Made by a program: the position numbers and the translations under genes. 64,000 nt of DNA from Halosimplex pelagicum. GTDB taxonomy: Archaea; Halobacteriota; Halobacteria; Halobacteriales; Haloarculaceae. The stretch is from assembly GCF_013415905.1 (NCBI RefSeq), contig NZ_CP058909.1:4960001-5024000 (forward strand), read 5' to 3'. Each line of letters begins with the position of its first letter. Position 1 is the stretch's first letter. Under the pieces are notes generated by a model. That model saw nothing but the letters and a program-made list of their open reading frames with translations, was not told the origin of the DNA and did no database searches. Shown piece by piece: positions 1-64,000 of this stretch.

Positions 1-6
1 GGCAAC

Positions 7-237
7 ATGGACCCCGCGGTTCGTTTCTGGCTGCTGATCCTCGCGTTCGCCGGGGCGATCTCGGCGGCGATCCTGCTGGTCGTCTCGGCGTTTCTGCCGG
101 GGTCGATCCTCGGGACCGCCGACTCGGTCGGCTACGTCGTCTCCGTGTTCGTCGCGCTGATCTCGCTGGGGCTGCTCGTCTGGTCGCTGACGGCGGACAC
201 CGACGGACAGAGCGGCGGATCGCCCGGAACCCGGTGA
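7..237 (+). CDS. Small two-helix membrane protein
   Basis: A 76-residue protein of unknown function. Two hydrophobic segments are visible, about residues 5-31 and 39-61, joined by a short glycine/serine loop and followed by a polar tail rich in Gly, Ser and Asp. The ATG at 7 leaves only six bases of upstream sequence, so no promoter or ribosome site can be judged and an earlier start outside the window cannot be excluded. It ends 29 bases before the stop of the convergent SDR gene. Short haloarchaeal integral membrane proteins like this are common and mostly uncharacterised; nothing in the sequence reveals a substrate or partner. Confidence 0.6.
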   Translation: MDPAVRFWLLILAFAGAISAAILLVVSAFLPGSILGTADSVGYVVSVFVALISLGLLVWSLTADTDGQSGGSPGTR

Positions 238-265
238 CGATGACCGACGAGCCGGTCACCCCGCC

Positions 266-1051
266 TTAGCTCCGCATCGCCCCGCCGTCGATGGGCAGCG
301 CCGTCCCCGACACGAAACTCGCGCGCGGGCTGGCGAGGAACGCGACCACGTCGCCGAGCTCCTGCGGGTCGCCGATCCGCCCCAGCGGGACCGACGAGCC
401 CTTGTCCGCGAGCCCCTCCTCGTAGCTCCCGTAGTCGCCCCGTTCGACGCCGTCCTCGATGAGCTCCTCGATACGGGCGGTCTCGTGGGCGCCCGGCAGG
501 ACGGCGTTGACCCGCACGTCCGGCGCGAACTCCCGCGCCTGGGTCTTGACCATCCCGATGACCGCACGGCGGACCGCGTTCGAGAGGACCAGGTCGTCGA
601 TGACCTCCCGGACCGAGCGGGAGGTGATCGCCGTGATCGAGCCCTGGTCGGACTCGGCCAGGTGGGGGTGGGCAAACCGGGTGGTCCACACCGCCGACAT
701 GACGAGCGTGTCGTAGGCGCCGTACCAGTCGTCGTCGTCCATCTCCAGGAACGCGCCGCTGGGCGGGCCGCCGGCGCTCATCACGACCTGGTCGATCCCG
801 CCGAACTCGTCGGCGACCTGCTCGACATAGGCCTCGACCTCCGTCCGGTCGGTCAGGTCGACCTGCACGGCGAGCACGTCGCCGTCGCCGAGCGACTGGA
901 GTTCCGCCTCGGCCGATTCGAGGTGCGATTCGGTGCGGCCGCAGATAGCCACGTCCGCGCCCTCGCGGGCGAGGGCCTTCGCGCTCGCGAGACCGAGCCC
1001 GCTCGAACTGGCCGTCGTCAGTGCCGCGCTGCCGTCGAGTTGCAGATCCAT
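266..1051 (-). CDS. SDR-family oxidoreductase lacking the YxxxK motif
   Basis: A 261-residue short-chain dehydrogenase/reductase-like protein. The start is ATG at 1051 (MDLQLDGSAALTT); a longer frame to 1156 would add an Arg/Pro-rich stretch unlike SDRs. The cofactor loop reads TASSSGLG near residue 10, an expected acidic cofactor-side region follows, and SAGG stands where NNAG is usual. The catalytic Ser region (ITSRS) is present, but the place of YxxxK holds LSNAVRR, so the Tyr and Lys are absent. The C-terminal PGAHET and SGTALPIDGG segments are standard for FabG-like SDRs. Such Tyr-less SDRs form a known atypical subgroup; activity cannot be assumed. Length is typical of classical SDRs. 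Confidence 0.85.
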   Translation of the reverse strand: MDLQLDGSAALTTASSSGLGLASAKALAREGADVAICGRTESHLESAEAELQSLGDGDVLAVQVDLTDRTEVEAYVEQVADEFGGIDQVVMSAGGPPSGAFLEMDDDDWYGAYDTLVMSAVWTTRFAHPHLAESDQGSITAITSRSVREVIDDLVLSNAVRRAVIGMVKTQAREFAPDVRVNAVLPGAHETARIEELIEDGVERGDYGSYEEGLADKGSSVPLGRIGDPQELGDVVAFLASPRASFVSGTALPIDGGAMRS

Positions 1052-1220
1052 ACGCGTGGGCTGGGACCGAGGCGTGAAAGAACCGGGCGGTTCCGGACCG
1101 CAGTCGGTCGGTCGCGAGGGCGGTGCCCGACGGTTCGGACGAGCGATACGGAACAAAACGGAACGGAACGGAACTGCAACGTCGCGACTGTCCAGGCTGA
1201 AGCGCCGGCCGCGGCGGGGG

Positions 1221-1676
1221 TTACGAGCCCCAGAAGTTGTCGCGGCTGCCGAGGCGCTCGCGGTCGTCTTCGTCCGCTTCGTCGGTCTCGTCGTCCGCGT
1301 CGTCGGCTTCGCTCTCGGCTTCCTCGCCCTCCTCGTCGGGGTCGTCGGGGAGGCGTTCGAGCTCGTCGGCGCGGGCGTGGTTCGAGCGGACCTTGGTGAT
1401 CTTCACCTTCGCGCGGGCCGGCGGCAGGACGCCGTCGACCATGATGATGAAGCCGTCCTCGGTGCGGCCGACGCCGGCGCCGCTCTCGTGGATGTCCTCG
1501 ACTTCGACCACGACCTCCTCGCCGGGCTTGACGGGTTGACTCTTGAGGTCCTCGATCGGCTGGTTGTAGTGATTGCACCACTCGGCGCCGCCGCGGTCAC
1601 CGTAGTGCGTACAGCCCATCCCCTCGATGCGCTCCTGGAAACTGGGGCACTCGTCCGCGAGTGGACAGTCGGGCAT
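1221..1676 (-). CDS. TRAM-domain protein with N-terminal Cys cluster
   Basis: A 151-residue protein, probably RNA-binding. Residues about 45-100 form a TRAM (TRM2/MiaB-type OB) domain, recognised by the pattern KPGEEVVVEVEDI, GAGVGRTEDGFIIMVDG and AKVKITKV. The first 40 residues carry cysteines at 4, 10, 22 and 34 with nearby His residues, spaced as a possible zinc or Fe-S site. The tail from about residue 110 is almost entirely Asp/Glu, a halophilic low-complexity extension, ending NFWGS. The start is ATG at 1676, which places the first cysteine motif at the N-terminus; upstream in-frame sequence is Arg-rich and unlike protein. Small TRAM proteins in archaea have been proposed as RNA chaperones; the role here is inferred from the domain alone. 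Confidence 0.85.
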   Translation of the reverse strand: MPDCPLADECPSFQERIEGMGCTHYGDRGGAEWCNHYNQPIEDLKSQPVKPGEEVVVEVEDIHESGAGVGRTEDGFIIMVDGVLPPARAKVKITKVRSNHARADELERLPDDPDEEGEEAESEADDADDETDEADEDDRERLGSRDNFWGS

Positions 1677-1812
1677 GACCCAGAATAGCGCTGGGGCCAA
1701 GTAAACGCTTGCGCTCTCGCCGCTGCGGCCGAAATCGCCGGTTCGATCCGCCGAACGACCGTTCTCGTCCCCCTGCCGCCGGTCTGGCGGTCCGGGACGC
1801 CGCGGGCCCCAG

Positions 1813-2115
1813 TTAGCCGTCGGGCCGCACGTCCTCGCCCGCGCCCTCCGCCCCGTCGGGGTCGATCCCGAGCGTATTCCCCGTCTCGATATGGGCAACT
1901 CCGTCGACCTCGCAGACCGCCCCGACGCGCTCGTGGGGGACGGTCGCCTTCAGCGTCCGGAACTGCAGTTCCGCCTCGACGGTCCCACCGGCCGCCTCGG
2001 CCGCGGCGGCCACCTCGTCGGTCGTCGCGTCGTCGGCGACTTCCAGCAGCAGCGTCACCGATTCGCCCTCGACCGGGCCGTCGCGGATCGTTCGCACCGC
2101 CGGCGAGAGATACAT
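1813..2115 (-). CDS. Small haloarchaeal protein, propeptide-like fold
   Basis: A 100-residue conserved-looking protein of unknown function. It has an alternating strand-helix pattern: a hydrophobic strand (SVTLLLEVA), a helix rich in Ala/Glu (TTDEVAAAAEAAGG), a strand (TVEAELQFRTLKATVP), a second helix and a final strand (VAHIETGNTLGI). This ferredoxin-like order resembles subtilase propeptide/I9-type inhibitors, where a similar small domain binds a protease, but no protease gene is adjacent, so this is only a fold-level guess. The tail is acidic and disordered. The start is ATG at 2115. It lies head to head with the MDR reductase at 2259 and could share that intergenic promoter region. Confidence 0.7.
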   Translation of the reverse strand: MYLSPAVRTIRDGPVEGESVTLLLEVADDATTDEVAAAAEAAGGTVEAELQFRTLKATVPHERVGAVCEVDGVAHIETGNTLGIDPDGAEGAGEDVRPDG

Positions 2116-2258
2116 GTCGGCCCGTTCGACCCTCGTCGCCGAAACGCTGCCGATCCCGGCGGGCGCCGGCCGACGGCACCGCGACGAGGAAACTGGAAAT
2201 CAGTTTACTGTGCCCGGAAGTCGCGGGACCTTTCCGGACCACGTCCGTACCGGGAGCC

Positions 2259-3278
2259 ATGCGAGACCAGAACAGGCAGTTCCGCCTGGCGAAGCGACCC
2301 GAGGGGAAACCGGACCACGACACGTTCGACCTCGTGGAGACGGACGTGCCCGACCCCGGCCCGGGCGAGGCGCTCGTCCGCACCCGCTATCTCTCGGTCG
2401 ACCCGTACATGCGCGGTCGGATGAGCGCCGGCGAGTCCTACGCCGACCCCTGGGAGGTGGGCGACCCGCTCCGGGGCGGCGTCGTCGGCGAGGTCGTCGA
2501 ATCGAACGGCGCCGGCTTCGAGGCGGGCGACATCGTGACCGGCGACCTCCAGTGGGCCGACTACGCCACCGCGCCCGGGACCGCGCTGCGGGCGGTCGAC
2601 CCGGACCTGGGTCCGGTCTCGACGGCGCTGGGCGTCCTCGGCATGCCCGGCCGGACCGCCTACTTCGGGGTCCGCGAGGTGGCCGAACCCGGCCCCAGCG
2701 ACACGTTCGTCGTCACCGGCGCCGCGGGCGCGGTCGGCTCCGTCGCCGGCCAGATCGCGAGTCTCGCCGGCGCTCGCGTCGTCGGCTTCGCCGGCTCGGC
2801 GGAGAAAGTCGCGTTCCTCGAGGACGAGCTGGGCTTCGACGCCGGGATCGACTACAGCGCGACCGACGACTACGGCGCGGCGCTGGACGAGGCGGCGCCC
2901 GACGGCGTCGACGCCTACTTCGACAACGTCGGCGGGCCGATCACCGACGCGGTCTTCGACCGGCTGAACGTCGACGCCCGCGTCGCCGTCTGCGGCCAGA
3001 TATCGCTGTACAACGCCACCGAACGGCCGACCGGCCCGCGCAAGCTCCCCGGGCTCGTCAGCAAGCGGGCCCGCGTCGAGGGCTTCCTCGTGGGCGACTT
3101 CGCGCCGCGGTTCGAGGCCGCAACCGAGCGGCTGGCCGAGTGGGTCGCGAGCGGCGACCTGCAGTACCGCGAGACCGTCACCGAGGGGCTGGAGTCGGCG
3201 CCCGACGCCTTCCTCGGACTGTTCGAGGGCGAGAACGTCGGCAAACAGCTGGTGCGAGTCAGCGAACCGGACGAGTAG
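2259..3278 (+). CDS. NADP-dependent MDR-family oxidoreductase (CurA/LTB4DH type)
   Basis: A 339-residue zinc-independent medium-chain dehydrogenase/reductase. The N-terminal GroES-like half contains YLSVDPYMRGRM, the signature of the CurA/leukotriene B4 12-hydroxydehydrogenase branch, with no Cys/His zinc ligands. The Rossmann half has VVTGAAGAVGSVAGQIA (about residues 150-166) for NADP(H), then YFDNVGG and the conserved CGQISLYN. Family members reduce alpha,beta-unsaturated aldehydes and ketones, so a detoxification or enone-reductase role in the cytoplasm is likely. The chosen ATG at 2259 gives the normal N-terminus; a TATA-like TTTACTG at about 2204-2210 lies 50 bases upstream, implying a short leader. 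It converges on the AAA ATPase gene. Confidence 0.92.
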   Translation: MRDQNRQFRLAKRPEGKPDHDTFDLVETDVPDPGPGEALVRTRYLSVDPYMRGRMSAGESYADPWEVGDPLRGGVVGEVVESNGAGFEAGDIVTGDLQWADYATAPGTALRAVDPDLGPVSTALGVLGMPGRTAYFGVREVAEPGPSDTFVVTGAAGAVGSVAGQIASLAGARVVGFAGSAEKVAFLEDELGFDAGIDYSATDDYGAALDEAAPDGVDAYFDNVGGPITDAVFDRLNVDARVAVCGQISLYNATERPTGPRKLPGLVSKRARVEGFLVGDFAPRFEAATERLAEWVASGDLQYRETVTEGLESAPDAFLGLFEGENVGKQLVRVSEPDE

Positions 3279-3327
3279 CGGTCGCGCTTCGGGCCGGGAC
3301 GGCCGTCACGGTCCCGACGAACCGCGC

Positions 3328-4698
3328 TCAGTCGTCGTGAGAGTGGTCGTGGTCGTGGGAGTGCCCGCCGTCCGAGGCGGCGTCGTTGGTTCCGGAGATG
3401 TCGCCGCCGGCGACCAGGGCGTCGTGGTCGCCCTCGATCATGTCCATGTTCTTGAGGTTGTCCCGCTCCTCGAAGCCCGCGACGGCGTCCATCAGGTCCT
3501 GCTGGGTGAGCGTCGTCCGCTCCTCGGTCAGGGCGTCGAGGACGGCCTCGCGCAACACGAGTCGGAGGTCCGAACCGGTCAGCCCCTCGGTCTGGCGGGC
3601 GACCTCCATCGGGTCGAAGTCGTCGATCTCCATCTCGCGGGTGACGACTTCGAGGATGTCGGCCCGCATCTGGTCGTCCGGTTTCGGGAAGTTGACGATC
3701 TCGTCGAAGCGGCGCCAGGCCGCCGCGTCGAGCTGGTCGGGGTGGTTGGTCGCGCCGATCAGCAGCACCTCGTGCTCGATGAGGCTCACCTCGTCGATGC
3801 TCTTGAGGAGGGTGTTGACGGCGCGTTTGATCGCGGCGTGCTCGTCGCTGGCGCGGGTCTTGGCGACGAAGTCGAACTCGTCCATGAAGAGGATACACGG
3901 CGAGAGCCGGGTGGCGACCTCGAACACCTTCTCGACGTTCTTGGCCGTCTCGCCGAGGTACTGGGAGGTGATCATCGAGAGTTTGACCTCGACGAACGGG
4001 AGGTCGAGTTCGCTGGCGAGCGCGCGGGCGACGGAGGTCTTCCCGGTGCCCGGCGGGCCGACGAACAGCAGTTTCCCGATCTCCCGGAGGCCGATCTGGG
4101 CGAGGTAGTCGCGGTGCTCGATGGCCTTGACGATCTTGTGGATCTCCCCCTCCTGGTCGGCGGTGAGCACGAGGTCGTCCATGCTCATCTCGACCTCCTC
4201 GGGGGCGCGGATGTCGACGAGGTCGAGCATCTCCTGTTCGTCCTCGTCGTCCTCGTCGAAGTACTCCTCGAGGAGCTGGTCGATCCAGACCCGGTCGGCC
4301 CGGACCGGTCGGTTCTCCGCGCGGGCGTGCTCGTAGTCGGCGCCGTCGATCCGGTCCTCGTAGACGTTCGCGAGGACGGGATTGTCGTTGAGGTGGTCGG
4401 CGTCGACCCGGTCGAGGAACCACTCCTCGGCCATGTCCTCGTCGGTGAAGGTGATCGTGCCCGAGAAGTCGTCCCGGTCGGTGAACATCAGCCCCGATAT
4501 CGCCTCCCAGGGCCGGTCCACGTCGGTCGCCTCTCGGGCCGTCGTCGTCGTGGCCGAGAGCGGGCGCTCGATCTCCCCGTCGCTCCAGAAGACCGCCCGG
4601 TAGGCGGGCGGCAGATCGTCGGCGTCGAGGTCGCGGTTGTCGCTGTAGGCCTGCGCCGTCAGCACGAACTCCACGACCGCAAGCTCCGGATCGCTCAT
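3328..4698 (-). CDS. AAA-family ATPase with His-rich C-terminal tail
   Basis: A 456-residue cytoplasmic ATPase. Residues 1-190 form a haloarchaea-type N-terminal region with an acidic linker (YFDEDDEDEQE). The single AAA domain follows: Walker A GPPGTGKT at about 214-221, Walker B CILFMDEFD, sensor-1 region GATNHPDQLD, an arginine-finger region AAWRRFDE and the helical lid TGSDLRLVLREA. It resembles proteasome-activating and Cdc48-type AAA domains but is only one domain long with no recognisable coiled coil or protease domain. The last residues, GGHSHDHDHSHDD, hold five alternating histidines and could bind metal. The start is ATG at 4698; longer frames run through non-coding sequence. The substrate is unknown. 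Confidence 0.88.
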   Translation of the reverse strand: MSDPELAVVEFVLTAQAYSDNRDLDADDLPPAYRAVFWSDGEIERPLSATTTTAREATDVDRPWEAISGLMFTDRDDFSGTITFTDEDMAEEWFLDRVDADHLNDNPVLANVYEDRIDGADYEHARAENRPVRADRVWIDQLLEEYFDEDDEDEQEMLDLVDIRAPEEVEMSMDDLVLTADQEGEIHKIVKAIEHRDYLAQIGLREIGKLLFVGPPGTGKTSVARALASELDLPFVEVKLSMITSQYLGETAKNVEKVFEVATRLSPCILFMDEFDFVAKTRASDEHAAIKRAVNTLLKSIDEVSLIEHEVLLIGATNHPDQLDAAAWRRFDEIVNFPKPDDQMRADILEVVTREMEIDDFDPMEVARQTEGLTGSDLRLVLREAVLDALTEERTTLTQQDLMDAVAGFEERDNLKNMDMIEGDHDALVAGGDISGTNDAASDGGHSHDHDHSHDD

Positions 4699-4840
4699 TC
4701 CCACCGAGATTCGTCCCCCGACCGGATAAGTCTCGCGAACCGTCCCCGCCGTCTGAATATTGCCGGTGCTCGGGAACGACAGGTAACTGATACGTCTCGT
4801 CACGTTTATGTCCCCGGGGAAACGACAGGCCGGACGAACC

Positions 4841-5065
4841 ATGGACGAGGTCCTCGAAGTTGCGGAAGTCGCGACCGACTTCGGACTAGGGGGCGTGTTC
4901 CGGATGATACTCGGGCTCGTCGGGTTCCTGCTGGTCCTCGGCGGCCTGGGGCTGTGGCTGCTGACCGACATGGGCCTGCTCGTGCTCCCGGCGGTCCTGC
5001 TGGTCGTCGGCGTCCTGCTGATGGTCGCCCCGGTCGTGCTGTTCGTCGTCGGCGACCTGCTGTGA
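4841..5065 (+). CDS. Small two-helix membrane protein
   Basis: A 74-residue membrane protein of unknown function. An amphipathic N-terminus (MDEVLEVAEVATDFGLGG) is followed by two long hydrophobic helices, about residues 20-43 and 46-70, with almost no loop. An in-frame ATG exists at 4808, but the TTTATG at 4805-4810 sits about 31-36 bases before 4841, where a TATA element for a leaderless mRNA is expected, so 4841 is preferred. The gene is isolated between the divergent AAA ATPase and the thiolase. Similar haloarchaeal proteins are annotated only as conserved membrane proteins; no function can be inferred. Confidence 0.75.
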   Translation: MDEVLEVAEVATDFGLGGVFRMILGLVGFLLVLGGLGLWLLTDMGLLVLPAVLLVVGVLLMVAPVVLFVVGDLL

Positions 5066-5193
5066 GACCCGGCGCCCGGCCGCTGTCGCGGCTCGACGGT
5101 CGGGCCGCCGTCGCGGTCCGGCGTCCGAGAAACTCCGCGCGACGCGTCGGTCGTTTGTGAGGACTTAACACGTCGCGGCCCCACTCGGGATCC

Positions 5194-6333
5194 ATGAGCG
5201 ACGCGACACCGGTCATCGTGCAGGCGCGGCGGACACCGCAGGGCAAGGAAGACGGCGCCCTCGCGGACGTGCGCAGCGAGGACCTGTCGGTCCCGCTGGT
5301 GAACGAGATGCTCGCCGACACCGGCCTGGCGAGCGAGCAGGTCGACGACCTGCTGTGGGGCTGCGCCCAGCAGCGCGACGAGCAGGGCAACAACGTGGCC
5401 CGCGTGATCGCCCTGCTCTCGGATCTGGGCGAGCACGTGCCGGCCGCGACCATCAACCGCTGGTGCGCCTCCTCGGCGGAGGCGATCATGCGCGGCGCCG
5501 ACGCCATCGCCGCCGGGCAACGGGACTGCGTCATCGCCGGCGGCGTCGAGTCGATGAGCCGCGTCGAACTCGGGCAGAACACCCACAACGTCCACCCGCG
5601 GCTGGCCGAACTGTACAACATCGGCGAGCTCCAGATGGGCATGACCGCCGAGAAGGTCGCCGAGGAGTACGGCGTGAGCCGCGAGGATCAGGACGAGTTC
5701 GCCCTCCGCAGCCACCAGCGCGCCGCCGACGCGACGGACTCGGGCCGGTTCGGCGACGAGATCGTCCCCGTCGAGACCGACGAGGGGACCGTCGACGAGG
5801 ACGAGGGCATCCGCCGGGACACCTCCTTGGAGACCCTCTCGGGGCTGCCCACCGTCTTCAAGAGCGAGGGGACGATCACGCCGGGCAACGCCTCCCAGAT
5901 CTCCGACGGCGCCTCGGGGACGATGATAACCTCCCGCGCCTTCGCCGACGAACACGGACTGGACGTGCTCGCCGAGGTGGGCGACCACATGGTCGCGGGC
6001 GTCGACCCGACGATCATGGGCGTCGGCCCGGTCCCGGCGGTCCGGAAGCTCTGCGAGCGGACCGGCCGCGACACCGACGACTACGACCTGGTCGAACTGA
6101 ACGAAGCGTTCGCCAGTCAGGCGCTGTACTGCCAGCGCGAGCTCGGCTTCGACGACGACATCTACAACGTCAACGGCGGCGCCATCGCCATCGGCCACCC
6201 GCTCGGCGCCTCCGGCGCGCGCCTGCCCGTCACGCTGATCCACGAGATGAACCGCCGTGGCGCCGACCTGGGGCTGGCGACGGAGTGCGTCGGCTTCGGC
6301 CAGGGGGCGGCCATCGAGTTCTCGCTGCCCTAA
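5194..6333 (+). CDS. Acetyl-CoA C-acyltransferase (thiolase)
   Basis: A 379-residue thiolase-superfamily enzyme catalysing reversible Claisen condensation or cleavage of acyl-CoAs. Both catalytic cysteines and the histidine are visible: nucleophilic Cys91 in NRWCASS, His335 in GHPLGASG and Cys365 in [17 protein letters not shown] and NEAFASQA are standard thiolase motifs. The length fits bacterial-type biosynthetic or degradative thiolases rather than archaeal thiolases partnered with DUF35 proteins, and no DUF35 gene lies beside it. In haloarchaea such enzymes serve polyhydroxyalkanoate precursor supply or beta-oxidation; the window gives no phaB or acyl-CoA dehydrogenase neighbour to choose between them. 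The last 27 bases of the gene plus the following 32 are repeated 169 bases downstream. Confidence 0.95.
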
Positions 6334-6365
6334 CGTCCGCGCGCCACCGGCGCGCGGTTCACCGG
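6307..6365. repeat. 59-bp direct repeat, copy 1 (thiolase 3' end)
   Basis: This 59-base stretch covers the last codons of the thiolase gene, its stop codon and the hairpin beyond it. The identical sequence recurs at 6476-6534, offset by 169 bases. The match begins and ends abruptly: the preceding base is G here and C in copy 2, and the following base is G here and T in copy 2. Confidence 0.97.
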
Positions 6366-6404
6366 GCCGAGCATCGCGAGGCCCGCTTTTTGCCCCATCT
6401 TTTT
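6337..6404 (+). terminator. Hairpin and T-tracts after thiolase gene
   Basis: A perfect 9-base stem, CCGCGCGCC (6337-6345) and GGCGCGCGG (6349-6357), with a 3-base ACC loop starts three bases after the stop codon. Downstream are two T-runs, about 6387-6391 and 6400-6404. Archaeal termination mainly uses oligo-T tracts in the non-template strand, so the T-runs are the likely terminator; the hairpin may stabilise the 3' end. Confidence 0.6.
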
Positions 6405-6475
6405 CGAGGAGTGGTGCCCGCAGCGAGCGCAGCGAGTGAGGACACCCGACGAGAAAAAGGTGGTCGCGCCAGGGC

Positions 6476-6534
6476 GCGGCCATCGAGTTCTCGCTGCCCT
6501 AACGTCCGCGCGCCACCGGCGCGCGGTTCACCGG
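6476..6534. repeat. 59-bp direct repeat, copy 2 (orphan)
   Basis: An exact second copy of 6307-6365, containing the thiolase C-terminal codons, a stop codon and the same 9-base-stem hairpin (6506-6514 with 6518-6526), but with no gene attached. The unit between copies is purine-rich (GAGCGCAGCGAG type). This looks like a 169-base tandem duplication or a short gene-conversion tract. Confidence 0.97.
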
Positions 6535-6676
6535 TCGCGAGCGAAAGCGAGGTGCGATCGAAGGGAGCACTCGCTGTGAACGGGGAGCGGAGCGACCGGT
6601 GAACGAAGCGAACGAAGCGGTCCTGAGACCGCCGAGACCGAGAATTTTCGTTCGAAAAAATATTTATGTTGTCAGT

Positions 6677-8323
6677 GTGGCTACTGTTGGTGTGCTTTCG
6701 GCGCCGCTGGTGGGTGGGCCGATACTGGGCGCCGTGGCCGTCGCGTTCGGGTGGCACGCGTGGCGGCTGCGGGGGGTACGCGACCGGCCGGGCGGTACCG
6801 GGCTGGTCGCGATAGCGGCGTTGCTGGCGGTCGTGACCGCGAGCGCCTCGCTGGTGATCGGGCTGGGTCTGCCCGCGGGAGCGCTCGCCCCGCTGACGCA
6901 GATCGCCGTCTTCGGCGGGGCGGTCTGCTGGGCGACGTTCGTCATCGCCTACACGGGGCGGGAGGACGGCGGACGGACGGCGCTGGTACTCACGCTGGTG
7001 CTCCCGGTGGCCGGGCTGGTCGGCGCGCTGCTGCGGCTCACGCCGGTGTTGTCGCTGACCGAGTCAGTGGAGACGGTGGGGCCGGTGTACATCCTCCTCA
7101 GCTCCGTCCCGAGCGCGACGTCGTGGGGGATCCTGATCGGGCTGTCGCTGTTGCTCGTCTGGGACGCGACGCGGTACAGCTCCTTCGAGCGATCCCGGGG
7201 CGTCGCGCTGTCGCTGGTGGGGCTGTCGGTGGTCGGACTCCCGCTGGTCACCTCGGCGCTGGAGCTCGCGGGCACCATCACCATCGAGACGGGTGCGGTG
7301 GTCACTCAGACGGTGATCCTCGCGGCGCTGACCGTCGGTATCGCGGTCGGGCGACCCTACCGGTCGCTGCCGATCGCGGAGGCGATCGGTCGCGACGCCA
7401 TCGTCTCGAACCTCAACGACGCGGTCGTGGTCGCCGACGGCGACGCGCGCATCGTCGACATGAACCGGTCGGCCGAGGCGCTGTTCGAGCGACCGCTCGG
7501 CGAGGTGGTCCGCGAGCCGCTGTCGGCGCTGGTCGACGAGGACCTGCTGGGCCCCGAGGGCCTGCCGGCCGAGTCGACGATCCCCTTCGAGGGACCGGCC
7601 GGGAAGCGCTACTTCGACGTGTCGGTCTCGCGGGTGCGCCGCGACGGGGCCGTCGAGGCGGGCTACGCGGTGGCGCTGCGGGACGTGACCGACGAGCGCA
7701 TCCGCGGCCAGCGCCTGGAGGTCCTCCAGCGGGTGCTCCGGCACAACGTCCGCAACGACATGACGGCGGTGTACGCGATGGCCGACGCGGCCGCCGACGG
7801 GGGTAACGAGCGGGTCGCCGAGCGACTGCGGGAGACGGCCGACTCGCTGGTCGACGTGAGCGAGCGGGCCCGCGCCGTCGAGGAGAGCATGTGTCTCGAC
7901 CCGGCGAGCGACGACGCGGCCGACGTGAGCGCGCTGGTGACCGAGGTCGCCGCCGTCCTCCGCGATCAGGGCCACGACGTGTCGGTGACGGCCGACGACG
8001 ACGCCGAGGTCCGCCGGTCGGCGGAGCTGGTCGCGTCGATCTGCGAACACCTGCTGTCGTACGCGACCGGCAACGCCGACGCGCCGGTCGCCGTGACCGT
8101 CGAGCGCGACGGCTCCTACGTCGACGTGACCGTCGAGAGCGACGGGCGGCTCCTCCCGGAGCAGGACGCGACGGCGGTGACCAACGGCGGGGAGACCCAG
8201 CTCGAACACGCCGACGACCTGGAGATCTGGGCGGTCTCGTGGGGCGCCGAGCGGCTCGGCGGCGAGCTGCGACCCGACTGCGAGCGCGGCCGCCGCGTCG
8301 GCGTTCGGATCCCCGTGGAGTGA
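6677..8323 (+). CDS. Membrane sensor histidine-kinase-like protein with degenerate ATPase domain
   Basis: About 548 residues. The first 230 residues form roughly seven hydrophobic helices, as in the histidine-kinase N-terminal 7TM family. A PAS domain follows (about 241-337, IVSNLNDAVVVADGDARIVDMN to LRDVTDER), then an H-box-like LRHNVRND near 355-362. The C-terminal HATPase region is recognisable by position but has lost its motifs: the N-box is EHLLSYATG instead of ENAxxH, the DxGxG box is ESDGRLLPEQ, and GLGLW is replaced by DLEIWAV. It probably does not bind ATP normally. The start is uncertain: GTG 6677 or GTG 6692; the TATTTATG at 6661-6668 favours a leaderless start near 6690. No response regulator is adjacent. 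Confidence 0.82.
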   Translation: MATVGVLSAPLVGGPILGAVAVAFGWHAWRLRGVRDRPGGTGLVAIAALLAVVTASASLVIGLGLPAGALAPLTQIAVFGGAVCWATFVIAYTGREDGGRTALVLTLVLPVAGLVGALLRLTPVLSLTESVETVGPVYILLSSVPSATSWGILIGLSLLLVWDATRYSSFERSRGVALSLVGLSVVGLPLVTSALELAGTITIETGAVVTQTVILAALTVGIAVGRPYRSLPIAEAIGRDAIVSNLNDAVVVADGDARIVDMNRSAEALFERPLGEVVREPLSALVDEDLLGPEGLPAESTIPFEGPAGKRYFDVSVSRVRRDGAVEAGYAVALRDVTDERIRGQRLEVLQRVLRHNVRNDMTAVYAMADAAADGGNERVAERLRETADSLVDVSERARAVEESMCLDPASDDAADVSALVTEVAAVLRDQGHDVSVTADDDAEVRRSAELVASICEHLLSYATGNADAPVAVTVERDGSYVDVTVESDGRLLPEQDATAVTNGGETQLEHADDLEIWAVSWGAERLGGELRPDCERGRRVGVRIPVE

Positions 8324-8369
8324 CGGCGGAGGACGCGGCGACGCGCGGAGAACGGGGCGGTGACGGTCG

Positions 8370-10229
8370 TCAGTCTGGATCGACGAGCTTCATTCCCTCG
8401 CGGACCGCCTCGCGCTGGCCCAGCAGCGTGACGTGGTCGCCGAGTTCGATGACGTAGTCCGGCCCGGGGACCTCCGCGGTGGTGTAGTCGCCCTTGCCGA
8501 CCAGCGCGATGAGACAGGCGTCGGGGAGCATCGGCCCGACCTCCCGGACGGGTTTGCCGGCGATCTTCTCGCTGGTGACCTCGACCTCCTGCACGTCGCC
8601 CGACTGGCCCACGTCGGTCATCCAGTGGGCGATGGCGGGGCGTTCGATCTGGTTGTCGATGGCCCAGGCGGTCGCCATCGACGAGGAGATGGTGCGGACG
8701 CCCAGGTCCTCGAAGGCGTCGACGTTGTCGGGGTTGTTCGCCCGCGCGATGACGTTCTCGACGTCGAACTTCGAGCTCGACAGCTGCGCGACGAGCAGGT
8801 TCGCGTCGTCGTCGCCCGTCGCGGCGACGACCGTCTTGGCGTTGTCCGCGCCGGCCTCCCGGAGGACCTCCGTATCGGTACCGTCGCCGATGATGGCGGT
8901 GTACCCGGCGTTGCGGGCCGCCTGTGCGGTCGATTCGTCCTCTTCGAGGATGACGACGTTCTCGCCCCGGTTCTCCAGCCGTTCGGCGAGCGACCGGCCG
9001 ACCCGGCCGCCGCCGACGATGATGACTCTCATGGGTATGACGTTCAGGTAGCGCGCGAGGTGGCGCGCGAGGCCGCCCTCGAAGACGGCCGTCAGCAAGA
9101 TCGCGAGGAAGACCGTCCCCAGGAGGACGTTGGCCTCACGGACGAGGTTGGCGTTCTGGAGCTGGACGGCGAACAGCGTCGCGACCGACGCCGGGATGAT
9201 CCCCCGCGGGCCGACGAGGCTCATGAACGTCCGCTCCTGGCGGGTGAACCGGTCGCCGGCGGTCGACAGGAACACGAGCACCGGCCGGATCACGAGCGCG
9301 ATGGCGGCCACGACGACCAGCCCGCCGACGCCGACCTCGACGAGCGCCGCGGGTTCGAGCAGCGCCGCGAGCCCGATGAACACGAACGCGAGGACGAGCA
9401 GCGTCAGGTCGCCCTTGAACGCCTCGATCTCCGCCTCGTAGGGCACGTCGGCGTTGCCCAGCAGGAAGCCGGCGGTCGCGGCCGCGGCGACGCCGGCCTC
9501 GGTCGCCTCGAAGTTCGCGGCGGCGAACGCGACCAGCGCGCCCGCCAGCACCAGCAGGCGGGCGTTGCGCGGGGCGTCCCCCGGCGAGAGGTCGACGTAC
9601 CGCAGCAGGTAGTAGACGGCGCCCGCGACGACGACGCCGAACAGCAGTCCGATCCCGAGCCGGGTGACGAACCCGCGGACGATGTCGTTGCCGGCCGTCT
9701 CCGGCAGGACCGTCTGGAAGAAGACGACCGCGAGGATCGCCGCGGTCACGTCGTTGACGATGCCCTCGAACTCCAGGGCGGTCGCGACCCGGTCGCGCAC
9801 CGGGACGATGCTGAGAATCGGCGTGACGACCGTCGGGCCGGTCGCGACCAGCAGCGAGCCGATCACCAGCGAGAGGTTCCAGGAGACGCCGAACACCAGC
9901 CGCACCGCCAGGGCCGTCCCGGCCAGCGCGATGACTGCGCCGACGGTGACCAGCCGCAGGGCGGCCTGGGGCGCCGCCTTGATGCGTTCGATCTTCAGGT
10001 GGAAGGCCCCCTCGAAGACGATGATCGCGACGGCGAACCCGACGACCGTCGAGAGGGCGCCGCCGAACGTATCCTCGGTGACGATGTCCAGTCCCGGCTG
10101 GCCCAGCACCAGCCCGGCGACGATGTAGAAGACGATGGCCGGCACCTGGAGGCGGTCGGCCAGGATCTGAGCGAGCACCCCGATGGCGATGATACCGGCG
10201 ACCAGCAGGAGCAACGTACTCTCGGCCAT
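8370..10229 (-). CDS. CPA1-type cation/proton antiporter with C-terminal TrkA (RCK) module
   Basis: A 619-residue membrane transporter exchanging Na+ or K+ for H+. Residues 1-395 hold about 12 helices; the CPA1 ion-binding ND pair appears in EFEGIVNDVTA. From about residue 400 a Rossmann TrkA-N/RCK domain starts (VIIVGGGRVGRSLAERL, then GDGTDTEVLREAGAD), which in this family binds NAD(H) or nucleotides and gates transport. A TrkA-C domain ends the protein (EIAGKPVREVGP, ELGDHVTLLGQ; about 530-619). ATG 10229 gives a normal short N-terminus (MAESTLLLLVAG). It is divergent from the FNT-UspA gene at 10368, with 138 bases shared for both promoters, consistent with linked control of ion or pH homeostasis. 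Confidence 0.93.
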   Translation of the reverse strand: MAESTLLLLVAGIIAIGVLAQILADRLQVPAIVFYIVAGLVLGQPGLDIVTEDTFGGALSTVVGFAVAIIVFEGAFHLKIERIKAAPQAALRLVTVGAVIALAGTALAVRLVFGVSWNLSLVIGSLLVATGPTVVTPILSIVPVRDRVATALEFEGIVNDVTAAILAVVFFQTVLPETAGNDIVRGFVTRLGIGLLFGVVVAGAVYYLLRYVDLSPGDAPRNARLLVLAGALVAFAAANFEATEAGVAAAATAGFLLGNADVPYEAEIEAFKGDLTLLVLAFVFIGLAALLEPAALVEVGVGGLVVVAAIALVIRPVLVFLSTAGDRFTRQERTFMSLVGPRGIIPASVATLFAVQLQNANLVREANVLLGTVFLAILLTAVFEGGLARHLARYLNVIPMRVIIVGGGRVGRSLAERLENRGENVVILEEDESTAQAARNAGYTAIIGDGTDTEVLREAGADNAKTVVAATGDDDANLLVAQLSSSKFDVENVIARANNPDNVDAFEDLGVRTISSSMATAWAIDNQIERPAIAHWMTDVGQSGDVQEVEVTSEKIAGKPVREVGPMLPDACLIALVGKGDYTTAEVPGPDYVIELGDHVTLLGQREAVREGMKLVDPD

Positions 10230-10367
10230 TCGTCTCCGCTGTCGACTGCCGCACGTAAAAGCACACCCCACTGACGGCGGGATCGCGCCGACTGGGGCCG
10301 CCGCTCGGCGGTCGACGCGCCGCGGAGAGACAAACCTCTTTGGGCCTCCGTACTGGCGATGTGAGTA

Positions 10368-12188
10368 ATGGCCGACACCGACCACGAGTCGCGGGCACAC
10401 CGGGAGGACGCCGCCGACGACATCCCCGAGACGGGGGAGGTCGTCCCCGGTCGATTCTCCTCCGACGAGGTGTTCCAGCGGATCGTCGCCGACGCCGACC
10501 ACGAGATCACGTCCGGCTTCCGCGAGCTGTTCTTCAGCGGCGTGGCCGGCGGGTTCGCGATCACGATCACCTTCCTGCTGTACGCCTCGCTGTCGGCGTC
10601 GACGGAGTCGCCGGTTCTGGCGGTGATGCTCTACCCGCTCGGGTTCGTCTACATCATCATCGGCGGCTACCAGCTCTACACCGAGAACACGCTCCCGCCG
10701 GTCGCGCTGACCCTGGAGCGGCTGGCCAGCCTCCCGGCGCTGGTGCGCCACTGGCTGATCGTCCTCGCGGGGAACTTCGCCGGCGGCGCCGTCGGCGCGG
10801 TCGTGCTCGCCTACGGCGGCGTCTTCGAGCCGGCCGCCGCGGAGTACGCCCTCGGACTGGCCCAGAACGGCATCGAGACGCCGGTCACCGCCCTCTTCTT
10901 CAAGGCCGCCTTCGCCGGGCTGATCGTCGCCGGCGTCGTCTGGATGGACTTCGCCGCCCGCGACACCATCTCCCGGATCGCCGTCGTCTACCTCGCCTTC
11001 CTGGCGATCCCGCTGGGCAACCTCTTCCATGTCGTCGTCTCGTTCACCGAGGTGGTGTACACGATGCTGGCCGGCGACCTCGCGCTGGTCCCCGGGCTCA
11101 CCCAGTTCGTGATCCCGGTCCTGCTGGGCAACACGCTCGGGGGTATCCTGCTGGTCACGGTCGTCAACTACTACCAGACCAGCGAGCGCCGCCTGGAGAT
11201 CGAGCAGTTCGAGAACGTCCGCCGGCTCTCCGTCCGAGAGATGCTGCTGGGCAACCTCGCCGGGCGGTCGTACGTGCCGCTGGTCGACACTCTGGAGGAG
11301 TTCGTCCGCGACCCCGACTCCTACCGCATCCTGGTCCCGATCGCGAACCCGCGGACCGAGAGGCCGCTGGTCGAGTTCGCCTGCGCGCTGGCCAGCACGC
11401 GCGAGAAAGGGACCGTCCACGCCGTCCACATCGTCCAGGCGCCGTCGAACCGCCCCCTCGACGACGGCGACCGGCGCCGGATCACCCGCGAGTCCGAGCG
11501 GCTCATGGACGACCTCGAACAGCAGGTCGGACGCGACGACGTGGCCTTCGAGACCTCGACGATCGTCTCCTCGCGGTCGTTCGAGGAGGTGTTCGACCGG
11601 GCGCGGCGCACCCGGCCCGACCTGGCGCTGATGGGGTGGGGACAGGGCCGGCTCTGGAACGACGCCCGCGCCGAGCGACCGCTGGACGAACTGACCAACC
11701 GCCTCCCCTGTGACTTCCTGGTCGTCAAGGACCGCGGTCTGGACTGCTCGCGGGTCCTGCTGCCCACGGCGGGCGGCCCGGATTCGGACCTCAGCGCCGA
11801 GGTCGCGCGCGCCCTCCAGACCGACGCCGGCGCCGAGGTATCGCTGCTGCACGTCGTCGACGGCCCCGACCAGCGCGAGGCGGGCCAGCGGTTCCTCGAG
11901 GAGTGGGGCGCGGAGCACGACCTGGGCGGGGCGGCCGCGATCGTCGACGACTCCGGCGACGTCGAGGCGGCGATCGAGTCGGCGGCGACCGACCACACGA
12001 TGGTGTTGCTCGGGGCGACCGAGCGGGGGATGATCTCGCGGCTCGTCACCGACTCGCTGCACCTCGACGTGGTCAACGACGTCGACGCGTCCGTGCTGTT
12101 CGCCGAGCGGCCCACCGACCGACCGCTGACCGAGCGGCTGTTCGGGAGCGGGCGCCGGGAGAAAAGCGGCGAAGGGTCGGACCGGTGA
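10368..12188 (+). CDS. FNT-family channel fused to two UspA domains
   Basis: A 606-residue fusion. After an acidic 35-residue N-terminus, residues about 45-280 form the six-helix formate/nitrite transporter fold (FRELFFSGVAGGFAIT, GNFAGGAVGAVV, IPLGNLFHVVVS, LLGNTLGGILLVT). Two universal-stress-protein-like domains follow: about 310-450 (RILVPIANPRTERPLVEFACALA to DFLVVKDR) and 460-590 (RVLLPTAGGPDSD to VLLGATERGMISRL), the second holding a G-x9-G-type nucleotide-binding pattern. FNT proteins conduct small monocarboxylates, nitrite or hydrosulfide; the substrate is not predictable here. USP tails suggest nucleotide-controlled gating. Such YfdC-like FNT-USP fusions are known in haloarchaea. 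It converges with the APC-UspA gene at a 24-base gap. Confidence 0.92.
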   Translation: MADTDHESRAHREDAADDIPETGEVVPGRFSSDEVFQRIVADADHEITSGFRELFFSGVAGGFAITITFLLYASLSASTESPVLAVMLYPLGFVYIIIGGYQLYTENTLPPVALTLERLASLPALVRHWLIVLAGNFAGGAVGAVVLAYGGVFEPAAAEYALGLAQNGIETPVTALFFKAAFAGLIVAGVVWMDFAARDTISRIAVVYLAFLAIPLGNLFHVVVSFTEVVYTMLAGDLALVPGLTQFVIPVLLGNTLGGILLVTVVNYYQTSERRLEIEQFENVRRLSVREMLLGNLAGRSYVPLVDTLEEFVRDPDSYRILVPIANPRTERPLVEFACALASTREKGTVHAVHIVQAPSNRPLDDGDRRRITRESERLMDDLEQQVGRDDVAFETSTIVSSRSFEEVFDRARRTRPDLALMGWGQGRLWNDARAERPLDELTNRLPCDFLVVKDRGLDCSRVLLPTAGGPDSDLSAEVARALQTDAGAEVSLLHVVDGPDQREAGQRFLEEWGAEHDLGGAAAIVDDSGDVEAAIESAATDHTMVLLGATERGMISRLVTDSLHLDVVNDVDASVLFAERPTDRPLTERLFGSGRREKSGEGSDR

Positions 12189-12212
12189 GACGGCGGGGAG
12201 ACTCGGCCCCCC

Positions 12213-14399
12213 TCAGAACACGACGCGTTCGAAGAGGCGGCGGACGATGCCGGGCTGTCCGGACTCGTGGGAGTGGACGGATATCTCCGTACACTCGGCC
12301 GGGCCGCCGTCCTGTCGGTCGAGCAGGGCGCCCCGGAGCCGGTGGTCGGCCCCTCGCCGGATCCGGAGGTCCGGCCGGTCGGAGCCGCCGTCGGTGCCGC
12401 CGTCGGCGCCCGGCTCGGAGGGCGTCCGGACCGGGACCGACAGCAGCTCGGCCAGCCGCTCGCGGTACTCCTCGATGGTCCGTTCGCGCTGGTCGGGGCT
12501 GTCGTCGGTCCCGGGGTAGCCCAGACACACCTCGCTGCCGTTCTGGCTGGCGATCGCTTCGGTGACCGCGACCTGGTCGGGGTTGAACGGCCCCCCGTCG
12601 CCGACGAGTTCGATCAGCTGGGGTCGGTCGTACCCCTTGTTGTCGACGAGCAGCACGTCGGTGGGGGCGTGTCGGACCACCCAGTCGATGGGGTCGCCGA
12701 CGAGCCGCGACCGCAGGCGGAGCCGCTCGTGTTCCGCGAGGATCGTGTCGGCGCGGCGGTGCTCGGCGAAGTTGACGATCGCGTGTTTGGTGTCGTGGCT
12801 GACGATCTCGCCCACGTCCACGTCGACGTCGAGGTCGACCGCGAGGTCGTCGGTCTGTTCCTCGAAGCGGACCTCGGCGGGCGACTGCGTCTCGGTCGCG
12901 GTCCCCAGCGGCGCCTGGTCGGGCACCTCCTCGAACCAGACGACGACGACTCGGCCGTCGTGGGGGCGGACGAGGTCGGCGGCCATGCGCAACAGCGCCG
13001 CCTCGCGCTCGCGGGTCACCTCGCTGGTGAGCGCGACCAGCACCTCGTAGGTTTCGCCCTCGATGGCGTCCTCGGTCTCGGTGAGGACGTTCTCGCCGAC
13101 CTGGCGGCGAACCACGTCGGTCGCCGCGCCCTCGCGCTGGATGCGCGGGCGGGCGTAGACGAGGTACCACGCCACGCTCCCGACCGTGATGACGACCGCG
13201 CCCAGGATCGCCGTCCCGCCCATCTGGGTGATGAGGACGAGCCCACCGAGGACGCCGAACGCCTGCGTCCAGGGGTACAGCGGCGACTCGAAACTGGGGT
13301 CGTACTCCATCTCGCCCTTGCGGAAGGCGACGATGGTGATGTTGATCAGGATGAAGACGAGGATCTGGAAGGCGCTGGCGAGCTTGGCGATCTCGCGGAT
13401 CGGGACGAACGCGATGAGCGCGAGCAACACCCCGCCGGTGAGCGTGATCGAGGTCGCCGGGGTCCCGAAGCGCTCGCTGACGGCGGCCAGCGACTCGGGG
13501 ACCAGGCCGTCCCGGGCCATCGCGAAGGGGTAGCGCGACGAGGAGAGGATACCGGCGTTGGCCGTCGAGATCAGCGCGAGGACGGCCGCGACGACGACCG
13601 CGCCGACGCCGAGCGTGCCCACGGTCGCGCGGGCGGCGTCGGCGACGGGGACCTTCGAGTCGGCGACCACGCCCGCGTCGGTGACGCCGACCATGATCGC
13701 GACTATCAGCACGTACAGCAGCGTCGTGAACCCGAGCGACCCCAGGATGCCCAGCGGGATGTTCCGGTCGGGGTCCTCGACCTCCTCGGCGATGCTGGCG
13801 ACCTTCGTCACGCCGGCGTAGGAGACGAACACCAGCCCGGTCGCGGCCAGCAGCCCGCCCGCGCCGTCGGTGAAGAACGGCCGAAAGTTGGTCTGCTGGA
13901 CGCTCGGCGCGCTCCCGACGACGAACCACGACAGCGCCGCGAGCATGGCGACGACGATGATCACCTGCAGGCGGCCGGTCTGTTTCGCCCCGACGAGGTT
14001 GACGAGGATGAGCACGGCCGCAAGCGCCAGCGCGACCGGCTCGACCGGCAGGTCGAAGGCGATCAGCAGGTACGGGACCCCGCCGACCAGGGCGAGCCCG
14101 CCCTTGAACGCGAGGGAGAACCACGTCCCGACGCCGGCGATCGTCCCGAGCAGCGGCCCCATCCCGCGCTCGATGTAGATGTACGTCCCGCCGGCCTCGG
14201 GCATCGCCGTCGCCATCTCGGACTTCGACAGGGCGGCCGGCAGCACGAGCACGCCAGCGAGCAGGTACGCGAAGACGACCGACGGGCCCGCGGTCTCCAG
14301 CGCCAGCGCCGGGAGGATGAAGATACCGCTCCCGATCATCGCACCGATACTGATGGCGAGTACCGTCGGGAGTCCGAGGTCCCGTTCCAGCGACTTCAT
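12213..14399 (-). CDS. APC-family amino acid permease fused to UspA domains
   Basis: A 728-residue transporter. Residues 1-425 carry 12 helices with the APC-superfamily helix-1 motif GAMIGSGIFILP, helix-6 region FVSYAGVTKVASIAEEV and ISTANAGILSSSR. About 450-575 is a USP-like domain (YEVLVALTSEVTREREAALLRMA to ADTILAEHERLRLRSRLVGDPIDWVV) and a weaker second one follows to about 680. The last 50 residues are Asp/Gly/Arg-rich and end REERV-like (RRLFERVVF). Substrate is probably an amino acid or polyamine but cannot be told from sequence. The start is ATG 14399; no TATA is near, but TTTATC on this strand at about 14573-14580 suggests a roughly 150-base leader. Confidence 0.92.
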   Translation of the reverse strand: MKSLERDLGLPTVLAISIGAMIGSGIFILPALALETAGPSVVFAYLLAGVLVLPAALSKSEMATAMPEAGGTYIYIERGMGPLLGTIAGVGTWFSLAFKGGLALVGGVPYLLIAFDLPVEPVALALAAVLILVNLVGAKQTGRLQVIIVVAMLAALSWFVVGSAPSVQQTNFRPFFTDGAGGLLAATGLVFVSYAGVTKVASIAEEVEDPDRNIPLGILGSLGFTTLLYVLIVAIMVGVTDAGVVADSKVPVADAARATVGTLGVGAVVVAAVLALISTANAGILSSSRYPFAMARDGLVPESLAAVSERFGTPATSITLTGGVLLALIAFVPIREIAKLASAFQILVFILINITIVAFRKGEMEYDPSFESPLYPWTQAFGVLGGLVLITQMGGTAILGAVVITVGSVAWYLVYARPRIQREGAATDVVRRQVGENVLTETEDAIEGETYEVLVALTSEVTREREAALLRMAADLVRPHDGRVVVVWFEEVPDQAPLGTATETQSPAEVRFEEQTDDLAVDLDVDVDVGEIVSHDTKHAIVNFAEHRRADTILAEHERLRLRSRLVGDPIDWVVRHAPTDVLLVDNKGYDRPQLIELVGDGGPFNPDQVAVTEAIASQNGSEVCLGYPGTDDSPDQRERTIEEYRERLAELLSVPVRTPSEPGADGGTDGGSDRPDLRIRRGADHRLRGALLDRQDGGPAECTEISVHSHESGQPGIVRRLFERVVF

Positions 14400-14714
14400 C
14401 TGGCCGAGATCCCGCCCGCACGGTCTCGTCGCCGCAGTTCACCCGCGTCCGGCGGACCGAAGGGTCCGTCGGAGCCGAGCGCGGGGTGCCGACACCGGGA
14501 TCGGAGAGCGTCCCAGTCGGGACTGGTGGCGACAGTCACTGTGTTCTCGCGTGGGTGGTAGGTGTCCGTCCCGATAAACGTACGGGTCGCCGCCCGTGCG
14601 GTCGACGCTCCGGCGGCTCGTCCGCGGGAGCGATATCTCGAAGAACCGTCCGCGGGAGCGATATCTCGACGAGTCGCGCGTGCGAACCGCTCCCCCAGCG
14701 AGCACCCGTTCGGG
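14400..14714. other. Intergenic region with tandem 23-bp repeat
   Basis: This 315-base stretch holds no supported gene. It contains the promoter region of the APC-UspA gene (minus-strand GTTTATC at about 14573-14580) and two 23-base direct repeats at 14619-14669. Reading frames that cross it are Arg/Ser/Pro-rich, unlike the acidic haloarchaeal proteins around them. Confidence 0.6.
14619..14669. repeat. Two identical 23-bp direct repeats, 28-bp period
   Basis: Copies lie at 14619-14641 and 14647-14669, separated by five bases. Each contains the core GGGAGCGATATCTCG with a central GATATC palindrome. A 28-base period and perfect identity inside otherwise unrelated sequence are what a pair of regulator binding sites would look like. 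They sit about 40-95 bases upstream of the possible minus-strand TATA of the APC-UspA gene. Confidence 0.9.
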
Positions 14715-14846
14715 CTACAGCCCGACCGACCAGACGTGGTCGCACTCCGGACAGGAGAACGTGACTTCGATGCCCGCGTCGGACCCGTGGCCCGTGGCGG
14801 TTCGCTCGCCCTCGGCCTCTCCGCAGTTCGGACAGAGCGCCTTCAT
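14715..14846 (-). CDS. Mini zinc-ribbon protein (two CPxC)
   Basis: A 43-residue protein with the haloarchaeal two-CPxC architecture: CPNC at residues 5-8 and CPEC near 33-36, separated by a Gly/Thr/His-containing loop, and ending DHVWSVGL. The four cysteines almost certainly bind one zinc ion in a zinc-ribbon fold. Small proteins of this type are abundant in haloarchaea; some affect biofilm, swarming or metabolism, but this one is not assignable. Start is ATG 14846, giving the usual short N-terminus MKALCPNC. It follows the DUF7344-like gene on the same strand with a 97-base gap. Confidence 0.85.
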   Translation of the reverse strand: MKALCPNCGEAEGERTATGHGSDAGIEVTFSCPECDHVWSVGL

Positions 14847-14943
14847 CGCTCGGTGACCGACCGAGGGGAGACGGTTCCCGCCGTGACCGGGCGGGAACCG
14901 ATGGGTCTCGCACCGGTAGAGCCGTCGACGACCACGCGAGTCG

Positions 14944-15282
14944 TCAGTCCGACTGCGCCGTCTCGAGGGCGCGAACGGTCTCGACGCGGTTGGCCGTCGG
15001 GTCGTAGTCGAGCACGCCCAGGTCGTCCATCCGCGGCAGGTGGACGTGATGCAGCGAGACGGCGAGCCGTTCGGCCGCCTCGCCGGACGCTTCGTCGCCC
15101 TCGCGCGTCGCCACCGCCGTCGTGAGCTCGTCGAGCCCGGTCGGTGTGGCGCCGCCCCGTTCGGTGAGGACGGCCAGCACCGTCCGCCGCCGCTCGGCCG
15201 CCAGGAGGTCGTAGCGCTCGTCAGCGTCGAGGTCGATAACGGTTCGGCCGTCGTCGGTCGTCTGGGATGTGGTCTGGGACAT
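14944..15282 (-). CDS. DUF7344-type winged-helix regulator
   Basis: A 112-residue putative DNA-binding protein. After a polar N-terminus (SQTTSQTTDDGR), residues about 20-105 show the haloarchaeal ArsR-like pattern: ERYDLLAAERRRTVLAVLTERGG, an acidic helix with LTTAVATREG, then SLHHVHLPRMDDLGVLDYD, which is the recognition helix and wing typical of DUF7344. It has no sensor domain, so it probably acts as a constitutive or protein-modulated transcription factor. It is divergent from the large multi-PAS regulator at 15510; the 227 bases between them could carry shared control sites. Confidence 0.85.
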   Translation of the reverse strand: MSQTTSQTTDDGRTVIDLDADERYDLLAAERRRTVLAVLTERGGATPTGLDELTTAVATREGDEASGEAAERLAVSLHHVHLPRMDDLGVLDYDPTANRVETVRALETAQSD

Positions 15283-15509
15283 TGGTGGTCTCCGTCGGAC
15301 GTATCAGTACAGACTACCCCCACCTGGGTAAGGGCTCGCTAGAAGTGATTAGGTCCTCCACTACGCTGGTACTGTAACGATACCGTCACGTGTGCTGGCC
15401 GCGTGGGTCCGTTCGATGGCGCGATACGTGTCGGATACTGATCCGTCGCGATCGCTTGGTGACTCCGCCGGCGGAAGGTTGTAGTGGCGGCCGACCCTGG
15501 GTGGGGATA

Positions 15510-18500
15510 ATGGAACCGCACGGGCTGACAGAGAGCCTCCGGGAGACGCTCGCGGTGTTCGACGGGGACGGGGAACCGAGGACGACGAGCGAGGTGTCCG
15601 ACCGGCTGGGCCTCGGTCGGCGGAGCACGTACGACCGGCTGGACCGGCTGGTCGACGGGGGACATCTCCGGACGAAGAAGGTGGGCGCGAGCGCCCGCGT
15701 CTGGTGGCGGGTCCCGGACTCGGTCGCCGCCGACGCCGAGGAGCCCGACTGGCCGGCGGCGGCGGAGTCGCTCGTCTCGGACGTGCTCCGGACGGTCGAC
15801 GTGGGCGTGTTCGTCCTCGACGACGACTGCGAGGTGGCGTGGGTCAACGACGCCGTCGAGCGCTACTTCGGGATCGACCGCGCGGACGCCCTGGGTCGGG
15901 ACAAGCGCGCCCTGCTCGACGAGCGGATCGCGCCGGCCGTCGAGGACTCGGCGGCGTTCGCCGACCGGGTCCGGTCGACGTACGACGGCGAGGCCGGCGA
16001 GGAGCGCTTCGAGTGCCACGTCACCGCCGGGGACGGCCGGGCCGAGCGGTGGCTCGAACACCGGAGTCGGCCGATCGAGTCGGGGGCGTACGCGGGCGGT
16101 CGGGTGGAGCTGTACGTCGACGTGACCGAGCGGAAAGAGGCGGATCGAAGCCAGCGCGACCAGCGCGACCAGTTCGAGTCGCTCGTCGACGCCGTCGAGG
16201 AGTACGCCATCTTCCGGCTCGACACCGAGGGTTGCGTGCGGACGTGGAACCCCGGCGTCGCGCGCCTGAAGGGGTACGGGGCCGACGAGATCGTCGGCGA
16301 GCACTTCTCGACGTTCTACACCGAGGCCGACCGCGAGGCGGGCGTCCCCGAGCGGAACCTCAGGGCGGCGGCCGAGCGGGGCTGGATCGAGGACGAGGGC
16401 TGGCGCGTCCGCGCCGACGGGTCGCGCTTCTGGGCGAACGTGACGATCACGGCCATCTACGGCGACGACGGCGACCTGGAGGGGTTCGCGAAGGTGACCC
16501 GCGACATGACCGAGCGCCGCGAGTTCGAGCAGCGCCTCCAGCGCGAGCGGGACCTCCTCGAACGCGTCTTCGACGCCATCCCGGTCGGGGTCGCGGTCCT
16601 CGACGAGGCGGGCGAGCCCGTCAGGATGAACGACCGCATCAGGCGGTACTTCGGGATCGGCGAGTCGGTCGGCGCGTCGGCGGTCGACGCGGAGTTGGCG
16701 CAGCTCCCCACCGAGGCCGTCCGCGACGAGGACGGGGAGCCGGTGCCGCTGGACGAGCAGCCATACGAGCGGGCGCGGCGGTCGGGCGAGCCGGTCAGGG
16801 ACTGGGTCGGCCGGTTCGACCTCCCCGACCTCGGCGAGCGGTGGCTCTCGATCGACGCCGTGCCGCTGGCCGACGATGGCGAGGTCGATCGCGTCGTCGT
16901 CTCCGCCGAGGACGTGACCCAGCTCAAAGAGCAGGCCGAGCGGCTCGAACGGCGCCGGGCGGACCTGGAACACGAGCTCGACGAGGTGCTCGAACGCATC
17001 GACGACGGGTTCTACGCGCTCGACGAGAACTGGCGGTTCACCTACGCCAACGACCGGGCGTCCGAGCTCCTCGACCGCGACCGGCGGGACATGGTCGGGC
17101 AGAACGTCTGGGACGCCTTCCCGGCGGCCGCCGGGTCGACCTTCGAGGAGCACTACGAGCGCGCCCGGGAGACCGGCGAGTCCGTCTCCTTCGAGGCGTA
17201 CTTCCCGCCGCTGGCGACCTGGTTCGAGGTGTCGGCCCACCCCTCCGAGAGCGGCCTCTCGGTGTACTTCCGGGACGTGACCGAGCGCAAGGCCCGCGAG
17301 CGGGAGCTGGAGCGCTACGAGCGGATCGTCGAGACCGTCGAGGACGGCATCTACGTCGTCGACGAGGACGGCTACTTCACGCAGGTCAACGAGACCTACG
17401 CGGCGATGGTCGGTCGCGACCCCGAGGAGCTCGTGGGGAGCCACGTCTCGACGGTCGTCGACGAGGAGGCCGTCGCCGCGGCCCGGCGACTCGAGGACGC
17501 CCTCGCGGTCGACGACCGGGCGACGGCGACGCTGGAGGCGACGGTGACCGGCCCCGACGGCGAGGAATGGGTCGGCGAGGCGACCTTCTCGCTGATGGAC
17601 GCCGAGGGGGGACCGGACGAGGGCGACGACTCGGCCCGCGAGCGCATCGCCGTCGTCCGCGACATCACCGAGCGCAAGGAACGGGAGCGCGAACTCGAAC
17701 AGTACGAGCGGATCGTCGAGACGGTCGACGACGGCATCTACGCGCTGGACGACGACGGCCGGTTCGTCCTCGTCAACGGGGCGTTCTGCGAGATGCTCGG
17801 CTACGAGCGCGAGGAGTTGCTGGGGATGGAAGCGACCGATATCTACGACGAGGAGTACGCCCCGATCGTCGAGGAGCGGGCGGAGTCGGTCGCGGCGGGC
17901 GAGCGCGAGGCGGCGACCATCGAGTTCGAGCTCCACCGGAAGGACGGCAGCGCCGTCCCGGTCGAGACCCGCTACGAGCCGTTCCCCTACGGCGACGGCA
18001 CCGGTCGCTGCGGCGTCGTCCGCGACATCTCCGAGCGCCTCGACCGCGAGCGGGAACTCCAGCGGCGGATCCGCCAGCAGGCGGTCGTCACCGACCTCGG
18101 CCAGCGCGCCCTCGAAGAGCGGGACCTGGACGCGCTGATGGCCGAGGCGACCGAGGAAGTCGCCGCGACGCTCGACAACGACTACTGCAAGGTGCTCGAA
18201 CTGGACGAGGCCGGCGAACAGCTGCTGCTCCGCCAGGGCGTCGGCTGGGACGAGGGGATCGTCGGCGAGGCGACCGTCTCGGCCGTCGAAGACGACTCCC
18301 AGGCGGCGTACACCCTCCGGTCGGGCGACCCGGTCGTCGTCGATGACCTCCGGAGCGAACACCGGTTCGGCGGCCCGGCCCTGCTGCGCGACCACGACGT
18401 GCGCTCGGGGATCAGCGTCGTCGTCGGGTCGCCGGAGAACCCGTGGGGGATCCTCGGCACCCACGACACGGAGCCCGGCGGCGTCTCCGAGCAGGACGTG

Positions 18501-19784
18501 AACTTCGTCCGGTCGGTGGCGACGGTGCTGGCGACGGCGATCAACCGCCACCGCTACGAGGACCGCCTCGTCCGCCAGCGCGAGCAGCTCGCCGCGCTCA
18601 ACAGCCTCAACGAGGTCGTCAACGGGATCACCGACGCCGTCGTCGACCAGTCCACCCGCGAGGAGATCGAGCGGACGGTGTGCGAGCACCTCGCCGCCGC
18701 CGACTCCTACCAGTTCGCCTGGATCGGCGAGGTCGACACCGCCGACCAGACCGTCGCGCCGCGCGCGAAGGCCGGCACGGACGGGTATCTGGATGGGATC
18801 ACGATCTCCATCGACCCGGACGACGAGCGCAGCGGCGGCCCGACCGGACGGGCGTTCCGCACGGGCGAGGTGCAGGTCACCCGGGACATCCGGGCCAGCG
18901 ACGCCCACGACCCCTGGCGCGAGCGCGTCGACAGCTACGGCGTCCGGTCGTCGGCGGCCATCCCCATCGTCCACGAGGGGACGACCTACGGCGTCCTGAA
19001 CGTCTACGCCGGCCGCCCGGACGCCTTCGAGGGCCAGGAGCGGACGGTCCTGGCCCAGCTCGGCGAGGTCGTCGGCCACGCCATCGCCGCCGCCGAGCGC
19101 AAGCAGGCGCTGCTGTCCGATGAGGTGGTCGAACTGGAGTTCCGCATCGCGGACTTCTTCGAGGAGCTCGGGCTCCCCGAACAGCCGGCGGGGCGGTTCT
19201 CGTTCGACCACGTCGTCTCCGCCGGCGACGACGACTTCCTCGTCTACGGGACGAGCTCGCCCGAGGCCGTCGAGACGCTCGAAGGCCTCGTCGAGTACCT
19301 CCCCCACTGGAACGACGTGTCGTTCCAGGAGGCCGGGACCGACGGCGACCGCGGGTTCGAACTCCGGATGGTCGAACCGCCCGTCCTGTCGACGCTCGCC
19401 TCGCTCGGCGGCTCCGTCGAGGAGGCCACCGTCGAGGACGGTGACTACCGGATGACGCTGCACGTCTCGCCGAACACGGACGTGCGCCGCATGATCGACG
19501 CCGTGACCGAGGCCTACCCCGGGGCGACGATGCTGCGCCGCCGGCAGGTGACCGAACAGGACGACCGCGAGCGCCCGACCCGGTCGCTACTGGAGGGGCT
19601 CACGGACCGCCAGCGGACCACGCTGGAGGCGGCCTACCACGCCGGCTTCTTCGAGTGGCCCCGCGACGCCTCCGGCGAGGACGTGGCCGAGTCGCTGCAG
19701 GTCTCCCCGCCCACCTTCCACCAGCACCTCCGCAAGGCCGAGGGCAAGGTGTTCGGCGGCCTCTTCGAGGGCACCGCCGACTGA
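15510..19784 (+). CDS. Multi-PAS/GAF bacterio-opsin-activator-like transcription regulator
   Basis: A 1,424-residue cytoplasmic sensor-regulator. Residues 1-70 form a winged helix (TTSEVSDRLGLGRRSTYDRLDRLVDGGHL). Six PAS domains follow at about 89-208, 221-332, 349-467, 491-589, 602-717 and 732-838, each ending in a RDVTERK-like DIT motif; PAS5 and PAS6 begin almost identically (YERIVETV), suggesting internal duplication. Two GAF domains lie at about 856-1015 and 1028-1193, then the BAT domain (about 1206-1344) and a C-terminal HTH_10 (1363-1424, LTDRQRTTLEAAYHAGFFEWPR). No kinase motif is present. ATG 15510 is chosen because the preceding in-frame codons are Arg/Cys/Trp-rich. Ligands are unknown; Bat itself senses oxygen and light in Halobacterium. 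Confidence 0.93.
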   Translation: MEPHGLTESLRETLAVFDGDGEPRTTSEVSDRLGLGRRSTYDRLDRLVDGGHLRTKKVGASARVWWRVPDSVAADAEEPDWPAAAESLVSDVLRTVDVGVFVLDDDCEVAWVNDAVERYFGIDRADALGRDKRALLDERIAPAVEDSAAFADRVRSTYDGEAGEERFECHVTAGDGRAERWLEHRSRPIESGAYAGGRVELYVDVTERKEADRSQRDQRDQFESLVDAVEEYAIFRLDTEGCVRTWNPGVARLKGYGADEIVGEHFSTFYTEADREAGVPERNLRAAAERGWIEDEGWRVRADGSRFWANVTITAIYGDDGDLEGFAKVTRDMTERREFEQRLQRERDLLERVFDAIPVGVAVLDEAGEPVRMNDRIRRYFGIGESVGASAVDAELAQLPTEAVRDEDGEPVPLDEQPYERARRSGEPVRDWVGRFDLPDLGERWLSIDAVPLADDGEVDRVVVSAEDVTQLKEQAERLERRRADLEHELDEVLERIDDGFYALDENWRFTYANDRASELLDRDRRDMVGQNVWDAFPAAAGSTFEEHYERARETGESVSFEAYFPPLATWFEVSAHPSESGLSVYFRDVTERKARERELERYERIVETVEDGIYVVDEDGYFTQVNETYAAMVGRDPEELVGSHVSTVVDEEAVAAARRLEDALAVDDRATATLEATVTGPDGEEWVGEATFSLMDAEGGPDEGDDSARERIAVVRDITERKERERELEQYERIVETVDDGIYALDDDGRFVLVNGAFCEMLGYEREELLGMEATDIYDEEYAPIVEERAESVAAGEREAATIEFELHRKDGSAVPVETRYEPFPYGDGTGRCGVVRDISERLDRERELQRRIRQQAVVTDLGQRALEERDLDALMAEATEEVAATLDNDYCKVLELDEAGEQLLLRQGVGWDEGIVGEATVSAVEDDSQAAYTLRSGDPVVVDDLRSEHRFGGPALLRDHDVRSGISVVVGSPENPWGILGTHDTEPGGVSEQDVNFVRSVATVLATAINRHRYEDRLVRQREQLAALNSLNEVVNGITDAVVDQSTREEIERTVCEHLAAADSYQFAWIGEVDTADQTVAPRAKAGTDGYLDGITISIDPDDERSGGPTGRAFRTGEVQVTRDIRASDAHDPWRERVDSYGVRSSAAIPIVHEGTTYGVLNVYAGRPDAFEGQERTVLAQLGEVVGHAIAAAERKQALLSDEVVELEFRIADFFEELGLPEQPAGRFSFDHVVSAGDDDFLVYGTSSPEAVETLEGLVEYLPHWNDVSFQEAGTDGDRGFELRMVEPPVLSTLASLGGSVEEATVEDGDYRMTLHVSPNTDVRRMIDAVTEAYPGATMLRRRQVTEQDDRERPTRSLLEGLTDRQRTTLEAAYHAGFFEWPRDASGEDVAESLQVSPPTFHQHLRKAEGKVFGGLFEGTAD

Positions 19785-19873
19785 CCGCCCGCCGACGGCG
19801 CGGCCACCGCCCACCCGCGCCGCCGCCCACACGTCCAGCCGCGCCCCCGCTCACCCGTCCGACCGCGCCGCCG

Positions 19874-20788
19874 CTACTCCTCGCGCCGGTCCAGCGCCGT
19901 CAACACGCCCCGGACGTTCATCGCCACCTCGGCGTCGGCCTTCTCCCGCCCCCACACCGCCCGCTCGGCGTCCGCCTCGGCGACGAAGCGGTCGATCACC
20001 GCCTCGTCGTCGCCCGACTCGGCCCGCCGCTCGGCGACCGCCTCGACCCACGAGTCCAGCACCTCGGCGTACCGGTCCAGTTTGTCACCCGTCTCGGCCG
20101 GCCCGAAGTGGGCGTAACACAGCACCTCGGGGTCGATCTCCCGCAGCGTGTCGATATCGTCCTGACACCCCTCGGGGTCGAAGTTCGGCGGCGGGCTCGT
20201 CGGGAAGACCTCGCCGGGACCGGGCGCGTAGATGCCCGCCGCGTCCGCGGTGAAGACCGCGTCGTTCGCGGGGTCGTGGAAGACGACCTGATGCGGGGCG
20301 TGGCCCGGCGCGTGATGGACCTCCAGCGCGTGGTCGCCCAGATCGATCGCATCGCCGCCCTCGATCTCGACGATCCGCTCGTCGGGGACCGGCTCCGGTT
20401 CCGCGTAGAACTCGATCTGGTCGCCGACCGCCGACTTCGTCCCCGCCCAGAGCCGCTCGGGGTCGGCCACGTGGGGCGCGCCGGCCGGGTGGACGTACAC
20501 GTCGGCGTTCGGGCACGCCTCGACGAGAAAGCCCGCGCCGCCCGCGTGGTCGAGGTGGACGTGCGTCAGCGCGATCACCTCGATGTCTTCGGGCGCGAGG
20601 CCCGCCTCGCGCACCAGATCGAGGACGCGCTCGTAGTTCGTGCCGATGCCGGTGTCGACCAGCGCCGGCCGGTCGTCGTCGATGAGGTAGACCGCCCCGT
20701 ACGCCTCGGTGTCGTACATCCCCGTGTCGACGTAGGACAGGTCCGTGCAGTCGCCGACCGTCACCGCGGACACGTCGCCGATGGCCAT
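19874..20788 (-). CDS. Metallo-beta-lactamase-fold hydrolase
   Basis: A 304-residue MBL-fold protein. The zinc-binding signature THVHLDHAG is at about residues 75-83, preceded by the strand ALVDTGIGTNYERV; further ligands appear as HHAPGHAPHQ (about 160) and TADAAG, and CYAHFGP near 225. It resembles SAV-type/quorum-quenching or GloB-like hydrolases, where the substrate is a thioester, lactone or related ester; the actual substrate is unknown. The start is ATG 20788 (MAIGDVSAVTVGD). It is a single gene, with the dispersed element (copy A) starting about 80 bases upstream of its start. Confidence 0.9.
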   Translation of the reverse strand: MAIGDVSAVTVGDCTDLSYVDTGMYDTEAYGAVYLIDDDRPALVDTGIGTNYERVLDLVREAGLAPEDIEVIALTHVHLDHAGGAGFLVEACPNADVYVHPAGAPHVADPERLWAGTKSAVGDQIEFYAEPEPVPDERIVEIEGGDAIDLGDHALEVHHAPGHAPHQVVFHDPANDAVFTADAAGIYAPGPGEVFPTSPPPNFDPEGCQDDIDTLREIDPEVLCYAHFGPAETGDKLDRYAEVLDSWVEAVAERRAESGDDEAVIDRFVAEADAERAVWGREKADAEVAMNVRGVLTALDRREE

Positions 20789-21301
20789 ACCCCCGAGTCG
20801 GACGGCGGCGAGTTAACCGTTCGGCCGGTCGCTTCGAGAGCGTTCAGTTCTAGTTTCGAGTGTACCGGTTGTTACTGTTGGATGAATCGCGGAATGAAGT
20901 CGACTGACAGCAACCGCAGAGGACAGCAGGCGATGAAAGCCCTCGACGCGCTCGCGGTCGCTGACCGGGATATCCGCGCTCTCCGCACCGCCCGCGCCGA
21001 TAGTGCCCGCTCAGGCGACTGAACTGCGCGCGAGCGCGCCTCGCCCTTTCAGTCCGCCAGGACAGCACGGCACCGCGACCGCGACAGCAACCGCACCGCG
21101 ACAGCAACCGCAGACAGCCTCACGCCTCCCCAGCCGCTTGCGCTTCTCGCAGGCTGCGATGCTCATCCCTCGCGCGACTATTTCGAGCGGCCCGCCACGA
21201 GGCGGGCACGCTCGACAGCACGCGCCGACCGCACAGCATCGCATTGCGACAGAATCCCCCTGACGTGCCATCGGTACGACCGAACCGGAGCGGATTCGCG
21301 A
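20789..21301. other. Intergenic region containing dispersed element A
   Basis: Except for promoter sequence for the MBL gene near 20810-20830, this 513-base stretch is filled by the dispersed element (20868-21235). No supported coding sequence is present; the short frames here are Cys/Arg/Ala-rich and are not conserved in frame between the two element copies. Confidence 0.7.
20868..21235 (+). repeat. Dispersed non-coding element, copy A
   Basis: A stretch of about 365 bases that is closely similar to 57379-57740. From 20932 to 21063 the two copies match over 132 aligned bases with about 11 differences and one indel. The left part (TTGTTACTGTTGG) and the right part also align. Near the right end is a hairpin, GAGCG-GCCCGCC / GGCGGGC-A-CGCTC (21185-21213), with loop ACGA here and AAGA in copy B. 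Copy A has an extra unit of CGCGACAGCAACCGCA. It could be a structured RNA gene, a MITE-like element or a protein-binding array; no inverted termini or target duplication were recognised. Confidence 0.85.
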
Positions 21302-22768
21302 TCAGTCGTCGGTGGCGGGTTCGGCGTCGGCGTCGGGGGTGGGGCCCACGCCGGGGGCGTCGGTGAGGGAGGCGTCGCGCCAGGTGCCCAGGCGGTACCA
21401 GGCGAAGGCGATGGCGGCGCCGGCGAGGTTGGAGACGCCGAACGCGAGCCAGATGCCCTCGTAGCCCATCTCGCCGGACGCGAACCAGGCGACGGGGAGG
21501 CGCACGAGGCCGAGCATGGTGATCGAGATGGCGGCGGCGGTCAGCGTCTTGCCGGCGCCGCGGAACCCGCCCTTGTAGGAGTGGAAGATGCCGGTGAACC
21601 CGAAGGTCGGGGCGACGTAGCGGAGGAACAGGCGGCCGATCTCGACCACCTCGGGGTCGTCGGAGAAGATGGCGACGATGTTGGGGGCGCCGAGCCACGT
21701 GAGCACGCCGACGGCGGCGAGGGCGCCGAACATGGCCTTTGCGGCGAAGTTGGTGGCGCGGCCGGCCCGCTCCTGCTCGCCGGCGCCGATGTTCTGGCCG
21801 GCCATCGTCTCGACCCCGCGGCCGACGGCGATGGCGGGGAGGAAGATGACCGAGAACATGCGGACGCCGACGGTGTAGGCGGCGATGACCGTCTCGCCGA
21901 AGGGGGTGACGATGGTCAGCATGAGCACGACGGCGATGGAGTTGCCGGTGTTCTCGATGGAGGCGGGGACGCCGACCCGGAGGATCTTCCGGAGGTAGGT
22001 CAGGTCGGGCCACATGTCCGCGAGGTGGATCTGGACGCCGCGGTTGCCGCGGAACATGATCGCCATGCCGATGACGGTCGCGAGCGCTCGCGAGAAGATG
22101 GTGGCGTAGGCGGCGCCCTCGATGCCGAGTTCGGGGAAGACCCACCAGCCGAAGATGAGGAACGGGTCGAGCACCATGTTGACGACGACGGTGACGAACA
22201 TGACCAGCATCGGCGTGATCGTGTCGCCGTAGCCGCGCATCAGCGACATGAACACGAAGAAGGCGAACATGAACACCATCCCGAGCGAGATGATCTGCAG
22301 GTAGCCGGTCGCGCCGGCGACGACGTTCTCGGGGCCGCCGATGAGGTCCAGCAGCCGTCCGACGTTGAGGTAGCCGAACGCGCCCAGCAGCAGCGACGCG
22401 ATGATGGCGAAGGTCACGGTCTGGGAGGCGGCGAACTCGGCCTGCTCCTCGTCGTCGGCGCCGATGTTCTGGGCGACGAGGATGCTCCCGGCGATGGAGA
22501 TGCCCAGCCCCAGCGAGATGAGGAAGAAGACGAGCGGGAACGCCATCCCGATGGCCGCCAGCGCCGTCTCGCTGTACTGGCCGAGCCAGATGGTGTCGAC
22601 GAGGTTGTACGCCGTCTGCAGCAGGTTGGTGACGACGATCGGCAGCGAGAGATAGAACAGCGGGCGGGGGATGTCGCCCGACGTGAGGTCGAACTCCTCG
22701 CGGTCCTTGAACACCATGTTCACCCGCCTGCGGACGCCGGCGACGAGGCGCTCCAGGGAGCCGGCCAT
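21302..22768 (-). CDS. MATE-family multidrug/Na+ efflux transporter
   Basis: A 488-residue membrane antiporter that exports organic cations or other drugs in exchange for Na+ or H+. Twelve hydrophobic segments form two homologous halves; family-like motifs include LSLPIVVTNLLQTAYNLVDTIWLGQY in the first half and VGVPASIENTGNSIA in the second. It has the cytoplasmic N-terminus expected (DIPRPLFYLSLPIV). Its ATG overlaps the stop of the upstream TetR gene in a TGATG arrangement, so the two are translationally coupled and the regulator almost certainly controls this pump. Confidence 0.94.
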   Translation of the reverse strand: MAGSLERLVAGVRRRVNMVFKDREEFDLTSGDIPRPLFYLSLPIVVTNLLQTAYNLVDTIWLGQYSETALAAIGMAFPLVFFLISLGLGISIAGSILVAQNIGADDEEQAEFAASQTVTFAIIASLLLGAFGYLNVGRLLDLIGGPENVVAGATGYLQIISLGMVFMFAFFVFMSLMRGYGDTITPMLVMFVTVVVNMVLDPFLIFGWWVFPELGIEGAAYATIFSRALATVIGMAIMFRGNRGVQIHLADMWPDLTYLRKILRVGVPASIENTGNSIAVVLMLTIVTPFGETVIAAYTVGVRMFSVIFLPAIAVGRGVETMAGQNIGAGEQERAGRATNFAAKAMFGALAAVGVLTWLGAPNIVAIFSDDPEVVEIGRLFLRYVAPTFGFTGIFHSYKGGFRGAGKTLTAAAISITMLGLVRLPVAWFASGEMGYEGIWLAFGVSNLAGAAIAFAWYRLGTWRDASLTDAPGVGPTPDADAEPATDD

Positions 22769-23610
22769 CAGTCGTCGCCTCCCGCGGCCGCCCGGCCATC
22801 GTCCCCGTCGGCGGATCCGGTCACGTCGTCGTCGTCGGTGGCCTCGGTCGCGTCGCCGTCGGTGTCACGGTCCGCATCGTTCCCCGGATCGCCGCCGAGG
22901 TCGACCGCCACGTCGGCGCCGGGGGCGACGAGGTTCTCGCGGACGTACGCGAGGAAGGTGTTGCGGACGCTCCCGTCGGTCTCGCCGAGGGCGACCCGGC
23001 GGGTGTTCACGCCGTCGACGAGCGTCGCGACGAAGGCGGCGGTGTCGTCGGGGTCCACGTCCGAGCGGATCGTCCCCTCCTCGATGCCGTCGGCGACGAT
23101 CGACCGGACGCGGTCGCGGACGAACGCGTCGACCCGCTCCAGTTGCTCGCGGTAGGCCTCGACGTAGGGCCCCTGGGCCTTGATCTCCAGCAGCGCCGTC
23201 TGGAACTCCTCGAACTCGTCCGTCTCGCCGCCGTCGTTCGGCTCGTCGCCATCCGTCTCGCCGTCGCTCGTCGCGTCGGGCCTCGACCCCGCACGCGCCT
23301 CGTCCGTTCGCTCGGCCGGGCAGAGCACCCTGTCGACGAACGTCACGAGCCGGTCGACAGCGTCGTCGCCGTCGGTCGTCCCGACGTCGTCGGTGAACGC
23401 GTCGTAGAGGTGGTCGAGGAAGGCGAGCAGCAACTCCTCCTTGGTGTCGAAGTGGTAGTGCAGCGAGGCCTTGCTCTTGTCCGATTCGTCCGCGATGTCC
23501 TGCATCGTCAGATCCGCGTAGCCGTGTTCGCACAGCGCGCGGTAGGTGGCCCCCATGATGGCCTCCGGTGTGGAGCCGTCGGCCGCGGCGCTGTCCGTCG
23601 CTCCAGTCAT
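22768..23610 (-). CDS. TetR/AcrR-family repressor of the MATE pump
   Basis: A 280-residue regulator. The N-terminal helix-turn-helix is clear at about residues 15-62: YRALCEHGYADLTMQDIADESDKSKASLHYHFDTKEELL. The ligand-binding region (about 65-225) contains an acidic low-complexity insertion (DGETDGDEPNDGGETDEFEE) and a LVDGVNTRRVALGE helix. The last 45 residues are Asp/Gly-rich disorder. It is first in an operon with the MATE transporter. Two palindromic sites upstream, one between TATA and start codon, imply autorepression. A minus-strand TATA (CTTTTGA, 23635-23641) lies about 28 bases before ATG 23610, so the mRNA is probably leaderless. The inducing ligand is unknown. Confidence 0.93.
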   Translation of the reverse strand: MTGATDSAAADGSTPEAIMGATYRALCEHGYADLTMQDIADESDKSKASLHYHFDTKEELLLAFLDHLYDAFTDDVGTTDGDDAVDRLVTFVDRVLCPAERTDEARAGSRPDATSDGETDGDEPNDGGETDEFEEFQTALLEIKAQGPYVEAYREQLERVDAFVRDRVRSIVADGIEEGTIRSDVDPDDTAAFVATLVDGVNTRRVALGETDGSVRNTFLAYVRENLVAPGADVAVDLGGDPGNDADRDTDGDATEATDDDDVTGSADGDDGRAAAGGDD

Positions 23611-23618
23611 TACCGATC

Positions 23619-23671
23619 TTAACTGACCGGTCAGTCAAAAGCGTTCCGAACTGACTGACCGGTTAGTCAAC
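23619..23671. promoter_or_regulatory. Paired TetR operators and promoter
   Basis: Site 1 is a perfect 14-base palindrome ACTGACCGGTCAGT at 23622-23635. Site 2, TGACTGACCGGTTAGTCA at 23652-23669, is the same palindrome extended by two bases per side with one mismatch. Centres are 32 bases apart, about three helical turns. Site 1 lies between the minus-strand TATA (23635-23641) and the TetR start codon, the expected place for a repressor. The divergent Hsp20 gene begins about 85 bases beyond site 2. Confidence 0.85.
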
Positions 23672-23754
23672 GAATGGCACGGGCGCTCCCGCCGACCGGG
23701 AATCGCCGCGGCGATTGAAATGGCGCGGCGCCGTCGGTTCGAGTGGAGGCAACC

Positions 23755-24066
23755 GTGACACACCACCCGGACCACGAGGTCGAACTGTTCAAAGACGAGG
23801 GGAGCTACGAGGTGTACGCCGACCTGCCGGGGTACGACCGCGCGGATATCGACCTCCGCTGGCACGACGGCCGGCTCCACGTCACCGCCGAACACCGGAC
23901 CGACGATGGGGAGACCCGCGTGTTCAACCGCCACGTCTCGGTGCCGCGGCGGGTCGACGCCGACGCAATCTCGGCGACCTACGGCGACGACGTGCTGACG
24001 GTGCGGCTCCCGGTCTCCGACGACGACGACGACCGGCCCGGGACGCGGATCGAGGTCGGGGAGTAG
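23755..24066 (+). CDS. hsp20: Hsp20/alpha-crystallin small heat-shock protein
   Basis: A 103-residue small chaperone that holds unfolding proteins. The alpha-crystallin domain fills almost the whole protein: VELFKDEGSYEVYADLPGYDRADIDLRW, LHVTAEHR and a C-terminal AISATYGDDVLTVRLPV, the conserved beta-8/9 region. The C-terminal IxI-type anchor appears only as RIEV, so oligomerisation may be weak. A GTG at 23743 is in frame, but GGAGG at 23745-23749 sits five bases before GTG 23755, so 23755 is the start. That makes it one of few genes here with a clear Shine-Dalgarno site. It shares the upstream region with the TetR operators. Confidence 0.9.
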   Translation: MTHHPDHEVELFKDEGSYEVYADLPGYDRADIDLRWHDGRLHVTAEHRTDDGETRVFNRHVSVPRRVDADAISATYGDDVLTVRLPVSDDDDDRPGTRIEVGE

Positions 24067-24141
24067 GACGCGACTACCGACGGGCGGCCCCACCGGCGCT
24101 CGACGGCGGCGGTCGGACCCTCGACGCCGGCGGTCGAACGC

Positions 24142-25104
24142 TCACACCCAGTCCAGGTCGGGGTCGATCCGGTCGGGCGGCCGCTCGCCCGCCAGCGCCG
24201 CCCGGACGTTCGCGGCGACCGTCTCGTGGAGGTCCGCGCGGGCCTCCTCGGAGTACCACGCCGCGTGGGGGGTCAGGATCGCGTCGTCGCGATCGAACAG
24301 CGGCGAGCCCGCGGGCGGTTCCTCGGCGAACACGTCCAGCCCGGCGGCAGAGATCTCGCCCGCCGCCAGCGCGTCGGCCAGCGCGGCCTCGTCGACGACG
24401 CCGCCGCGGCCGGTGTTGACGACGACCGCGTGGTCGGCCAGTCGCTCGAAGGCCGACCGATCGACCATGTCGCGAGTCTCCTCGGTTAGCGGCGCGTTCA
24501 CCGAGAGGAGTTCGGTCCGGTCGAGTAGCGCCTCGAAATCGACCTTCTCCACGCCGTCGGCGGCCATCTCCTCGGCGTCGACGTACGGGTCGTAGGCGAC
24601 GAGGTCGACGCCGAACCCATCGACCAGTTCCCGGACGCGGCGAGCGATGGGACCGTAGGAGACGAACCCGAGCGTGAGACCGGAGAGGCGGTGTATCTCG
24701 CCGCCGGCCCGCCAGTCCCAGCCGCCGGCCTTCACGTCGCGGTCGTAGCGCCCCAGCGAGCGGAGCGCGGCCAGCAGCAGCGCCACGGTGTGAGTCGCCA
24801 CCTCGTCGGTGCAGTACTCGGGGACGTTCGTCACGACCACGTCGCGCTCGGCCGCGGCGCCCACGTCGACGGTGTCGATGCCGACGCCCGCTCGCGCGAC
24901 GATCCGCAGGTCCTCGCAGGCGTCGAGCACCTCGGCGGTCACCGGCGTCGACACGTTCGCGACGAGCGCCTCGGCGTCGCTCGCGGCCTCTCGGACCGCG
25001 TCCTCGGAGCCCGTCTCGGCGACGGTGACGGTCACGTCTCCGCCCAGGTGTTGCCCCAGCAGTTCGGCGTCGATCATCGGGTCGTCGCTCGCGACGACTT
25101 CCAT
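24142..25104 (-). CDS. D-2-hydroxyacid dehydrogenase (PGDH/CtBP-like)
   Basis: A 320-residue NAD(P)-dependent dehydrogenase. The flavodoxin-like N-terminal half includes LRIVARAGVGIDTVDVGAA; the nucleotide-binding half has the less usual LGFVSYGPIARRVRELV in place of GxGxxG. Catalytic residues are visible as Arg in NTGRGGVVDE, Glu in DVFAEEPP and His in LTPHAAW. The family oxidises or reduces 2-hydroxy acids; 3-phosphoglycerate dehydrogenases have an ACT domain, which is missing here, so the substrate is open. ATG 25104 (MEVVASDDPMID) is the first good start; the upstream frame is Arg-rich. It is divergent from the AGE-family enzyme at 25250. Confidence 0.92.
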   Translation of the reverse strand: MEVVASDDPMIDAELLGQHLGGDVTVTVAETGSEDAVREAASDAEALVANVSTPVTAEVLDACEDLRIVARAGVGIDTVDVGAAAERDVVVTNVPEYCTDEVATHTVALLLAALRSLGRYDRDVKAGGWDWRAGGEIHRLSGLTLGFVSYGPIARRVRELVDGFGVDLVAYDPYVDAEEMAADGVEKVDFEALLDRTELLSVNAPLTEETRDMVDRSAFERLADHAVVVNTGRGGVVDEAALADALAAGEISAAGLDVFAEEPPAGSPLFDRDDAILTPHAAWYSEEARADLHETVAANVRAALAGERPPDRIDPDLDWV

Positions 25105-25249
25105 ACGTCGAGTCGGGACCGGCCCGGCATAAAGACGGTCGGCCGTTCCCGCTCGCCGGTGACGCTCGCGCCGCCCATGGGGACAGTCACTGAAGCCGCT
25201 CGCTTCCGCGTTGAGAGCGTTCAAGTACCGGCCGGGAGAACGCGAAACC

Positions 25250-26524
25250 ATGTCACGCGACCCCGCCACCCTCGCCGAGGCGTACCTGCCCCGACTCCGG
25301 GAGAACCTCCGCGAGACGGTGATCGACTTCTGGTACCCCCGGGCGGTCGACACCGAACACGGCGGCTTCCTCACCAGCTACGACGCCGAGGGCGAGTTCG
25401 CCGGCAACGACCGGAAGATGATCGTCACCCAGGCCCGAATGGTCTGGTTCTCCGCCCGGCTCTACCGGGCGGGCTACGGCGACGAGCTGCTCGACGCCGC
25501 GGAACGGGGCTTCGACTTCCTCACCGGGGAGATGCGCGACGACGACCACGGCGGCTACTACTGGGAGGTCGAGCGCGACGGCGAAGTGGTGAAACCGAAC
25601 AAGCACATGTACGGCCAGTCGTTCGTCCTCTACGGCCTCGCCGAGTACTACCGCGCCAGCGACGACGAGGCCGCCCGCGAGGCCGCCGTCGAGCTGTTCG
25701 AGCGATTCGAGGCCGAAGCGTACGACCACGAACACGGCGGCTACGTCGAGTACTTCGAGCCCGACTGGACGCCCATCACCGAGGGCGGCACCTACCTCGA
25801 CAACATCGAACCGGACTGGTCACCCAAGGAGGACGTCGACGCCGAACTCGACCCGACGACGAAACTGATGAACACCCACCTCCACCTGATGGAGGCCTTG
25901 ACCACCTTCTACGAGGCCACCGGCCACGACCGCGCCGGCAAACGGCTCTCGGAGCTACTGACGATCAACACCAACACGGTCGTCCGGAAGGGCCTGGGCG
26001 CCTGTACCGACAAGTACGCCCCCGACTGGCAGCCCCTGCTGGACGACGAGAACTACCGGATCGTCTCCTACGGCCACGACGTGGAGAACGTCTGGCTGAC
26101 GATGGACGCCGCCGACGCGCTGGACACTTCGCTGAACTACTACCGCGATCTGTACGAGACGCTGTGGGACTACTCGCTGGAGTACGGCTACGACGACGAC
26201 CACGGCGGCTTCTACTTCTACGGCCCCTTCGACGAGCCCGCGACCAGCCGGATCAAGGCGTGGTGGGTCCAGGCCGAGGCGCTGACCAGCGCCCTGCGGA
26301 TGTACGAACTCACCGGCGACGACCGATACGCGGACGTGTTCGCCGAGACCTACGAGTTCGTCGACGAGTACCACGTCGACCGCGAAGTCGGCGAGTGGCA
26401 CTCCGGTGTGACCGAGGATCTGGAACCGGTCGGCCGCAAGGGCGCGATGTACAAGGGCGCCTACCACAACGGCCGCGCGCTGATCGAGTGTATCGAGGCG
26501 CTGGAGCGGTTGCAGGACGCGTAA
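25250..26524 (+). CDS. AGE-family sugar epimerase/isomerase (cellobiose 2-epimerase-like)
   Basis: A 424-residue (alpha/alpha)6-barrel enzyme of the N-acylglucosamine 2-epimerase family. Motifs match cellobiose 2-epimerases and mannose isomerases: [13 protein letters not shown] (about 205-217) with a catalytic His, [22 protein letters not shown] and a final [11 protein letters not shown]. The product would be a C2-epimerised aldose or a ketose. The start is ATG 25250 ([16 protein letters not shown]), since the 13 earlier codons are basic and begin with TTG. Whether the substrate is a monosaccharide or a beta-linked disaccharide cannot be decided; a GH3 beta-glucosidase elsewhere in the window would fit cellobiose use. 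Cytoplasmic, no signal peptide. Confidence 0.87.
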
Positions 26525-26651
26525 CGGGGTCGCCCTCGCTCCGGGGACCGAACGACGACCGGCGGTACGCCGAAACGGGAGGCTCATGTGGGTGCGTCCG
26601 ATAGGGTCGCTATCTCCCGAGGGAGTTTACTATGACACGCGAGGGACACTC

Positions 26652-27983
26652 ATGACACGGCAGACGCGCGGGAGTCCGTACGCGCCGGGCGACGCTGACG
26701 ACACCGCGGCGATGCTTGACGCGGTCGGCGTCGACAGCGCCGAGGACCTGTTCGACATCCCCGATCCGGTCCGCTTCGACGGCGAGTTCGGCATCGAAGC
26801 CCGGAGCGAGCGCGACGCACGCCGACTGGTCGAGCGGACGCTCGGGCGCAACGACGACCTGACGGAGTTCATGGGCCGGGGCCACTACGACCACTACGTC
26901 CCGGCGCTGGTCGACGACCTGGCGAGCCGCCAGGAGTTTCTCACCTCCTACACGCAGTACCAGCCCGAGGTCGCCCAGGGGTTCCTGCAGGCACTCTTCG
27001 AGTACCAGTCGATGCTGGTCGAGTTGACGGGCCTCGACGTGGCGAACTGCTCGATGTACGACGCCGCGACGGCGCTGGGCGAGGCCGCGACGCTCTCCCA
27101 GCGGGTCCGCTCGGTCTCGGGCGACCGGATCCTCGTCCCCGACCGGCTTCGCGAGGGCAAGCGCGAAGTCCTCGCGGCCTACGCCGACGGCCCCGACCTC
27201 TCGGTCGAGACCTACCCCACCGACGAGGGGACCGTCGACACCGAGGGACTGGCCGACGCGCTCGACGACGACGCGGCGATGGTCTACGCCGAGAATCCGA
27301 CCGTCTCCGGTGCCATCGAACCCGAACTGGGTGCCGTCGGCGACCTCGCCGACGAGCGCGACGCGCTGTTCGTCCTCGGGTCGGACCCGGTCGCGCTCGC
27401 GCTGCTGGAGCGGCCCGCCGATGTGGGCGCCGACGTGGTCGTCGGCGAGGCCAGCGCGCTCGGCGCCGGGACCGCCTACGGCATGGGAACTGGCCTGTTC
27501 GCCACCCGCGAGGAGTACCTCCGGCAGGTCCCCGGCCGACTCGTCGGCGTCGGCGAGGACGCCACGGACCGGCGGGCGTTCACGCTCACGCTCCAGACCC
27601 GCGAGCAGCACATCAGGAAGGAGCGGGCGACGAGCAACATCTGCACGAACCAGGCGCTGATGGCCCTGCGAACCGCGATCCACGTCGCGACGCTCGGCCC
27701 GGACGGACTGGTCGACCTCGCCGAGGACTGCGTGGTCCTCGCCGACGACCTCGCGACCCGCCTCGACGAGGTGTCGGGGCTCCGGGCGCCCGTGAACGAC
27801 CGGCACCACTTCCGGGAGTTCCAGGCCCACACCGACCAGCCCGCCGCCGCGGTGGCGAGCGACCTCGAATCGGAGGGGTTCGCCGTCCACGTCGTCGGCG
27901 AACACCGGATCCAGATCTGCGTGACCGACGCCAACGAGCCCGCCGTCGACCGGTTCGTCGACGCGATGGCGGAGGTGGCCTGA
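26652..27983 (+). CDS. gcvPA: Glycine dehydrogenase (decarboxylating) subunit 1
   Basis: A 443-residue N-terminal half of the P-protein of the glycine cleavage system, which decarboxylates glycine and passes the aminomethyl group to lipoyl-GcvH. The split two-subunit form is usual in archaea. Recognisable stretches are [18 protein letters not shown], the [25 protein letters not shown] motif and [14 protein letters not shown]; the C-terminal part keeps the fold-type-I aminotransferase shape without the PLP lysine. ATG 26652 is chosen; TTTACTAT at 26626-26633 can be its TATA for a near-leaderless mRNA. It is followed one base later by gcvPB. No gcvT or gcvH is present in the window. Confidence 0.95.
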
Positions 27984-27984
27984 G

Positions 27985-29472
27985 ATGAGCGAGGAGGGTC
28001 GCGACGGCGACGCGAACGGAGACCGCGACGACCACGCCCCCGAGGCGGGGACGCTGTACGACCAGGCCCGCTGGACCGACGACGGGGAGTACGAACCGCT
28101 GCTGGCCGAGAAGGACTCGACGGTCGTCGAGATCGGCGAGGACTCGCCGCTGCCCGACGACCTGACGCGGGACTCGCTGGAACTGCCGGGGCTGGCGGAA
28201 CCGGAACTCGCCCGCCACTACACTCGCCTCTCCGGGATGAACTACGGGGTCGACAGCGGGCCGTTCCCGCTCGGCTCGTGTACGATGAAGTACAACCCCA
28301 AGTTCACCGAGCGGGCGGCGGCCGACCCGAACGCGGCGGTCCACCCCGACCGCTCGGCCGGGAGCGTCCAGGGCACGCTGGAGTTGCAGGCGACCCTGCA
28401 GGACTATCTGGGGCGCATCGGCGGGATGGACGCGGTGACGCTGCAGCCGCCGGCGGGCGCCGCCGGCGAGTTCACGGGCATCCGGATCGCCGCCGCCTAT
28501 CACGAGGCCAACGGCGAGGACAGGACGGACGTGATCATCCCGGACAGCGCCCACGGGACGAACTTCGCGACGGCGGCGATGGCCGGCTTCGACGTGGTCG
28601 AACTCCCCAGCGCCGAGGACGGTCGGGTCGACCTCGACGCGCTGGAGGCCGCGGTCGGCGAGGACACCGCGGCGCTGATGCTCACCAACCCGAACACGCT
28701 CGGCCTGTTCGAGCGCGACATCGAGGAGATCGCCGGGATCGTCCACGACGCGGGCGGGCTGCTGTACTACGACGGCGCGAACCTCAACGCCCTGCTCGGC
28801 CGCGCTCGACCGGGCGACATGGGCTTCGACGTGATGCACTACAACGTCCACAAGACGTTCGCGACGCCCCACGGCGGCGGCGGCCCCGGCGCCGGCCCGG
28901 TCGGCGTCACCGAGGAGCTGGCCGAGTTCCTCCCGACCCCGCACGTCCGCCAGCAGGGCGACGGCAGCGGCTACGAGCGCTACGAACCCGCCCGCTCGAT
29001 CGGGAAGGTCCACGGCTTTTCGGGCAACTGGCCCGTCCTCGTGCGCGCGTTCGCCTACATCGCGCGGCTGGGCGACGCCGGCCTGGCCGACGCCAGCGCG
29101 AAGGCGGTGCTCAACGCCAACTACCTCGCCAGTCAGATCGACTACGAGGTGCCCTACGGCCCGTTCCACCACGAGTTCGTCGCGAGCGCGGGCGAGCAGG
29201 ACGCCGCCGACGCCGCCAAGCGGATGCTCGACTACGGCGTCCATCCGCCGACGACCAAGTGGCCGGAGATCGTCGACGAGGCGCTGATGACCGAGCCGAC
29301 CGAGGCCGAGAACAAGGGGTCGCTCGACGACCTCGCCGCCGCGTTCGACGCGGTCGCCGCCGAAGACGACGCGACGCTCGAAGCCGCGCCCGAGCGGACC
29401 GCGGCCCGGCGGATCGACCAGGTGGCCGCGGCGCGCGAGCCGCGGCTCTCCTGGCACGCGCTCGAGGACTGA
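27985..29472 (+). CDS. gcvPB: Glycine dehydrogenase (decarboxylating) subunit 2
   Basis: A 495-residue PLP-binding half of the glycine cleavage P-protein. Diagnostic segments include FPLGSCTMKYNPK, TLQPPAGAAGEFTG, DSAHGTNFATAAMAGF and the PLP-lysine motif FDVMHYNVHKTFATPHGGGGPG, with GVHPPTTKWP near the end. An acidic 40-residue N-terminal extension (EEGRDGDANGDRDDHAPE) is a halophilic addition. Its ATG begins one base after the gcvPA stop, so the two subunits are coupled and form the active heterodimeric enzyme. The rest of the system (T, H, L proteins) must be encoded elsewhere. Confidence 0.95.
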   Translation: MSEEGRDGDANGDRDDHAPEAGTLYDQARWTDDGEYEPLLAEKDSTVVEIGEDSPLPDDLTRDSLELPGLAEPELARHYTRLSGMNYGVDSGPFPLGSCTMKYNPKFTERAAADPNAAVHPDRSAGSVQGTLELQATLQDYLGRIGGMDAVTLQPPAGAAGEFTGIRIAAAYHEANGEDRTDVIIPDSAHGTNFATAAMAGFDVVELPSAEDGRVDLDALEAAVGEDTAALMLTNPNTLGLFERDIEEIAGIVHDAGGLLYYDGANLNALLGRARPGDMGFDVMHYNVHKTFATPHGGGGPGAGPVGVTEELAEFLPTPHVRQQGDGSGYERYEPARSIGKVHGFSGNWPVLVRAFAYIARLGDAGLADASAKAVLNANYLASQIDYEVPYGPFHHEFVASAGEQDAADAAKRMLDYGVHPPTTKWPEIVDEALMTEPTEAENKGSLDDLAAAFDAVAAEDDATLEAAPERTAARRIDQVAAAREPRLSWHALED

Positions 29473-29607
29473 GCCGCCACCGCGCCGCGCGGCGCGGTTC
29501 GTCACCGCGGCCCGCTCGGTCGCGTCCGCCGCTCGCGGCTCGCGCCTCAGTTTCGATAATCGGGGGGAAGCGGATATATGGGCGGCCTTCGTCGGTTCGG
29601 GTCACGA

Positions 29608-32600
29608 ATGGGAGCGAGGGTGCTGGCGGTCGGTCCGGAACGCGACCGGCCCTGGGTCGACGACCTCGAAGCCGACGGGTGGGACGTAGTCCGGGCCGCG
29701 TCGACGCGGGCGGCGCTCTCGACGCTCGGGACCGGAGACGTAGCCTGCGTCGTGGTCGAACGGGGGGACGGCGCCGGGGCCGACGACGGCGTCGACCCGC
29801 TGGACGCCCTCGCCGGCGTCCGCGAGTTCGGCTACGACCAGCCGGTCCTGGTGACCACCGCGGAACCGGACGGCGAGCTCGCGGCGGGCGCGACCCGGCT
29901 CGGCGTCACCGAGTACGTCCCGCGGTCGACGGGCGAGACGTCGCTGGCCGACCGCGTCCGGGCGAACCTCCCCGACGGGAGGGACGCGGCGGCTCGCCGA
30001 GGCAGCAGCGCGGACGAGGACGGCGGCGCGGGTGATGGCGGCGGCGCGGGCACCTCGACCGCGGCCATCGAGGAGACCGCGGCGGCGCTCGACGCCGTCA
30101 GCGACGGGCTGTACGTCCTGGACCTGCAGGGCCGGTTCGCCGTCGTCAACGAGTCGCTGGCGGCGATGGCGGGCCGAGACGCCGACGAGCTGGTCGGCGA
30201 GCACGTCTCGTCGATCACGACCGAGGCGGCCGCCGAGCGGGTCTTTCCGGCCGTCCGTCGCGTGATCCGCGGCGAGAGCGAGGCCGAGACCGTCGAGACG
30301 ACGGTCGTCCCCGACGACGGCGAGCCGTTCCCCGCCGAGGACCACCTGACGGCCGTCGAGGAGGGCGGCGAGGTGGTGGGCGTCGCGGGGGTGCTCCGGG
30401 ACGTGACCGACAAACGCGAGCGGACCCGCGAGCTCGAACGCTACGAGTCGATCATCGAGGCGGTCGACGACGGCGTCTACGCGCTCGACGACGAGGGCCG
30501 CTTCGAGGTGGTCAACGACGCGCTGGTCGAGCTGACCGGCTACGACCGCGAGGAGCTGGTCGGCGAACACACCGCCCTGGTCAAAGACGAGGAGACCGTC
30601 CAGCGCGCGGAGAACAAGCTCCGGGACCTGATCCACGGCAACGCCGTCGAGACGACCTTCGACCTGGACCTGGTCCCGGAGTCGGGCGAACCTGTCGACG
30701 CCGAGGACCACATGGTGATGCTGTCCAACGAGGACGGCGAGTTCGCCGGGACGGCGGGGGTCATCCGCGACATCACCGACAGGAAGGCGCAGGAACGTGA
30801 ACTCCGTGCGGCCCGCGAGCAGTTCGCCGAGCTGCTCGACACCTCGCGGGCGCTGCTGGGCGCCCACAGCGCCGAGCGCGTCGGGGAGATCGTCGTCGAC
30901 GCCGTCGCGCACACGCTCGGATTCGACATGAACGTCGTCCGCATCCACGACGCCGAGCGCGACGTGCTCGTTCCGCTGGCGGCGTCCGAGAGCGACGCCG
31001 TCGCGGTCGACGACCGGCCGGACTACGCCGTCGGCGAGGGCGGGCCGGGACGGGCCTTCGAGACGGGCGAGATCCGGCACGCGCCCGACGACCTGGCCAT
31101 CGCCCCGGGGGAGATGCCCGGCGGGGCCGTCGAGACGCTGTACGTCCCGCTGGGCGACCAGGGAGCCGTGAGCATCGGCGCGACCGAGCCCGGCGCCTTC
31201 GACGGGCGGGCGCGCGAACTGGCGGAGATCCTCGCCGCGAACGCGGCGGTCGCGCTCGACCGCGTCGCCTACGAGTCGGAACTCGTCCGCTACCGGACGG
31301 TCATCGAGAACGTCCAGGACATGGTGTACGTCGCCGACGAGGAGGGCCGCTTCTCGCTGGTGACCGAGCCCCTGGCGACGTGGCTCGGCGTCGCCCGGGC
31401 GGACCTGGTCGGCCGACCGGTCGCCGCGGTGCTCGCCGACCCCGGCGCGCTCGACCGGGCCGTCGACGCCGTGGGCGACGGGGCGGACAGCCGCGTGCTG
31501 GAGGCCGACTTCGAACGGGTCGACGGCGCGTCGCTCCCGGCGGAGATCGAGGTGTCGCCGCTCCCCGACGAGGGGGGCGCCGGCACCGTCGGCGTGGTCC
31601 GCGACCGGACCGAACTCGTCGAGACGCGCGAGCGGCTGGAGACCCAGCGCGACCGGTTCACCTACCTCTTCGACAACCTCCCGGACGCCGTCGTCGAGGC
31701 GACCCACGTCGACGGCGAGCCGGTCGTCACCGCCGTCAACGACGCCTTCGCCGACGTGTTCGGCTACGACGCGTCGACGATCTCCGGCGAGTCGCTCAAC
31801 GAGTTCGTCCTTCCCGAGGACGAGTACGAGAGCGGCCGCGACCTCGACCGGCAGGCCGCCGAGGGCGAGACCGTCCAGAGCGAGGTCCGCCGCCGGACCG
31901 CCGACGGCTACCGCGACTTCCTCTTCCGGGGGATCCCCTACGACACCGGCGGCGACGAGATCAACAGTTTCGGCATCTACACCGACATCACCGACCAGAA
32001 GGAGCGCGAGCGCCGACTGCAGGTGCTCAACCGCGTCCTCCGGCACAACCTCCGCAACGACCTCAACGTCGTGCTGGGCTACGCGGAGATGATCGCCTCG
32101 CGGGTCGACGACGAGACCGTCGACGAGTGGGCCGAGACGCTCATCGAGACGGCCTCGGACGTGGCCTCGCTCGGCGACCGCGCGCGCTCGCTCGACCGCA
32201 CGATGCGCGAGGGGGCGCTCCGCGACCACGAGGTCGGCGTCGAGTCCGTGGTCGACGCCGTCGTCTCCGAGTACCGTCGCGAACACGCCGACGCCCGGAT
32301 CGAGACCGACGTGGACGACGCCCGGGTCGTCGGCGACGGCCGGATCGAACTCGCGCTGACGGAACTGATCGAGAACAGCGTCGAGTACGGCGGCGACGGC
32401 GTCCACGTCCGCGTCGAGAGCGACCGGTCGGAGGGGCGGGTCGACCTCCGCGTCGACGACGACGGCCCCGGTATCCCCGACTACGAGCGCACCGTCGTCG
32501 ACGAGTCGACGGAGATCACGCAGCTCGAACACGGCAGCGGGCTCGGCCTCTGGATCGTCCGCTGGGTCGTCGACTCCTGCGGCGGCCGCCTGCGATTCGA

Positions 32601-32673
32601 GGAGAGCGACCTCGGCGGGACCGCCGTCGTCCTCTCGCTGACGCCCGCCGAGGCGGAGACGGCCGACGACTGA
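29608..32673 (+). CDS. PAS/GAF sensor histidine kinase with N-terminal pseudo-receiver
   Basis: A 1,021-residue soluble kinase. Residues 1-125 resemble a response-regulator receiver (VLAVGPERDRPWVDDLEADGW to VTEYVPRS), but the phospho-acceptor strand reads CVVVERGDG, with Glu where Asp is usual. A Gly/Asp linker leads to PAS1 (about 152-265), PAS2 (278-388), GAF (406-552), PAS3 (562-666) and PAS4 (684-795). The H-box is RVLRHNLRNDLN near 810. The HATPase is complete: LIENSVEYGG, DDDGPGIPDYE and GSGLGLWIVRW. Start: ATG 29578 lies within the TATA-like GATATATG (29573-29580), so ATG 29608 is preferred. No transmembrane segment or adjacent regulator; the partner is unknown. Confidence 0.92.
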   Translation: MGARVLAVGPERDRPWVDDLEADGWDVVRAASTRAALSTLGTGDVACVVVERGDGAGADDGVDPLDALAGVREFGYDQPVLVTTAEPDGELAAGATRLGVTEYVPRSTGETSLADRVRANLPDGRDAAARRGSSADEDGGAGDGGGAGTSTAAIEETAAALDAVSDGLYVLDLQGRFAVVNESLAAMAGRDADELVGEHVSSITTEAAAERVFPAVRRVIRGESEAETVETTVVPDDGEPFPAEDHLTAVEEGGEVVGVAGVLRDVTDKRERTRELERYESIIEAVDDGVYALDDEGRFEVVNDALVELTGYDREELVGEHTALVKDEETVQRAENKLRDLIHGNAVETTFDLDLVPESGEPVDAEDHMVMLSNEDGEFAGTAGVIRDITDRKAQERELRAAREQFAELLDTSRALLGAHSAERVGEIVVDAVAHTLGFDMNVVRIHDAERDVLVPLAASESDAVAVDDRPDYAVGEGGPGRAFETGEIRHAPDDLAIAPGEMPGGAVETLYVPLGDQGAVSIGATEPGAFDGRARELAEILAANAAVALDRVAYESELVRYRTVIENVQDMVYVADEEGRFSLVTEPLATWLGVARADLVGRPVAAVLADPGALDRAVDAVGDGADSRVLEADFERVDGASLPAEIEVSPLPDEGGAGTVGVVRDRTELVETRERLETQRDRFTYLFDNLPDAVVEATHVDGEPVVTAVNDAFADVFGYDASTISGESLNEFVLPEDEYESGRDLDRQAAEGETVQSEVRRRTADGYRDFLFRGIPYDTGGDEINSFGIYTDITDQKERERRLQVLNRVLRHNLRNDLNVVLGYAEMIASRVDDETVDEWAETLIETASDVASLGDRARSLDRTMREGALRDHEVGVESVVDAVVSEYRREHADARIETDVDDARVVGDGRIELALTELIENSVEYGGDGVHVRVESDRSEGRVDLRVDDDGPGIPDYERTVVDESTEITQLEHGSGLGLWIVRWVVDSCGGRLRFEESDLGGTAVVLSLTPAEAETADD

Positions 32674-32732
32674 CCGTCGACGCCGCTGTCGGACGACGCT
32701 CCGTCGGGAAAAATACGGTCCGCGCGAGCGGT

Positions 32733-32906
32733 CTACGCCGGCGTCTCGCTCGTGTCGACGGTGTGGTCGATGCGGACGAAGCCGTAGTCGCACTCCCAGC
32801 AGTGCCACTTGACCTTCTCGCCGATGTGGACCTGCATGCTGGCCGCCTGGTAGAACTCCTGCTCGCTCTCACAGCCCGGACACTCGTGGGTGAGGACTTC
32901 GCTCAT
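32733..32906 (-). CDS. Mini zinc-finger protein
   Basis: A 57-residue protein with two cysteine pairs, CPGC at about residues 9-12 and CWEC at about 35-38, plus nearby His residues (HTV, HECP). It should bind one zinc in a ribbon fold (KVKWHCWECDYGFVRIDH is the second knuckle). The tail DTVDTSETPA is polar. Start is ATG 32906, giving MSEVLTHECPGC. Proteins of this size and pattern occur widely in haloarchaea without known function. It lies between the sensor kinase, convergent on it, and the divergent adenosyltransferase gene. Confidence 0.87.
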   Translation of the reverse strand: MSEVLTHECPGCESEQEFYQAASMQVHIGEKVKWHCWECDYGFVRIDHTVDTSETPA

Positions 32907-33068
32907 ACCCCCGTCTTCTGGACCGCGGTAATTTAACGTCCCGATTTTCCACCGGAGCGATGCGGTCCGGGGCGGCCGAGGCGTCCAGTCGGTTCTCGCC
33001 GGTCGAGGGGCCGGCCCCCGCGGTCGTTCGGACACGGAGTTAAGACGCTGGCCCCCCGAGCGGGGCGT

Positions 33069-33605
33069 ATGAAGATATACACCGGTCGCGGCGACGAGGG
33101 ACAGACGGACCTGCGGGACATGTCCCGCGTCTCGAAGGCCAGCCCGCGGATCGAGGCCTACGGCACCGTCGACGAGGTCAACGCGATGGTCGGGTCGGTC
33201 CGGCCGACCGGCCACGACGACGTGGACGACCTGCTGGCCGAGGTGCAGAACCACCTCCACGTCGCCCAAGCCGACTTCGCCAACCCCGACCCCGACGAGG
33301 ACGACCCGCGGGTCCGCGAGGACCACGTCGAGGCGGTCGAGGACAGCATCGACGAGTTCGACGCGGAACTCGACCCGCTGGAGCATTTCATCCTCCCCGG
33401 CGGCTCCGAGGCGGGTGCGCGACTCCACCGGGCCCGCGCCGTCTGCCGGCGCGCCGAGCGCCGCGCGGTCGCGTTCGCCGAAACCGAAGACGGCGTCAAC
33501 GAGACCGCCCTCGTCTACATCAACCGACTCTCGGATCTCCTCTTCACGCTCGCCCGCGTGGTGAACCAACGCGAGGGCGTCCCCGAGGAACAGCCGACGT
33601 ACTGA
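33069..33605 (+). CDS. pduO: PduO-type corrinoid adenosyltransferase
   Basis: A 178-residue ATP:cob(I)alamin adenosyltransferase that attaches the 5'-deoxyadenosyl group to the corrinoid cobalt, the last activation step for coenzyme B12 enzymes. The N-terminal P-loop-like signature KIYTGRGDEGQTDL is the hallmark of the PduO/MMAB family; also visible are EAYGTVDEVNA, the conserved ILPGGSEAGARLHRARAVCRRAERR (ATP and active-site Arg) and YINRLSDLLFTLAR near the C-terminus. Length matches the family. Haloarchaea need B12 for ribonucleotide reductase and methylmalonyl-CoA mutase. It stands alone rather than within a cob operon. Confidence 0.95.
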   Translation: MKIYTGRGDEGQTDLRDMSRVSKASPRIEAYGTVDEVNAMVGSVRPTGHDDVDDLLAEVQNHLHVAQADFANPDPDEDDPRVREDHVEAVEDSIDEFDAELDPLEHFILPGGSEAGARLHRARAVCRRAERRAVAFAETEDGVNETALVYINRLSDLLFTLARVVNQREGVPEEQPTY

Positions 33606-33627
33606 CTCGCCGACTCCGCCGGGCCGG

Positions 33628-34578
33628 TCACCCGGTCCGCTCGTAGACGATCTCGCCGTCGCGTTCGCGAGCGGTCGCGCGGCCGGCCGCTTCGAGCACG
33701 TCGAGGTGGCCGACCGCCTCGCTCATCCCGGGGAACTGCTCGGTGACCGGCAGGTCGCCGAACAGCTCGTCCATGACCTCGACCGGCGTCGTGGGCTCGT
33801 CTAGCAGGCCGGCGACGCGGTCGGTGCGGTCGTCGTGTTCGGCGAGGATGTCGTCGATGCGTCCGGCGGGGTCGTCGATCCGACTGCGGTGGCCCGGGTG
33901 GAGGCGGTCGTAGTCGGCTTCGCGCAGGTCGACGAGACAGTCGTTGTACGCCGGGAGCACCCGCGGGCGGTCGGAGTCGGGGTCCGGCGGCGGCTGGAGG
34001 AACGGGTTGGGCGTGATCTCCGCGAGGACGTTGTCGCCGACGAGCGCCTCCCGGCCCGCGGGACCGTCGAACGCGAAGCTGATCTCGCCGGTGGCGTGGC
34101 CCACCAGGTCGTCGACCAGCAACTCGACGCCGTCGACGGTGATGCTATCGCCCGCGGCGACCTCGCGGTCGACGGGCACGCTGGGGGCGTAGTGGACGAA
34201 CGCGCCGGGGAGTTCGGTGACCGTGTCGGCCGTCGAGGGCGCCATGCCGCACCGTTCGAAGAAGTCGCGGAAGAACGCCTGCTCGGCGTCGAGTCGGCCG
34301 GGGAAGTCCGCCACGATCGCCGCCGCGTCGGGGTGGGCGACGACCGTCGCACCGCGCTCGCGGAACCGCTCGGCGAGGCCGAAGTGGTCGGGGTGGGGAT
34401 GGGTGATGAGCAACCGCTCGATGTCCTCGGGGGCGAGGTCGCGCTCGGCCAGCGCGTCGGTGAGGTGCGACCAGGCCTCGTCGCTGTCGGGACCGGGGTC
34501 GACGAGCGTTCGGCCGGTCAGGTAGGCGTTGACCGGGCCGACCTGGAACGGCGTCGGCACCGGTACCTGCTCGAACAT
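33628..34578 (-). CDS. Metallo-beta-lactamase-fold hydrolase
   Basis: A 316-residue MBL-fold enzyme. The zinc motif is THPHPDHFG (about residues 59-67) after the strand LVDPGPDSDEAW; LVDDLVGHATGEISF and VGDNVLAEITPNPFL supply later metal ligands. The C-terminal 80 residues form a helical and winged-helix-like region (LPAYNDCLVDLREADYDRLHPGHR, then IDDILAEHDDRTDRVAGLL), as in LACTB2/RNase-Z-like or glyoxalase-II-like MBL proteins that carry a helical cap. The substrate is unknown. Start is ATG 34578 (MFEQVPVPTPFQVGPVNAYL), the classic N-terminus for this group. It converges on the adenosyltransferase gene. Confidence 0.9.
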   Translation of the reverse strand: MFEQVPVPTPFQVGPVNAYLTGRTLVDPGPDSDEAWSHLTDALAERDLAPEDIERLLITHPHPDHFGLAERFRERGATVVAHPDAAAIVADFPGRLDAEQAFFRDFFERCGMAPSTADTVTELPGAFVHYAPSVPVDREVAAGDSITVDGVELLVDDLVGHATGEISFAFDGPAGREALVGDNVLAEITPNPFLQPPPDPDSDRPRVLPAYNDCLVDLREADYDRLHPGHRSRIDDPAGRIDDILAEHDDRTDRVAGLLDEPTTPVEVMDELFGDLPVTEQFPGMSEAVGHLDVLEAAGRATARERDGEIVYERTG

Positions 34579-34739
34579 GGCTCCCGCTACAGGGCGCGAG
34601 CGTAAGGGTGTGGCGGGTGGACGCTCCCGTTCGACCCCGAAAACGGCCGCACACGGCGATGCCCACCGTCGCGTGCAAGCCTGACAGTATGGGACAGACA
34701 GCGGCGCGGGCCGCGGCGAACGACCCTGCGCCGACATGT

Positions 34740-34755
34740 TTTAGGTTAGCCTAAA
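34740..34755. promoter_or_regulatory. DtxR/IdeR-like iron box
   Basis: TTTAGGTTAGCCTAAA is a near-perfect 16-base palindrome (one mismatched pair near the centre) that matches the half-site TTAGGTTAG of DtxR/IdeR/SirR metal repressors. It lies in an AT-rich pocket 61 bases upstream of the start at 34816, and next to a TATA-like CATAAACG. Haloarchaea use DtxR-family Idr/SirR proteins for iron and manganese control, so metal-dependent regulation of the next gene is likely. Confidence 0.7.
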
Positions 34756-34785
34756 TCTACATAAACGTTGCGGTGGGGGAGAACG

Positions 34786-34793
34786 CATATATC
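34786..34793 (+). promoter_or_regulatory. TATA element of the 34816 gene
   Basis: CATATATC centred at about 34790 is 26 bases before ATG 34816, the spacing of a leaderless haloarchaeal transcript. Confidence 0.65.
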
Positions 34794-34815
34794 TGTTGCA
34801 GTCGTAAGGACAGAT

Positions 34816-35082
34816 ATGAACCGACACTTCGAAGATACCCTGTACTACCTGAAGCGAGCGGGACAGACGGCCAGGAAGGGCGTGCGCGAGGAGCTGGCGC
34901 CGGTCGAGGAACGGGTCCGGACGCTGGTCGGTCGCGAACGCGAGCCCGAGCCGGGGCGGGCCGAAGCCGTTCGGTCGGAGCTGGCGACGGTCCCGGAACG
35001 AGCACGGGACGAAGCCGGGCGAGTCGTCGCGGAGGCGCGCGAGACCGTCGGCGAGTACCGCGGCGAGGCCCGGTCGCAGTAG
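34816..35082 (+). CDS. Small charged helical protein (DUF7553-like)
   Basis: An 88-residue protein predicted to be almost all helix and very rich in Glu and Arg, with a conserved N-terminus MNRHFEDTLYYLKRAGQTA followed by REELAPVEERVRTLVG and EVRSELATVPERAR-like repeats. No cysteines, no signal peptide and no transmembrane segment are present. Proteins of this kind are widespread in haloarchaea and unassigned; the match to DUF7553 is from memory of the N-terminal pattern. The leaderless promoter with an iron box upstream suggests expression that responds to iron or manganese. tRNA-Val follows 52 bases downstream. Confidence 0.8.
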   Translation: MNRHFEDTLYYLKRAGQTARKGVREELAPVEERVRTLVGREREPEPGRAEAVRSELATVPERARDEAGRVVAEARETVGEYRGEARSQ

Positions 35083-35134
35083 CGACCGTGGAAAGCAATT
35101 CTTAAGGGCGGGCCTGGTTTACCGTCGAGTGTCC

Positions 35135-35209
35135 GGGTTGGTGATCTAGTCCGGTTATGATACCTCCTTCACACGGAGGAAGTCGGCGGTTCAACTCCGC
35201 CCCAACCCA
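35135..35209 (+). tRNA. tRNA-Val (anticodon CAC)
   Basis: A 75-base cloverleaf. Acceptor strands GGGTTGG (35135-35141) and CCAACCC (35202-35208) pair fully, with discriminator A at 35209. The anticodon arm is CCTCC-TTCACAC-GGAGG, giving anticodon CAC (reads GUG, Val). The T arm is GGCGG-TTCAACT-CCGCC. CCA is not encoded and there is no intron. A TATA-like AATTCTTAAGG at about 35097-35107 is placed correctly for its promoter. Confidence 0.97.
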
Positions 35210-35379
35210 TCTTCTGCCGACGCCGTTTCCCGGATAGTCCCATCGTCGGCTCAGTTGGTCAATCTGATCCGTGATCTCTCGTAAATAACGTATTTATTAC
35301 ACCACTGCGACGGCGATATTCAGACGGTCTCAGGGCCGAAGCCATTAACTGGAGACAGAATGTTCGTTTAGTAGAATAT

Positions 35380-36234
35380 ATGTCGGCACTGACTGCGGAC
35401 GAGATTCAAGCAAATCTCGAATTCGAGGTGGGCCAGCGATACTTCCGAAAGGATCTACACGACGTCTGTGGCGGCAACCACCAGCCGGGCATTTCGCCAG
35501 TGACGGATCTCTCTGCCATTTTCCTGTTTGGATCGACGACTGAATCACAGTACGGGTACAGAGACGAGTGGCTCCCGAACGACCACTTTCTGCTGACGGG
35601 CGTCGGTCGTGACGGCGACCAGTCCTGGAACGGTCTCAATAGCTCGCTCGCATCACACCACGAGGACGGCCGGCGCGCGTTCCTGTTCGAGAAGGTTCCA
35701 GACAGGGAGCCGACCGTTGTGACCTACGTGGGAGAGTTCGAGTACGTGAACCACCGAGAGGATACCATTCCCGACCGGTCCGGGGAATTACGACGAGCAT
35801 ACCGTTTCGAAGTCCGCCCGGTCGAAGGTGGTTCTCTCTCGGTGCCCGACGAAATCGAAGATGCCCCGCTCGAAGAACTGTACGAACTCGCGGAGCAGGC
35901 GTCTCCGACATCGACCAGTGGGATCTCCCCAACCGGTGATTCGGGCAGTAGCGGATACACGCGGTCCGATGTGGTCCAGACGTTCGCTCTCCGGGTTGCT
36001 GACGGAGTGTGTCAGGGCTGTGGCGAGCCCGCGCCGTTCGAGAACGATGAAGGAGACCCCCATCTGGAGGTCCATCACCTCCACCGCCTCAGCGACGGGG
36101 GCCCGGACCACCCGGACAACGTGATCGCGATCTGTCCGAACTGTCACGCGCGGATCCATCACGGGACTGACGGAGACGAATTCAACGAGACGCTAGTCCA
36201 GCGGGCTGAATCCCTGTCGGAACAGGTGGCCTGA
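35380..36234 (+). CDS. SRA-like and HNH endonuclease (type IV restriction, McrA-like)
   Basis: A 284-residue nuclease expected to cut DNA carrying modified bases. Residues about 10-165 look like the ScoMcrA-type SRA domain: VGQRYFRKDLHDVCGGNHQPGISP, AIFLFGSTTESQYGYRDEWL, GEFEYVNHREDTIPD and YRFEVRPV. A Ser/Gly/Thr linker (about 185-210) leads to a C-terminal HNH domain: CQGCGEPAPF, HLEVHHLHRLSDGGPDHPDN and CPNCHARIHH, with both zinc cysteine pairs and the catalytic His pair intact. Base composition is visibly less GC-rich, with AT-rich flanks and more A/T-ending codons than neighbours, and it sits 170 bases after tRNA-Val, all signs of horizontal gain. TATTTATTAC near 35289 may be its TATA. 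Confidence 0.85.
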   Translation: MSALTADEIQANLEFEVGQRYFRKDLHDVCGGNHQPGISPVTDLSAIFLFGSTTESQYGYRDEWLPNDHFLLTGVGRDGDQSWNGLNSSLASHHEDGRRAFLFEKVPDREPTVVTYVGEFEYVNHREDTIPDRSGELRRAYRFEVRPVEGGSLSVPDEIEDAPLEELYELAEQASPTSTSGISPTGDSGSSGYTRSDVVQTFALRVADGVCQGCGEPAPFENDEGDPHLEVHHLHRLSDGGPDHPDNVIAICPNCHARIHHGTDGDEFNETLVQRAESLSEQVA

Positions 36235-36295
36235 AACGAAAATCTAGGTCCAAACTCCCCCAAACACGTAATCCACTGGCGCCGAGTACGACTGT

Positions 36296-36859
36296 ATGAG
36301 CGACGACCCACTCCACGAGCGGATGGCGGAGTACGAGGCGCTGGCGACGGCGGCGGCCGAGCGGGCGCACGAACGGGACGAGGTGGGCGCGGAGGTCGGC
36401 GACCGGCTGGCGGCGTCCATCTCCGAGGCGGTCACGGAGACGGGCGTGAACGTCGAGGCGGTCGAGCGGTCGCGGGACGGGCGGCGCCACCGGTTCACGG
36501 CGCGACTGGACCGGGCGGCGCTGGTGGCGGCGCTGACGGAGTCGCTCCCGGCGGGGTTCGTGGTGTCGCACGTCAACGACGACGGGTCGCTGAGCGTCGA
36601 GTGGACGGGCGAGCGGGAGACGCCGTCGAAGCGCGAACACGGCGCGGTGCTGAAAGCCATCGTCGCGGAAGAGACGGCCATCGACGACGACGGGCTGATC
36701 TCGTCGGTGCCGACGCGCGACCGGGTGATCGAACGCGCGGTCGAACTCGGGATCGAGGAGAGCGACGCGACCGAGCGGCTCGCACGGCTGGAGCGACTGG
36801 ACGTGGTCGACGTGGCGGACGGGCGCGTGTATCCCGACGAGAACTTCTCGCGGATATAA
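36296..36859 (+). CDS. Conserved haloarchaeal protein with C-terminal winged helix
   Basis: A 187-residue protein not assigned to a known function. The N-terminal 100 residues are helical then beta (RMAEYEALATAAAERAHERDEVG; FTARLDRAALVAALTESLPAGFVVSHVNDDGSLSVEW), and the last 75 form a likely winged helix (AIVAEETAIDDDGLISSVPTRDRVIERAVELGIEESDATERLARLERLDVVDVA), resembling the small C-terminal wHTH of archaeal MCM helicases. A DNA-binding role is plausible but unproven. It has normal high-GC haloarchaeal codons, unlike the preceding nuclease. Its stop codon abuts the stop of the convergent sulfatase gene with no gap. Confidence 0.75.
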   Translation: MSDDPLHERMAEYEALATAAAERAHERDEVGAEVGDRLAASISEAVTETGVNVEAVERSRDGRRHRFTARLDRAALVAALTESLPAGFVVSHVNDDGSLSVEWTGERETPSKREHGAVLKAIVAEETAIDDDGLISSVPTRDRVIERAVELGIEESDATERLARLERLDVVDVADGRVYPDENFSRI

Positions 36860-38359
36860 TCACTTGGGTCGGGGGAGCGGCGCGTCCGTCCGGTCGATCC
36901 AGTCGTCGAGCCGCCTGCGCAGTCGGTCACGGACCGTCGGACGGTCGCCGGCGAGGTTGCGCCGTTCGCCGCGGTCGTTCGCGAGGTCGTACAGCTCGAC
37001 GCGGTCGCCCTCGTAGAAGCGGTGGAGCTTCCAGCGGCCGGCGCGGACGACGGAGACGGGTTCGGCCTGGAAGGGGCGACCGGCGGAGGCGCCCGAGTGG
37101 TAGAACGGGAAGTGCCAGAACAGCGCGTCGCGGTCGGGCGGCGTGCCGTCGGTGAGCCAGGGGACGAGACTCCGGCCGTCGACGACGTGGTCGTCGGGAA
37201 CGGCGTCGTGGGCCCCGGCGAGGTCGACGAAGGTGGGGAAGAAGTCAGTGGCGGCGATCGGCGTCGAGGAGCGGCGACTGCCGGGGAGGACGCCGGGCCA
37301 GGAGACGACGGTGGGGACGCGGATGCCGCCCTCGTAGAGGGTGCGCTTTCCGCCGCGGAGCGGGCCCTGGGAGGTGACGCGCTTCCAGTCGCCGGGGAGG
37401 CCGACCTCGTCGTAGTCGCCGAGGCCGCCGTTGTCGGAGGTGAAGACGACGAGCGTCTCCTCGCGGACGCCCCGCTCGTCCAGCGCGGCGAGGAGGCGGC
37501 CGACGTTGGCGTCGAGGTTCGACACCATGGCGCCGTAGGTGGGGTTGCACTGGCCGTTCCAGCAGTCCGCACCGCGGTAGGCGTCGACGGCGTCGTCGGG
37601 GGCCTGCAGCGGGCGGTGGACGCTGTAGGTCGAGAAGAGGAGGAAGAAGGGGTCGGGGCCGTCGGCGTGGTCGGCGACGAACTCGACGGCGTCGTCGGTC
37701 AGGCGGTCGGGGAGGTAGCCGCCGTCGTCGGTCACGTTCGGGAGTCCGTACGGTGGGAAGTAGCCGGCGGGCGGGCGGCCGACGATGTCGCCACCGACGT
37801 TGCGGTCGAAGCCGCGGGCGAGCGGGCCGTGCGGCGAGTCGGCCTCGCCGAGGTGCCACTTGCCGACGAAGCCCGTGGCGTACCCCGCCTCCGAGAGCAC
37901 TTCGGCGATCGTCGCGTTGTCGGTCGGGAGTCGTTCGTTGGTCGGCGGCGTCTCCAGCCGGCGGGCCTCGGGGCGCCGGGGCGGGGGGTCGGTGACGGTG
38001 TGGACGCCGTGGCGAGGGGTGTACTGGCCGGTATTGAAGCAGGCGCGGCTCGGGGCGCAGTTGGGCGCGTTCGCGTAGCCGCTGGTCGCGACGACGCCCC
38101 CCTCCGCCAGGGCGTCCAGATTCGGGGTGTCGTAGTACCGGCTCCCCTGAAATCCGGTATCGAGCCAACCCAGGTCGTCGACGTAGACGACGACGATGTT
38201 CGGCCGCTCGGGCAGCGGCTCGTCCGGGTAGTCGGGAGCGGTCGTCGCGCTCGGCGTCGTCTCGTCCCGTGCGGCGCACCCGGCGAGCGCGACACCGCCG
38301 CCGAGGCCGCCGAGTCGCGCGAGCGTCTCCCGCCGCGTCACACCGCGTTCGCCGTCCAT
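36860..38359 (-). CDS. Tat-exported sulfatase lipoprotein
   Basis: A 499-residue type I sulfatase that hydrolyses sulfate esters outside the cell. The N-terminus is a twin-arginine lipoprotein signal (VTRRETLARLGG, lipobox ALAGC with Cys28). The family metal motif VVVYVDDLGW and the formylglycine motif CAPSR (Cys101, the residue converted to formylglycine) are both present, as are FVGKWHLGE and FTSDNGGLGDYDE. Length is normal. An ATG at 38386 is in frame, but AGGTG lies three bases before ATG 38359, which also gives the proper signal-peptide length. The substrate is unknown; sulfated polysaccharide is typical. A formylglycine-generating enzyme is not in the window. Confidence 0.92.
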   Translation of the reverse strand: MDGERGVTRRETLARLGGLGGGVALAGCAARDETTPSATTAPDYPDEPLPERPNIVVVYVDDLGWLDTGFQGSRYYDTPNLDALAEGGVVATSGYANAPNCAPSRACFNTGQYTPRHGVHTVTDPPPRRPEARRLETPPTNERLPTDNATIAEVLSEAGYATGFVGKWHLGEADSPHGPLARGFDRNVGGDIVGRPPAGYFPPYGLPNVTDDGGYLPDRLTDDAVEFVADHADGPDPFFLLFSTYSVHRPLQAPDDAVDAYRGADCWNGQCNPTYGAMVSNLDANVGRLLAALDERGVREETLVVFTSDNGGLGDYDEVGLPGDWKRVTSQGPLRGGKRTLYEGGIRVPTVVSWPGVLPGSRRSSTPIAATDFFPTFVDLAGAHDAVPDDHVVDGRSLVPWLTDGTPPDRDALFWHFPFYHSGASAGRPFQAEPVSVVRAGRWKLHRFYEGDRVELYDLANDRGERRNLAGDRPTVRDRLRRRLDDWIDRTDAPLPRPK

Positions 38360-38477
38360 GCACACCTGTCGCTCGCCTGTCGACATAGGTGATGGGGTCC
38401 GCGAACGGACACGGCGCCGTCTCGGCCGGTCGGCGAGCGCGGCGACGCCGCTCTGGCGGAAGAATATCGGGTAACCC

Positions 38478-38654
38478 TTACCGCATCTCGTCGAGCGCGA
38501 CGACGGTGTCGGACATCAGGTAGGCAGTGTCGCTGTCCTCGCGCTCGATGCTCAGCGCGTAGAACGAGTCACGTCCGCCGTCGACGGTGACGTGGTAGGC
38601 TGCAGTCGTCAGGGGATCCAGCGTCGACGGATCCTCGGTTTCGGTGGAGGTCAC
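38478..38654 (-). CDS. Small haloarchaeal protein (DUF7331-like)
   Basis: A 58-residue protein with the pattern LDPLTTAAYHVTVDGGRDSFYALSIEREDSDTAYLMSDTVVALDEMR, two predicted beta hairpins and no cysteines. It resembles the DUF7331 group of small haloarchaeal proteins of unknown function. In-frame GTG codons occur at 38666 and 38654; GGTGA (minus strand, 38663-38667) is placed six bases before GTG 38654, so 38654 is preferred. The neighbouring sulfatase and MFS transporter give no hint to its role. Confidence 0.7.
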   Translation of the reverse strand: MTSTETEDPSTLDPLTTAAYHVTVDGGRDSFYALSIEREDSDTAYLMSDTVVALDEMR

Positions 38655-38666
38655 ACCAGTTCTCAC

Positions 38667-38992
38667 CGATGGCCACTGATAACCGACTCGATCTCCGTTT
38701 TCTCGCTCGGATCGGCAGACATATTCGAATCCGAGTATAGACAGAAATTCTATAATCGGATCTCGACCGCGGTCCCGTCGATTCGGATGTTCCGTCTACG
38801 GGGCGCCTCGACCGATTCTCGACCGCGGTGGCGACCACTTTCGGATGCCGAAATTCAGGAGATGCCCAATATACCCGTTTCAGGATTTAATACGCACATT
38901 CACGAGTCAACTTGATCGAGAGCGGGCTCTCCTCATTATAGATTTACTTTGTCGAAATAGACAGAAGACAGAATAATATTACAGACAGACAG
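38667..38992. other. AT-rich intergenic region
   Basis: No supported gene is seen. GC content falls sharply, especially at 38690-38760 and 38860-38990 (GGATTTAATACGCACATTC, AGAATAATATTACAG), which is unusual for this genome. CTCGACCGCGGT occurs twice (about 38763 and 38819). Frames across it are short and not acidic. It could be a decayed insertion or the extended 3' region of the MFS gene. Confidence 0.5.
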
Positions 38993-40213
38993 TTAATCCC
39001 CGGAGAGCGTCGCCGTCCGGGGATTGAGGCTGCCGGTCTGGGAGTAGACGCCGACGACGAGCAGGCCCCCGGCGAGGAGTGGTATCAGGGCACAGGCGGC
39101 GTAGACGGGGGCGAAGCCGACCGCCTCGACGACGGGGAGCGAGATCATCGGGCCGAGGCCGCCGCCGAGGTCGCCGAGGACGTTGTTGGTGGCCATCGCG
39201 CGGCCCGTGCGGTCGTTCGGCGTGAGGTCGGCCAGCAGGGCCATCAGCGGGCCGTTGGCGCCGCCCTGGCCGGTCCCGATGAGGACGCAGGCGGCGACGA
39301 GGCGCTCCAGAGAACCGGCCGTCGAGAGGGCGAGGAAGCCGAGAAAGGAGACGACGAGGAATCCCAACAGCGTGGGGACGCGGGCGCCGAGGTCGTCGCT
39401 GAGCTTGCCGCCGGCGAGGGTGAACACGGACGCCGAGAGGACGGTCACGGCCATGAGCAGGCCGGACATGCCCTGTGGGCCGTAACCCCAGACGGCGATG
39501 TCCTTCACGTCGACGAAGAGGACGAGCGTGGCGAACAGCGCGCCGAGGTAGGCGAAGAAGAGGCCGAAGTTGACGAAGCCGACGGTCAGCGTGGGCAGCG
39601 CGGTGTCGATCTCCCAGGGCTTGACGGCGGTGCGCTCCTCGTCGACGTGGGTCTCGGGGATGGTGCGGTAGGCGACCGCGCTGGCCAGCAGCGCGAAGCC
39701 GGCGGCGACGGCGAAGGCGGCGAACACGGAGTAGGCGTCGCTGACGACGCCGCCCATGACGAGGCCGGCGGGGAAGCCGAGCGTGATGCCGCCGCGGACG
39801 ACGCCCATGTTCGTGCCGCGGTCGCCGCCGTCGCTCACGTCGGCGGCGATGGTGTAGGCGGTGGCGAACACCAGCGCGCTGCCGATCCCCCAGAGGACGC
39901 GAGCGAGGAGGAACCACGCCTCGGGCAGCGGCGCCCGGAGCGCGACGACGTAGCCCGCCGTCGCCACCCCCTCGACGAACAGGCCGACGACGAAGGGCGT
40001 CCGGGTGCCGACGCGGTCGACGATCGACCCCGCCGGCGCGTTGGCGAGGATGCGCGTGAAGCGGTTCGCGCTGAGGATGAATCCGACGAGGAACGGCGAG
40101 ATACCGAGCACGGCGCCGAGGTTCGGCAGGATCGGGAAGACGACGCCGCCGCCGAGCCCGACGAGGAACGTGCTGACGATGACCGACGCGACGACCGTCC
40201 GGCGGCGTTCCAT
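38993..40213 (-). CDS. MFS transporter
   Basis: A 406-residue major-facilitator protein with 12 predicted helices. The N-terminus MERRRTVVASVIVSTFLVGLGGGVVFPILPNL leads into helix 1; the loop 2-3 motif A appears as AGSIVDRVGTRTPFVVG and a second-half counterpart as GGKLSDDLGARVPTLLG. WGIGSALVFATAYTIAADV is the helix-4 region. It is most like drug-efflux and SET/sugar-efflux MFS families, but the substrate is not predictable. ATG 40213 is the start; the longer frame is Arg/Pro-rich. It stands alone, with 400 bases of non-coding sequence upstream. Confidence 0.9.
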   Translation of the reverse strand: MERRRTVVASVIVSTFLVGLGGGVVFPILPNLGAVLGISPFLVGFILSANRFTRILANAPAGSIVDRVGTRTPFVVGLFVEGVATAGYVVALRAPLPEAWFLLARVLWGIGSALVFATAYTIAADVSDGGDRGTNMGVVRGGITLGFPAGLVMGGVVSDAYSVFAAFAVAAGFALLASAVAYRTIPETHVDEERTAVKPWEIDTALPTLTVGFVNFGLFFAYLGALFATLVLFVDVKDIAVWGYGPQGMSGLLMAVTVLSASVFTLAGGKLSDDLGARVPTLLGFLVVSFLGFLALSTAGSLERLVAACVLIGTGQGGANGPLMALLADLTPNDRTGRAMATNNVLGDLGGGLGPMISLPVVEAVGFAPVYAACALIPLLAGGLLVVGVYSQTGSLNPRTATLSGD

Positions 40214-40622
40214 GACCGCAGTGGGGTCGCCGGGCGAATAAGGACTGTGAGTCCGCCCGAGCGGTCGTACCGGGCTCGTCGAGTCGGTCGGGAACGCGGT
40301 CGCTCGGGAGCGACTCGGCGAAGGCAGAATGGGTGTCCGGACCCGCGGGCGACGGGTCCGAACGGGCGAACGGGCCGCCCCGCGGGCGACGGGACGGCCG
40401 GGCACGGGCGGCGGGCGGCCGCCCGGCCGTGTCGGGTCGCGGGTGGGGTTTTCGGGTACGCGGTTGGCCCGCCAGGTGGAGGGCGCGCCGACCGCATCCG
40501 AAGCGTGGGCCCCCGTCACAATAACCCCTCGCGAGACTAAAACAGCGATTTAACGTTTCGCTCGGGAGCCCGAACCCGGCCCGATCCCAGGAGTAGACCC
40601 TCCGCGACGGCGTCTCACCGGT
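40214..40622. other. GC-rich intergenic region
   Basis: No supported gene. The centre is a G/C-only stretch of short repeats (CGGGCGACGGG twice) and a perfect 14-base palindrome CGGGCGGCCGCCCG at 40412-40425. Upstream of the MFS gene the minus strand has TTATTCGCC at about 40236, a weak TATA candidate. Nothing else was recognised. Confidence 0.5.
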
Positions 40623-41033
40623 TCACTCGCCGTCGTCTCGCTCGTCGCCGTCGGGCGTCGAGGCCGAGACCGGGTCGTCGACGCGCGCGGAGTCGTCGGC
40701 GGCCGCCGCGTCGTCGAACGCGCGGTCCGATTCGAGGTCGACCTCGACCGGGTCCTCGTCGCCGGCGACCTGTCGGGCGACGACCGTCGCGACCACGGAG
40801 ACGACGACGCTCGCTGCCGCCAGTTTGACGAACCGACCGCGGCCGCTCGACTCCGCCACCGTCTCGCCGTCGTCGGCAGATCCGGTCTCGGCCGTCGCGT
40901 CGTCGACGACCGCTTCGTCGCTGGCCCGTCGGTCGTCGGCGTCGGCTCGTCGACCGTCGGATCGACCGGCGTCGGCACTGAACTGGGCGTCGTCGAGGTG
41001 GACTTCGAACAGGGTGACGTTCTCGAATACCAT
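40623..41033 (-). CDS. Single-helix membrane protein with acidic flanks
   Basis: A 136-residue protein of unknown function. The N-terminus MVFENVTLFEVHLDDAQFS is strikingly conserved-looking, followed by a long Asp/Ala/Ser-rich disordered stretch, one transmembrane helix (about 70-90, FVKLAAASVVVSVVATVVARQVA) and another acidic tail. Proteins with this start and a single helix are found in haloarchaea and annotated only as hypothetical. ATG 41033 is the only credible start. It is divergent from the Tp34-like lipoprotein gene at 41229, with 195 bases between. Confidence 0.72.
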   Translation of the reverse strand: MVFENVTLFEVHLDDAQFSADAGRSDGRRADADDRRASDEAVVDDATAETGSADDGETVAESSGRGRFVKLAAASVVVSVVATVVARQVAGDEDPVEVDLESDRAFDDAAAADDSARVDDPVSASTPDGDERDDGE

Positions 41034-41228
41034 GGAGACACCGACGACCGCTGACGACTTAACTACACACTGAGCCGTGCTGACAGCGCGGCCGGAGTGG
41101 CTGTGGCGGGAGAGGGGCCGGTCGAGGCGACCGACGAGCGACCACGGAGGCGTCCGTCGCGACCGAGCGCGTACCTATCGACGGGTCTACCAGAACGGTT
41201 AACCCCGAGATGGCCCAACTCCCGGGCG

Positions 41229-42356
41229 ATGAACCGACGGAGATTCCTCCACTCCGCGACGGGCGCCGCGGCGGTCGGCCTCGCCGGCTGTCTCGGCGAC
41301 GGCGGCGGTGACGCGACCGACACCGCCGCGACCGACACCGAATCGACGCCCGCCCCGACCCGGTCCCCGACCGACGGCCCGACGCCCACCTCGACGCCCG
41401 AGGGCCCCAGCGGCGTCTACGTCCAGTCGTTCCGCGAGACGATGGTGATGCCCGGGACGGCGACCGCGGGCGGGGGCGACTACCGCTTCGCCCTGCTGCT
41501 CGCGGTCCCTCACCGCTTCTGGACGGTCAACCTCGACGAGCGCTCGGTCACCGAGATCGAGGAGGGCGACGACCTCCACCTGATGGCGACCGTCTGGGAC
41601 CCCGAGACCCGGACGGTGCTCCCGGACTCGAACCTCTCGGTGGAGATCACCCGCGACGGCGAACTGGTCACCCAGGAGGTCATCTACCGGATGCTCTCCC
41701 AGCGGATGGGCTTTCACTACGGCGCGAACTTCCCGCTCGACGGCGACGGGACCTACACCGCGCGGCTCAGCGTCGGCGGCGTGAGCGCCCGCAAGACCGG
41801 CGCCTTCGAGGGTCGCTTCGAGGACGGCGCGACCGCGACCGTCGAGTTCGAGTGGTCCAAACGGGTGCGCGAGCGGCTCAAGACCGAACAGCTGGACCAG
41901 GCGGGCCAGCGCGGCGCGCTGCGGCCGATGGAGATGGGCGAGGTGCCCCAGCCCCGCGCGCCGAAGCCCGCCGATCTCCCCGGCACTGTCCTCGGCACCG
42001 GCCGCAGCGACGACGCCAAACTCGTCACGACCCAGCTCCCCGCGGCCGACGCCGGCCGGTTCACCGACGGGCAACCCTACCTCGCGGTCTCGGCGCGGAC
42101 GCCGTTCAACCGGCTGGTCCTCCCGGCGATGGGGCTGTCGGCGTCGGTCGCCCGCGACGGCGAGACGGCCTTCGAGGGGGCGCTCGAACCCACGCTCGAC
42201 CCCGAACTCGGCCACCACTACGGCGCGGCGCTGCCCGAGCCCGTCGAGTCGGGCGACGAGGTGACCCTCCGGGTGGGGACGCCGCCGCAACTGGCCCGCC
42301 ACGAGGGCTACGAGCGGGCGTTCCTCGATATGGAGCCGGCGACGATCACCGCCTGA
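41229..42356 (+). CDS. Tp34/P19-like metal-associated Tat lipoprotein
   Basis: A 375-residue exported lipoprotein: NRRRFLHSATGAAAVGLAGC gives a Tat signal and lipobox Cys21, followed by a Thr/Pro-rich linker. The mature part has two halves. The first (about 65-205) resembles the Tp34/P19 family of periplasmic iron or copper binders: ETMVMPGTATAGG, LAVPHRFWTVN, LHLMATVWDPE, and MGFHYGANFPLDGDGTYTARLSV. The second half repeats the theme more weakly (LVLPAMGLSASV, LGHHYGAALPEPVESGDEVTLRV). Met and His residues at these points could bind metal, but this is inference. It forms an operon with the next gene, one base apart. Confidence 0.75.
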   Translation: MNRRRFLHSATGAAAVGLAGCLGDGGGDATDTAATDTESTPAPTRSPTDGPTPTSTPEGPSGVYVQSFRETMVMPGTATAGGGDYRFALLLAVPHRFWTVNLDERSVTEIEEGDDLHLMATVWDPETRTVLPDSNLSVEITRDGELVTQEVIYRMLSQRMGFHYGANFPLDGDGTYTARLSVGGVSARKTGAFEGRFEDGATATVEFEWSKRVRERLKTEQLDQAGQRGALRPMEMGEVPQPRAPKPADLPGTVLGTGRSDDAKLVTTQLPAADAGRFTDGQPYLAVSARTPFNRLVLPAMGLSASVARDGETAFEGALEPTLDPELGHHYGAALPEPVESGDEVTLRVGTPPQLARHEGYERAFLDMEPATITA

Positions 42357-42357
42357 C

Positions 42358-43395
42358 ATGTCGGGGACCGCCTCACGCCGGGTCGCGGTCGTCCTCGCGC
42401 TGGCGCTGGCGCTCACCACGCCGCTGGCCGTCGCGACCGTCCAGGCCCACGGCGACCACGTCGCCGCCGACTCGCAGGTGACCGACGACGGGACCGTCGT
42501 CGTCGAGGCGGTGTCGGCGCTGCGGCCCGGGTTCGTCGTCCTCCACGCGGACGACGGCGGCCGTCCCGGCGCTCCGATCGGACACGAGTACGTCGGCCGG
42601 ACGCCGAACCTGACCTATCGGACGAGCGTGCCGGTCCGGATCGACGACTCGACCTGGGAGTCGTGGTCGGGCAACCGGACGATCTGGGCGGTGCTGCACA
42701 ACGACGTCGACGGCGACGAGACGTTCGACCCAGGGACCGACGTGTCGGCCACGCGGCTCAGTCCGGCCGCGCGGACGAAGATCACGGTCCGGAAGAGCGA
42801 CGGGGTGGCCCGGGTCCTCGGCATGCGGTTCGAGGCTCAGTCCGTCGCCGACGGGACGCTCACGGTCCGACGGGTCGACCTGTCGGCGCCCGGCCACGTC
42901 GCGGTGTATCCGGTCGGGCGGAACGCCAGTATCGGCTCGCGCTCGCTCGCGGCGGGAACTCACCGCAACGTCACGGTAGCGTTGAACGAGTCGTTCGTCG
43001 CCGAACAGACCCGCCCCTTCCGGGTCCGTGCCGTCGCCCACCGCGACGACGGCGACGGCGCCTTCGACCCCGCGGACCCGCCGATCACCGCGGGCGACCG
43101 GCCGGTCGCGACGTATCTGACCGTCGCACCCGGGAACGGCACCGACGACGGCCCCCTGATCAACACGCCGACGGTGACGACCGCGCCCGAAGCGTCGCCG
43201 ACCGGCGGACCGACCTCGGGCGGCACCGCCGCCGGAACCGTCACCGACGCCCCGACGACCGCACCGGCGGGCGGAGTAACCGACGGTGGCTCCGGCGCGA
43301 CCGACACTACCGCCGACTCGGGCGCCGGCTTCGGCGCCGCGCTCGCGGTCGTCATCGCCGCGCTGGTCGCCGTCGCACGCTCCCGTCGGCGGTAG
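42358..43395 (+). CDS. Exported surface protein, DUF7282-like with C-terminal anchor
   Basis: A 345-residue secreted protein. A Sec-type signal (VAVVLALALALTTPLAVATVQA) is followed by GDHVAADSQVTDDGTVVVEAV and two copies of a domain like DUF7282 (about 35-140 and 150-255), with the motifs GFVVLHADDGG / HEYVGRTPNL and HNDVDGDETFDPGTD / HRDDGDGAFDPADPP, the latter Asp-rich and possibly calcium-binding. A Thr/Gly/Pro-rich, likely glycosylated stalk leads to a C-terminal hydrophobic helix and RSRRR, the layout of PGF-CTERM-like cell-surface anchors although the PGF triad is not exact (GAGFG). It is coupled to the Tp34-like gene. Confidence 0.78.
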   Translation: MSGTASRRVAVVLALALALTTPLAVATVQAHGDHVAADSQVTDDGTVVVEAVSALRPGFVVLHADDGGRPGAPIGHEYVGRTPNLTYRTSVPVRIDDSTWESWSGNRTIWAVLHNDVDGDETFDPGTDVSATRLSPAARTKITVRKSDGVARVLGMRFEAQSVADGTLTVRRVDLSAPGHVAVYPVGRNASIGSRSLAAGTHRNVTVALNESFVAEQTRPFRVRAVAHRDDGDGAFDPADPPITAGDRPVATYLTVAPGNGTDDGPLINTPTVTTAPEASPTGGPTSGGTAAGTVTDAPTTAPAGGVTDGGSGATDTTADSGAGFGAALAVVIAALVAVARSRRR

Positions 43396-43418
43396 CGCTC
43401 AGCGGAGACGGCCGCCGG

Positions 43419-45647
43419 TTAGAGGTAGTCGCCCTCGACGGTCACCGTGACGGACTCGCCGTCGACGACGAGGTCGTAGTCGCCGGCCTCGACGCGGTGG
43501 CCGTCGCCGGGCGCGTAGACGCCCAGGTTCTCGACGGGGACTTCGACGGTCACCGTCGCCCGTTCGCCGGCGTCGAGGTCGACGCGCTCGAACGCCTGGA
43601 GGCGACGCTCGGGCATGACGAGCGTCTTCGACTCGGTCGCGCTGTACACCTGGACGACCTCGGACCCGCGGCGGTCGCCGACGTTCTCCACCGTCACGTC
43701 GAGTTCGACGGTGTCGCCGGGCCCGACGACATCCGCGTCGACCGAGAGGCCGCCCGTCTCGAAGGTCGTGTAGCTCAGCCCGTGACCGAACGGGTAGAGC
43801 GGGTCGTAGGAGTCGGGATGCTCGGAGTCGCCGATGGGACGGGGCTGGTGGAGGTGGTCGTGATGCACGTCGACCTGCGTGCCCGAGCGCGGGACGGTGA
43901 CCGCGAGTCGACCGCTCGGGTTGTTCTCGCCGACCAGCGTCTCGGCGACGGCCTTGCCGCCCATCGTGCCGGGGAAATAAGCCATCAGCACGGCCTCGGC
44001 CCGCTCGTCGAGGTGCTCGACCGCCAGCGGGCGGCCGGTGACGAGGACGCCGACGACCGGGGTCCCGGTCTCGGCGACGGCCTCGACGAGCTCCTGCTGG
44101 GCCTCGCCCAGCGCGATCCGCTCGCGGGTGGGGAACTCGCCGGTCTCGGTGCGGGGGTCGCCCGCACCGAACTCGTGGAGGTACCACCCCTCGCCGAGCG
44201 CGAGGACGGCCACGTCGGCGTCGGCGGCCTTCTCGGCCGCCGCGTCCACGTCCAGTCGGTCGCTGTGGGTCGTCCCCTGCTCGTAGGTCACCTCGCCGTC
44301 GACGTGGGCGCGGATCTCCTCGGCGATCGTCGTCCCGTCGACGTGCTCCTCGCTCTCGACGGACCACCCGCCGACCTGGCTGACCAGGTCGTCTGCGTTC
44401 GGTCCGCCGACGAACACGTCCTCCTCGCCCGAGAGCGGCAGGCAGTCGTCGTTTTTCAGCAGCGTCATCGCCTCGCGGGCGGTGTCCAGGGCGGCCGCCT
44501 GGTGGTCGTCGGCCCCGACCGTCTCGACGGCCTCCGCTTTCTCGACGTAGGGGTCCTCGAACAGCCCCATCCGGAACTTGCGTTCGAGGACGCGTTCGAC
44601 GCTCGAATCGAGGACCGACTCGGCCAGGTCGCCCGACTCGACGAGGTCGACCAGCTCTTCCTGTTCGAGGTCGTTGCCGACCGAGGCCACGTCGAGGCCG
44701 GCGGTTCGGGCGTCGTAGGTCGCCTCACGCAGGTCCGCCGCGGTCTTGTGGTCGTCGGTGAGGTGGCGGACGCCGCCCCAGTCCGAGACGATGGTGCCGT
44801 CGAAGCCCAGGTCGCCCCGGAGCAGGTCCGTGAGCCAGCGCTCGGAGCCGTGGACGGGCTCGCCGTTGATGGAGTTGTAGCAGGGCATCACCGACTCGAC
44901 GCCCTCGTCGAGTGCGGCCTCGAACGGCGGGACGAACGTGTTCCGGAGCTTGTACTCCGAGACGTCGACGGGTGCGGCGTCCTCGCCGCGCTCGGGCTCG
45001 CTGTAGGCCGGGAAATGCTTCGCCGTCGCGACGACGGTGTCGTCGGCCTCCAGCCCGTCGCCCTGGTACCCGCGCACCTTCGCGGCGGCCATCTCGGCGA
45101 CCAGCCGCGGGCTCTCGCCGAACGTCTCGAACACGCGGCCCCAGCGGGGGTCCCGGCCCACGTCGCAGGTCGGCCCGTAGTTCTGGTGGGCGCCGGTGGC
45201 CGCGACCTCGGTCGCGGTGACCCGTGCGCCGGCCTCGACCAGTTCGGGGTCCCACGTCGCCGCCGCGCCCAGCCCGTTCGGGAACACCGCCGAGCCGGCG
45301 ACGTAGGCGTGGCCGTGGACCGCGTCGACGTTGAAAAAGAGGGGGATACCGAGCCGCGTCTCCTCGGTCGCGACCTCCTGCAACTCGTTGACGATGTCGA
45401 CGATCTCGCCGACTTCCGTCCCCGCCGAGCCGCCCCAGCCGAACGGCGCCGCACAGCCGAGGTGCTTCTCGCGGACGAGCTCCGCGACTTCCTCGACGTC
45501 GACCGCTCGGTGCATCTGGCCGGCCCACGTTCCGACTAGCTGACCGGCCTTCTCTTCGACCGTCATCCGATCGAGCAGATCCGAGACCCGCCGCGAGACC
45601 GGGAGATCCGGGCGTTGATACTCGGGATCCGCGTCACTCGATGGCAT
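43419..45647 (-). CDS. Glycoside hydrolase family 3 beta-glucosidase
   Basis: A 742-residue GH3 enzyme releasing beta-linked glucose or xylose from oligosaccharides. The TIM-barrel domain (about 15-330) includes FFNVDAVHGHAYVAG, KHFPAYSEPERGED and the nucleophile motif TIVSDWGGVR. The alpha/beta sandwich (about 360-600) has LLKNDDCLPLSG, VLALGEGWYLHEFGAGD and YFPGTMGGKAVAETLVG; the fibronectin-III-like end has YPFGHGLSYTTFE. No signal peptide, so it is cytoplasmic. Start is ATG 45647; ATGTTTATGT at 45671-45680 on this strand is a TATA 28 bases upstream, so the transcript is leaderless. Divergent from the HEAT-repeat gene. Confidence 0.95.
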   Translation of the reverse strand: MPSSDADPEYQRPDLPVSRRVSDLLDRMTVEEKAGQLVGTWAGQMHRAVDVEEVAELVREKHLGCAAPFGWGGSAGTEVGEIVDIVNELQEVATEETRLGIPLFFNVDAVHGHAYVAGSAVFPNGLGAAATWDPELVEAGARVTATEVAATGAHQNYGPTCDVGRDPRWGRVFETFGESPRLVAEMAAAKVRGYQGDGLEADDTVVATAKHFPAYSEPERGEDAAPVDVSEYKLRNTFVPPFEAALDEGVESVMPCYNSINGEPVHGSERWLTDLLRGDLGFDGTIVSDWGGVRHLTDDHKTAADLREATYDARTAGLDVASVGNDLEQEELVDLVESGDLAESVLDSSVERVLERKFRMGLFEDPYVEKAEAVETVGADDHQAAALDTAREAMTLLKNDDCLPLSGEEDVFVGGPNADDLVSQVGGWSVESEEHVDGTTIAEEIRAHVDGEVTYEQGTTHSDRLDVDAAAEKAADADVAVLALGEGWYLHEFGAGDPRTETGEFPTRERIALGEAQQELVEAVAETGTPVVGVLVTGRPLAVEHLDERAEAVLMAYFPGTMGGKAVAETLVGENNPSGRLAVTVPRSGTQVDVHHDHLHQPRPIGDSEHPDSYDPLYPFGHGLSYTTFETGGLSVDADVVGPGDTVELDVTVENVGDRRGSEVVQVYSATESKTLVMPERRLQAFERVDLDAGERATVTVEVPVENLGVYAPGDGHRVEAGDYDLVVDGESVTVTVEGDYL

Positions 45648-45670
45648 GTTCGGATGGATTTCCGACGCCC

Positions 45671-45756
45671 ACATAAACATTTCGAGGTGAATGTCCGCGC
45701 GAGCCGTCCGCGTGAGTCGAACGGTCACCCGTGGTATCGATATCCACACGTATTTG
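45671..45756. promoter_or_regulatory. Back-to-back promoters of GH3 and HEAT genes
   Basis: On the minus strand ATGTTTATGT (45671-45680) with an upstream CTCGAA-type BRE serves the GH3 gene at 45647. On the plus strand CGTATTTG (45749-45756) lies 25-32 bases before ATG 45781 of the HEAT gene. Both fit leaderless initiation. Confidence 0.6.
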
Positions 45757-45780
45757 TCGCTCGACGGGCTGGAGTTCGGT

Positions 45781-46686
45781 ATGACCGACGAGGAGTCCGC
45801 ACCACTGGAGGGGGTAGACACCGGCTCGGAAGCGCTCGACGACGAGGACCGCGACCAGATCCGCGAGGCGCTCACGTCCGAGACGAACATCAGGCGAAAC
45901 GAGGCCGCCCAGGCGCTGTCGCAACTCGCCGAACGGGACCCCTCGACGGTGCGTCCGTTCGTCGACGACCTGCTCCCGCTGCTCGGCGACGACCGCAACG
46001 TGATCGCCCAGCAGGCCGGGACGGCACTGCTGGGCGTCGTCCGGGAGCACCCCGAGGACCTCGCCGGCTCGGTGCCCGCGGTCTTCGACCTGATCGAGCG
46101 GGACCTCAACTCGCTGGAGCTGCTCGGGACCCAGATCGTCGTGCAGGTCGTGCTGGAACACCCGGAGGAGGTGGCGCCGCACCTCGACCGCATCGTCGCG
46201 GTGCTCGACGGCCGCTCGCCGGCCTACGAGGCCACGGACGGCATCGACATGGTCGACGACGAGGAGGCCCGCGAGACCATGCTCGAACACGACAAGCAGG
46301 AACACCAGCTGCTGATCCAGTCCCAGGGTCGGCTGGCGAACGTGATCACCGCCGCCGCCGAGGGCGACCCAGACGCGGCCGCCGACCACGTCGACGCGCT
46401 CGTCGGGCTGTTCGACACGCCCGACGTGACGGTCGTCGGCGCGGCCGTCGACGCCGTCTCCGAGATCGCACAGGCCGACCCCGACGCGGCCGCCGGGGCC
46501 TTCGACGCGCTGGTCGCCTGTCTCAACCACACCAACGACACCGTCCGAGCCCGCGCCGTCCGCGCCCTCGGCTACCTCGGGGACGACCGCGCGGTCGAGC
46601 CGCTCGAACACCGCGCGAGCGTCGAAACCGACGAAGACCTCGCCGACCTCGCCGCGGAGACCGCCGCGTTCCTCGACGAGTCCTGA
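45781..46686 (+). CDS. HEAT-repeat protein
   Basis: A 301-residue protein made of helical repeats. Units of about 37 residues are visible, for example NIRRNEAAQALSQLAERDPSTVRPFVDDLLPLL, NVIAQQAGTALLGVVREHPEDLAGSVPAVF and TVRARAVRALGYLGDDRAVEPLEHRA. There is an acidic N-terminus and an inserted segment with DMVDDEEARETMLEHDKQEHQLLIQSQ. HEAT solenoids scaffold protein complexes; no enzyme motif is present and its partner is unknown. ATG 45781 is chosen over an in-frame ATG at 45691 because a TATA (45749-45756) sits just upstream and the extra 30 residues are basic. Confidence 0.85.
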   Translation: MTDEESAPLEGVDTGSEALDDEDRDQIREALTSETNIRRNEAAQALSQLAERDPSTVRPFVDDLLPLLGDDRNVIAQQAGTALLGVVREHPEDLAGSVPAVFDLIERDLNSLELLGTQIVVQVVLEHPEEVAPHLDRIVAVLDGRSPAYEATDGIDMVDDEEARETMLEHDKQEHQLLIQSQGRLANVITAAAEGDPDAAADHVDALVGLFDTPDVTVVGAAVDAVSEIAQADPDAAAGAFDALVACLNHTNDTVRARAVRALGYLGDDRAVEPLEHRASVETDEDLADLAAETAAFLDES

Positions 46687-46725
46687 CCGACGCGACGCCC
46701 TTTTCCGCGGGACCGCTCGGTCCCG

Positions 46726-46959
46726 CTAGTCGTCCATCGCGCGCTTCGTGCAGTAGTAGTAGGTGACGAGGAAGAAGGCCGTCGAGCCGCCGATCAGCAC
46801 CGCGTCGATGACGAGGACAGGGAACGCCTCGTTGCTCGGCGAGATGAACACGAACGAGAACGCCAGCAGGACGCCCATCGACATCATGACTGCCAGCGCT
46901 ATCGGGATGTTGTCACGTTGACTGCAGACGAGTTCGACCGCGCTCGTTCCTCCGGGCAC
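46726..46959 (-). CDS. Small two-helix membrane protein
   Basis: A 77-residue membrane protein of unknown function with two helices (about residues 18-39 and 46-68, AVMMSMGVLLAFSFVFI and VLVIDAVLIGGSTAFFLVTYYYC) and a short basic cytoplasmic end TKRAMDD. The start is uncertain: GTG 46959 is supported by TTGAATAC on this strand about 27 bases upstream (near 46986), while the first ATG would cut into helix 1. Unlike the neighbours it is not acidic. It lies convergent with the HEAT gene and downstream of the ABC operon, possibly independent of both. Confidence 0.65.
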   Translation of the reverse strand: MPGGTSAVELVCSQRDNIPIALAVMMSMGVLLAFSFVFISPSNEAFPVLVIDAVLIGGSTAFFLVTYYYCTKRAMDD

Positions 46960-47069
46960 GTTCGCGCCTCTCGGCCAGCGGTATTCAAGCCCCCGGTTGC
47001 GGACCGAGTCGCGTCGTCGCGAGAAGTGCGAAATCGCGTGCGCGCCGAACGGCGGGTCGGGGGTCGCCG

Positions 47070-49313
47070 TCAGTCGCCGGCGGTCTCGGCGCCGAAGTCG
47101 TTCGAGACGTCGTCGGTGTCGAACTCCTCGTCGGGGCCGATCCGCTCGGCGCCTTCGAGGGGTTCGCTGTCCCAGTACTCGTGGTCCGGGTCCTCCCGGA
47201 AGCACGCGGCGCCGTTGCCGTCGCCGCCTTCCACGTCGTACAGCGGCGGCTTCTCCTCCGTGCAGGCCTCCCTGGCGACGGGACACCGGGTGTGGAACCG
47301 GCAGCCGCTCGGCGGGTCGACCGGGTCCGGCACGTCGATCGACCGCATCGGCGGCTCGCCCGCCTCCACCGCGTCGAGCTGGAGGGTCGGGGTCGCCCAG
47401 CGCAGCACCTTCGTGTAGGGGTGGCGCGGGTCCTGGATGAGCCGCTCGGCGGTGCCGACCTCGACGATCTCGCCGAGGTACATCACCGCGATGCGCCCGT
47501 CACCGTGCTCGGTGAAGTAGCGGGCGTTCGAGAGGTCGTGGCTGATGAACAGGAAGGAGGTGTCGAACACGTCCTGCAGTTCGAGCATGAGGTCCATCAG
47601 CTCGACGCGCAGGCTCACGTCGACGGCGCTGATGGCCTCGTCGGCGAGGATCGCGTCCGGGTTCATCAGCAGCGCGCGAGTCAGCGCGACCCGCTGTTTC
47701 TCTCCCCCGCTCAGCTGGTGGGGGTAGCGGTCGGCGAAGTCCCCCGGCGGGTTCATCCCCACGCGGTCCAGCAGCGAGTAGATCCGGTCGCGCCGTTCGT
47801 TGGGGCTGATGTTCGGGTGGGTGTGGTGCAGCGGCTCCGAGAGGATGTCGACGATCCGGCGGTTCGGGTTCAGCGACGCGCCGGGGTCCTGGTGGATGAT
47901 CTGCAGCGACTGGCGGATCTCGTCGTAGGGAATGTCCCCGTCGCCGTCTTTGGCCTCCCAGATGTCCTGACCGCGATACTTGACGCTGCCGCCGGTCGGC
48001 CGCTGCAGGCCGATGGCGGTCTTGCCCAGCGTCGTCTTCCCGCAGCCGGACTCGCCCAGCAGCGCGACCACGTCGTTCTCGTAGATGTCCAGGTCGACGC
48101 CGTCGACGGCCTTGACGACCTCGGGGTCGTCGCCGAAGATGTCGAACAGGCCCTGGTCCTCCTCGAAGTGGACCTCGACGTCGTCGAGTCCGAGGACGGG
48201 TTCCTCGTCGGTCCGCGCGGCCACGTCGCGGCCAGCCCCCGCCTCGAACTCGGGGTCGGCCGTGCTCTCACCGTAGTTGAGGGTGATCTCCTCGCGGGCC
48301 TGCTCCCAGTGGTGACAGGCCGTCTGGTGGTCGTCTCCGATGTTCTCGAGGGGCGGGTCGTCGCTGACGCACTCCTCGGTCGCGAGCGGACACCGCGGGT
48401 GGAAGCTACACCCCTCCGGGACGTTGACCGGCGCGGGGCCCTCGCCCTCGATGGGCTGCATCTCCGACAGCGGCGCGTCGAGGTTCGGCGTCGCGTTCAA
48501 CAGCGCTCTCGTGTAGGGGTGGCCCGCGTCCGAGATGATCTGGTCGCGGGTGCCGACCTCGACGAACTGGAACGCGTAGATGATGCTCATCCGGTCGGCC
48601 AGCGCCGTGATCAGCGGCAGGTCGTGCGTGATGAACGCGAGCGTCAAGTCGTAGCTCTGCTGGAGGTCGTTCAGCAGCATCAGGATCGACCGCTGCATCA
48701 GCAGGTCGAGCGCCGCCGTCGGCTCGTCCATCACGAGCACCTCGGGTTCGAGCACCAGGCTGAGCGCGATCAGCGCGCGCTGTTGCATGCCGCCCGACAG
48801 CTCGTGGGAGTAGGAGTCGAGGACGCGTTCCGGTTCGAGATACAGGTCCTCGAGCAGTTCGCGAGCGAACTCCATCCCCTCGTCGACGTTCGCGTCGTGG
48901 GCCTTCAGCGTCTCCTTGAAGTGCGTCCCGACCTTCATCGTCGGGTTGAACGAGGACATCGCTCCCTGGAAGACCATCGAGATCTCCTCCCAGCGGAACT
49001 GCCGGAGTTCCTCGTCGCTCTGTTCGAGCACGTCGATCGTCCGGCCGTCGGTGGAGTGATAGAGGATCTCCCCGCTGAGAACCCCGGGGTCGGGGATCGA
49101 GTCGAGCAGCGCCGACGCGAACATCGACTTGCCCGAGCCCGATTCGCCGACGATCCCCAGCACCTCGTCGCGTTCGATGTCGAGGCTCACGTCGTCGAGG
49201 ACGTACGTCTCGCCGCCGTCGAAGGTCACCTTCGCGTCGGTCACCTCGACGATCGGGTCCTCGACGGTCGACTGTACCGCCGCGTTCGCCGTCGATCGTT
49301 GATCGGTTGCCAT
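47070..49313 (-). CDS. Fused two-domain ATPase of a peptide-type ABC importer (DppD-DppF like)
   Basis: A 747-residue protein joining both nucleotide-binding domains of an Opp/Dpp-type importer. NBD1: Walker A GESGSGKS (56-63), signature SHELSGGMQQRA, Walker B LVMDEPTA, then the oligopeptide-type C-terminal cysteine region CSFHPRCPLATEEC. NBD2 starts near 375: Walker A GESGCGKT, signature HQLSGGEKQRV, Walker B ILADEAIS and a matching cysteine region CRFHTRCPVAREAC. These cysteines in Dpp-like ATPases can hold an Fe-S cluster. It begins directly after the stop of the permease gene, last in the operon. The fused form means only one ATPase polypeptide is needed. Confidence 0.94.
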   Translation of the reverse strand: MATDQRSTANAAVQSTVEDPIVEVTDAKVTFDGGETYVLDDVSLDIERDEVLGIVGESGSGKSMFASALLDSIPDPGVLSGEILYHSTDGRTIDVLEQSDEELRQFRWEEISMVFQGAMSSFNPTMKVGTHFKETLKAHDANVDEGMEFARELLEDLYLEPERVLDSYSHELSGGMQQRALIALSLVLEPEVLVMDEPTAALDLLMQRSILMLLNDLQQSYDLTLAFITHDLPLITALADRMSIIYAFQFVEVGTRDQIISDAGHPYTRALLNATPNLDAPLSEMQPIEGEGPAPVNVPEGCSFHPRCPLATEECVSDDPPLENIGDDHQTACHHWEQAREEITLNYGESTADPEFEAGAGRDVAARTDEEPVLGLDDVEVHFEEDQGLFDIFGDDPEVVKAVDGVDLDIYENDVVALLGESGCGKTTLGKTAIGLQRPTGGSVKYRGQDIWEAKDGDGDIPYDEIRQSLQIIHQDPGASLNPNRRIVDILSEPLHHTHPNISPNERRDRIYSLLDRVGMNPPGDFADRYPHQLSGGEKQRVALTRALLMNPDAILADEAISAVDVSLRVELMDLMLELQDVFDTSFLFISHDLSNARYFTEHGDGRIAVMYLGEIVEVGTAERLIQDPRHPYTKVLRWATPTLQLDAVEAGEPPMRSIDVPDPVDPPSGCRFHTRCPVAREACTEEKPPLYDVEGGDGNGAACFREDPDHEYWDSEPLEGAERIGPDEEFDTDDVSNDFGAETAGD

Positions 49314-50342
49314 CTAGATCATCCCCTTCGTCGTCGTCTCTTCGTCCTCTACGGTCGATTCGGACTCGCCGGCCATCCGGGTACGGACCCGCGGGTTGAA
49401 CACCCGGTCGAGGCCCTGTCCCATGAGGATCAGCGCCAGCGCCAGGCCGACGATGAAGATCATCGGCGCGATCAGCCAGTGGGCCGCCTCGGGCACGAAC
49501 AGCGCGCCGTTCTCCTGGGCCCGCGCCAGCGTCACGCCCCACGTCGGCTCGCTGTAGGGCAACACGCCCAGGAAGAACAGCCCGACCGACGCGAAGATGG
49601 TGTAGCGGGCGGCGAACACGAAGTTCACCGTCACGTACGGCATCAGGTTCGGGATCACGTCCTTCCGGAGGATCCGGAAGGTGCCCGTCCCCATCGTCCG
49701 GGAGGCCTCGACGTAGCTGTCCTCGCGGATGGTCAGCACCTGCGAGCGCAGCGACCGGCCCAGCCCGGCCCAGTAGTTGATCGTCAGGATGACGCCGACG
49801 AAGACCGGGTTCTCCGGACTGAACGTGATCGCGAGGATGATCACCAGCGGGAGCCCGGGGATCGCCATGAAGAAGTCCGAGATGGACATCAGGACCCTGT
49901 CGACCCGCCCGCCTTTGTACCCGGCGAGCGTCCCGACGAGGACCGCGAGCCCGGTCGCCCAGACGCCGCCGGCCAGCACCATCAGCATGATGTCCGGCGT
50001 CGCGTGGACGAGCTCCGCGGTCAGGTCCACGCCCGAGTAGGTCGTCCCGAGCGGGTACGACCAGTTCTCGAACATCCCGAGCAGCCGGGGGGCCTGACTC
50101 GACGACGGTTCGCGCCACAGTCCGAGGACGGAGACCGCCGTGATCGCCAGGTAGACGCTGAGAAGCAGGAGCCCCATCCGGGTCCGCAGGTCGGCCCAGG
50201 CGACGACGGCGGGCTCGTAGATGCTCCGCTCGTAGAACTCGCGGAGCCGGTCCCCCCTGGTCATGTCCGCGCCGGTACTCTCGCTCTGCCAGTCGAGCCC
50301 CTCCGTAGGGGTGTCCGATTCAGTATGCTTCACTTGAATCAC
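49314..50342 (-). CDS. ABC importer permease, DppC/OppC-like
   Basis: A 342-residue inner-membrane permease. An N-terminal helix (LLLLSVYLAITAVSVLGL) precedes the binding-protein-dependent transport domain with five further helices; the EAA motif that contacts the ATPase reads YVEASRTMGTGTFRILRKDVIPN. The start is GTG 50342 or GTG 50333; 50342 overlaps the end of the upstream permease gene by 23 bases, showing tight coupling. It pairs with the 50320-51324 permease to form the translocation channel. Confidence 0.92.
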   Translation of the reverse strand: MIQVKHTESDTPTEGLDWQSESTGADMTRGDRLREFYERSIYEPAVVAWADLRTRMGLLLLSVYLAITAVSVLGLWREPSSSQAPRLLGMFENWSYPLGTTYSGVDLTAELVHATPDIMLMVLAGGVWATGLAVLVGTLAGYKGGRVDRVLMSISDFFMAIPGLPLVIILAITFSPENPVFVGVILTINYWAGLGRSLRSQVLTIREDSYVEASRTMGTGTFRILRKDVIPNLMPYVTVNFVFAARYTIFASVGLFFLGVLPYSEPTWGVTLARAQENGALFVPEAAHWLIAPMIFIVGLALALILMGQGLDRVFNPRVRTRMAGESESTVEDEETTTKGMI

Positions 50343-51324
50343 CCGAACTGATCCGCGGGTCGATCATGCTGTAGGTCAGGTCGGCGACGTACACGCCGAT
50401 GACCAGCGCCACCGTGATGACGAGGAACGTCCCCATCATCATCGGGTAGTCGTTGGAGTTGACGGCGTCCAGCAGGTACAGCCCCAGACCCGGATAGTTG
50501 AAGATCTGCTCCAGGATCACGGTGCCGCCGAGCCGGAAGCCCAGCAGCAGCAGGAACCCGGTGTACATCGGCAGGATTGCGTTGCGGGCGACGTATCGGA
50601 GCGCGATCCGGCTGTCAGAGAGGCCCCGCAGTCGCGCGACCTCGACGAAGTCCTCGCCCAGCACCTGGATGCTGTTGCCCCGCATCGCGAGCGCCTGCCC
50701 GCCGATCCCCACGATCGTGTACGACAGTATCGGCAGCGCGCCGTAGCGGAAGACGCTGATCGCGTAGTCGAGGCTCCAGTGGTTCTCGATGTTGGGGTTG
50801 GCCGTCCCCGACGCGGGGAACAGCCCCCAGCGGTACGACATGAACAGCAGGAGCAGGATCGCCGCCACGTAGAAGGGGATCGACATCCCCACGATCGACA
50901 GCGAGGAGGCGATGGTGTCGAACTTCGACCCCTCCCAGTAGGCCTGGATGGCGCCCAGGACGATCCCCACAGCGAACATCAGTATCGTCGACACGACGAC
51001 GATGAATATCGTCCACGGCGCCGCCTGGGCCACTACCTCCGTGACGGGGCGGCTGTACTGGATCGACGTGCCCAGATCGAGCTGGACCGCCGATATCATG
51101 TAGTTGATGTACTGTTCGTGGAGCGGCGCGTCCGGCCGGACGTTCTGCAGGTTCTCGATCTGCTGGTTGACCTGCTCGGCCGGAATGCCCTGTTGAAGCA
51201 ATTGCGTCCGCAGTAGCGTGAACGGTCCTCCCGGGAGCAGACGGATCAGCCCGAAGGTGAGCGACATGACCCCGAAGATCGTGACGAACACCCGTGCTGT
51301 CCGCCGCACGTAGTAGTTAACCAT
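50320..51324 (-). CDS. ABC importer permease, DppB/OppB-like
   Basis: A 334-residue membrane permease with six helices. The N-terminal VNYYVRRTARVFVTIFGVMSLTFGLIRLLPGGPF is the hallmark of the DppB family, with a large extracytoplasmic loop (residues about 35-95), and the EAA motif reads FVEVARLRGLSDSRIALRYVARNAILP. ATG 51324 is the start. A minus-strand GTAAATAC at about 51339-51347 may be a second promoter for the permease-ATPase part, separate from that of the binding protein. Confidence 0.93.
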   Translation of the reverse strand: MVNYYVRRTARVFVTIFGVMSLTFGLIRLLPGGPFTLLRTQLLQQGIPAEQVNQQIENLQNVRPDAPLHEQYINYMISAVQLDLGTSIQYSRPVTEVVAQAAPWTIFIVVVSTILMFAVGIVLGAIQAYWEGSKFDTIASSLSIVGMSIPFYVAAILLLLFMSYRWGLFPASGTANPNIENHWSLDYAISVFRYGALPILSYTIVGIGGQALAMRGNSIQVLGEDFVEVARLRGLSDSRIALRYVARNAILPMYTGFLLLLGFRLGGTVILEQIFNYPGLGLYLLDAVNSNDYPMMMGTFLVITVALVIGVYVADLTYSMIDPRISSGDSSEAY

Positions 51325-51438
51325 GCGTCTTGATAGCGGTATTTACAGCCAGCACTCTAAGGTCTAACGACTCGCGTCGTGAGAAGCGGTTCGGTGCGAT
51401 ACCGATCGATGCACCCCACATCGGCTGGTCGGAGTTCG

Positions 51439-53298
51439 TTACTCCTGGGCCGTCAGCAGGCCCTCTCGCGGCCACCAGAACGGGGGCCACTTGATACCGC
51501 GAGCGGGGTCGCCCTCCTCGACGGAGATGTCCCACTCGTCGGTGGTGACCCACGACTGCTCGAACTTCGAGACCAGCGACAGCATCGGCAGGTCGTAGTT
51601 GTTGTGCCAGGCGGCCTCCTGGACGATCGGCCGGGCGTCCTCGTTGGTCGGCTGCTGGCCGATCTGTTCGACCCGTTCGAGCGGGTTGAGCGTCATCTCG
51701 CCGTCGCCGCTCATGGCCGGGATGGTCTGCTCGGACTCGGTGTCGTAGTTGTGTCCGCCGTTGAGCGCGTCCAGCGCGAGCTGGTGGCGCAGCGGGAAGT
51801 ACGGGAACGCCGACCGGGCCTGACCGGGCAGCCAGTAGAACGTCCCGACCTTGAAGTTGCTCTCGATGAACGCGCCCTGCCAGTCGCTGGTCGGTCGGCT
51901 AGCGACCGACATGTCGAAGCCGAACTCGTTGAGTCGGTCGACGACCGTCTCGGTCATGGTGGTGAAGTCGGTCCACCCGCCGGGCGTCAGGTACTCGGCG
52001 CTGACGGCGTTGCCGTCGGGGCTGGTCCACGTGCCGTTCTGCTTCGAGTAGCCGGCGTCTTCGAGGATCTGGGTCGCCTCCTCGGTGTTGGTCGAGTCGA
52101 CGCCGTAGTCCTCGAAGTTGCTCTTGGTGTCACCGAGCCAGCCGTCGATGTCCTTCGGGGCGATCCCGCAGGGGACCGACGCCGGGAACTTCGTGCGCGG
52201 ACCCGCGTTATCGACCAGTTCCTGGCGGTTGACGATGTGTGCGATCGCCTGTCGGACCGCACGGTCACCGAAGATGGGGTCCTCGTGGTTGAAGATCATC
52301 CCGTAGCCCCACTTGGCCGGGATGGTCTGGACCTCCATGACGTAGTCCTGGAAGGCGTTGACCGTCTGGGGCGCGGCGAACATGCTCCAGACGCTGTCGA
52401 AGCGCTTGCCGCCCGTGGTGAAGTCCTGCTGGGGGGCGCTCGCCTCCTGATAGGAGTCGAACCGGTAGGTCGAGAAGTTGACGTTGTCGATGCTGTGGAA
52501 CTCCTCGTTGCGCTCGAAGTTCCACTGCTGCTGGTTCTTGTCGACGTACGCCCACGCGCCGCTCGTGATGACCTCGGTGTCGCTGTCCTCCCAGTTCCAG
52601 GTCTGGATCTCGGAGGCGTCGGCGTCGGTGAACTGCTCGAAGGCCGCCGCCGGCGTGTCGATCCACATGTTACCCAGCTGGTGTTTGACCATCACGGGGT
52701 TGGTCGGGCCCGTGAGGTTCAGCTGGAACGTGTAGTCGTCGACGACCTCGGTGCTGTCGACGTAGCCCCAGATGGCGCTGCCGATCTTCTCGAGGATCTG
52801 GAACTGCACGTCGATGTCCTCGGTCGTGACGTCGCTGCCGTCGGACCACGAGAGGTCCTCGCGGAACGTCAGCGTGACCGTCTCGCCGTCGAACTCCCAG
52901 TCGTCCAGCGCCGCGAGCTGGAACTCCTGGGTCTCGAAGGAGTACGCGGCGTAGCGGTCGAACGCCAGCCGCCGCGCGGGCTCCGAGGAGATCTGCGTGT
53001 TGTGCGTGTTGAGCGTCCGGTTGGTCGGGTCGGCCTGGAGACCGCTCGCGTGGACCTGGTCGACGACGTTCGTGCTACCGTCGCTGCCGTCGGACCCATC
53101 CGAGCCGTCCGAGCCGTCCGAACCGTCGGAGCCGTCAGAACCGTCCGATCCGTCGGAGCCGTCGGAGCCGGACCCGTCTGTCGGTGTCCCGTCCCCGCCA
53201 CCACACCCTGCGAGTGCAGCGGCACCGGACGCTCCTGCGAGTGTCAGGAACTTCCGGCGGTCTACGACATCGCTGTACTCATTGGTACTGTCAGACAT
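51439..53298 (-). CDS. ABC importer substrate-binding lipoprotein
   Basis: A 619-residue solute-binding protein of the SBP_bac_5 (peptide/nickel/oligosaccharide) family. A Tat lipoprotein signal (VDRRKFLTLAGASGAAALAGC) is followed by a linker of about ten Ser-Asp-Gly repeats, then the binding fold: FREDLSWSDGSDVTTEDI, FNHEDPIFGDRAVRQAIAHIVNRQEL and ATQILEDAGYS. The ligand could be a peptide or an oligosaccharide; family members cover both. A minus-strand TATA (CTTTATTA, 53325-53332) lies about 30 bases upstream. It is first of the four-gene transport cluster, with 114 bases before the permease gene. Confidence 0.94.
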   Translation of the reverse strand: MSDSTNEYSDVVDRRKFLTLAGASGAAALAGCGGGDGTPTDGSGSDGSDGSDGSDGSDGSDGSDGSDGSDGSDGSTNVVDQVHASGLQADPTNRTLNTHNTQISSEPARRLAFDRYAAYSFETQEFQLAALDDWEFDGETVTLTFREDLSWSDGSDVTTEDIDVQFQILEKIGSAIWGYVDSTEVVDDYTFQLNLTGPTNPVMVKHQLGNMWIDTPAAAFEQFTDADASEIQTWNWEDSDTEVITSGAWAYVDKNQQQWNFERNEEFHSIDNVNFSTYRFDSYQEASAPQQDFTTGGKRFDSVWSMFAAPQTVNAFQDYVMEVQTIPAKWGYGMIFNHEDPIFGDRAVRQAIAHIVNRQELVDNAGPRTKFPASVPCGIAPKDIDGWLGDTKSNFEDYGVDSTNTEEATQILEDAGYSKQNGTWTSPDGNAVSAEYLTPGGWTDFTTMTETVVDRLNEFGFDMSVASRPTSDWQGAFIESNFKVGTFYWLPGQARSAFPYFPLRHQLALDALNGGHNYDTESEQTIPAMSGDGEMTLNPLERVEQIGQQPTNEDARPIVQEAAWHNNYDLPMLSLVSKFEQSWVTTDEWDISVEEGDPARGIKWPPFWWPREGLLTAQE

Positions 53299-53824
53299 GC
53301 CTCTGGTTGGTATACGATAACAGGTAATAAAGCTTTTGGAAGGGGTCGGACCTGTTCGGTCGGTTTCAAACCAGCGGCCGACAGAGAACGCGCCACCTGA
53401 CGCTCTAGAACCCCGATATCGAGCGGTTACCGTTCGCGGATTCGACCGCTCTCGATCCGGGCCGCCGCGGAGCTTCGCGGACGAACGATATCGGACCCGT
53501 TTCGGAGAACGGAACCGATTCGGCGTCGGCTCCGTACCGACCGGTCGTAACTGACATCGTCTATCATCCGAATTTTCCGTCGCGAAGCCCGACAGTCCGG
53601 TGCCGGACGGACCGGCCGACCCCCGAAACCGAGGAACGTGCGTTCAGAATAGCCGAACAAAATTCGATCGCGGGTAAAGAAGCTTTCGTCGGACACGCTC
53701 GCGCGCGGGCGCTGCCGAAAGGTGTACGCAGTCGCTCCGACGGGGGAGACCCCCGTAGGGACGTGGCAACCGGCGCGACCGTTCGTGGAAGGGTTTTTCA
53801 CCCGGACCGACTAACCCTGTGCAA
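53299..53824. other. Intergenic region between divergent exported-protein genes
   Basis: No supported gene in this 526-base stretch. It holds the promoter of the ABC operon (53325-53332, minus strand) and, at the right end, GGTTTTTCACC near 53792-53801, about 27 bases before ATG 53825, a probable TATA of the DyP-like gene. Frames in between are basic and serine-rich and have poor codon bias. Confidence 0.55.
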
Positions 53825-55186
53825 ATGTCACCGGACAACGAGCGTGGCATCGGCCGTCGCGAGTTCGTCGCGGCGGCCGTCGCTATCGGTGGGTTGAGCG
53901 CGCTCTCTGCGTGTCAGGAACGGGAACGGGACCTGGTGGGGACGGCCTCCGACGCGACCGAGGGAACGGACGGGGGCGGGCGCCCCCGTACGGGAACGGA
54001 CACGGAGTTCGACCTGTCGGTTCCGTCGGGCGAGCCCGACGCGCTGTCCAAGCGCCAGCACGCCTGGAACTACGCCGTCGTCCACGACGCCCACGGCAAC
54101 ACCGTCATCCCCCAGCAGCAGCTGATCCTCGGGCTCTCCTACGAGGGGTCGAGCCCGCCGACCGAGGCCGAGCGCGAACAGGTCGAGGGCGCCCTTCGCA
54201 CCCTCGAAGAAGCCTTCCAGTGGGGCACCGGCGGGAACCCCTCGGCGTCGTTCACCCAGGGGCTGCTCTTCATGCTCGGCTACTCGGCCAGCTATTTCGA
54301 GCGGACCGGCGGCGTCCCCGAACAGCTGGTCCCCGCGGAGGACGTGCTCCGCGAGGTCGGCGAGGACCCCTCGAAGGCCGACGGCTTCGACGCCGTCCTG
54401 CTCATGAACAGCGACATCGGCTCGGTCGTCATGGCCGCCGAGGCCGCGCTGTTCGGCGAGATCGAGCAGGTCAACGGCGTCGGCGTGACCGACACCTTCG
54501 AGGGCGTCTTCTCGAAGGCCGACCGCCGGAGCGGCATGGTCGGCAAGGGCATCCCCGCCGACGTGCTGGACAACGACTCGATCCCCGAGTCGGCCCCGCT
54601 GTCGATGGGGTTCAAGTCCGGCTACCGCGACAGCCAGCCCTCCGAGGACGGGATCACCATCCGCGAGGGACCGTTCGCCGGCGGGACCACGATGGCCGTC
54701 TCGCGGCTCGGTATCGACCTCGACCGGTGGTACGACCAGCCCCACGAGGAGCGGGCCGCCGAGATGTTCTGCCCCGCCCACGGCACCGACGAGATCGGCG
54801 AGATCGGCGAGAAGCTCGGCGCCGAGAGCGGGATCACCGAGGAGAACGCCGAGAGCGTCGAGGAGTTCGCCGAGGAGTACGGCCGCGTCGGCCACACCCA
54901 GAAGGTCGCGCGCGCCCGCGACGACGAGTTCGTCCCCACGATCCTCCGGCGCTCGGAGGGGGTCGCGACGGACGCGGCCCAGGGGACGGAGTTCAACTTC
55001 ACGGGCCTCCAGCGCCACGTCGACGACTTCGTCGAGACCCGCAAGGCGATGAACACCGACGAGTACGACGACGACATTCCCGCCGAGGACCACGGCATCG
55101 TCGACTACCTGGAGACCCACCACCGCGCGACGCTGCTCGTGCCGCCCCGCCCCCAGCGCGCACTCCCGACGGGGATCGACGCATGA
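53825..55186 (+). CDS. Tat-exported DyP-peroxidase-like lipoprotein (DUF7405-like)
   Basis: A 453-residue exported protein. GIGRREFVAAAVAIGGLSALSAC is a twin-arginine lipoprotein signal, lipid attached at Cys30. The mature part aligns by eye with B-type dye-decolourising peroxidases such as EfeB: LSMGFKSGYRDS near residue 261 stands where GFxDG is usual, GGTTMAVSRLGIDLDRWYD matches the strand-helix after it, VGHTQKVARARDD near 357 matches the heme-ligand SHIRxANPR, and ILRRSEGVAT with EFNFTGLQRH matches the distal-Arg LRRGYSY and LFVCYQ segments. The proximal His and distal Arg are kept but the catalytic Asp is Ser. ATG 53825 preferred to GTG 53819. Stop overlaps the next start (ATGA). Confidence 0.75.
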   Translation: MSPDNERGIGRREFVAAAVAIGGLSALSACQERERDLVGTASDATEGTDGGGRPRTGTDTEFDLSVPSGEPDALSKRQHAWNYAVVHDAHGNTVIPQQQLILGLSYEGSSPPTEAEREQVEGALRTLEEAFQWGTGGNPSASFTQGLLFMLGYSASYFERTGGVPEQLVPAEDVLREVGEDPSKADGFDAVLLMNSDIGSVVMAAEAALFGEIEQVNGVGVTDTFEGVFSKADRRSGMVGKGIPADVLDNDSIPESAPLSMGFKSGYRDSQPSEDGITIREGPFAGGTTMAVSRLGIDLDRWYDQPHEERAAEMFCPAHGTDEIGEIGEKLGAESGITEENAESVEEFAEEYGRVGHTQKVARARDDEFVPTILRRSEGVATDAAQGTEFNFTGLQRHVDDFVETRKAMNTDEYDDDIPAEDHGIVDYLETHHRATLLVPPRPQRALPTGIDA

Positions 55187-56922
55187 CAGGCCGGGACACG
55201 CGGCGGACCGCCGCGCTGGTCGCCGTCGCGCTGGCCCTCGTCGTCTCCGGCTGTTCCGTCGCCCCCGGAAGCCTCGACGACGGGGACGGCGAGGCGCCGA
55301 GCGCCGAGATCGGGTTCGTCGACGCGACCGACGAGGCCGGCCTCGCGTACAACGGGACCGGCACCGGCGCCGCCGGCAACGGCAACAACGGCGTCTTCGC
55401 CGCCGATATCGACAACGACGGCTGGGAGGACGTCCTCGCCGTCGGCGGCGAGCGCCCCGCCCTCTTTCGCAACACCGGCGGCGCCTTCGAGCGCACGGGC
55501 GAACTCTCCGGGCTCGACCGCGAGTTCAAGAGCGCCGCGTTCGTCGACTACGACGGCGACGGCTGGCGCGACCTGCTCCTGCTCGCCAAGGACGGCCCCG
55601 CGGTCGCCTTCCACAACGACGAGGGAAGCTTCGAGCGGACCGATATCGGCCTCGGCAACTTCACGCACCCGCTCGGCGCGGCCGCCGCCGACTACGACGG
55701 CGACGGCGACCGCGATCTCTTCGTCTACCAGTCGGGCGACTGGGGCGACGAGCGCCCGGCGGGCTACTTCTCGCCCAACAAGTCCATCGCCGACGACAAC
55801 GGCAACCCCAACGTCCTCTTCGAGAACACCGGCGAGTCAGGCGCGGATCGGTTCGAGCGCGTCGACGGCGCGGGCATCACCGGCGACCGCTGGAGCCTCG
55901 CGGCCAGTTTCGTCGACCTGACCGGCGACGGCCGCCCCGACATCCACGTCGCCAACGACTACAACAACGACACCGTCTACCTGAACCGCGGTGACGGCAC
56001 CTTCGAACAGATCCAGCTGGGCGGCGCCACCGCCCGCAACGGCATGGCCTCGGAGGTCAACGACGTGAACCGCGACGGCCGCCCCGACGTGTTCGTCACC
56101 AACATCGACATCCCGGCCTCCCGGGAGACGCTCTCGCCCGACCGCTACGAGCGGCTCAAGCGGTTCCTCCAGTACGTCATCCACTCCGGCCGGACGAAGG
56201 GCAACACCATGCTCGTCAACCAGGGGAACGGCGAGTTCGTCGACCGCGCCGGCGCCTACGGCGTCCGCGAGGGCGGCTGGGGCTGGGCCGCCAGCGTGAC
56301 GGACCTCGACAACGACGGCGACCGGGACCTGCTGCACACCACCCAGACCGTCGTCGCGCTCAACCAGTCCGACCCCGTCTACACCCTGCCGATGGTCTGG
56401 GAGCGGAGCGGCGACAACTTCACCCGCCTCGACGCCTCCGAGCGCGGGTTCGCCGAACAGGACGGCCGCGGGATGGTCACCGTCGACTACGACCGCGACG
56501 GCGACCGCGACGTGATCATCGCCGACTACCACGGCCCCTACGCCGTCTACGAGAACACCGTCCGGTCGCCCGCCGGAGAGGAGCGGGGCGGGAACGCGAC
56601 GGCGGCCGGTGAGTCGGCCCCCGCCGGCGCCGTCCAGTTCGAGATCGTCGACGGGAACGGGGCGGTCGCCGTCGGCGCCAACGCGACCGTCACCGTTGAC
56701 GGCCGGGAGACGGCCGTCTGGCAGAACTCCCGCAGCGACTTCGTCTCGCAGGGCTCGCCGGTCACTCACGTCGGCCTCGGCGACGCCGAGGAGGCGACCG
56801 TCGACGTGACCTGGCCCGACGGCGCCGAGCGGACGGTCGACCTCGACGCCGACCGACGCTACCACGTCGGTCCTGACGGCGTCGAGGTGGTCGCCAACTT
56901 CTCCGCTGCGCCAGCGAACTGA
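55183..56922 (+). CDS. CRTAC1-like VCBS/UnbV lipoprotein
   Basis: A 579-residue cell-surface protein. The N-terminal DTRRTAALVAVALALVVSGC is a Tat-like lipoprotein signal with Cys24. The mature protein is a beta-propeller of FG-GAP/VCBS repeats with seven calcium-binding DxDxDG-type loops (DIDNDGWEDV, DYDGDGWRDL, DYDGDGDRDL, DLTGDGRPDI, DVNRDGRPDV, DLDNDGDRDL, DYDRDGDRDV). The C-terminus is an ASPIC/UnbV domain (VGLGDAEEATVDVTWPDGAERTV). Such CRTAC1-like proteins are thought to bind partners or surfaces; none has a firm function in archaea. Translational coupling (ATGA) to the DyP-like gene suggests a shared complex at the membrane. Confidence 0.88.
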   Translation: MTGRDTRRTAALVAVALALVVSGCSVAPGSLDDGDGEAPSAEIGFVDATDEAGLAYNGTGTGAAGNGNNGVFAADIDNDGWEDVLAVGGERPALFRNTGGAFERTGELSGLDREFKSAAFVDYDGDGWRDLLLLAKDGPAVAFHNDEGSFERTDIGLGNFTHPLGAAAADYDGDGDRDLFVYQSGDWGDERPAGYFSPNKSIADDNGNPNVLFENTGESGADRFERVDGAGITGDRWSLAASFVDLTGDGRPDIHVANDYNNDTVYLNRGDGTFEQIQLGGATARNGMASEVNDVNRDGRPDVFVTNIDIPASRETLSPDRYERLKRFLQYVIHSGRTKGNTMLVNQGNGEFVDRAGAYGVREGGWGWAASVTDLDNDGDRDLLHTTQTVVALNQSDPVYTLPMVWERSGDNFTRLDASERGFAEQDGRGMVTVDYDRDGDRDVIIADYHGPYAVYENTVRSPAGEERGGNATAAGESAPAGAVQFEIVDGNGAVAVGANATVTVDGRETAVWQNSRSDFVSQGSPVTHVGLGDAEEATVDVTWPDGAERTVDLDADRRYHVGPDGVEVVANFSAAPAN

Positions 56923-56935
56923 ACGGGGGAGTCGC

Positions 56936-57298
56936 TCAGACCCGTTCGCTGTGCATGATCACGTCGTCGCCGCGGCCCGGGCTCCAGACGATCCGGAGGG
57001 TCGACCCCTCGCTCGCCTGGACGACCGTGCTCTCGGACTCGGTCACCGGGTCGCTCCAGTCGGTCGCTCGGCGGTAGCTCTCGACTCGAACGGTGAGGTC
57101 GTCGGTCCGAACCGGGTCGCCGCCGGCGTGGGCGATCCGGACGGCTGTGTCGTTGACTCGCTCGACCGTCCAGTTCACCTCGGGCGCGTCGGTTCCCCCG
57201 CTCCCGCCCGCGATGTTGAGCCCCACCACGACCAGCCCCCCGACGACGGCCACCACGATGGCCGCCCCGACCAGATTCAGCATCGTGTCCCCGTCCAT
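56936..57298 (-). CDS. Type IV pilin-like protein
   Basis: A 120-residue single-span protein. The N-terminal helix MLNLVGAAIVVAVVGGLVVVGLNIAG is like archaeal pilin or archaellin cores, and the body VNWTVERVNDTAVRIAHAGGDPVRTDDLTVRVE has the beta-sandwich pattern of the haloarchaeal Pilin_N family. The usual class III signal (charged residues then KG or RG before the helix) is not clear; the start reads MDGDTML. It may be a minor pilin or simply a pilin-like membrane protein. Start is ATG 57298. It converges on the CRTAC1-like gene, 13 bases apart. Confidence 0.75.
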   Translation of the reverse strand: MDGDTMLNLVGAAIVVAVVGGLVVVGLNIAGGSGGTDAPEVNWTVERVNDTAVRIAHAGGDPVRTDDLTVRVESYRRATDWSDPVTESESTVVQASEGSTLRIVWSPGRGDDVIMHSERV

Positions 57299-57867
57299 GC
57301 GCGTGACGTGGGGACCGAACGGTATGAGCGTGTGGGCCGATTCGAGTGTCGTGTTCTGTTTCGTGTGCTTGTTGAGTAGTTGTTTCTGTTGGTGGAATTG
57401 TGCAAAGAAGTAGAGAGACAGCGACCGCTACTGACAGCAAGCGATGAAAGCCCTCGCCGCGCTCGCGGTCGCTGAAGCGGGATATCCGCGCTCTCAGCAC
57501 CGCCCGCGCGGATAGTGCCCGCTCAGGCGACTACACAAGCGCGAGCGCGCCTCGCCCTTTCAGTCCGCCAGGACCGCACCCGCCACGCGACAGCAACCGC
57601 AGACACCCTCACACCTCCCCAGCCTCTTGCGCTCCGCGCGCCTGCGGCGTGCGGTGCTCATCCCTCGCGCGACCGTTTCGAGCGGCCCGCCAAGAGGCGG
57701 GCACGCTCGACAGCGCACGCCAACCGCACGGCAACACCCAAATGCAACAGCCGTCACCTGTACTAACGGAGGCCCGCTCGAAGTAACCGTCGCGTTCCCG
57801 CTCGCTATCGCCACGACACAGACCGCCGGCAAGCAAGCGTTTTCAGGCACCCACACCGAGATCCGGT
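57299..57867. other. Intergenic region with dispersed element B
   Basis: Contains copy B of the dispersed element (57379-57740) between the divergent pilin-like and M48 genes. No supported coding sequence. An AT-richer part (57341-57419, GTTTCGTGTGCTTGTTGAG) precedes the element. Promoters of the two flanking genes must lie close to their starts. Confidence 0.6.
57379..57740 (+). repeat. Dispersed non-coding element, copy B
   Basis: Second copy of the element at 20868-21235, same orientation, 36.5 kb away. The 132-base core runs 57443-57574. The hairpin GAGCG-GCCCGCC-AAGA-GGCGGGC-A-CGCTC recurs with one loop change. Copy B has one rather than two of the CGCGACAGCAACCGCA units. Flanking genes differ completely from those of copy A, so this is a mobile or recurrent element rather than a segmental duplication. 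Confidence 0.85.
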
Positions 57868-58821
57868 ATGCGCTGGGTACTCAGGGGACTGATGGCCGTC
57901 GTCGGCGTGCTGACGCTGGCGGTGTACCTGGCCGGCGCCTACCTCGTCTACGAGCTGGCGCGGGCGGTCTGGGCGGTCCGGCCGCCGCTGTCGACGCTGG
58001 CGGTCTATCTGGCGGTCCTGACGGTCGTCCTCGCGTTCGTCAGCTACCGGGTCGGCACGGCCCAGATCCTCCGGAGTCTGCGGGTGTGGGAGCTTCCGGA
58101 AGCGCGGGCACCGACCCTCTACCGGCGACTCGCGGGGTTCAGCGACGCGATGGGCATCGAGCGACCGGACGTGCTGGTCGCGGAGATGGCCCGGCCGAAC
58201 GCGCTGGCGCTGGGGGGCGGGTTCGGTCCGGGCCACGTCGTCGTCGACCGGCAGCTGTTCTCGATCCTGACCGTCGACGAGCTGTCGGCGATCCTCGCCC
58301 ACGAGCTGGCCCACATCGAGCGCAAGGACAGCCTCGTCCAGACGTTCGGCTACAGCGTCTTGCAGACGCTGTCGGGGGTGGCAATCGTAGTGCTCGCGCC
58401 GGTGCTGGTCGTCGCGACGGGGCTGGCCCGCGGGGTGGCGTGGATCCGCGGGCGGCCGGAGGCGTGGACGCGGACGATCCCGGGCAAACTCCAGCGAGCG
58501 GTCGTCGGGTCGGTGTCGCTCGTCTTCTTCGCGCTGACGCTGGCGCTTCTGGCCCACTCCCGGCGGCGGGAGTTCGCGGCCGACGACCGCGCCGCGGCGG
58601 TGACCGGCGACCCGCTGGCGCTGGCGCGGGCCCTGCGGAAGATCGAACGCGCGAGCGACGGCCCGTGGTCGCTGCTCTCCCCGCTGTACGTCAACGGCGA
58701 GGAGGAGGGGCCGCTGACGCGGCTGCTGTCGACCCACCCCGCGACCGACGAGCGGGTCGAACGCCTCCGGGAGCAGGCCGAACGCGACCGGCGGATCCGA
58801 GTCGAGGGCGGCCGCCCGTGA
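57868..58821 (+). CDS. htpX: M48-family membrane metalloprotease (HtpX-like)
   Basis: A 317-residue membrane zinc protease. Two N-terminal helices (about 5-30 and 40-60) are followed by the protease domain with HELAH at 145-149 (ILAHELAHIERKD), the Glu ligand in RRREFAADDRAA near 235, and the conserved NALALGGGFGPGHVVV substrate-edge region. Two further helices lie between (about 165-190 and 205-228). The C-terminus has LSTHPATDERVERL, the family end motif. HtpX-like enzymes degrade misfolded membrane proteins. Start is ATG 57868. Unlike bacterial HtpX, no stress-linked neighbour is present. Confidence 0.93.
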   Translation: MRWVLRGLMAVVGVLTLAVYLAGAYLVYELARAVWAVRPPLSTLAVYLAVLTVVLAFVSYRVGTAQILRSLRVWELPEARAPTLYRRLAGFSDAMGIERPDVLVAEMARPNALALGGGFGPGHVVVDRQLFSILTVDELSAILAHELAHIERKDSLVQTFGYSVLQTLSGVAIVVLAPVLVVATGLARGVAWIRGRPEAWTRTIPGKLQRAVVGSVSLVFFALTLALLAHSRRREFAADDRAAAVTGDPLALARALRKIERASDGPWSLLSPLYVNGEEEGPLTRLLSTHPATDERVERLREQAERDRRIRVEGGRP

Positions 58822-58916
58822 CCGGGTCCGTCGCGGCCACGCGGCCCGACTGCGGCGGCCGGGGCCGCGATCTCCGCGCGTGAACGGACGAGCCGCGTGT
58901 TCCGTATTCGAAAACC

Positions 58917-58922
58917 CTATAC
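58917..58922 (+). promoter_or_regulatory. BRE/TATA of gap
   Basis: CTATAC preceded by CGAAAA (58909-58914) lies about 29 bases before ATG 58949, the arrangement of a strong leaderless haloarchaeal promoter. Confidence 0.65.
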
Positions 58923-58948
58923 TCGCTTCGGGAGACGTTCTATCCAGC

Positions 58949-59968
58949 ATGAGTGAATCTGACGAGGGGACCGTACGCATCGGTCTGAACGGCTTCGGCC
59001 GCATCGGGCGGAACGTCTTCCGCGCGTCGCTGGGGGACCCGCGCGTGGAGGTCGTCGGCATCAACGACGTGATGGACGACGACGACATGGAGTACCTCGC
59101 GCGCTACGACACGGTGATGGGGACGCTCGACGGCGTGACCCTCGACGAGGGCGTCATGACCGTCGACGGCACCGACTTCGGCGCCGCCGTCCACGAGGAG
59201 ACCGACCCCGCCGAGCTCCCGTGGGACGAGCTGGACGTGGACGTGGCCTTCGAGGCGACCGGCATCTTCCGCAACTACGACGACGCGAGCAAACACCTTG
59301 ACGCCGGGGCGGACAAGGTCGTCATCTCCGCGCCGCCGAAGGGCGAGAAGCCGGTCAAACAGATCGTCTACGGCGTCAACCACGACGAGTACGACGGCGA
59401 GGACGTGGTCTCGAACGCGTCCTGCACCACGAACTCCATCACCCCTGTCGCGAAGGTGCTCGACGAGCAGTTCGGCATCGAGGCCGGCCAGCTCACCACC
59501 GTCCACGCCTACACGGGCTCGCAGAACCTCGTCGACGGCCCCAAGTCGAAGACCCGCCGGGGCCGCGCCGCCGCCGAGAACATCGTCCCGACCTCCACCG
59601 GCGCCGCCCAGGCCGCAACCGAGGTCCTCCCCGAACTGGAGGGGAAACTCGACGGCATGGCCATCCGCGTGCCGGTCCCCAACGGCTCGATCACCGAGTT
59701 CGTCGTCGACTTGGACGAGGAGGTCGACGAGACCGACGTGAACGACGCCTTCCGCGAGGCCGCCGCGGGCGACCTCGAAGGCGTGCTCGGCGTCACCGAC
59801 GACGAGGTCGTCTCGACGGACATCCAGGGCACCCCCTACTCCTCGCAGGTCGACCTGCAGTCGACCAACGTCGTGAACGGCATGACGAAGATCCTCACCT
59901 GGTACGACAACGAGTACGGCTTCTCCAACCGCATGCTCGACGTGGCCGAGTTCGTCACCGAGTACTGA
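58949..59968 (+). CDS. gap: Glyceraldehyde-3-phosphate dehydrogenase, bacterial type
   Basis: A 339-residue phosphorylating GAPDH converting glyceraldehyde 3-phosphate to 1,3-bisphosphoglycerate. It is the bacterial-type enzyme (GapI-like), not the archaeal GapII: NGFGRIGRNVFRAS binds NAD(P), the active site is SNASCTTNS with Cys near residue 158, and TVHAYTGSQNLVDGP, RAAAENIVPTSTGAA and NGMTKILTWYDNEYGFSNRM are all present. In Haloferax volcanii GapI serves sugar breakdown and lies next to pgk; here pgk is 850 bases downstream with small genes between. ATG 58949 is set by the TATA at 58917-58922. Confidence 0.97.
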   Translation: MSESDEGTVRIGLNGFGRIGRNVFRASLGDPRVEVVGINDVMDDDDMEYLARYDTVMGTLDGVTLDEGVMTVDGTDFGAAVHEETDPAELPWDELDVDVAFEATGIFRNYDDASKHLDAGADKVVISAPPKGEKPVKQIVYGVNHDEYDGEDVVSNASCTTNSITPVAKVLDEQFGIEAGQLTTVHAYTGSQNLVDGPKSKTRRGRAAAENIVPTSTGAAQAATEVLPELEGKLDGMAIRVPVPNGSITEFVVDLDEEVDETDVNDAFREAAAGDLEGVLGVTDDEVVSTDIQGTPYSSQVDLQSTNVVNGMTKILTWYDNEYGFSNRMLDVAEFVTEY

Positions 59969-60021
59969 CTCCTGTCGACGCCCCAACCGTTTTTGCCGTT
60001 CGGACCCGATCTCCGGTAGCG

Positions 60022-60171
60022 ATGTCCCTCCGAGCGAAACTCGGTCGGCGCCCCGGGGAGTGGAACAGCGCGGGGCGGCTCCAGTGGATAGTCCCCAGCG
60101 GCGGGGGACTCGGCGGCGTCGCCGGTGCCCTGCTCGCGCTCGCGGTCGTCCTCGCCGCCGCGCTCGACTGA
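60022..60171 (+). CDS. Small single-helix membrane protein
   Basis: A 49-residue protein reading MSLRAKLGRRPGEWNSAGRL, then a Gly/Ser turn and one hydrophobic helix GGVAGALLALAVVLAAALD. The basic N-terminus and single helix suggest an N-in membrane protein. Support for it being a gene: third codon positions are GC-rich, and GTTTTTGC at 59989-59996 is a TATA about 29 bases before the ATG, fitting leaderless expression. Function unknown; lying between gap and pgk it may be co-regulated with sugar metabolism. Confidence 0.6.
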   Translation: MSLRAKLGRRPGEWNSAGRLQWIVPSGGGLGGVAGALLALAVVLAAALD

Positions 60172-60280
60172 CCCCCGTCGACCGCGGCCGGCTCGCGGGC
60201 CCGACCGAACGAGGTTCGGAGACGTGTAACGATGTGACTCAATACCACACCTTATTCGGATGCGGTGTTTAGCTCGCGGA

Positions 60281-60529
60281 GTGCGATACCCGATCAGTCC
60301 CGACGAGTCGACCAGCGATACGGTGAGGCGAACGGTGGGGGAGTTCGAAGACCGTCCCGTGGCGTCGGTCACACCGCCGGGAGAAACGGCCGACACGGAG
60401 CCGGTCGACGGAGCCTCCGGAAACGAACCGAACGCGGCCCCGCATCCTCGATTCGCGCGCCCCGGTGGGGCCGTTTCGCTCGGGACCGACGATCCTGGGA
60501 CGGCAGCCGACTCCGACGGTGGGGACTGA
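60281..60529 (+). CDS. Small acidic hypothetical protein
   Basis: About 82 residues, Glu/Asp/Pro/Gly-rich with no cysteine and no membrane segment (DTVRRTVGEFEDRP, TPPGETADTEPVDGA). Roughly three quarters of third codon positions are G or C and composition is acidic, which supports coding. ATG 60260 is in frame, but CCTTATTC near 60248-60255 is a TATA about 29 bases before GTG 60281, so that start is preferred. Not recognised. It ends 11 bases before the next small gene and may be co-transcribed with it. Confidence 0.5.
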   Translation: MRYPISPDESTSDTVRRTVGEFEDRPVASVTPPGETADTEPVDGASGNEPNAAPHPRFARPGGAVSLGTDDPGTAADSDGGD

Positions 60530-60540
60530 GGTGTCCTCGG

Positions 60541-60699
60541 ATGCCAACGCGCGACGATTCGACGATCGCGAGATGCGCCGACTGCGGTCGAGTCTACGCC
60601 TCGTACTACTTCGACGGCACGCTGAACACCCCCGCCGGCGATAGCTGCCCGAACTGCGGGGGGCGGGAACTGGTCGACGTTCGAGACACCGAAACGTAA
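60541..60699 (+). CDS. Mini zinc-ribbon protein
   Basis: A 52-residue protein with CADC at residues 12-15 and CPNC at about 36-39, separated by YASYYFDGTLNTPAGDS. The four cysteines should bind zinc in a ribbon. Ends GGRELVDVRDTET. Start ATG 60541 (MPTRDDSTIARCADC). It belongs to the abundant haloarchaeal class of small two-CxxC proteins; this one lies between gap and pgk, so a role in central sugar metabolism regulation is possible but unproven. Confidence 0.82.
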   Translation: MPTRDDSTIARCADCGRVYASYYFDGTLNTPAGDSCPNCGGRELVDVRDTET

Positions 60700-60816
60700 C
60701 TCTCCGCCGCGCGCCCGCGACCCGCGAAGGGACCCCTCCGGACGGACGTGACCAGACCGCTTCGCGAGCGAACGGGCGGTTTTTTCTCGCCGCCGGGCGA
60801 CGGATCGAACGAGACC

Positions 60817-62025
60817 ATGGCCTCGTTCAAGACGCTCGACGACCTCGAAGACGGACAGCGCGTGCTCGTGCGCCTCGACCTGAACTCCCCGGTCGAAGAC
60901 GGCGAGGTGCAGGACAACCGCCGCTTCGACCGCCACGCCGAGACGGTGCGCGAACTCGCCGAGCGCGACTGCGGCGTCGTCTGCATGGCTCACCAGGGCC
61001 GGCCCGGTCGGGACACGTTCGTCTCGCTCGAACAGCACGCCGACATCCTGGGGCGACACGTCGGGAAGCCGGTCGAGTTCGTCCCCGACACGTTCGGCGA
61101 CCGGGCGATCTCGGCGATCGACGACCTGGCGGGCGGGGAGATCCTCCTGCTGGAGAACACGCGGATGTGCGACGAGGAACTGCCCGAGGAGGAGCCGACG
61201 GTCAAGGCCGAGACGGAATTCGTGAAGGCGCTGGCGCCGGAGTTCGACGCCTACGTCAACGACGCCTACTCGGCGGCCCACCGCAGCCACGCCTCGCTCG
61301 TCGGGTTCCCGCTGGCGCTGCCCGCCTACGCCGGTCGGGTGATGGAGACCGAGTACGAGGCCAACACGGCCATCGCCGAGCGGGCGTTCGACGGGCCGGT
61401 GACGATGGTCGTCGGCGGGACGAAGGCCTCCGACGTGATCGACGTGATGACCGCGCTGGAGGACAAGGTCGACACGTTCCTCCTCGGTGGCATCGCGGGC
61501 GAGCTGTTCCTGCGCGCGATGGACGTGCCCGTCGGCCGGGACATCGAGGGGATGGATCTGTTCGACGACCAGTGGGCGGAAAACGAGACGACGATCCGGA
61601 GCCTGCTCGACGACTACGGCGACCAGATCCGGCTGGCGCTGGACCTGGCCTTCGAGGACGACGAGGGCGAGCGCGACGAAATCGAGGTGCTCGACGTCGA
61701 GGAGAAAGACCGGGCGTTCCTCGACGTGGGGTCGAACACGGTCTCGGAGTACGCCGCCATCGTCGAGGACTCGGAGGCGGTGTTCGTCAAGGGGGCGCTC
61801 GGGCTGTTCGAGGACGAGCGGTTCGCCGACGGGACCGTCGGCGTCCTCGAAGCCATCGCCGAGACGGACTGTTTCTCCGTCGTCGGCGGCGGCGACACCT
61901 CCCGAGCCATCGAGATGTACGGGATGAGCGAGGACGACTTCGGGCACGTCTCGATCGCCGGCGGCGCGTACATCCGCGCGCTGACGGGCGAGCGGCTGGT
62001 CGGCGTCGAAGCCCTGCGCGGATAG
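60817..62025 (+). CDS. pgk: Phosphoglycerate kinase
   Basis: A 402-residue glycolytic enzyme transferring phosphate from 1,3-bisphosphoglycerate to ADP. Substrate motif RLDLNSPV, YVNDAYSAAHRSHASLVGFP, VVGGTKASDVIDVM, the nucleotide loop LDVGSNTVSEYAAI and the C-terminal SVVGGGDTSRAIEMYG are all intact. It has the normal length for archaeal PGK. The ATG at 60817 (MASFKTLDDLEDGQRVLVRLDL) is the first sensible start; a T-tract with GTTTTTTC at 60779-60787 upstream may supply the TATA. Together with gap it forms the payoff-phase core. Confidence 0.97.
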   Translation: MASFKTLDDLEDGQRVLVRLDLNSPVEDGEVQDNRRFDRHAETVRELAERDCGVVCMAHQGRPGRDTFVSLEQHADILGRHVGKPVEFVPDTFGDRAISAIDDLAGGEILLLENTRMCDEELPEEEPTVKAETEFVKALAPEFDAYVNDAYSAAHRSHASLVGFPLALPAYAGRVMETEYEANTAIAERAFDGPVTMVVGGTKASDVIDVMTALEDKVDTFLLGGIAGELFLRAMDVPVGRDIEGMDLFDDQWAENETTIRSLLDDYGDQIRLALDLAFEDDEGERDEIEVLDVEEKDRAFLDVGSNTVSEYAAIVEDSEAVFVKGALGLFEDERFADGTVGVLEAIAETDCFSVVGGGDTSRAIEMYGMSEDDFGHVSIAGGAYIRALTGERLVGVEALRG

Positions 62026-62035
62026 GAGAGCGGCG

Positions 62036-62206
62036 TCAGGCGCGGCGACACCAGGCGTGTCGCGCGCTCCAGTCGTCGGCGGGCGGGTCCGCGCGGACGA
62101 CCCGCCCGTCGGATCCCCCTCCGTCTTCCGGTGGCGTGCCACCCTGTTCACCCTCCCAGGTGAGCCGTGCGTGCCGCCGCGTCCAGTCTCCGCCGGTGTC
62201 TCCCAT
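62036..62206 (-). CDS. Small Trp/His-rich hypothetical protein
   Basis: A 56-residue protein, MGDTGGDWTRRHARLTWEGE at the start and DDWSARHAWCRRA at the end, with a Gly/Asp middle. It is below common length cut-offs, but two features support it: GGTAAATT at 62229-62236 gives a minus-strand TATA exactly 27 bases before ATG 62206, and third positions are GC-rich. The repeated pattern W-x2-RHA at each end is curious. Function unknown. It is convergent with pgk. Confidence 0.6.
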   Translation of the reverse strand: MGDTGGDWTRRHARLTWEGEQGGTPPEDGGGSDGRVVRADPPADDWSARHAWCRRA

Positions 62207-62319
62207 GTGTTCCGCTTGGCCCGAACCGGTAAATTTCTTTCTCCGATCCGTGAAATAAAATAACTCGACGGCGAGTTAATCTCTCGACAGCAAGTTCGAA
62301 CGGGCGATCCCGTCCGTGA

Positions 62320-63159
62320 TCAGGACGGCGGGGCGTCCCACTCGTCGGCGGAGTCGCGGGGGTCGTAGCCGATCACGTCGCGGGCGTGGTCGATGTCGAA
62401 CCACCGATCGTCGTTGTCGCTGACGCCGTAGAACACGTCGAACTCGACGGAGTCGTCGGCGAGACAGCGCTCGACCAGCTGGGCGATGTCCCGGCGCGAC
62501 TGCCACATGCAGCGCATCCGGGCTACCTGCTCGTCGTAGGCCGGCGAGTCGCGCTCGAACCGCCCCTGATCGACGCCGCGCTGAGCGTCGCCGTATGGGT
62601 GGTCGTACTCGGGGTCTCTGACCGCGCAGATCCGCAGGGCGTACACCGACAGGTCGCTCGTCTCGGCGGCGAGTCGACCCAGCCCCTCGCCGTAGACCTT
62701 CTCGACGCCGTACATCGAGTCCGGCCGGGGCTGGACCGTGTGGTCGACCTCGAAGTCCGACCCGTAGTAGATGTCGGGCTCGTTCGTCACCTCGTACATC
62801 CCGACGGCGTGGTTCGAGGAGGCGTAGACGAAGGTGTCCAGATCCGCGTCGACGGCGGCCTCGTAGGCGGTGGCGTGGAGTCGCAGGTTCGCCAGGTGCT
62901 CCTCGCTCCACGCCATCGTCCGGTCGGTCGGGCCGCCCTCGTCCATGTGGACCCGCGCGAGGTGGACGACCGCGTCCGCCTCGGTGACCGCTTCGCGCAC
63001 GACTGCCTCGTCGGTCGCGTCCGCGACGACCGACTCCACGTCGTCGTCGGGGTGTTCGACCACGTCGAGACTGGTGAACTCGTAGTCCTCGCGGTCGCCG
63101 AGGTGGTCGGTGATCGCCGTGCCGATCGTGCCCGCGCCGCCCGTGATGAGTACGTCCAT
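62320..63159 (-). CDS. NAD-dependent epimerase/dehydrogenase, Azf/uronate-dehydrogenase-like
   Basis: A 279-residue extended SDR. LITGGAGTIGTAI binds NAD; catalytic YGVEK and its Ser partner in YASSNHAVGMYE are intact. The segments VYASSNHAVGMYE, RPDSMYGVEKVYGEGLGR, WQSRRDIAQLVERCL and FYGVSDNDDRWFDIDHARDVIGYDP closely resemble Haloferax Azf (NAD-dependent glucose-6-phosphate dehydrogenase) and bacterial uronate dehydrogenases. It could therefore oxidise glucose 6-phosphate or a uronic acid. An inserted stretch (YDHPYGDAQRGVDQGRFERDSPAYDEQVARMR) differs from Azf. ATG 63159 is the start. It is divergent from the phosphoesterase gene. Confidence 0.88.
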   Translation of the reverse strand: MDVLITGGAGTIGTAITDHLGDREDYEFTSLDVVEHPDDDVESVVADATDEAVVREAVTEADAVVHLARVHMDEGGPTDRTMAWSEEHLANLRLHATAYEAAVDADLDTFVYASSNHAVGMYEVTNEPDIYYGSDFEVDHTVQPRPDSMYGVEKVYGEGLGRLAAETSDLSVYALRICAVRDPEYDHPYGDAQRGVDQGRFERDSPAYDEQVARMRCMWQSRRDIAQLVERCLADDSVEFDVFYGVSDNDDRWFDIDHARDVIGYDPRDSADEWDAPPS

Positions 63160-63252
63160 GGCGACGGTTCGACTGGGACGCTCTTGAACCCGCGCCTCCC
63201 GGAACCCGGCGCCGAGGGACACGTTGATGACGCGACCGGGCCAACTCCGCCC

Positions 63253-63780
63253 ATGCGACTCGGTATCGTCTCCGACACGCACGACGACCTGGACGCGGTG
63301 GAAACGGCCGTCGAGACCTTCGAACGCGAGGACTGCGACGTCGTCGTCCACTGCGGCGACATCGTGGCGCCGTTCTCGGCGACCCCCTTTTCCTCGTCGT
63401 TCGACTTTCACGCCGTCCGGGGCAACAACGACGGCGAGTGGGCGCTGGCCGAGACGGTCGGCGACTTCGGCACCTACCACGGCGAGACGGCCGAACTGAC
63501 TTTCGACGGCCGGGAGTTCGTCGTCTACCACGGCACGAGCGGCGCCGTCGTCGACGCCCTGGTCGAGTGCGGCCGCTACGACTACGTCCTGCACGGCCAC
63601 ACCCACCAGTTCGTCCACGAGACCTACGAGGACACCGTCCGGATCAACCCCGGCGGCGTCCCCTTCGAGGGCGCGCCCGGCCCACACTACGCCGTCGTCC
63701 TCGATACGGGGTCCGACGCGGTCGTCGATACGGGGGACGACAAGGTCGAACGGTTCACGCTGTCGGAGGGGACCGAGTAG
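63253..63780 (+). CDS. YfcE/MJ0936-type metallophosphoesterase
   Basis: A 175-residue calcineurin-like phosphodiesterase with all metal motifs: GIVSDTHDD (about 4-12), VVVHCGDIVAPF, RGNNDGEWAL, and HGHTHQFVHE with NPGGVPFEGAPGP near the end. Two metal ions (Mn2+ or Ni2+) are expected. The family hydrolyses phosphodiesters such as cyclic or nucleotide-derived substrates; the physiological target is unknown. Start ATG 63253 (MRLGIVSDTHDDLDAVETA). Its last codons and stop are repeated just downstream. Confidence 0.94.
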   Translation: MRLGIVSDTHDDLDAVETAVETFEREDCDVVVHCGDIVAPFSATPFSSSFDFHAVRGNNDGEWALAETVGDFGTYHGETAELTFDGREFVVYHGTSGAVVDALVECGRYDYVLHGHTHQFVHETYEDTVRINPGGVPFEGAPGPHYAVVLDTGSDAVVDTGDDKVERFTLSEGTE

Positions 63781-63810
63781 GGCGGGTGGCGATCGGAGGG
63801 GACCGAGTAG
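63763..63810. repeat. 18-bp direct repeat at the phosphoesterase 3' end
   Basis: TCGGAGGGGACCGAGTAG occurs at 63763-63780, where it holds the final codons and stop of the phosphoesterase gene, and again at 63793-63810. The 30-base period and orphan stop codon echo the larger duplication after the thiolase gene. Confidence 0.93.
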
Positions 63811-63834
63811 AGAATCGAGGTGAGAGCGGCGGAG

Positions 63835-64000
63835 TCAGTCGTCGTCACGGCCGCCGTCGGCGACGGCGGGGGAGCGGGCGGTGGGGTCGCGCAGGGCCCC
63901 GCCGATCCGGCCGTCGAGGCCGAGGGCGTCCTCGGTGAGGGTCGTGCTCTCCTCGCGGTCGGCGGTGTCGGCGACGGCGCGGACGGCGTCGACGTTCTCC
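63835..64000 (-). CDS. 3' end of an unidentified gene (partial)
   Basis: The last 54 residues or so of a protein whose start lies beyond the window: ENVDAVRAVADTADREESTT, then LTEDALGLDGRIGGALRDP and an acidic end GGRDDD followed by TGA (63835-63837). Third positions are strongly GC-rich and the composition is acidic, as for true haloarchaeal genes. The fragment is mainly helical and is not recognised. Confidence 0.6.
   Translation of the reverse strand, partial: ENVDAVRAVADTADREESTTLTEDALGLDGRIGGALRDPTARSPAVADGGRDDD

Follow-up and report, generated by a model that had tools for sequence, protein, structure and literature searches.

Two overlapping genes of the window (by which we mean the whole stretch of 64,000 nucleotides analysed here), named A and B, form a real unit, the former encoding a Tat lipoprotein of the Pfam family DUF7405 and the latter a CRTAC1-family lipoprotein; their positions, together with those of the neighbouring genes, are reported in Table 1. 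The comparison of protein families supports A as a distant relative of the DyP/EfeB haem proteins, and we suggest, with a probability of roughly 0.4, that A and B might represent a surface haem-protein/propeller module accessory to an oligosaccharide-uptake locus. The observation is not a matter of chance, since the pair is maintained in the orthologues, A matches DUF7405 along the whole model (386.6 bits, cut-off 27.1, positions 1-347 of 347) and the neighbour is kept wherever the best relatives of A are found. Indeed, the co-occurrence search across Halobacteria suggested in the earlier note, carried out on 392 genomes by comparing the positions of A and CRTAC1 matches, revealed a CRTAC1 homologue adjacent to A at 40/40 of the best window-type loci (E <=2e-113, 38 genomes), where window-type refers to the DUF7405 branch to which A belongs.

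Table 1. Genes and sites of the A-B locus, in window coordinates
Feature	Position	Strand	Description
GH3 glycosidase	43419..45647	-	742 aa; Glyco_hydro_3 (237 bits), C-terminal and Fn3-like domains
HEAT-repeat protein	45691..46686	+	HEAT Pfam matches; recurrent neighbour (cluster 6, 11 loci)
Fused double ABC ATPase	47070..49313	-	ABC_tran x2, oligo_HPY x2
ABC permease	49314..50342	-	BPD_transp_1
ABC permease	50320..51324	-	BPD_transp_1
SBP_bac_5 (Opp/Dpp-type) solute-binding protein	51439..53298	-	PF00496 (136 bits); divergent from A
Gene A	53825..55186	+	453 aa; DUF7405 (PF24152) Tat lipoprotein, DyP/EfeB-related
Ser265 codon of A	54617..54619	+	TCC, in GFKSG; replaces the catalytic Asp235 of EfeB
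His357 codon of A	54893..54895	+	in VGHTQK; counterpart of the EfeB proximal haem ligand His329
Arg375-Arg376 codons of A	54947..54952	+	in ILRRS; counterparts of EfeB Arg347 (distal) and Arg348
Stop/start overlap of A and B	55183..55186	+	ATGA
Gene B	55183..56922	+	579 aa; CRTAC1-family lipoprotein, seven FG-GAP repeats and UnbV_ASPIC

Gene A starts with the ATG at 53825 (the alternative being a GTG two codons upstream) and stops with the TGA at 55184-55186, and gene B extends from the ATG at 55183 to a stop codon ending at 56922. This confirms the description, given in the earlier note, of two exported lipoproteins encoded on the plus strand and overlapping by ATGA. The same overlap (-4) recurs at many other same-strand loci, and at the remaining ones the two genes are 0 to 3 bp apart. 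Upstream of the pair, conservation across Halosimplex is only patchy, and no motif is claimed.

The anchoring of both proteins at the cell surface is likewise borne out. A carries a Tat motif and a lipobox (RRxF...LSAC), which were found at 42/42 pair loci and whose residues Arg11-Arg12 and Cys30 are invariant in a 39-member DUF7405 alignment; B has the lipobox LVVSGC and, across the pair loci, its N-terminus shows a lipobox in many cases and an apparent uncleaved anchor in others. The idea that Tat export might hint at a bound cofactor had to be abandoned, since haloarchaea use Tat as a mainstream route of export (PMC3068169), and the neighbouring SBP_bac_5 protein also possesses a Tat-type signal (RRKF), followed by a lipobox. 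As for B, Pfam recovered the seven-repeat propeller family and the UnbV domain that had been recognised at first sight (FG-GAP_3, 140 bits in seven stretches; one UnbV_ASPIC, 43.5 bits; both over the Pfam cut-offs), and its match in the PDB is Cartilage acidic protein 1 (9etn, E 1.3e-9). Just downstream of B, on the opposite strand, a small archaeal pilin-like protein is encoded (56936-57298), with a Pilin_N match exactly at the cut-off.

DUF7405 is a Pfam family of unknown function, yet it is present in 346 of the 392 Halobacteria genomes (about 88% of the sample); in a phylum-wide sample it was found in 26 of 197 genomes, all of the same order. The orthologues of A in H. carlsbadense and H. 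salinum share with it 93% and 73% identity, respectively, and in both B lies directly behind. In a more complete set of 42 loci, which partly coincides with the 40 mentioned above, the two genes are on the same strand in the order A to B in 29 cases, convergent in 10 and divergent in three (one of them 9 kb apart); hence, A and B need not share one transcript. A few CRTAC1 homologues lack an adjoining window-type A (e.g., in genomes G062, G160, G309, G313, and G286). The DUF7405 proteins linked to CRTAC1 form one clade (48 vs 44 sequences, SH-aLRT 100) in a quick tree with midpoint root and no bootstrap, and CRTAC1 is beside none of the 25 DUF7405 loci of the other branch. The evolutionary distances of A and B correlate (r = 0.89, n = 40), as do those of the SBP (0.83-0.89 in 22 loci), which implies a tendency of the locus to be inherited as a unit; no relatives were found in viral contigs. 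The pairing appears undescribed, as proposed, and no mention of DUF7405 was found in the literature searched; however, the novelty does not extend to the family, which already exists in Pfam and some members of which are publicly annotated as "Dyp-type peroxidase domain-containing protein". No NCBIfam model matches A.

The relationship between A and DyP was analysed by comparing the profile of the 39-member DUF7405 alignment with that of ten DyPs, including E. coli EfeB. The hhalign comparison of the two gave a probability of 96.2 (E 2.4e-9, 285 columns), with values of 96-97 and E from 2e-9 to 2e-11 over all the comparisons with DyP/EfeB. When the signal region was removed, the probability was 96.1 and the score 73.6, whereas the decoys (30 with shuffled columns, one reversed) did not exceed 18.4 and the profiles of chlorite dismutase, SBP5, GH3, permease, ATPase, HEAT, and TrmB did not exceed 24.8; chlorite dismutase was therefore rejected as a closer family. 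The window clade alone reached E 5e-6 against the DyP profile. Moreover, Dyp_perox_C is matched by 15 of the 39 DUF7405 members (E up to 1, the best being 4.4e-6), and its sole match in 120 genomes of the phylum, above the curated cut-off, is a DUF7405 protein (genome G004); protein A taken alone matches no Dyp Pfam model. The PDB search with the single sequence of A gave no match, and that with the family profile gave weak DyP matches (E about 0.35-0.44); the top match of the latter, to BurrH repeats, was rejected, being aligned through the signal-peptide region only. An AF2 model of A, built from three sequences only (the window protein and two orthologues), had a pLDDT of 31. On the whole, the DyP assignment, made by eye in the earlier note, is sustained at the level of sequence, from which a DyP-type fold of A might be expected. 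Among DyPs, A is closest to the A-class; nevertheless, we file it as a DyP-related DUF7405 protein and not as a DyP peroxidase, since its counterpart of the GxxDG motif does not contain the catalytic Asp.

The residues of the putative haem site are in agreement with this relationship. Position 357 is His in 39/39 sequences, positions 375 and 376 are both Arg in 39/39, and these residues are kept in the exceptions checked, among them a Streptomyces member; EfeB W282, F368, and F379 correspond to W302, F392, and F402 of A, each invariant in the 39 sequences. In the column of EfeB D235, 22 of them carry Ser and the other 17 Ala, and no Asp was found at this position among about 95 DUF7405 sequences examined; the loss of Asp is therefore a trait of the DUF7405 family. 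Thus, the pattern originally noticed in A (retention of the proximal His and distal Arg, loss of Asp) is confirmed, and the conservation of His and Arg among homologues turned out to be complete; the Asp to Ser change is real but, being common to the whole family, not special to A.

In the window, the genes follow one another in the order GH3, HEAT, ATPase, two permeases, SBP5, A-B, which recurs in two other Halosimplex genomes and embeds a complete Opp/Dpp-type ABC importer set (SBP_bac_5, two BPD_transp_1 permeases, oligo_HPY ATPases). Out of 38 pair loci, 23 harbor SBP_bac_5, 25 the permease, 27 the ATPase, 14 GH3, 9 TrmB, and 7 IclR, whereas both SBP5 and GH3 are found at 0/25 of the other DUF7405 loci; the stretches around the two sets are of similar, not identical, length, and the counts are not independent, since the loci share ancestry. 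Over 41 pair loci, an SBP_bac_5 homologue, commonly divergent from the pair, occurs at 24 and is absent from the stretch read at 17 (the ABC ATPase at 11); in some loci, genes for Peripla_BP_6 proteins or chemotaxis receptors, or still other genes, are present. Wider flanks add GH3 genes in further genomes, two pair loci harbor a GH67 alpha-glucuronidase, and the TrmB and IclR regulators are of the sugar type. This neighbourhood points to oligosaccharide uptake, where the term "oligosaccharide" is what we infer, since importers of the SBP_bac_5 type can transport peptides as well and the GH3 family is broad.

Some further features of these loci are worth reporting. After its lipobox, the SBP_bac_5 protein of the window has an extended linker of Gly-Ser-Asp repeats, which Pfam scores as collagen-like, although below the cut-off. 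At loci L158, L159, L161, and L162, a methyl-accepting chemotaxis receptor gene is near or adjoins the DUF7405 gene, which suggests a sensing role there, and another conserved setting of the pair (L156, L157, and L160) includes genes for an alpha/beta hydrolase, an LPG-synthase-like membrane protein, and sulfatase-family proteins.

How might the pair work? It is possible that A and B operate at the uptake locus as one module of membrane-anchored proteins on the cell surface. A, having diverged from the DyP/EfeB lineage, would most likely still bind a porphyrin via His357, Arg375 being placed distally, and, as its catalytic Asp is replaced by Ser, would probably perform poorly as a classical H2O2 peroxidase. 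B, a presumably calcium-loaded propeller, would most likely dock A and/or bind glycan. Together, they might prepare or capture a glycan-linked substrate for the SBP_bac_5 importer and GH3; for example, aromatic or reducing groups might be slowly oxidised in a haem-dependent reaction. The more specific scenario, in which an Asp-less DyP branch was recruited with CRTAC1, the latter replacing an iron-transport partner, to serve in haem-dependent oligosaccharide capture at the surface, is more tentative and, taken as a whole, somewhat unlikely.

The iron release envisaged in the earlier note would imply that A, as an EfeB-like protein, acts in iron or haem acquisition, either by extracting the iron of haem or by oxidising Fe(II), and that B serves as a receptor that depends on calcium. 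This idea is in agreement with the family link of A to EfeB and with the finding that a DUF7350/Iron_transport lipoprotein gene lies near 17 of the 25 DUF7405 loci of the other branch, adjacent or overlapping in about half. In addition, a gene for a DUF7350/Iron_transport-like lipoprotein is located 12 kb from the pair (41229-42356, with a DUF7282 protein behind), and is likewise placed in two other Halosimplex genomes. However, none of 38 window-type loci has an iron-transport lipoprotein in the stretch read, the neighbours being rather the ABC importer and the glycosidase, and neither EfeU nor EfeO was found among the recurrent ones, so that no EfeUOB operon is recognisable. Iron release thus fits the other DUF7405 branch, and for the window branch we consider it unlikely. 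It is also rather improbable that haem was lost, leaving A as a DyP-descended scaffold and the pair as a non-enzymatic platform for docking or substrate binding: every DUF7405 member lacks the catalytic Asp, and CRTAC1-type propellers often serve binding, but it is not obvious why a mere scaffold should require His, Arg-Arg, and Trp302 to stay invariant over such a great divergence.

An adhesive role is a frequent guess for FG-GAP/UnbV proteins, and the earlier note had mentioned cell adhesion. The pair might then be devoted to adhesion or surface assembly, unrelated to transport, its neighbours reflecting gene-island inheritance only; the 17 loci without SBP5 speak in favour of this, but the strong neighbour enrichment over the other DUF7405 loci, observed across several Halobacteria families, makes it very improbable. 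An active surface peroxidase or redox sensor, using a replacement base and acting on aromatics or peroxide, is a quite unlikely reading, although more credible than adhesion. Glu274, invariant in the 39 sequences, could be the substitute base, and in the B-class DyPB of R. jostii the formation of Compound I is affected only slightly when Asp is lost (PMC6153280); however, DyPs of the A- and C/D-classes cannot do without Asp (PMC6153280), and A is closest to the A-class. Since the need for Asp differs by DyP class, peroxidase activity is not readable from the sequence. On the basis of the ABC importer/GH3 neighbourhood, we judge that the pair is more likely to be an accessory surface module for the uptake of oligosaccharides than to act in iron release or adhesion.

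What is new here is the A-B pairing and its gene neighbourhood. Whether DyP/EfeB proteins have a role beyond peroxidase chemistry is a standing question (PMC7611857), of which a uniformly Asp-less DyP relative represents a natural test. Furthermore, the different partners of the two DUF7405 branches (an iron-transport-like lipoprotein vs CRTAC1), together with the ABC importer, lead to a specific hypothesis that can be tested by gene knock-out.

A comparable layout has been described for the hydrazine-synthase-homologue clusters (PMC12758564), where a haem-enzyme-related set also lies beside CRTAC1 and ABC substrate-binding genes; those clusters are bacterial and their haem protein family is unrelated, so the likeness concerns the layout only. 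With EfeB and the A-class (class I) DyPs, A has in common profile homology over most of its length, the proximal His, the distal Arg-Arg, the Trp and Phe positions, and the Tat signal, and it differs from them in having Ser/Ala for the Asp of GxxDG, in being a lipoprotein, and in having no adjoining EfeU/EfeO. Within DUF7405 (PF24152), A is a full-length member, the window clade scoring lower (387 bits) than the two paralogues of the other branch (534-559 bits) and being set apart by its CRTAC1 partner. Lastly, B shares with the CRTAC1/ASPIC-UnbV proteins the seven FG-GAP repeats and the UnbV domain, with a distant match to 9etn, and it is distinguished from them by being archaeal, by its lipid or TM anchor, and by its link to a DUF7405 gene.
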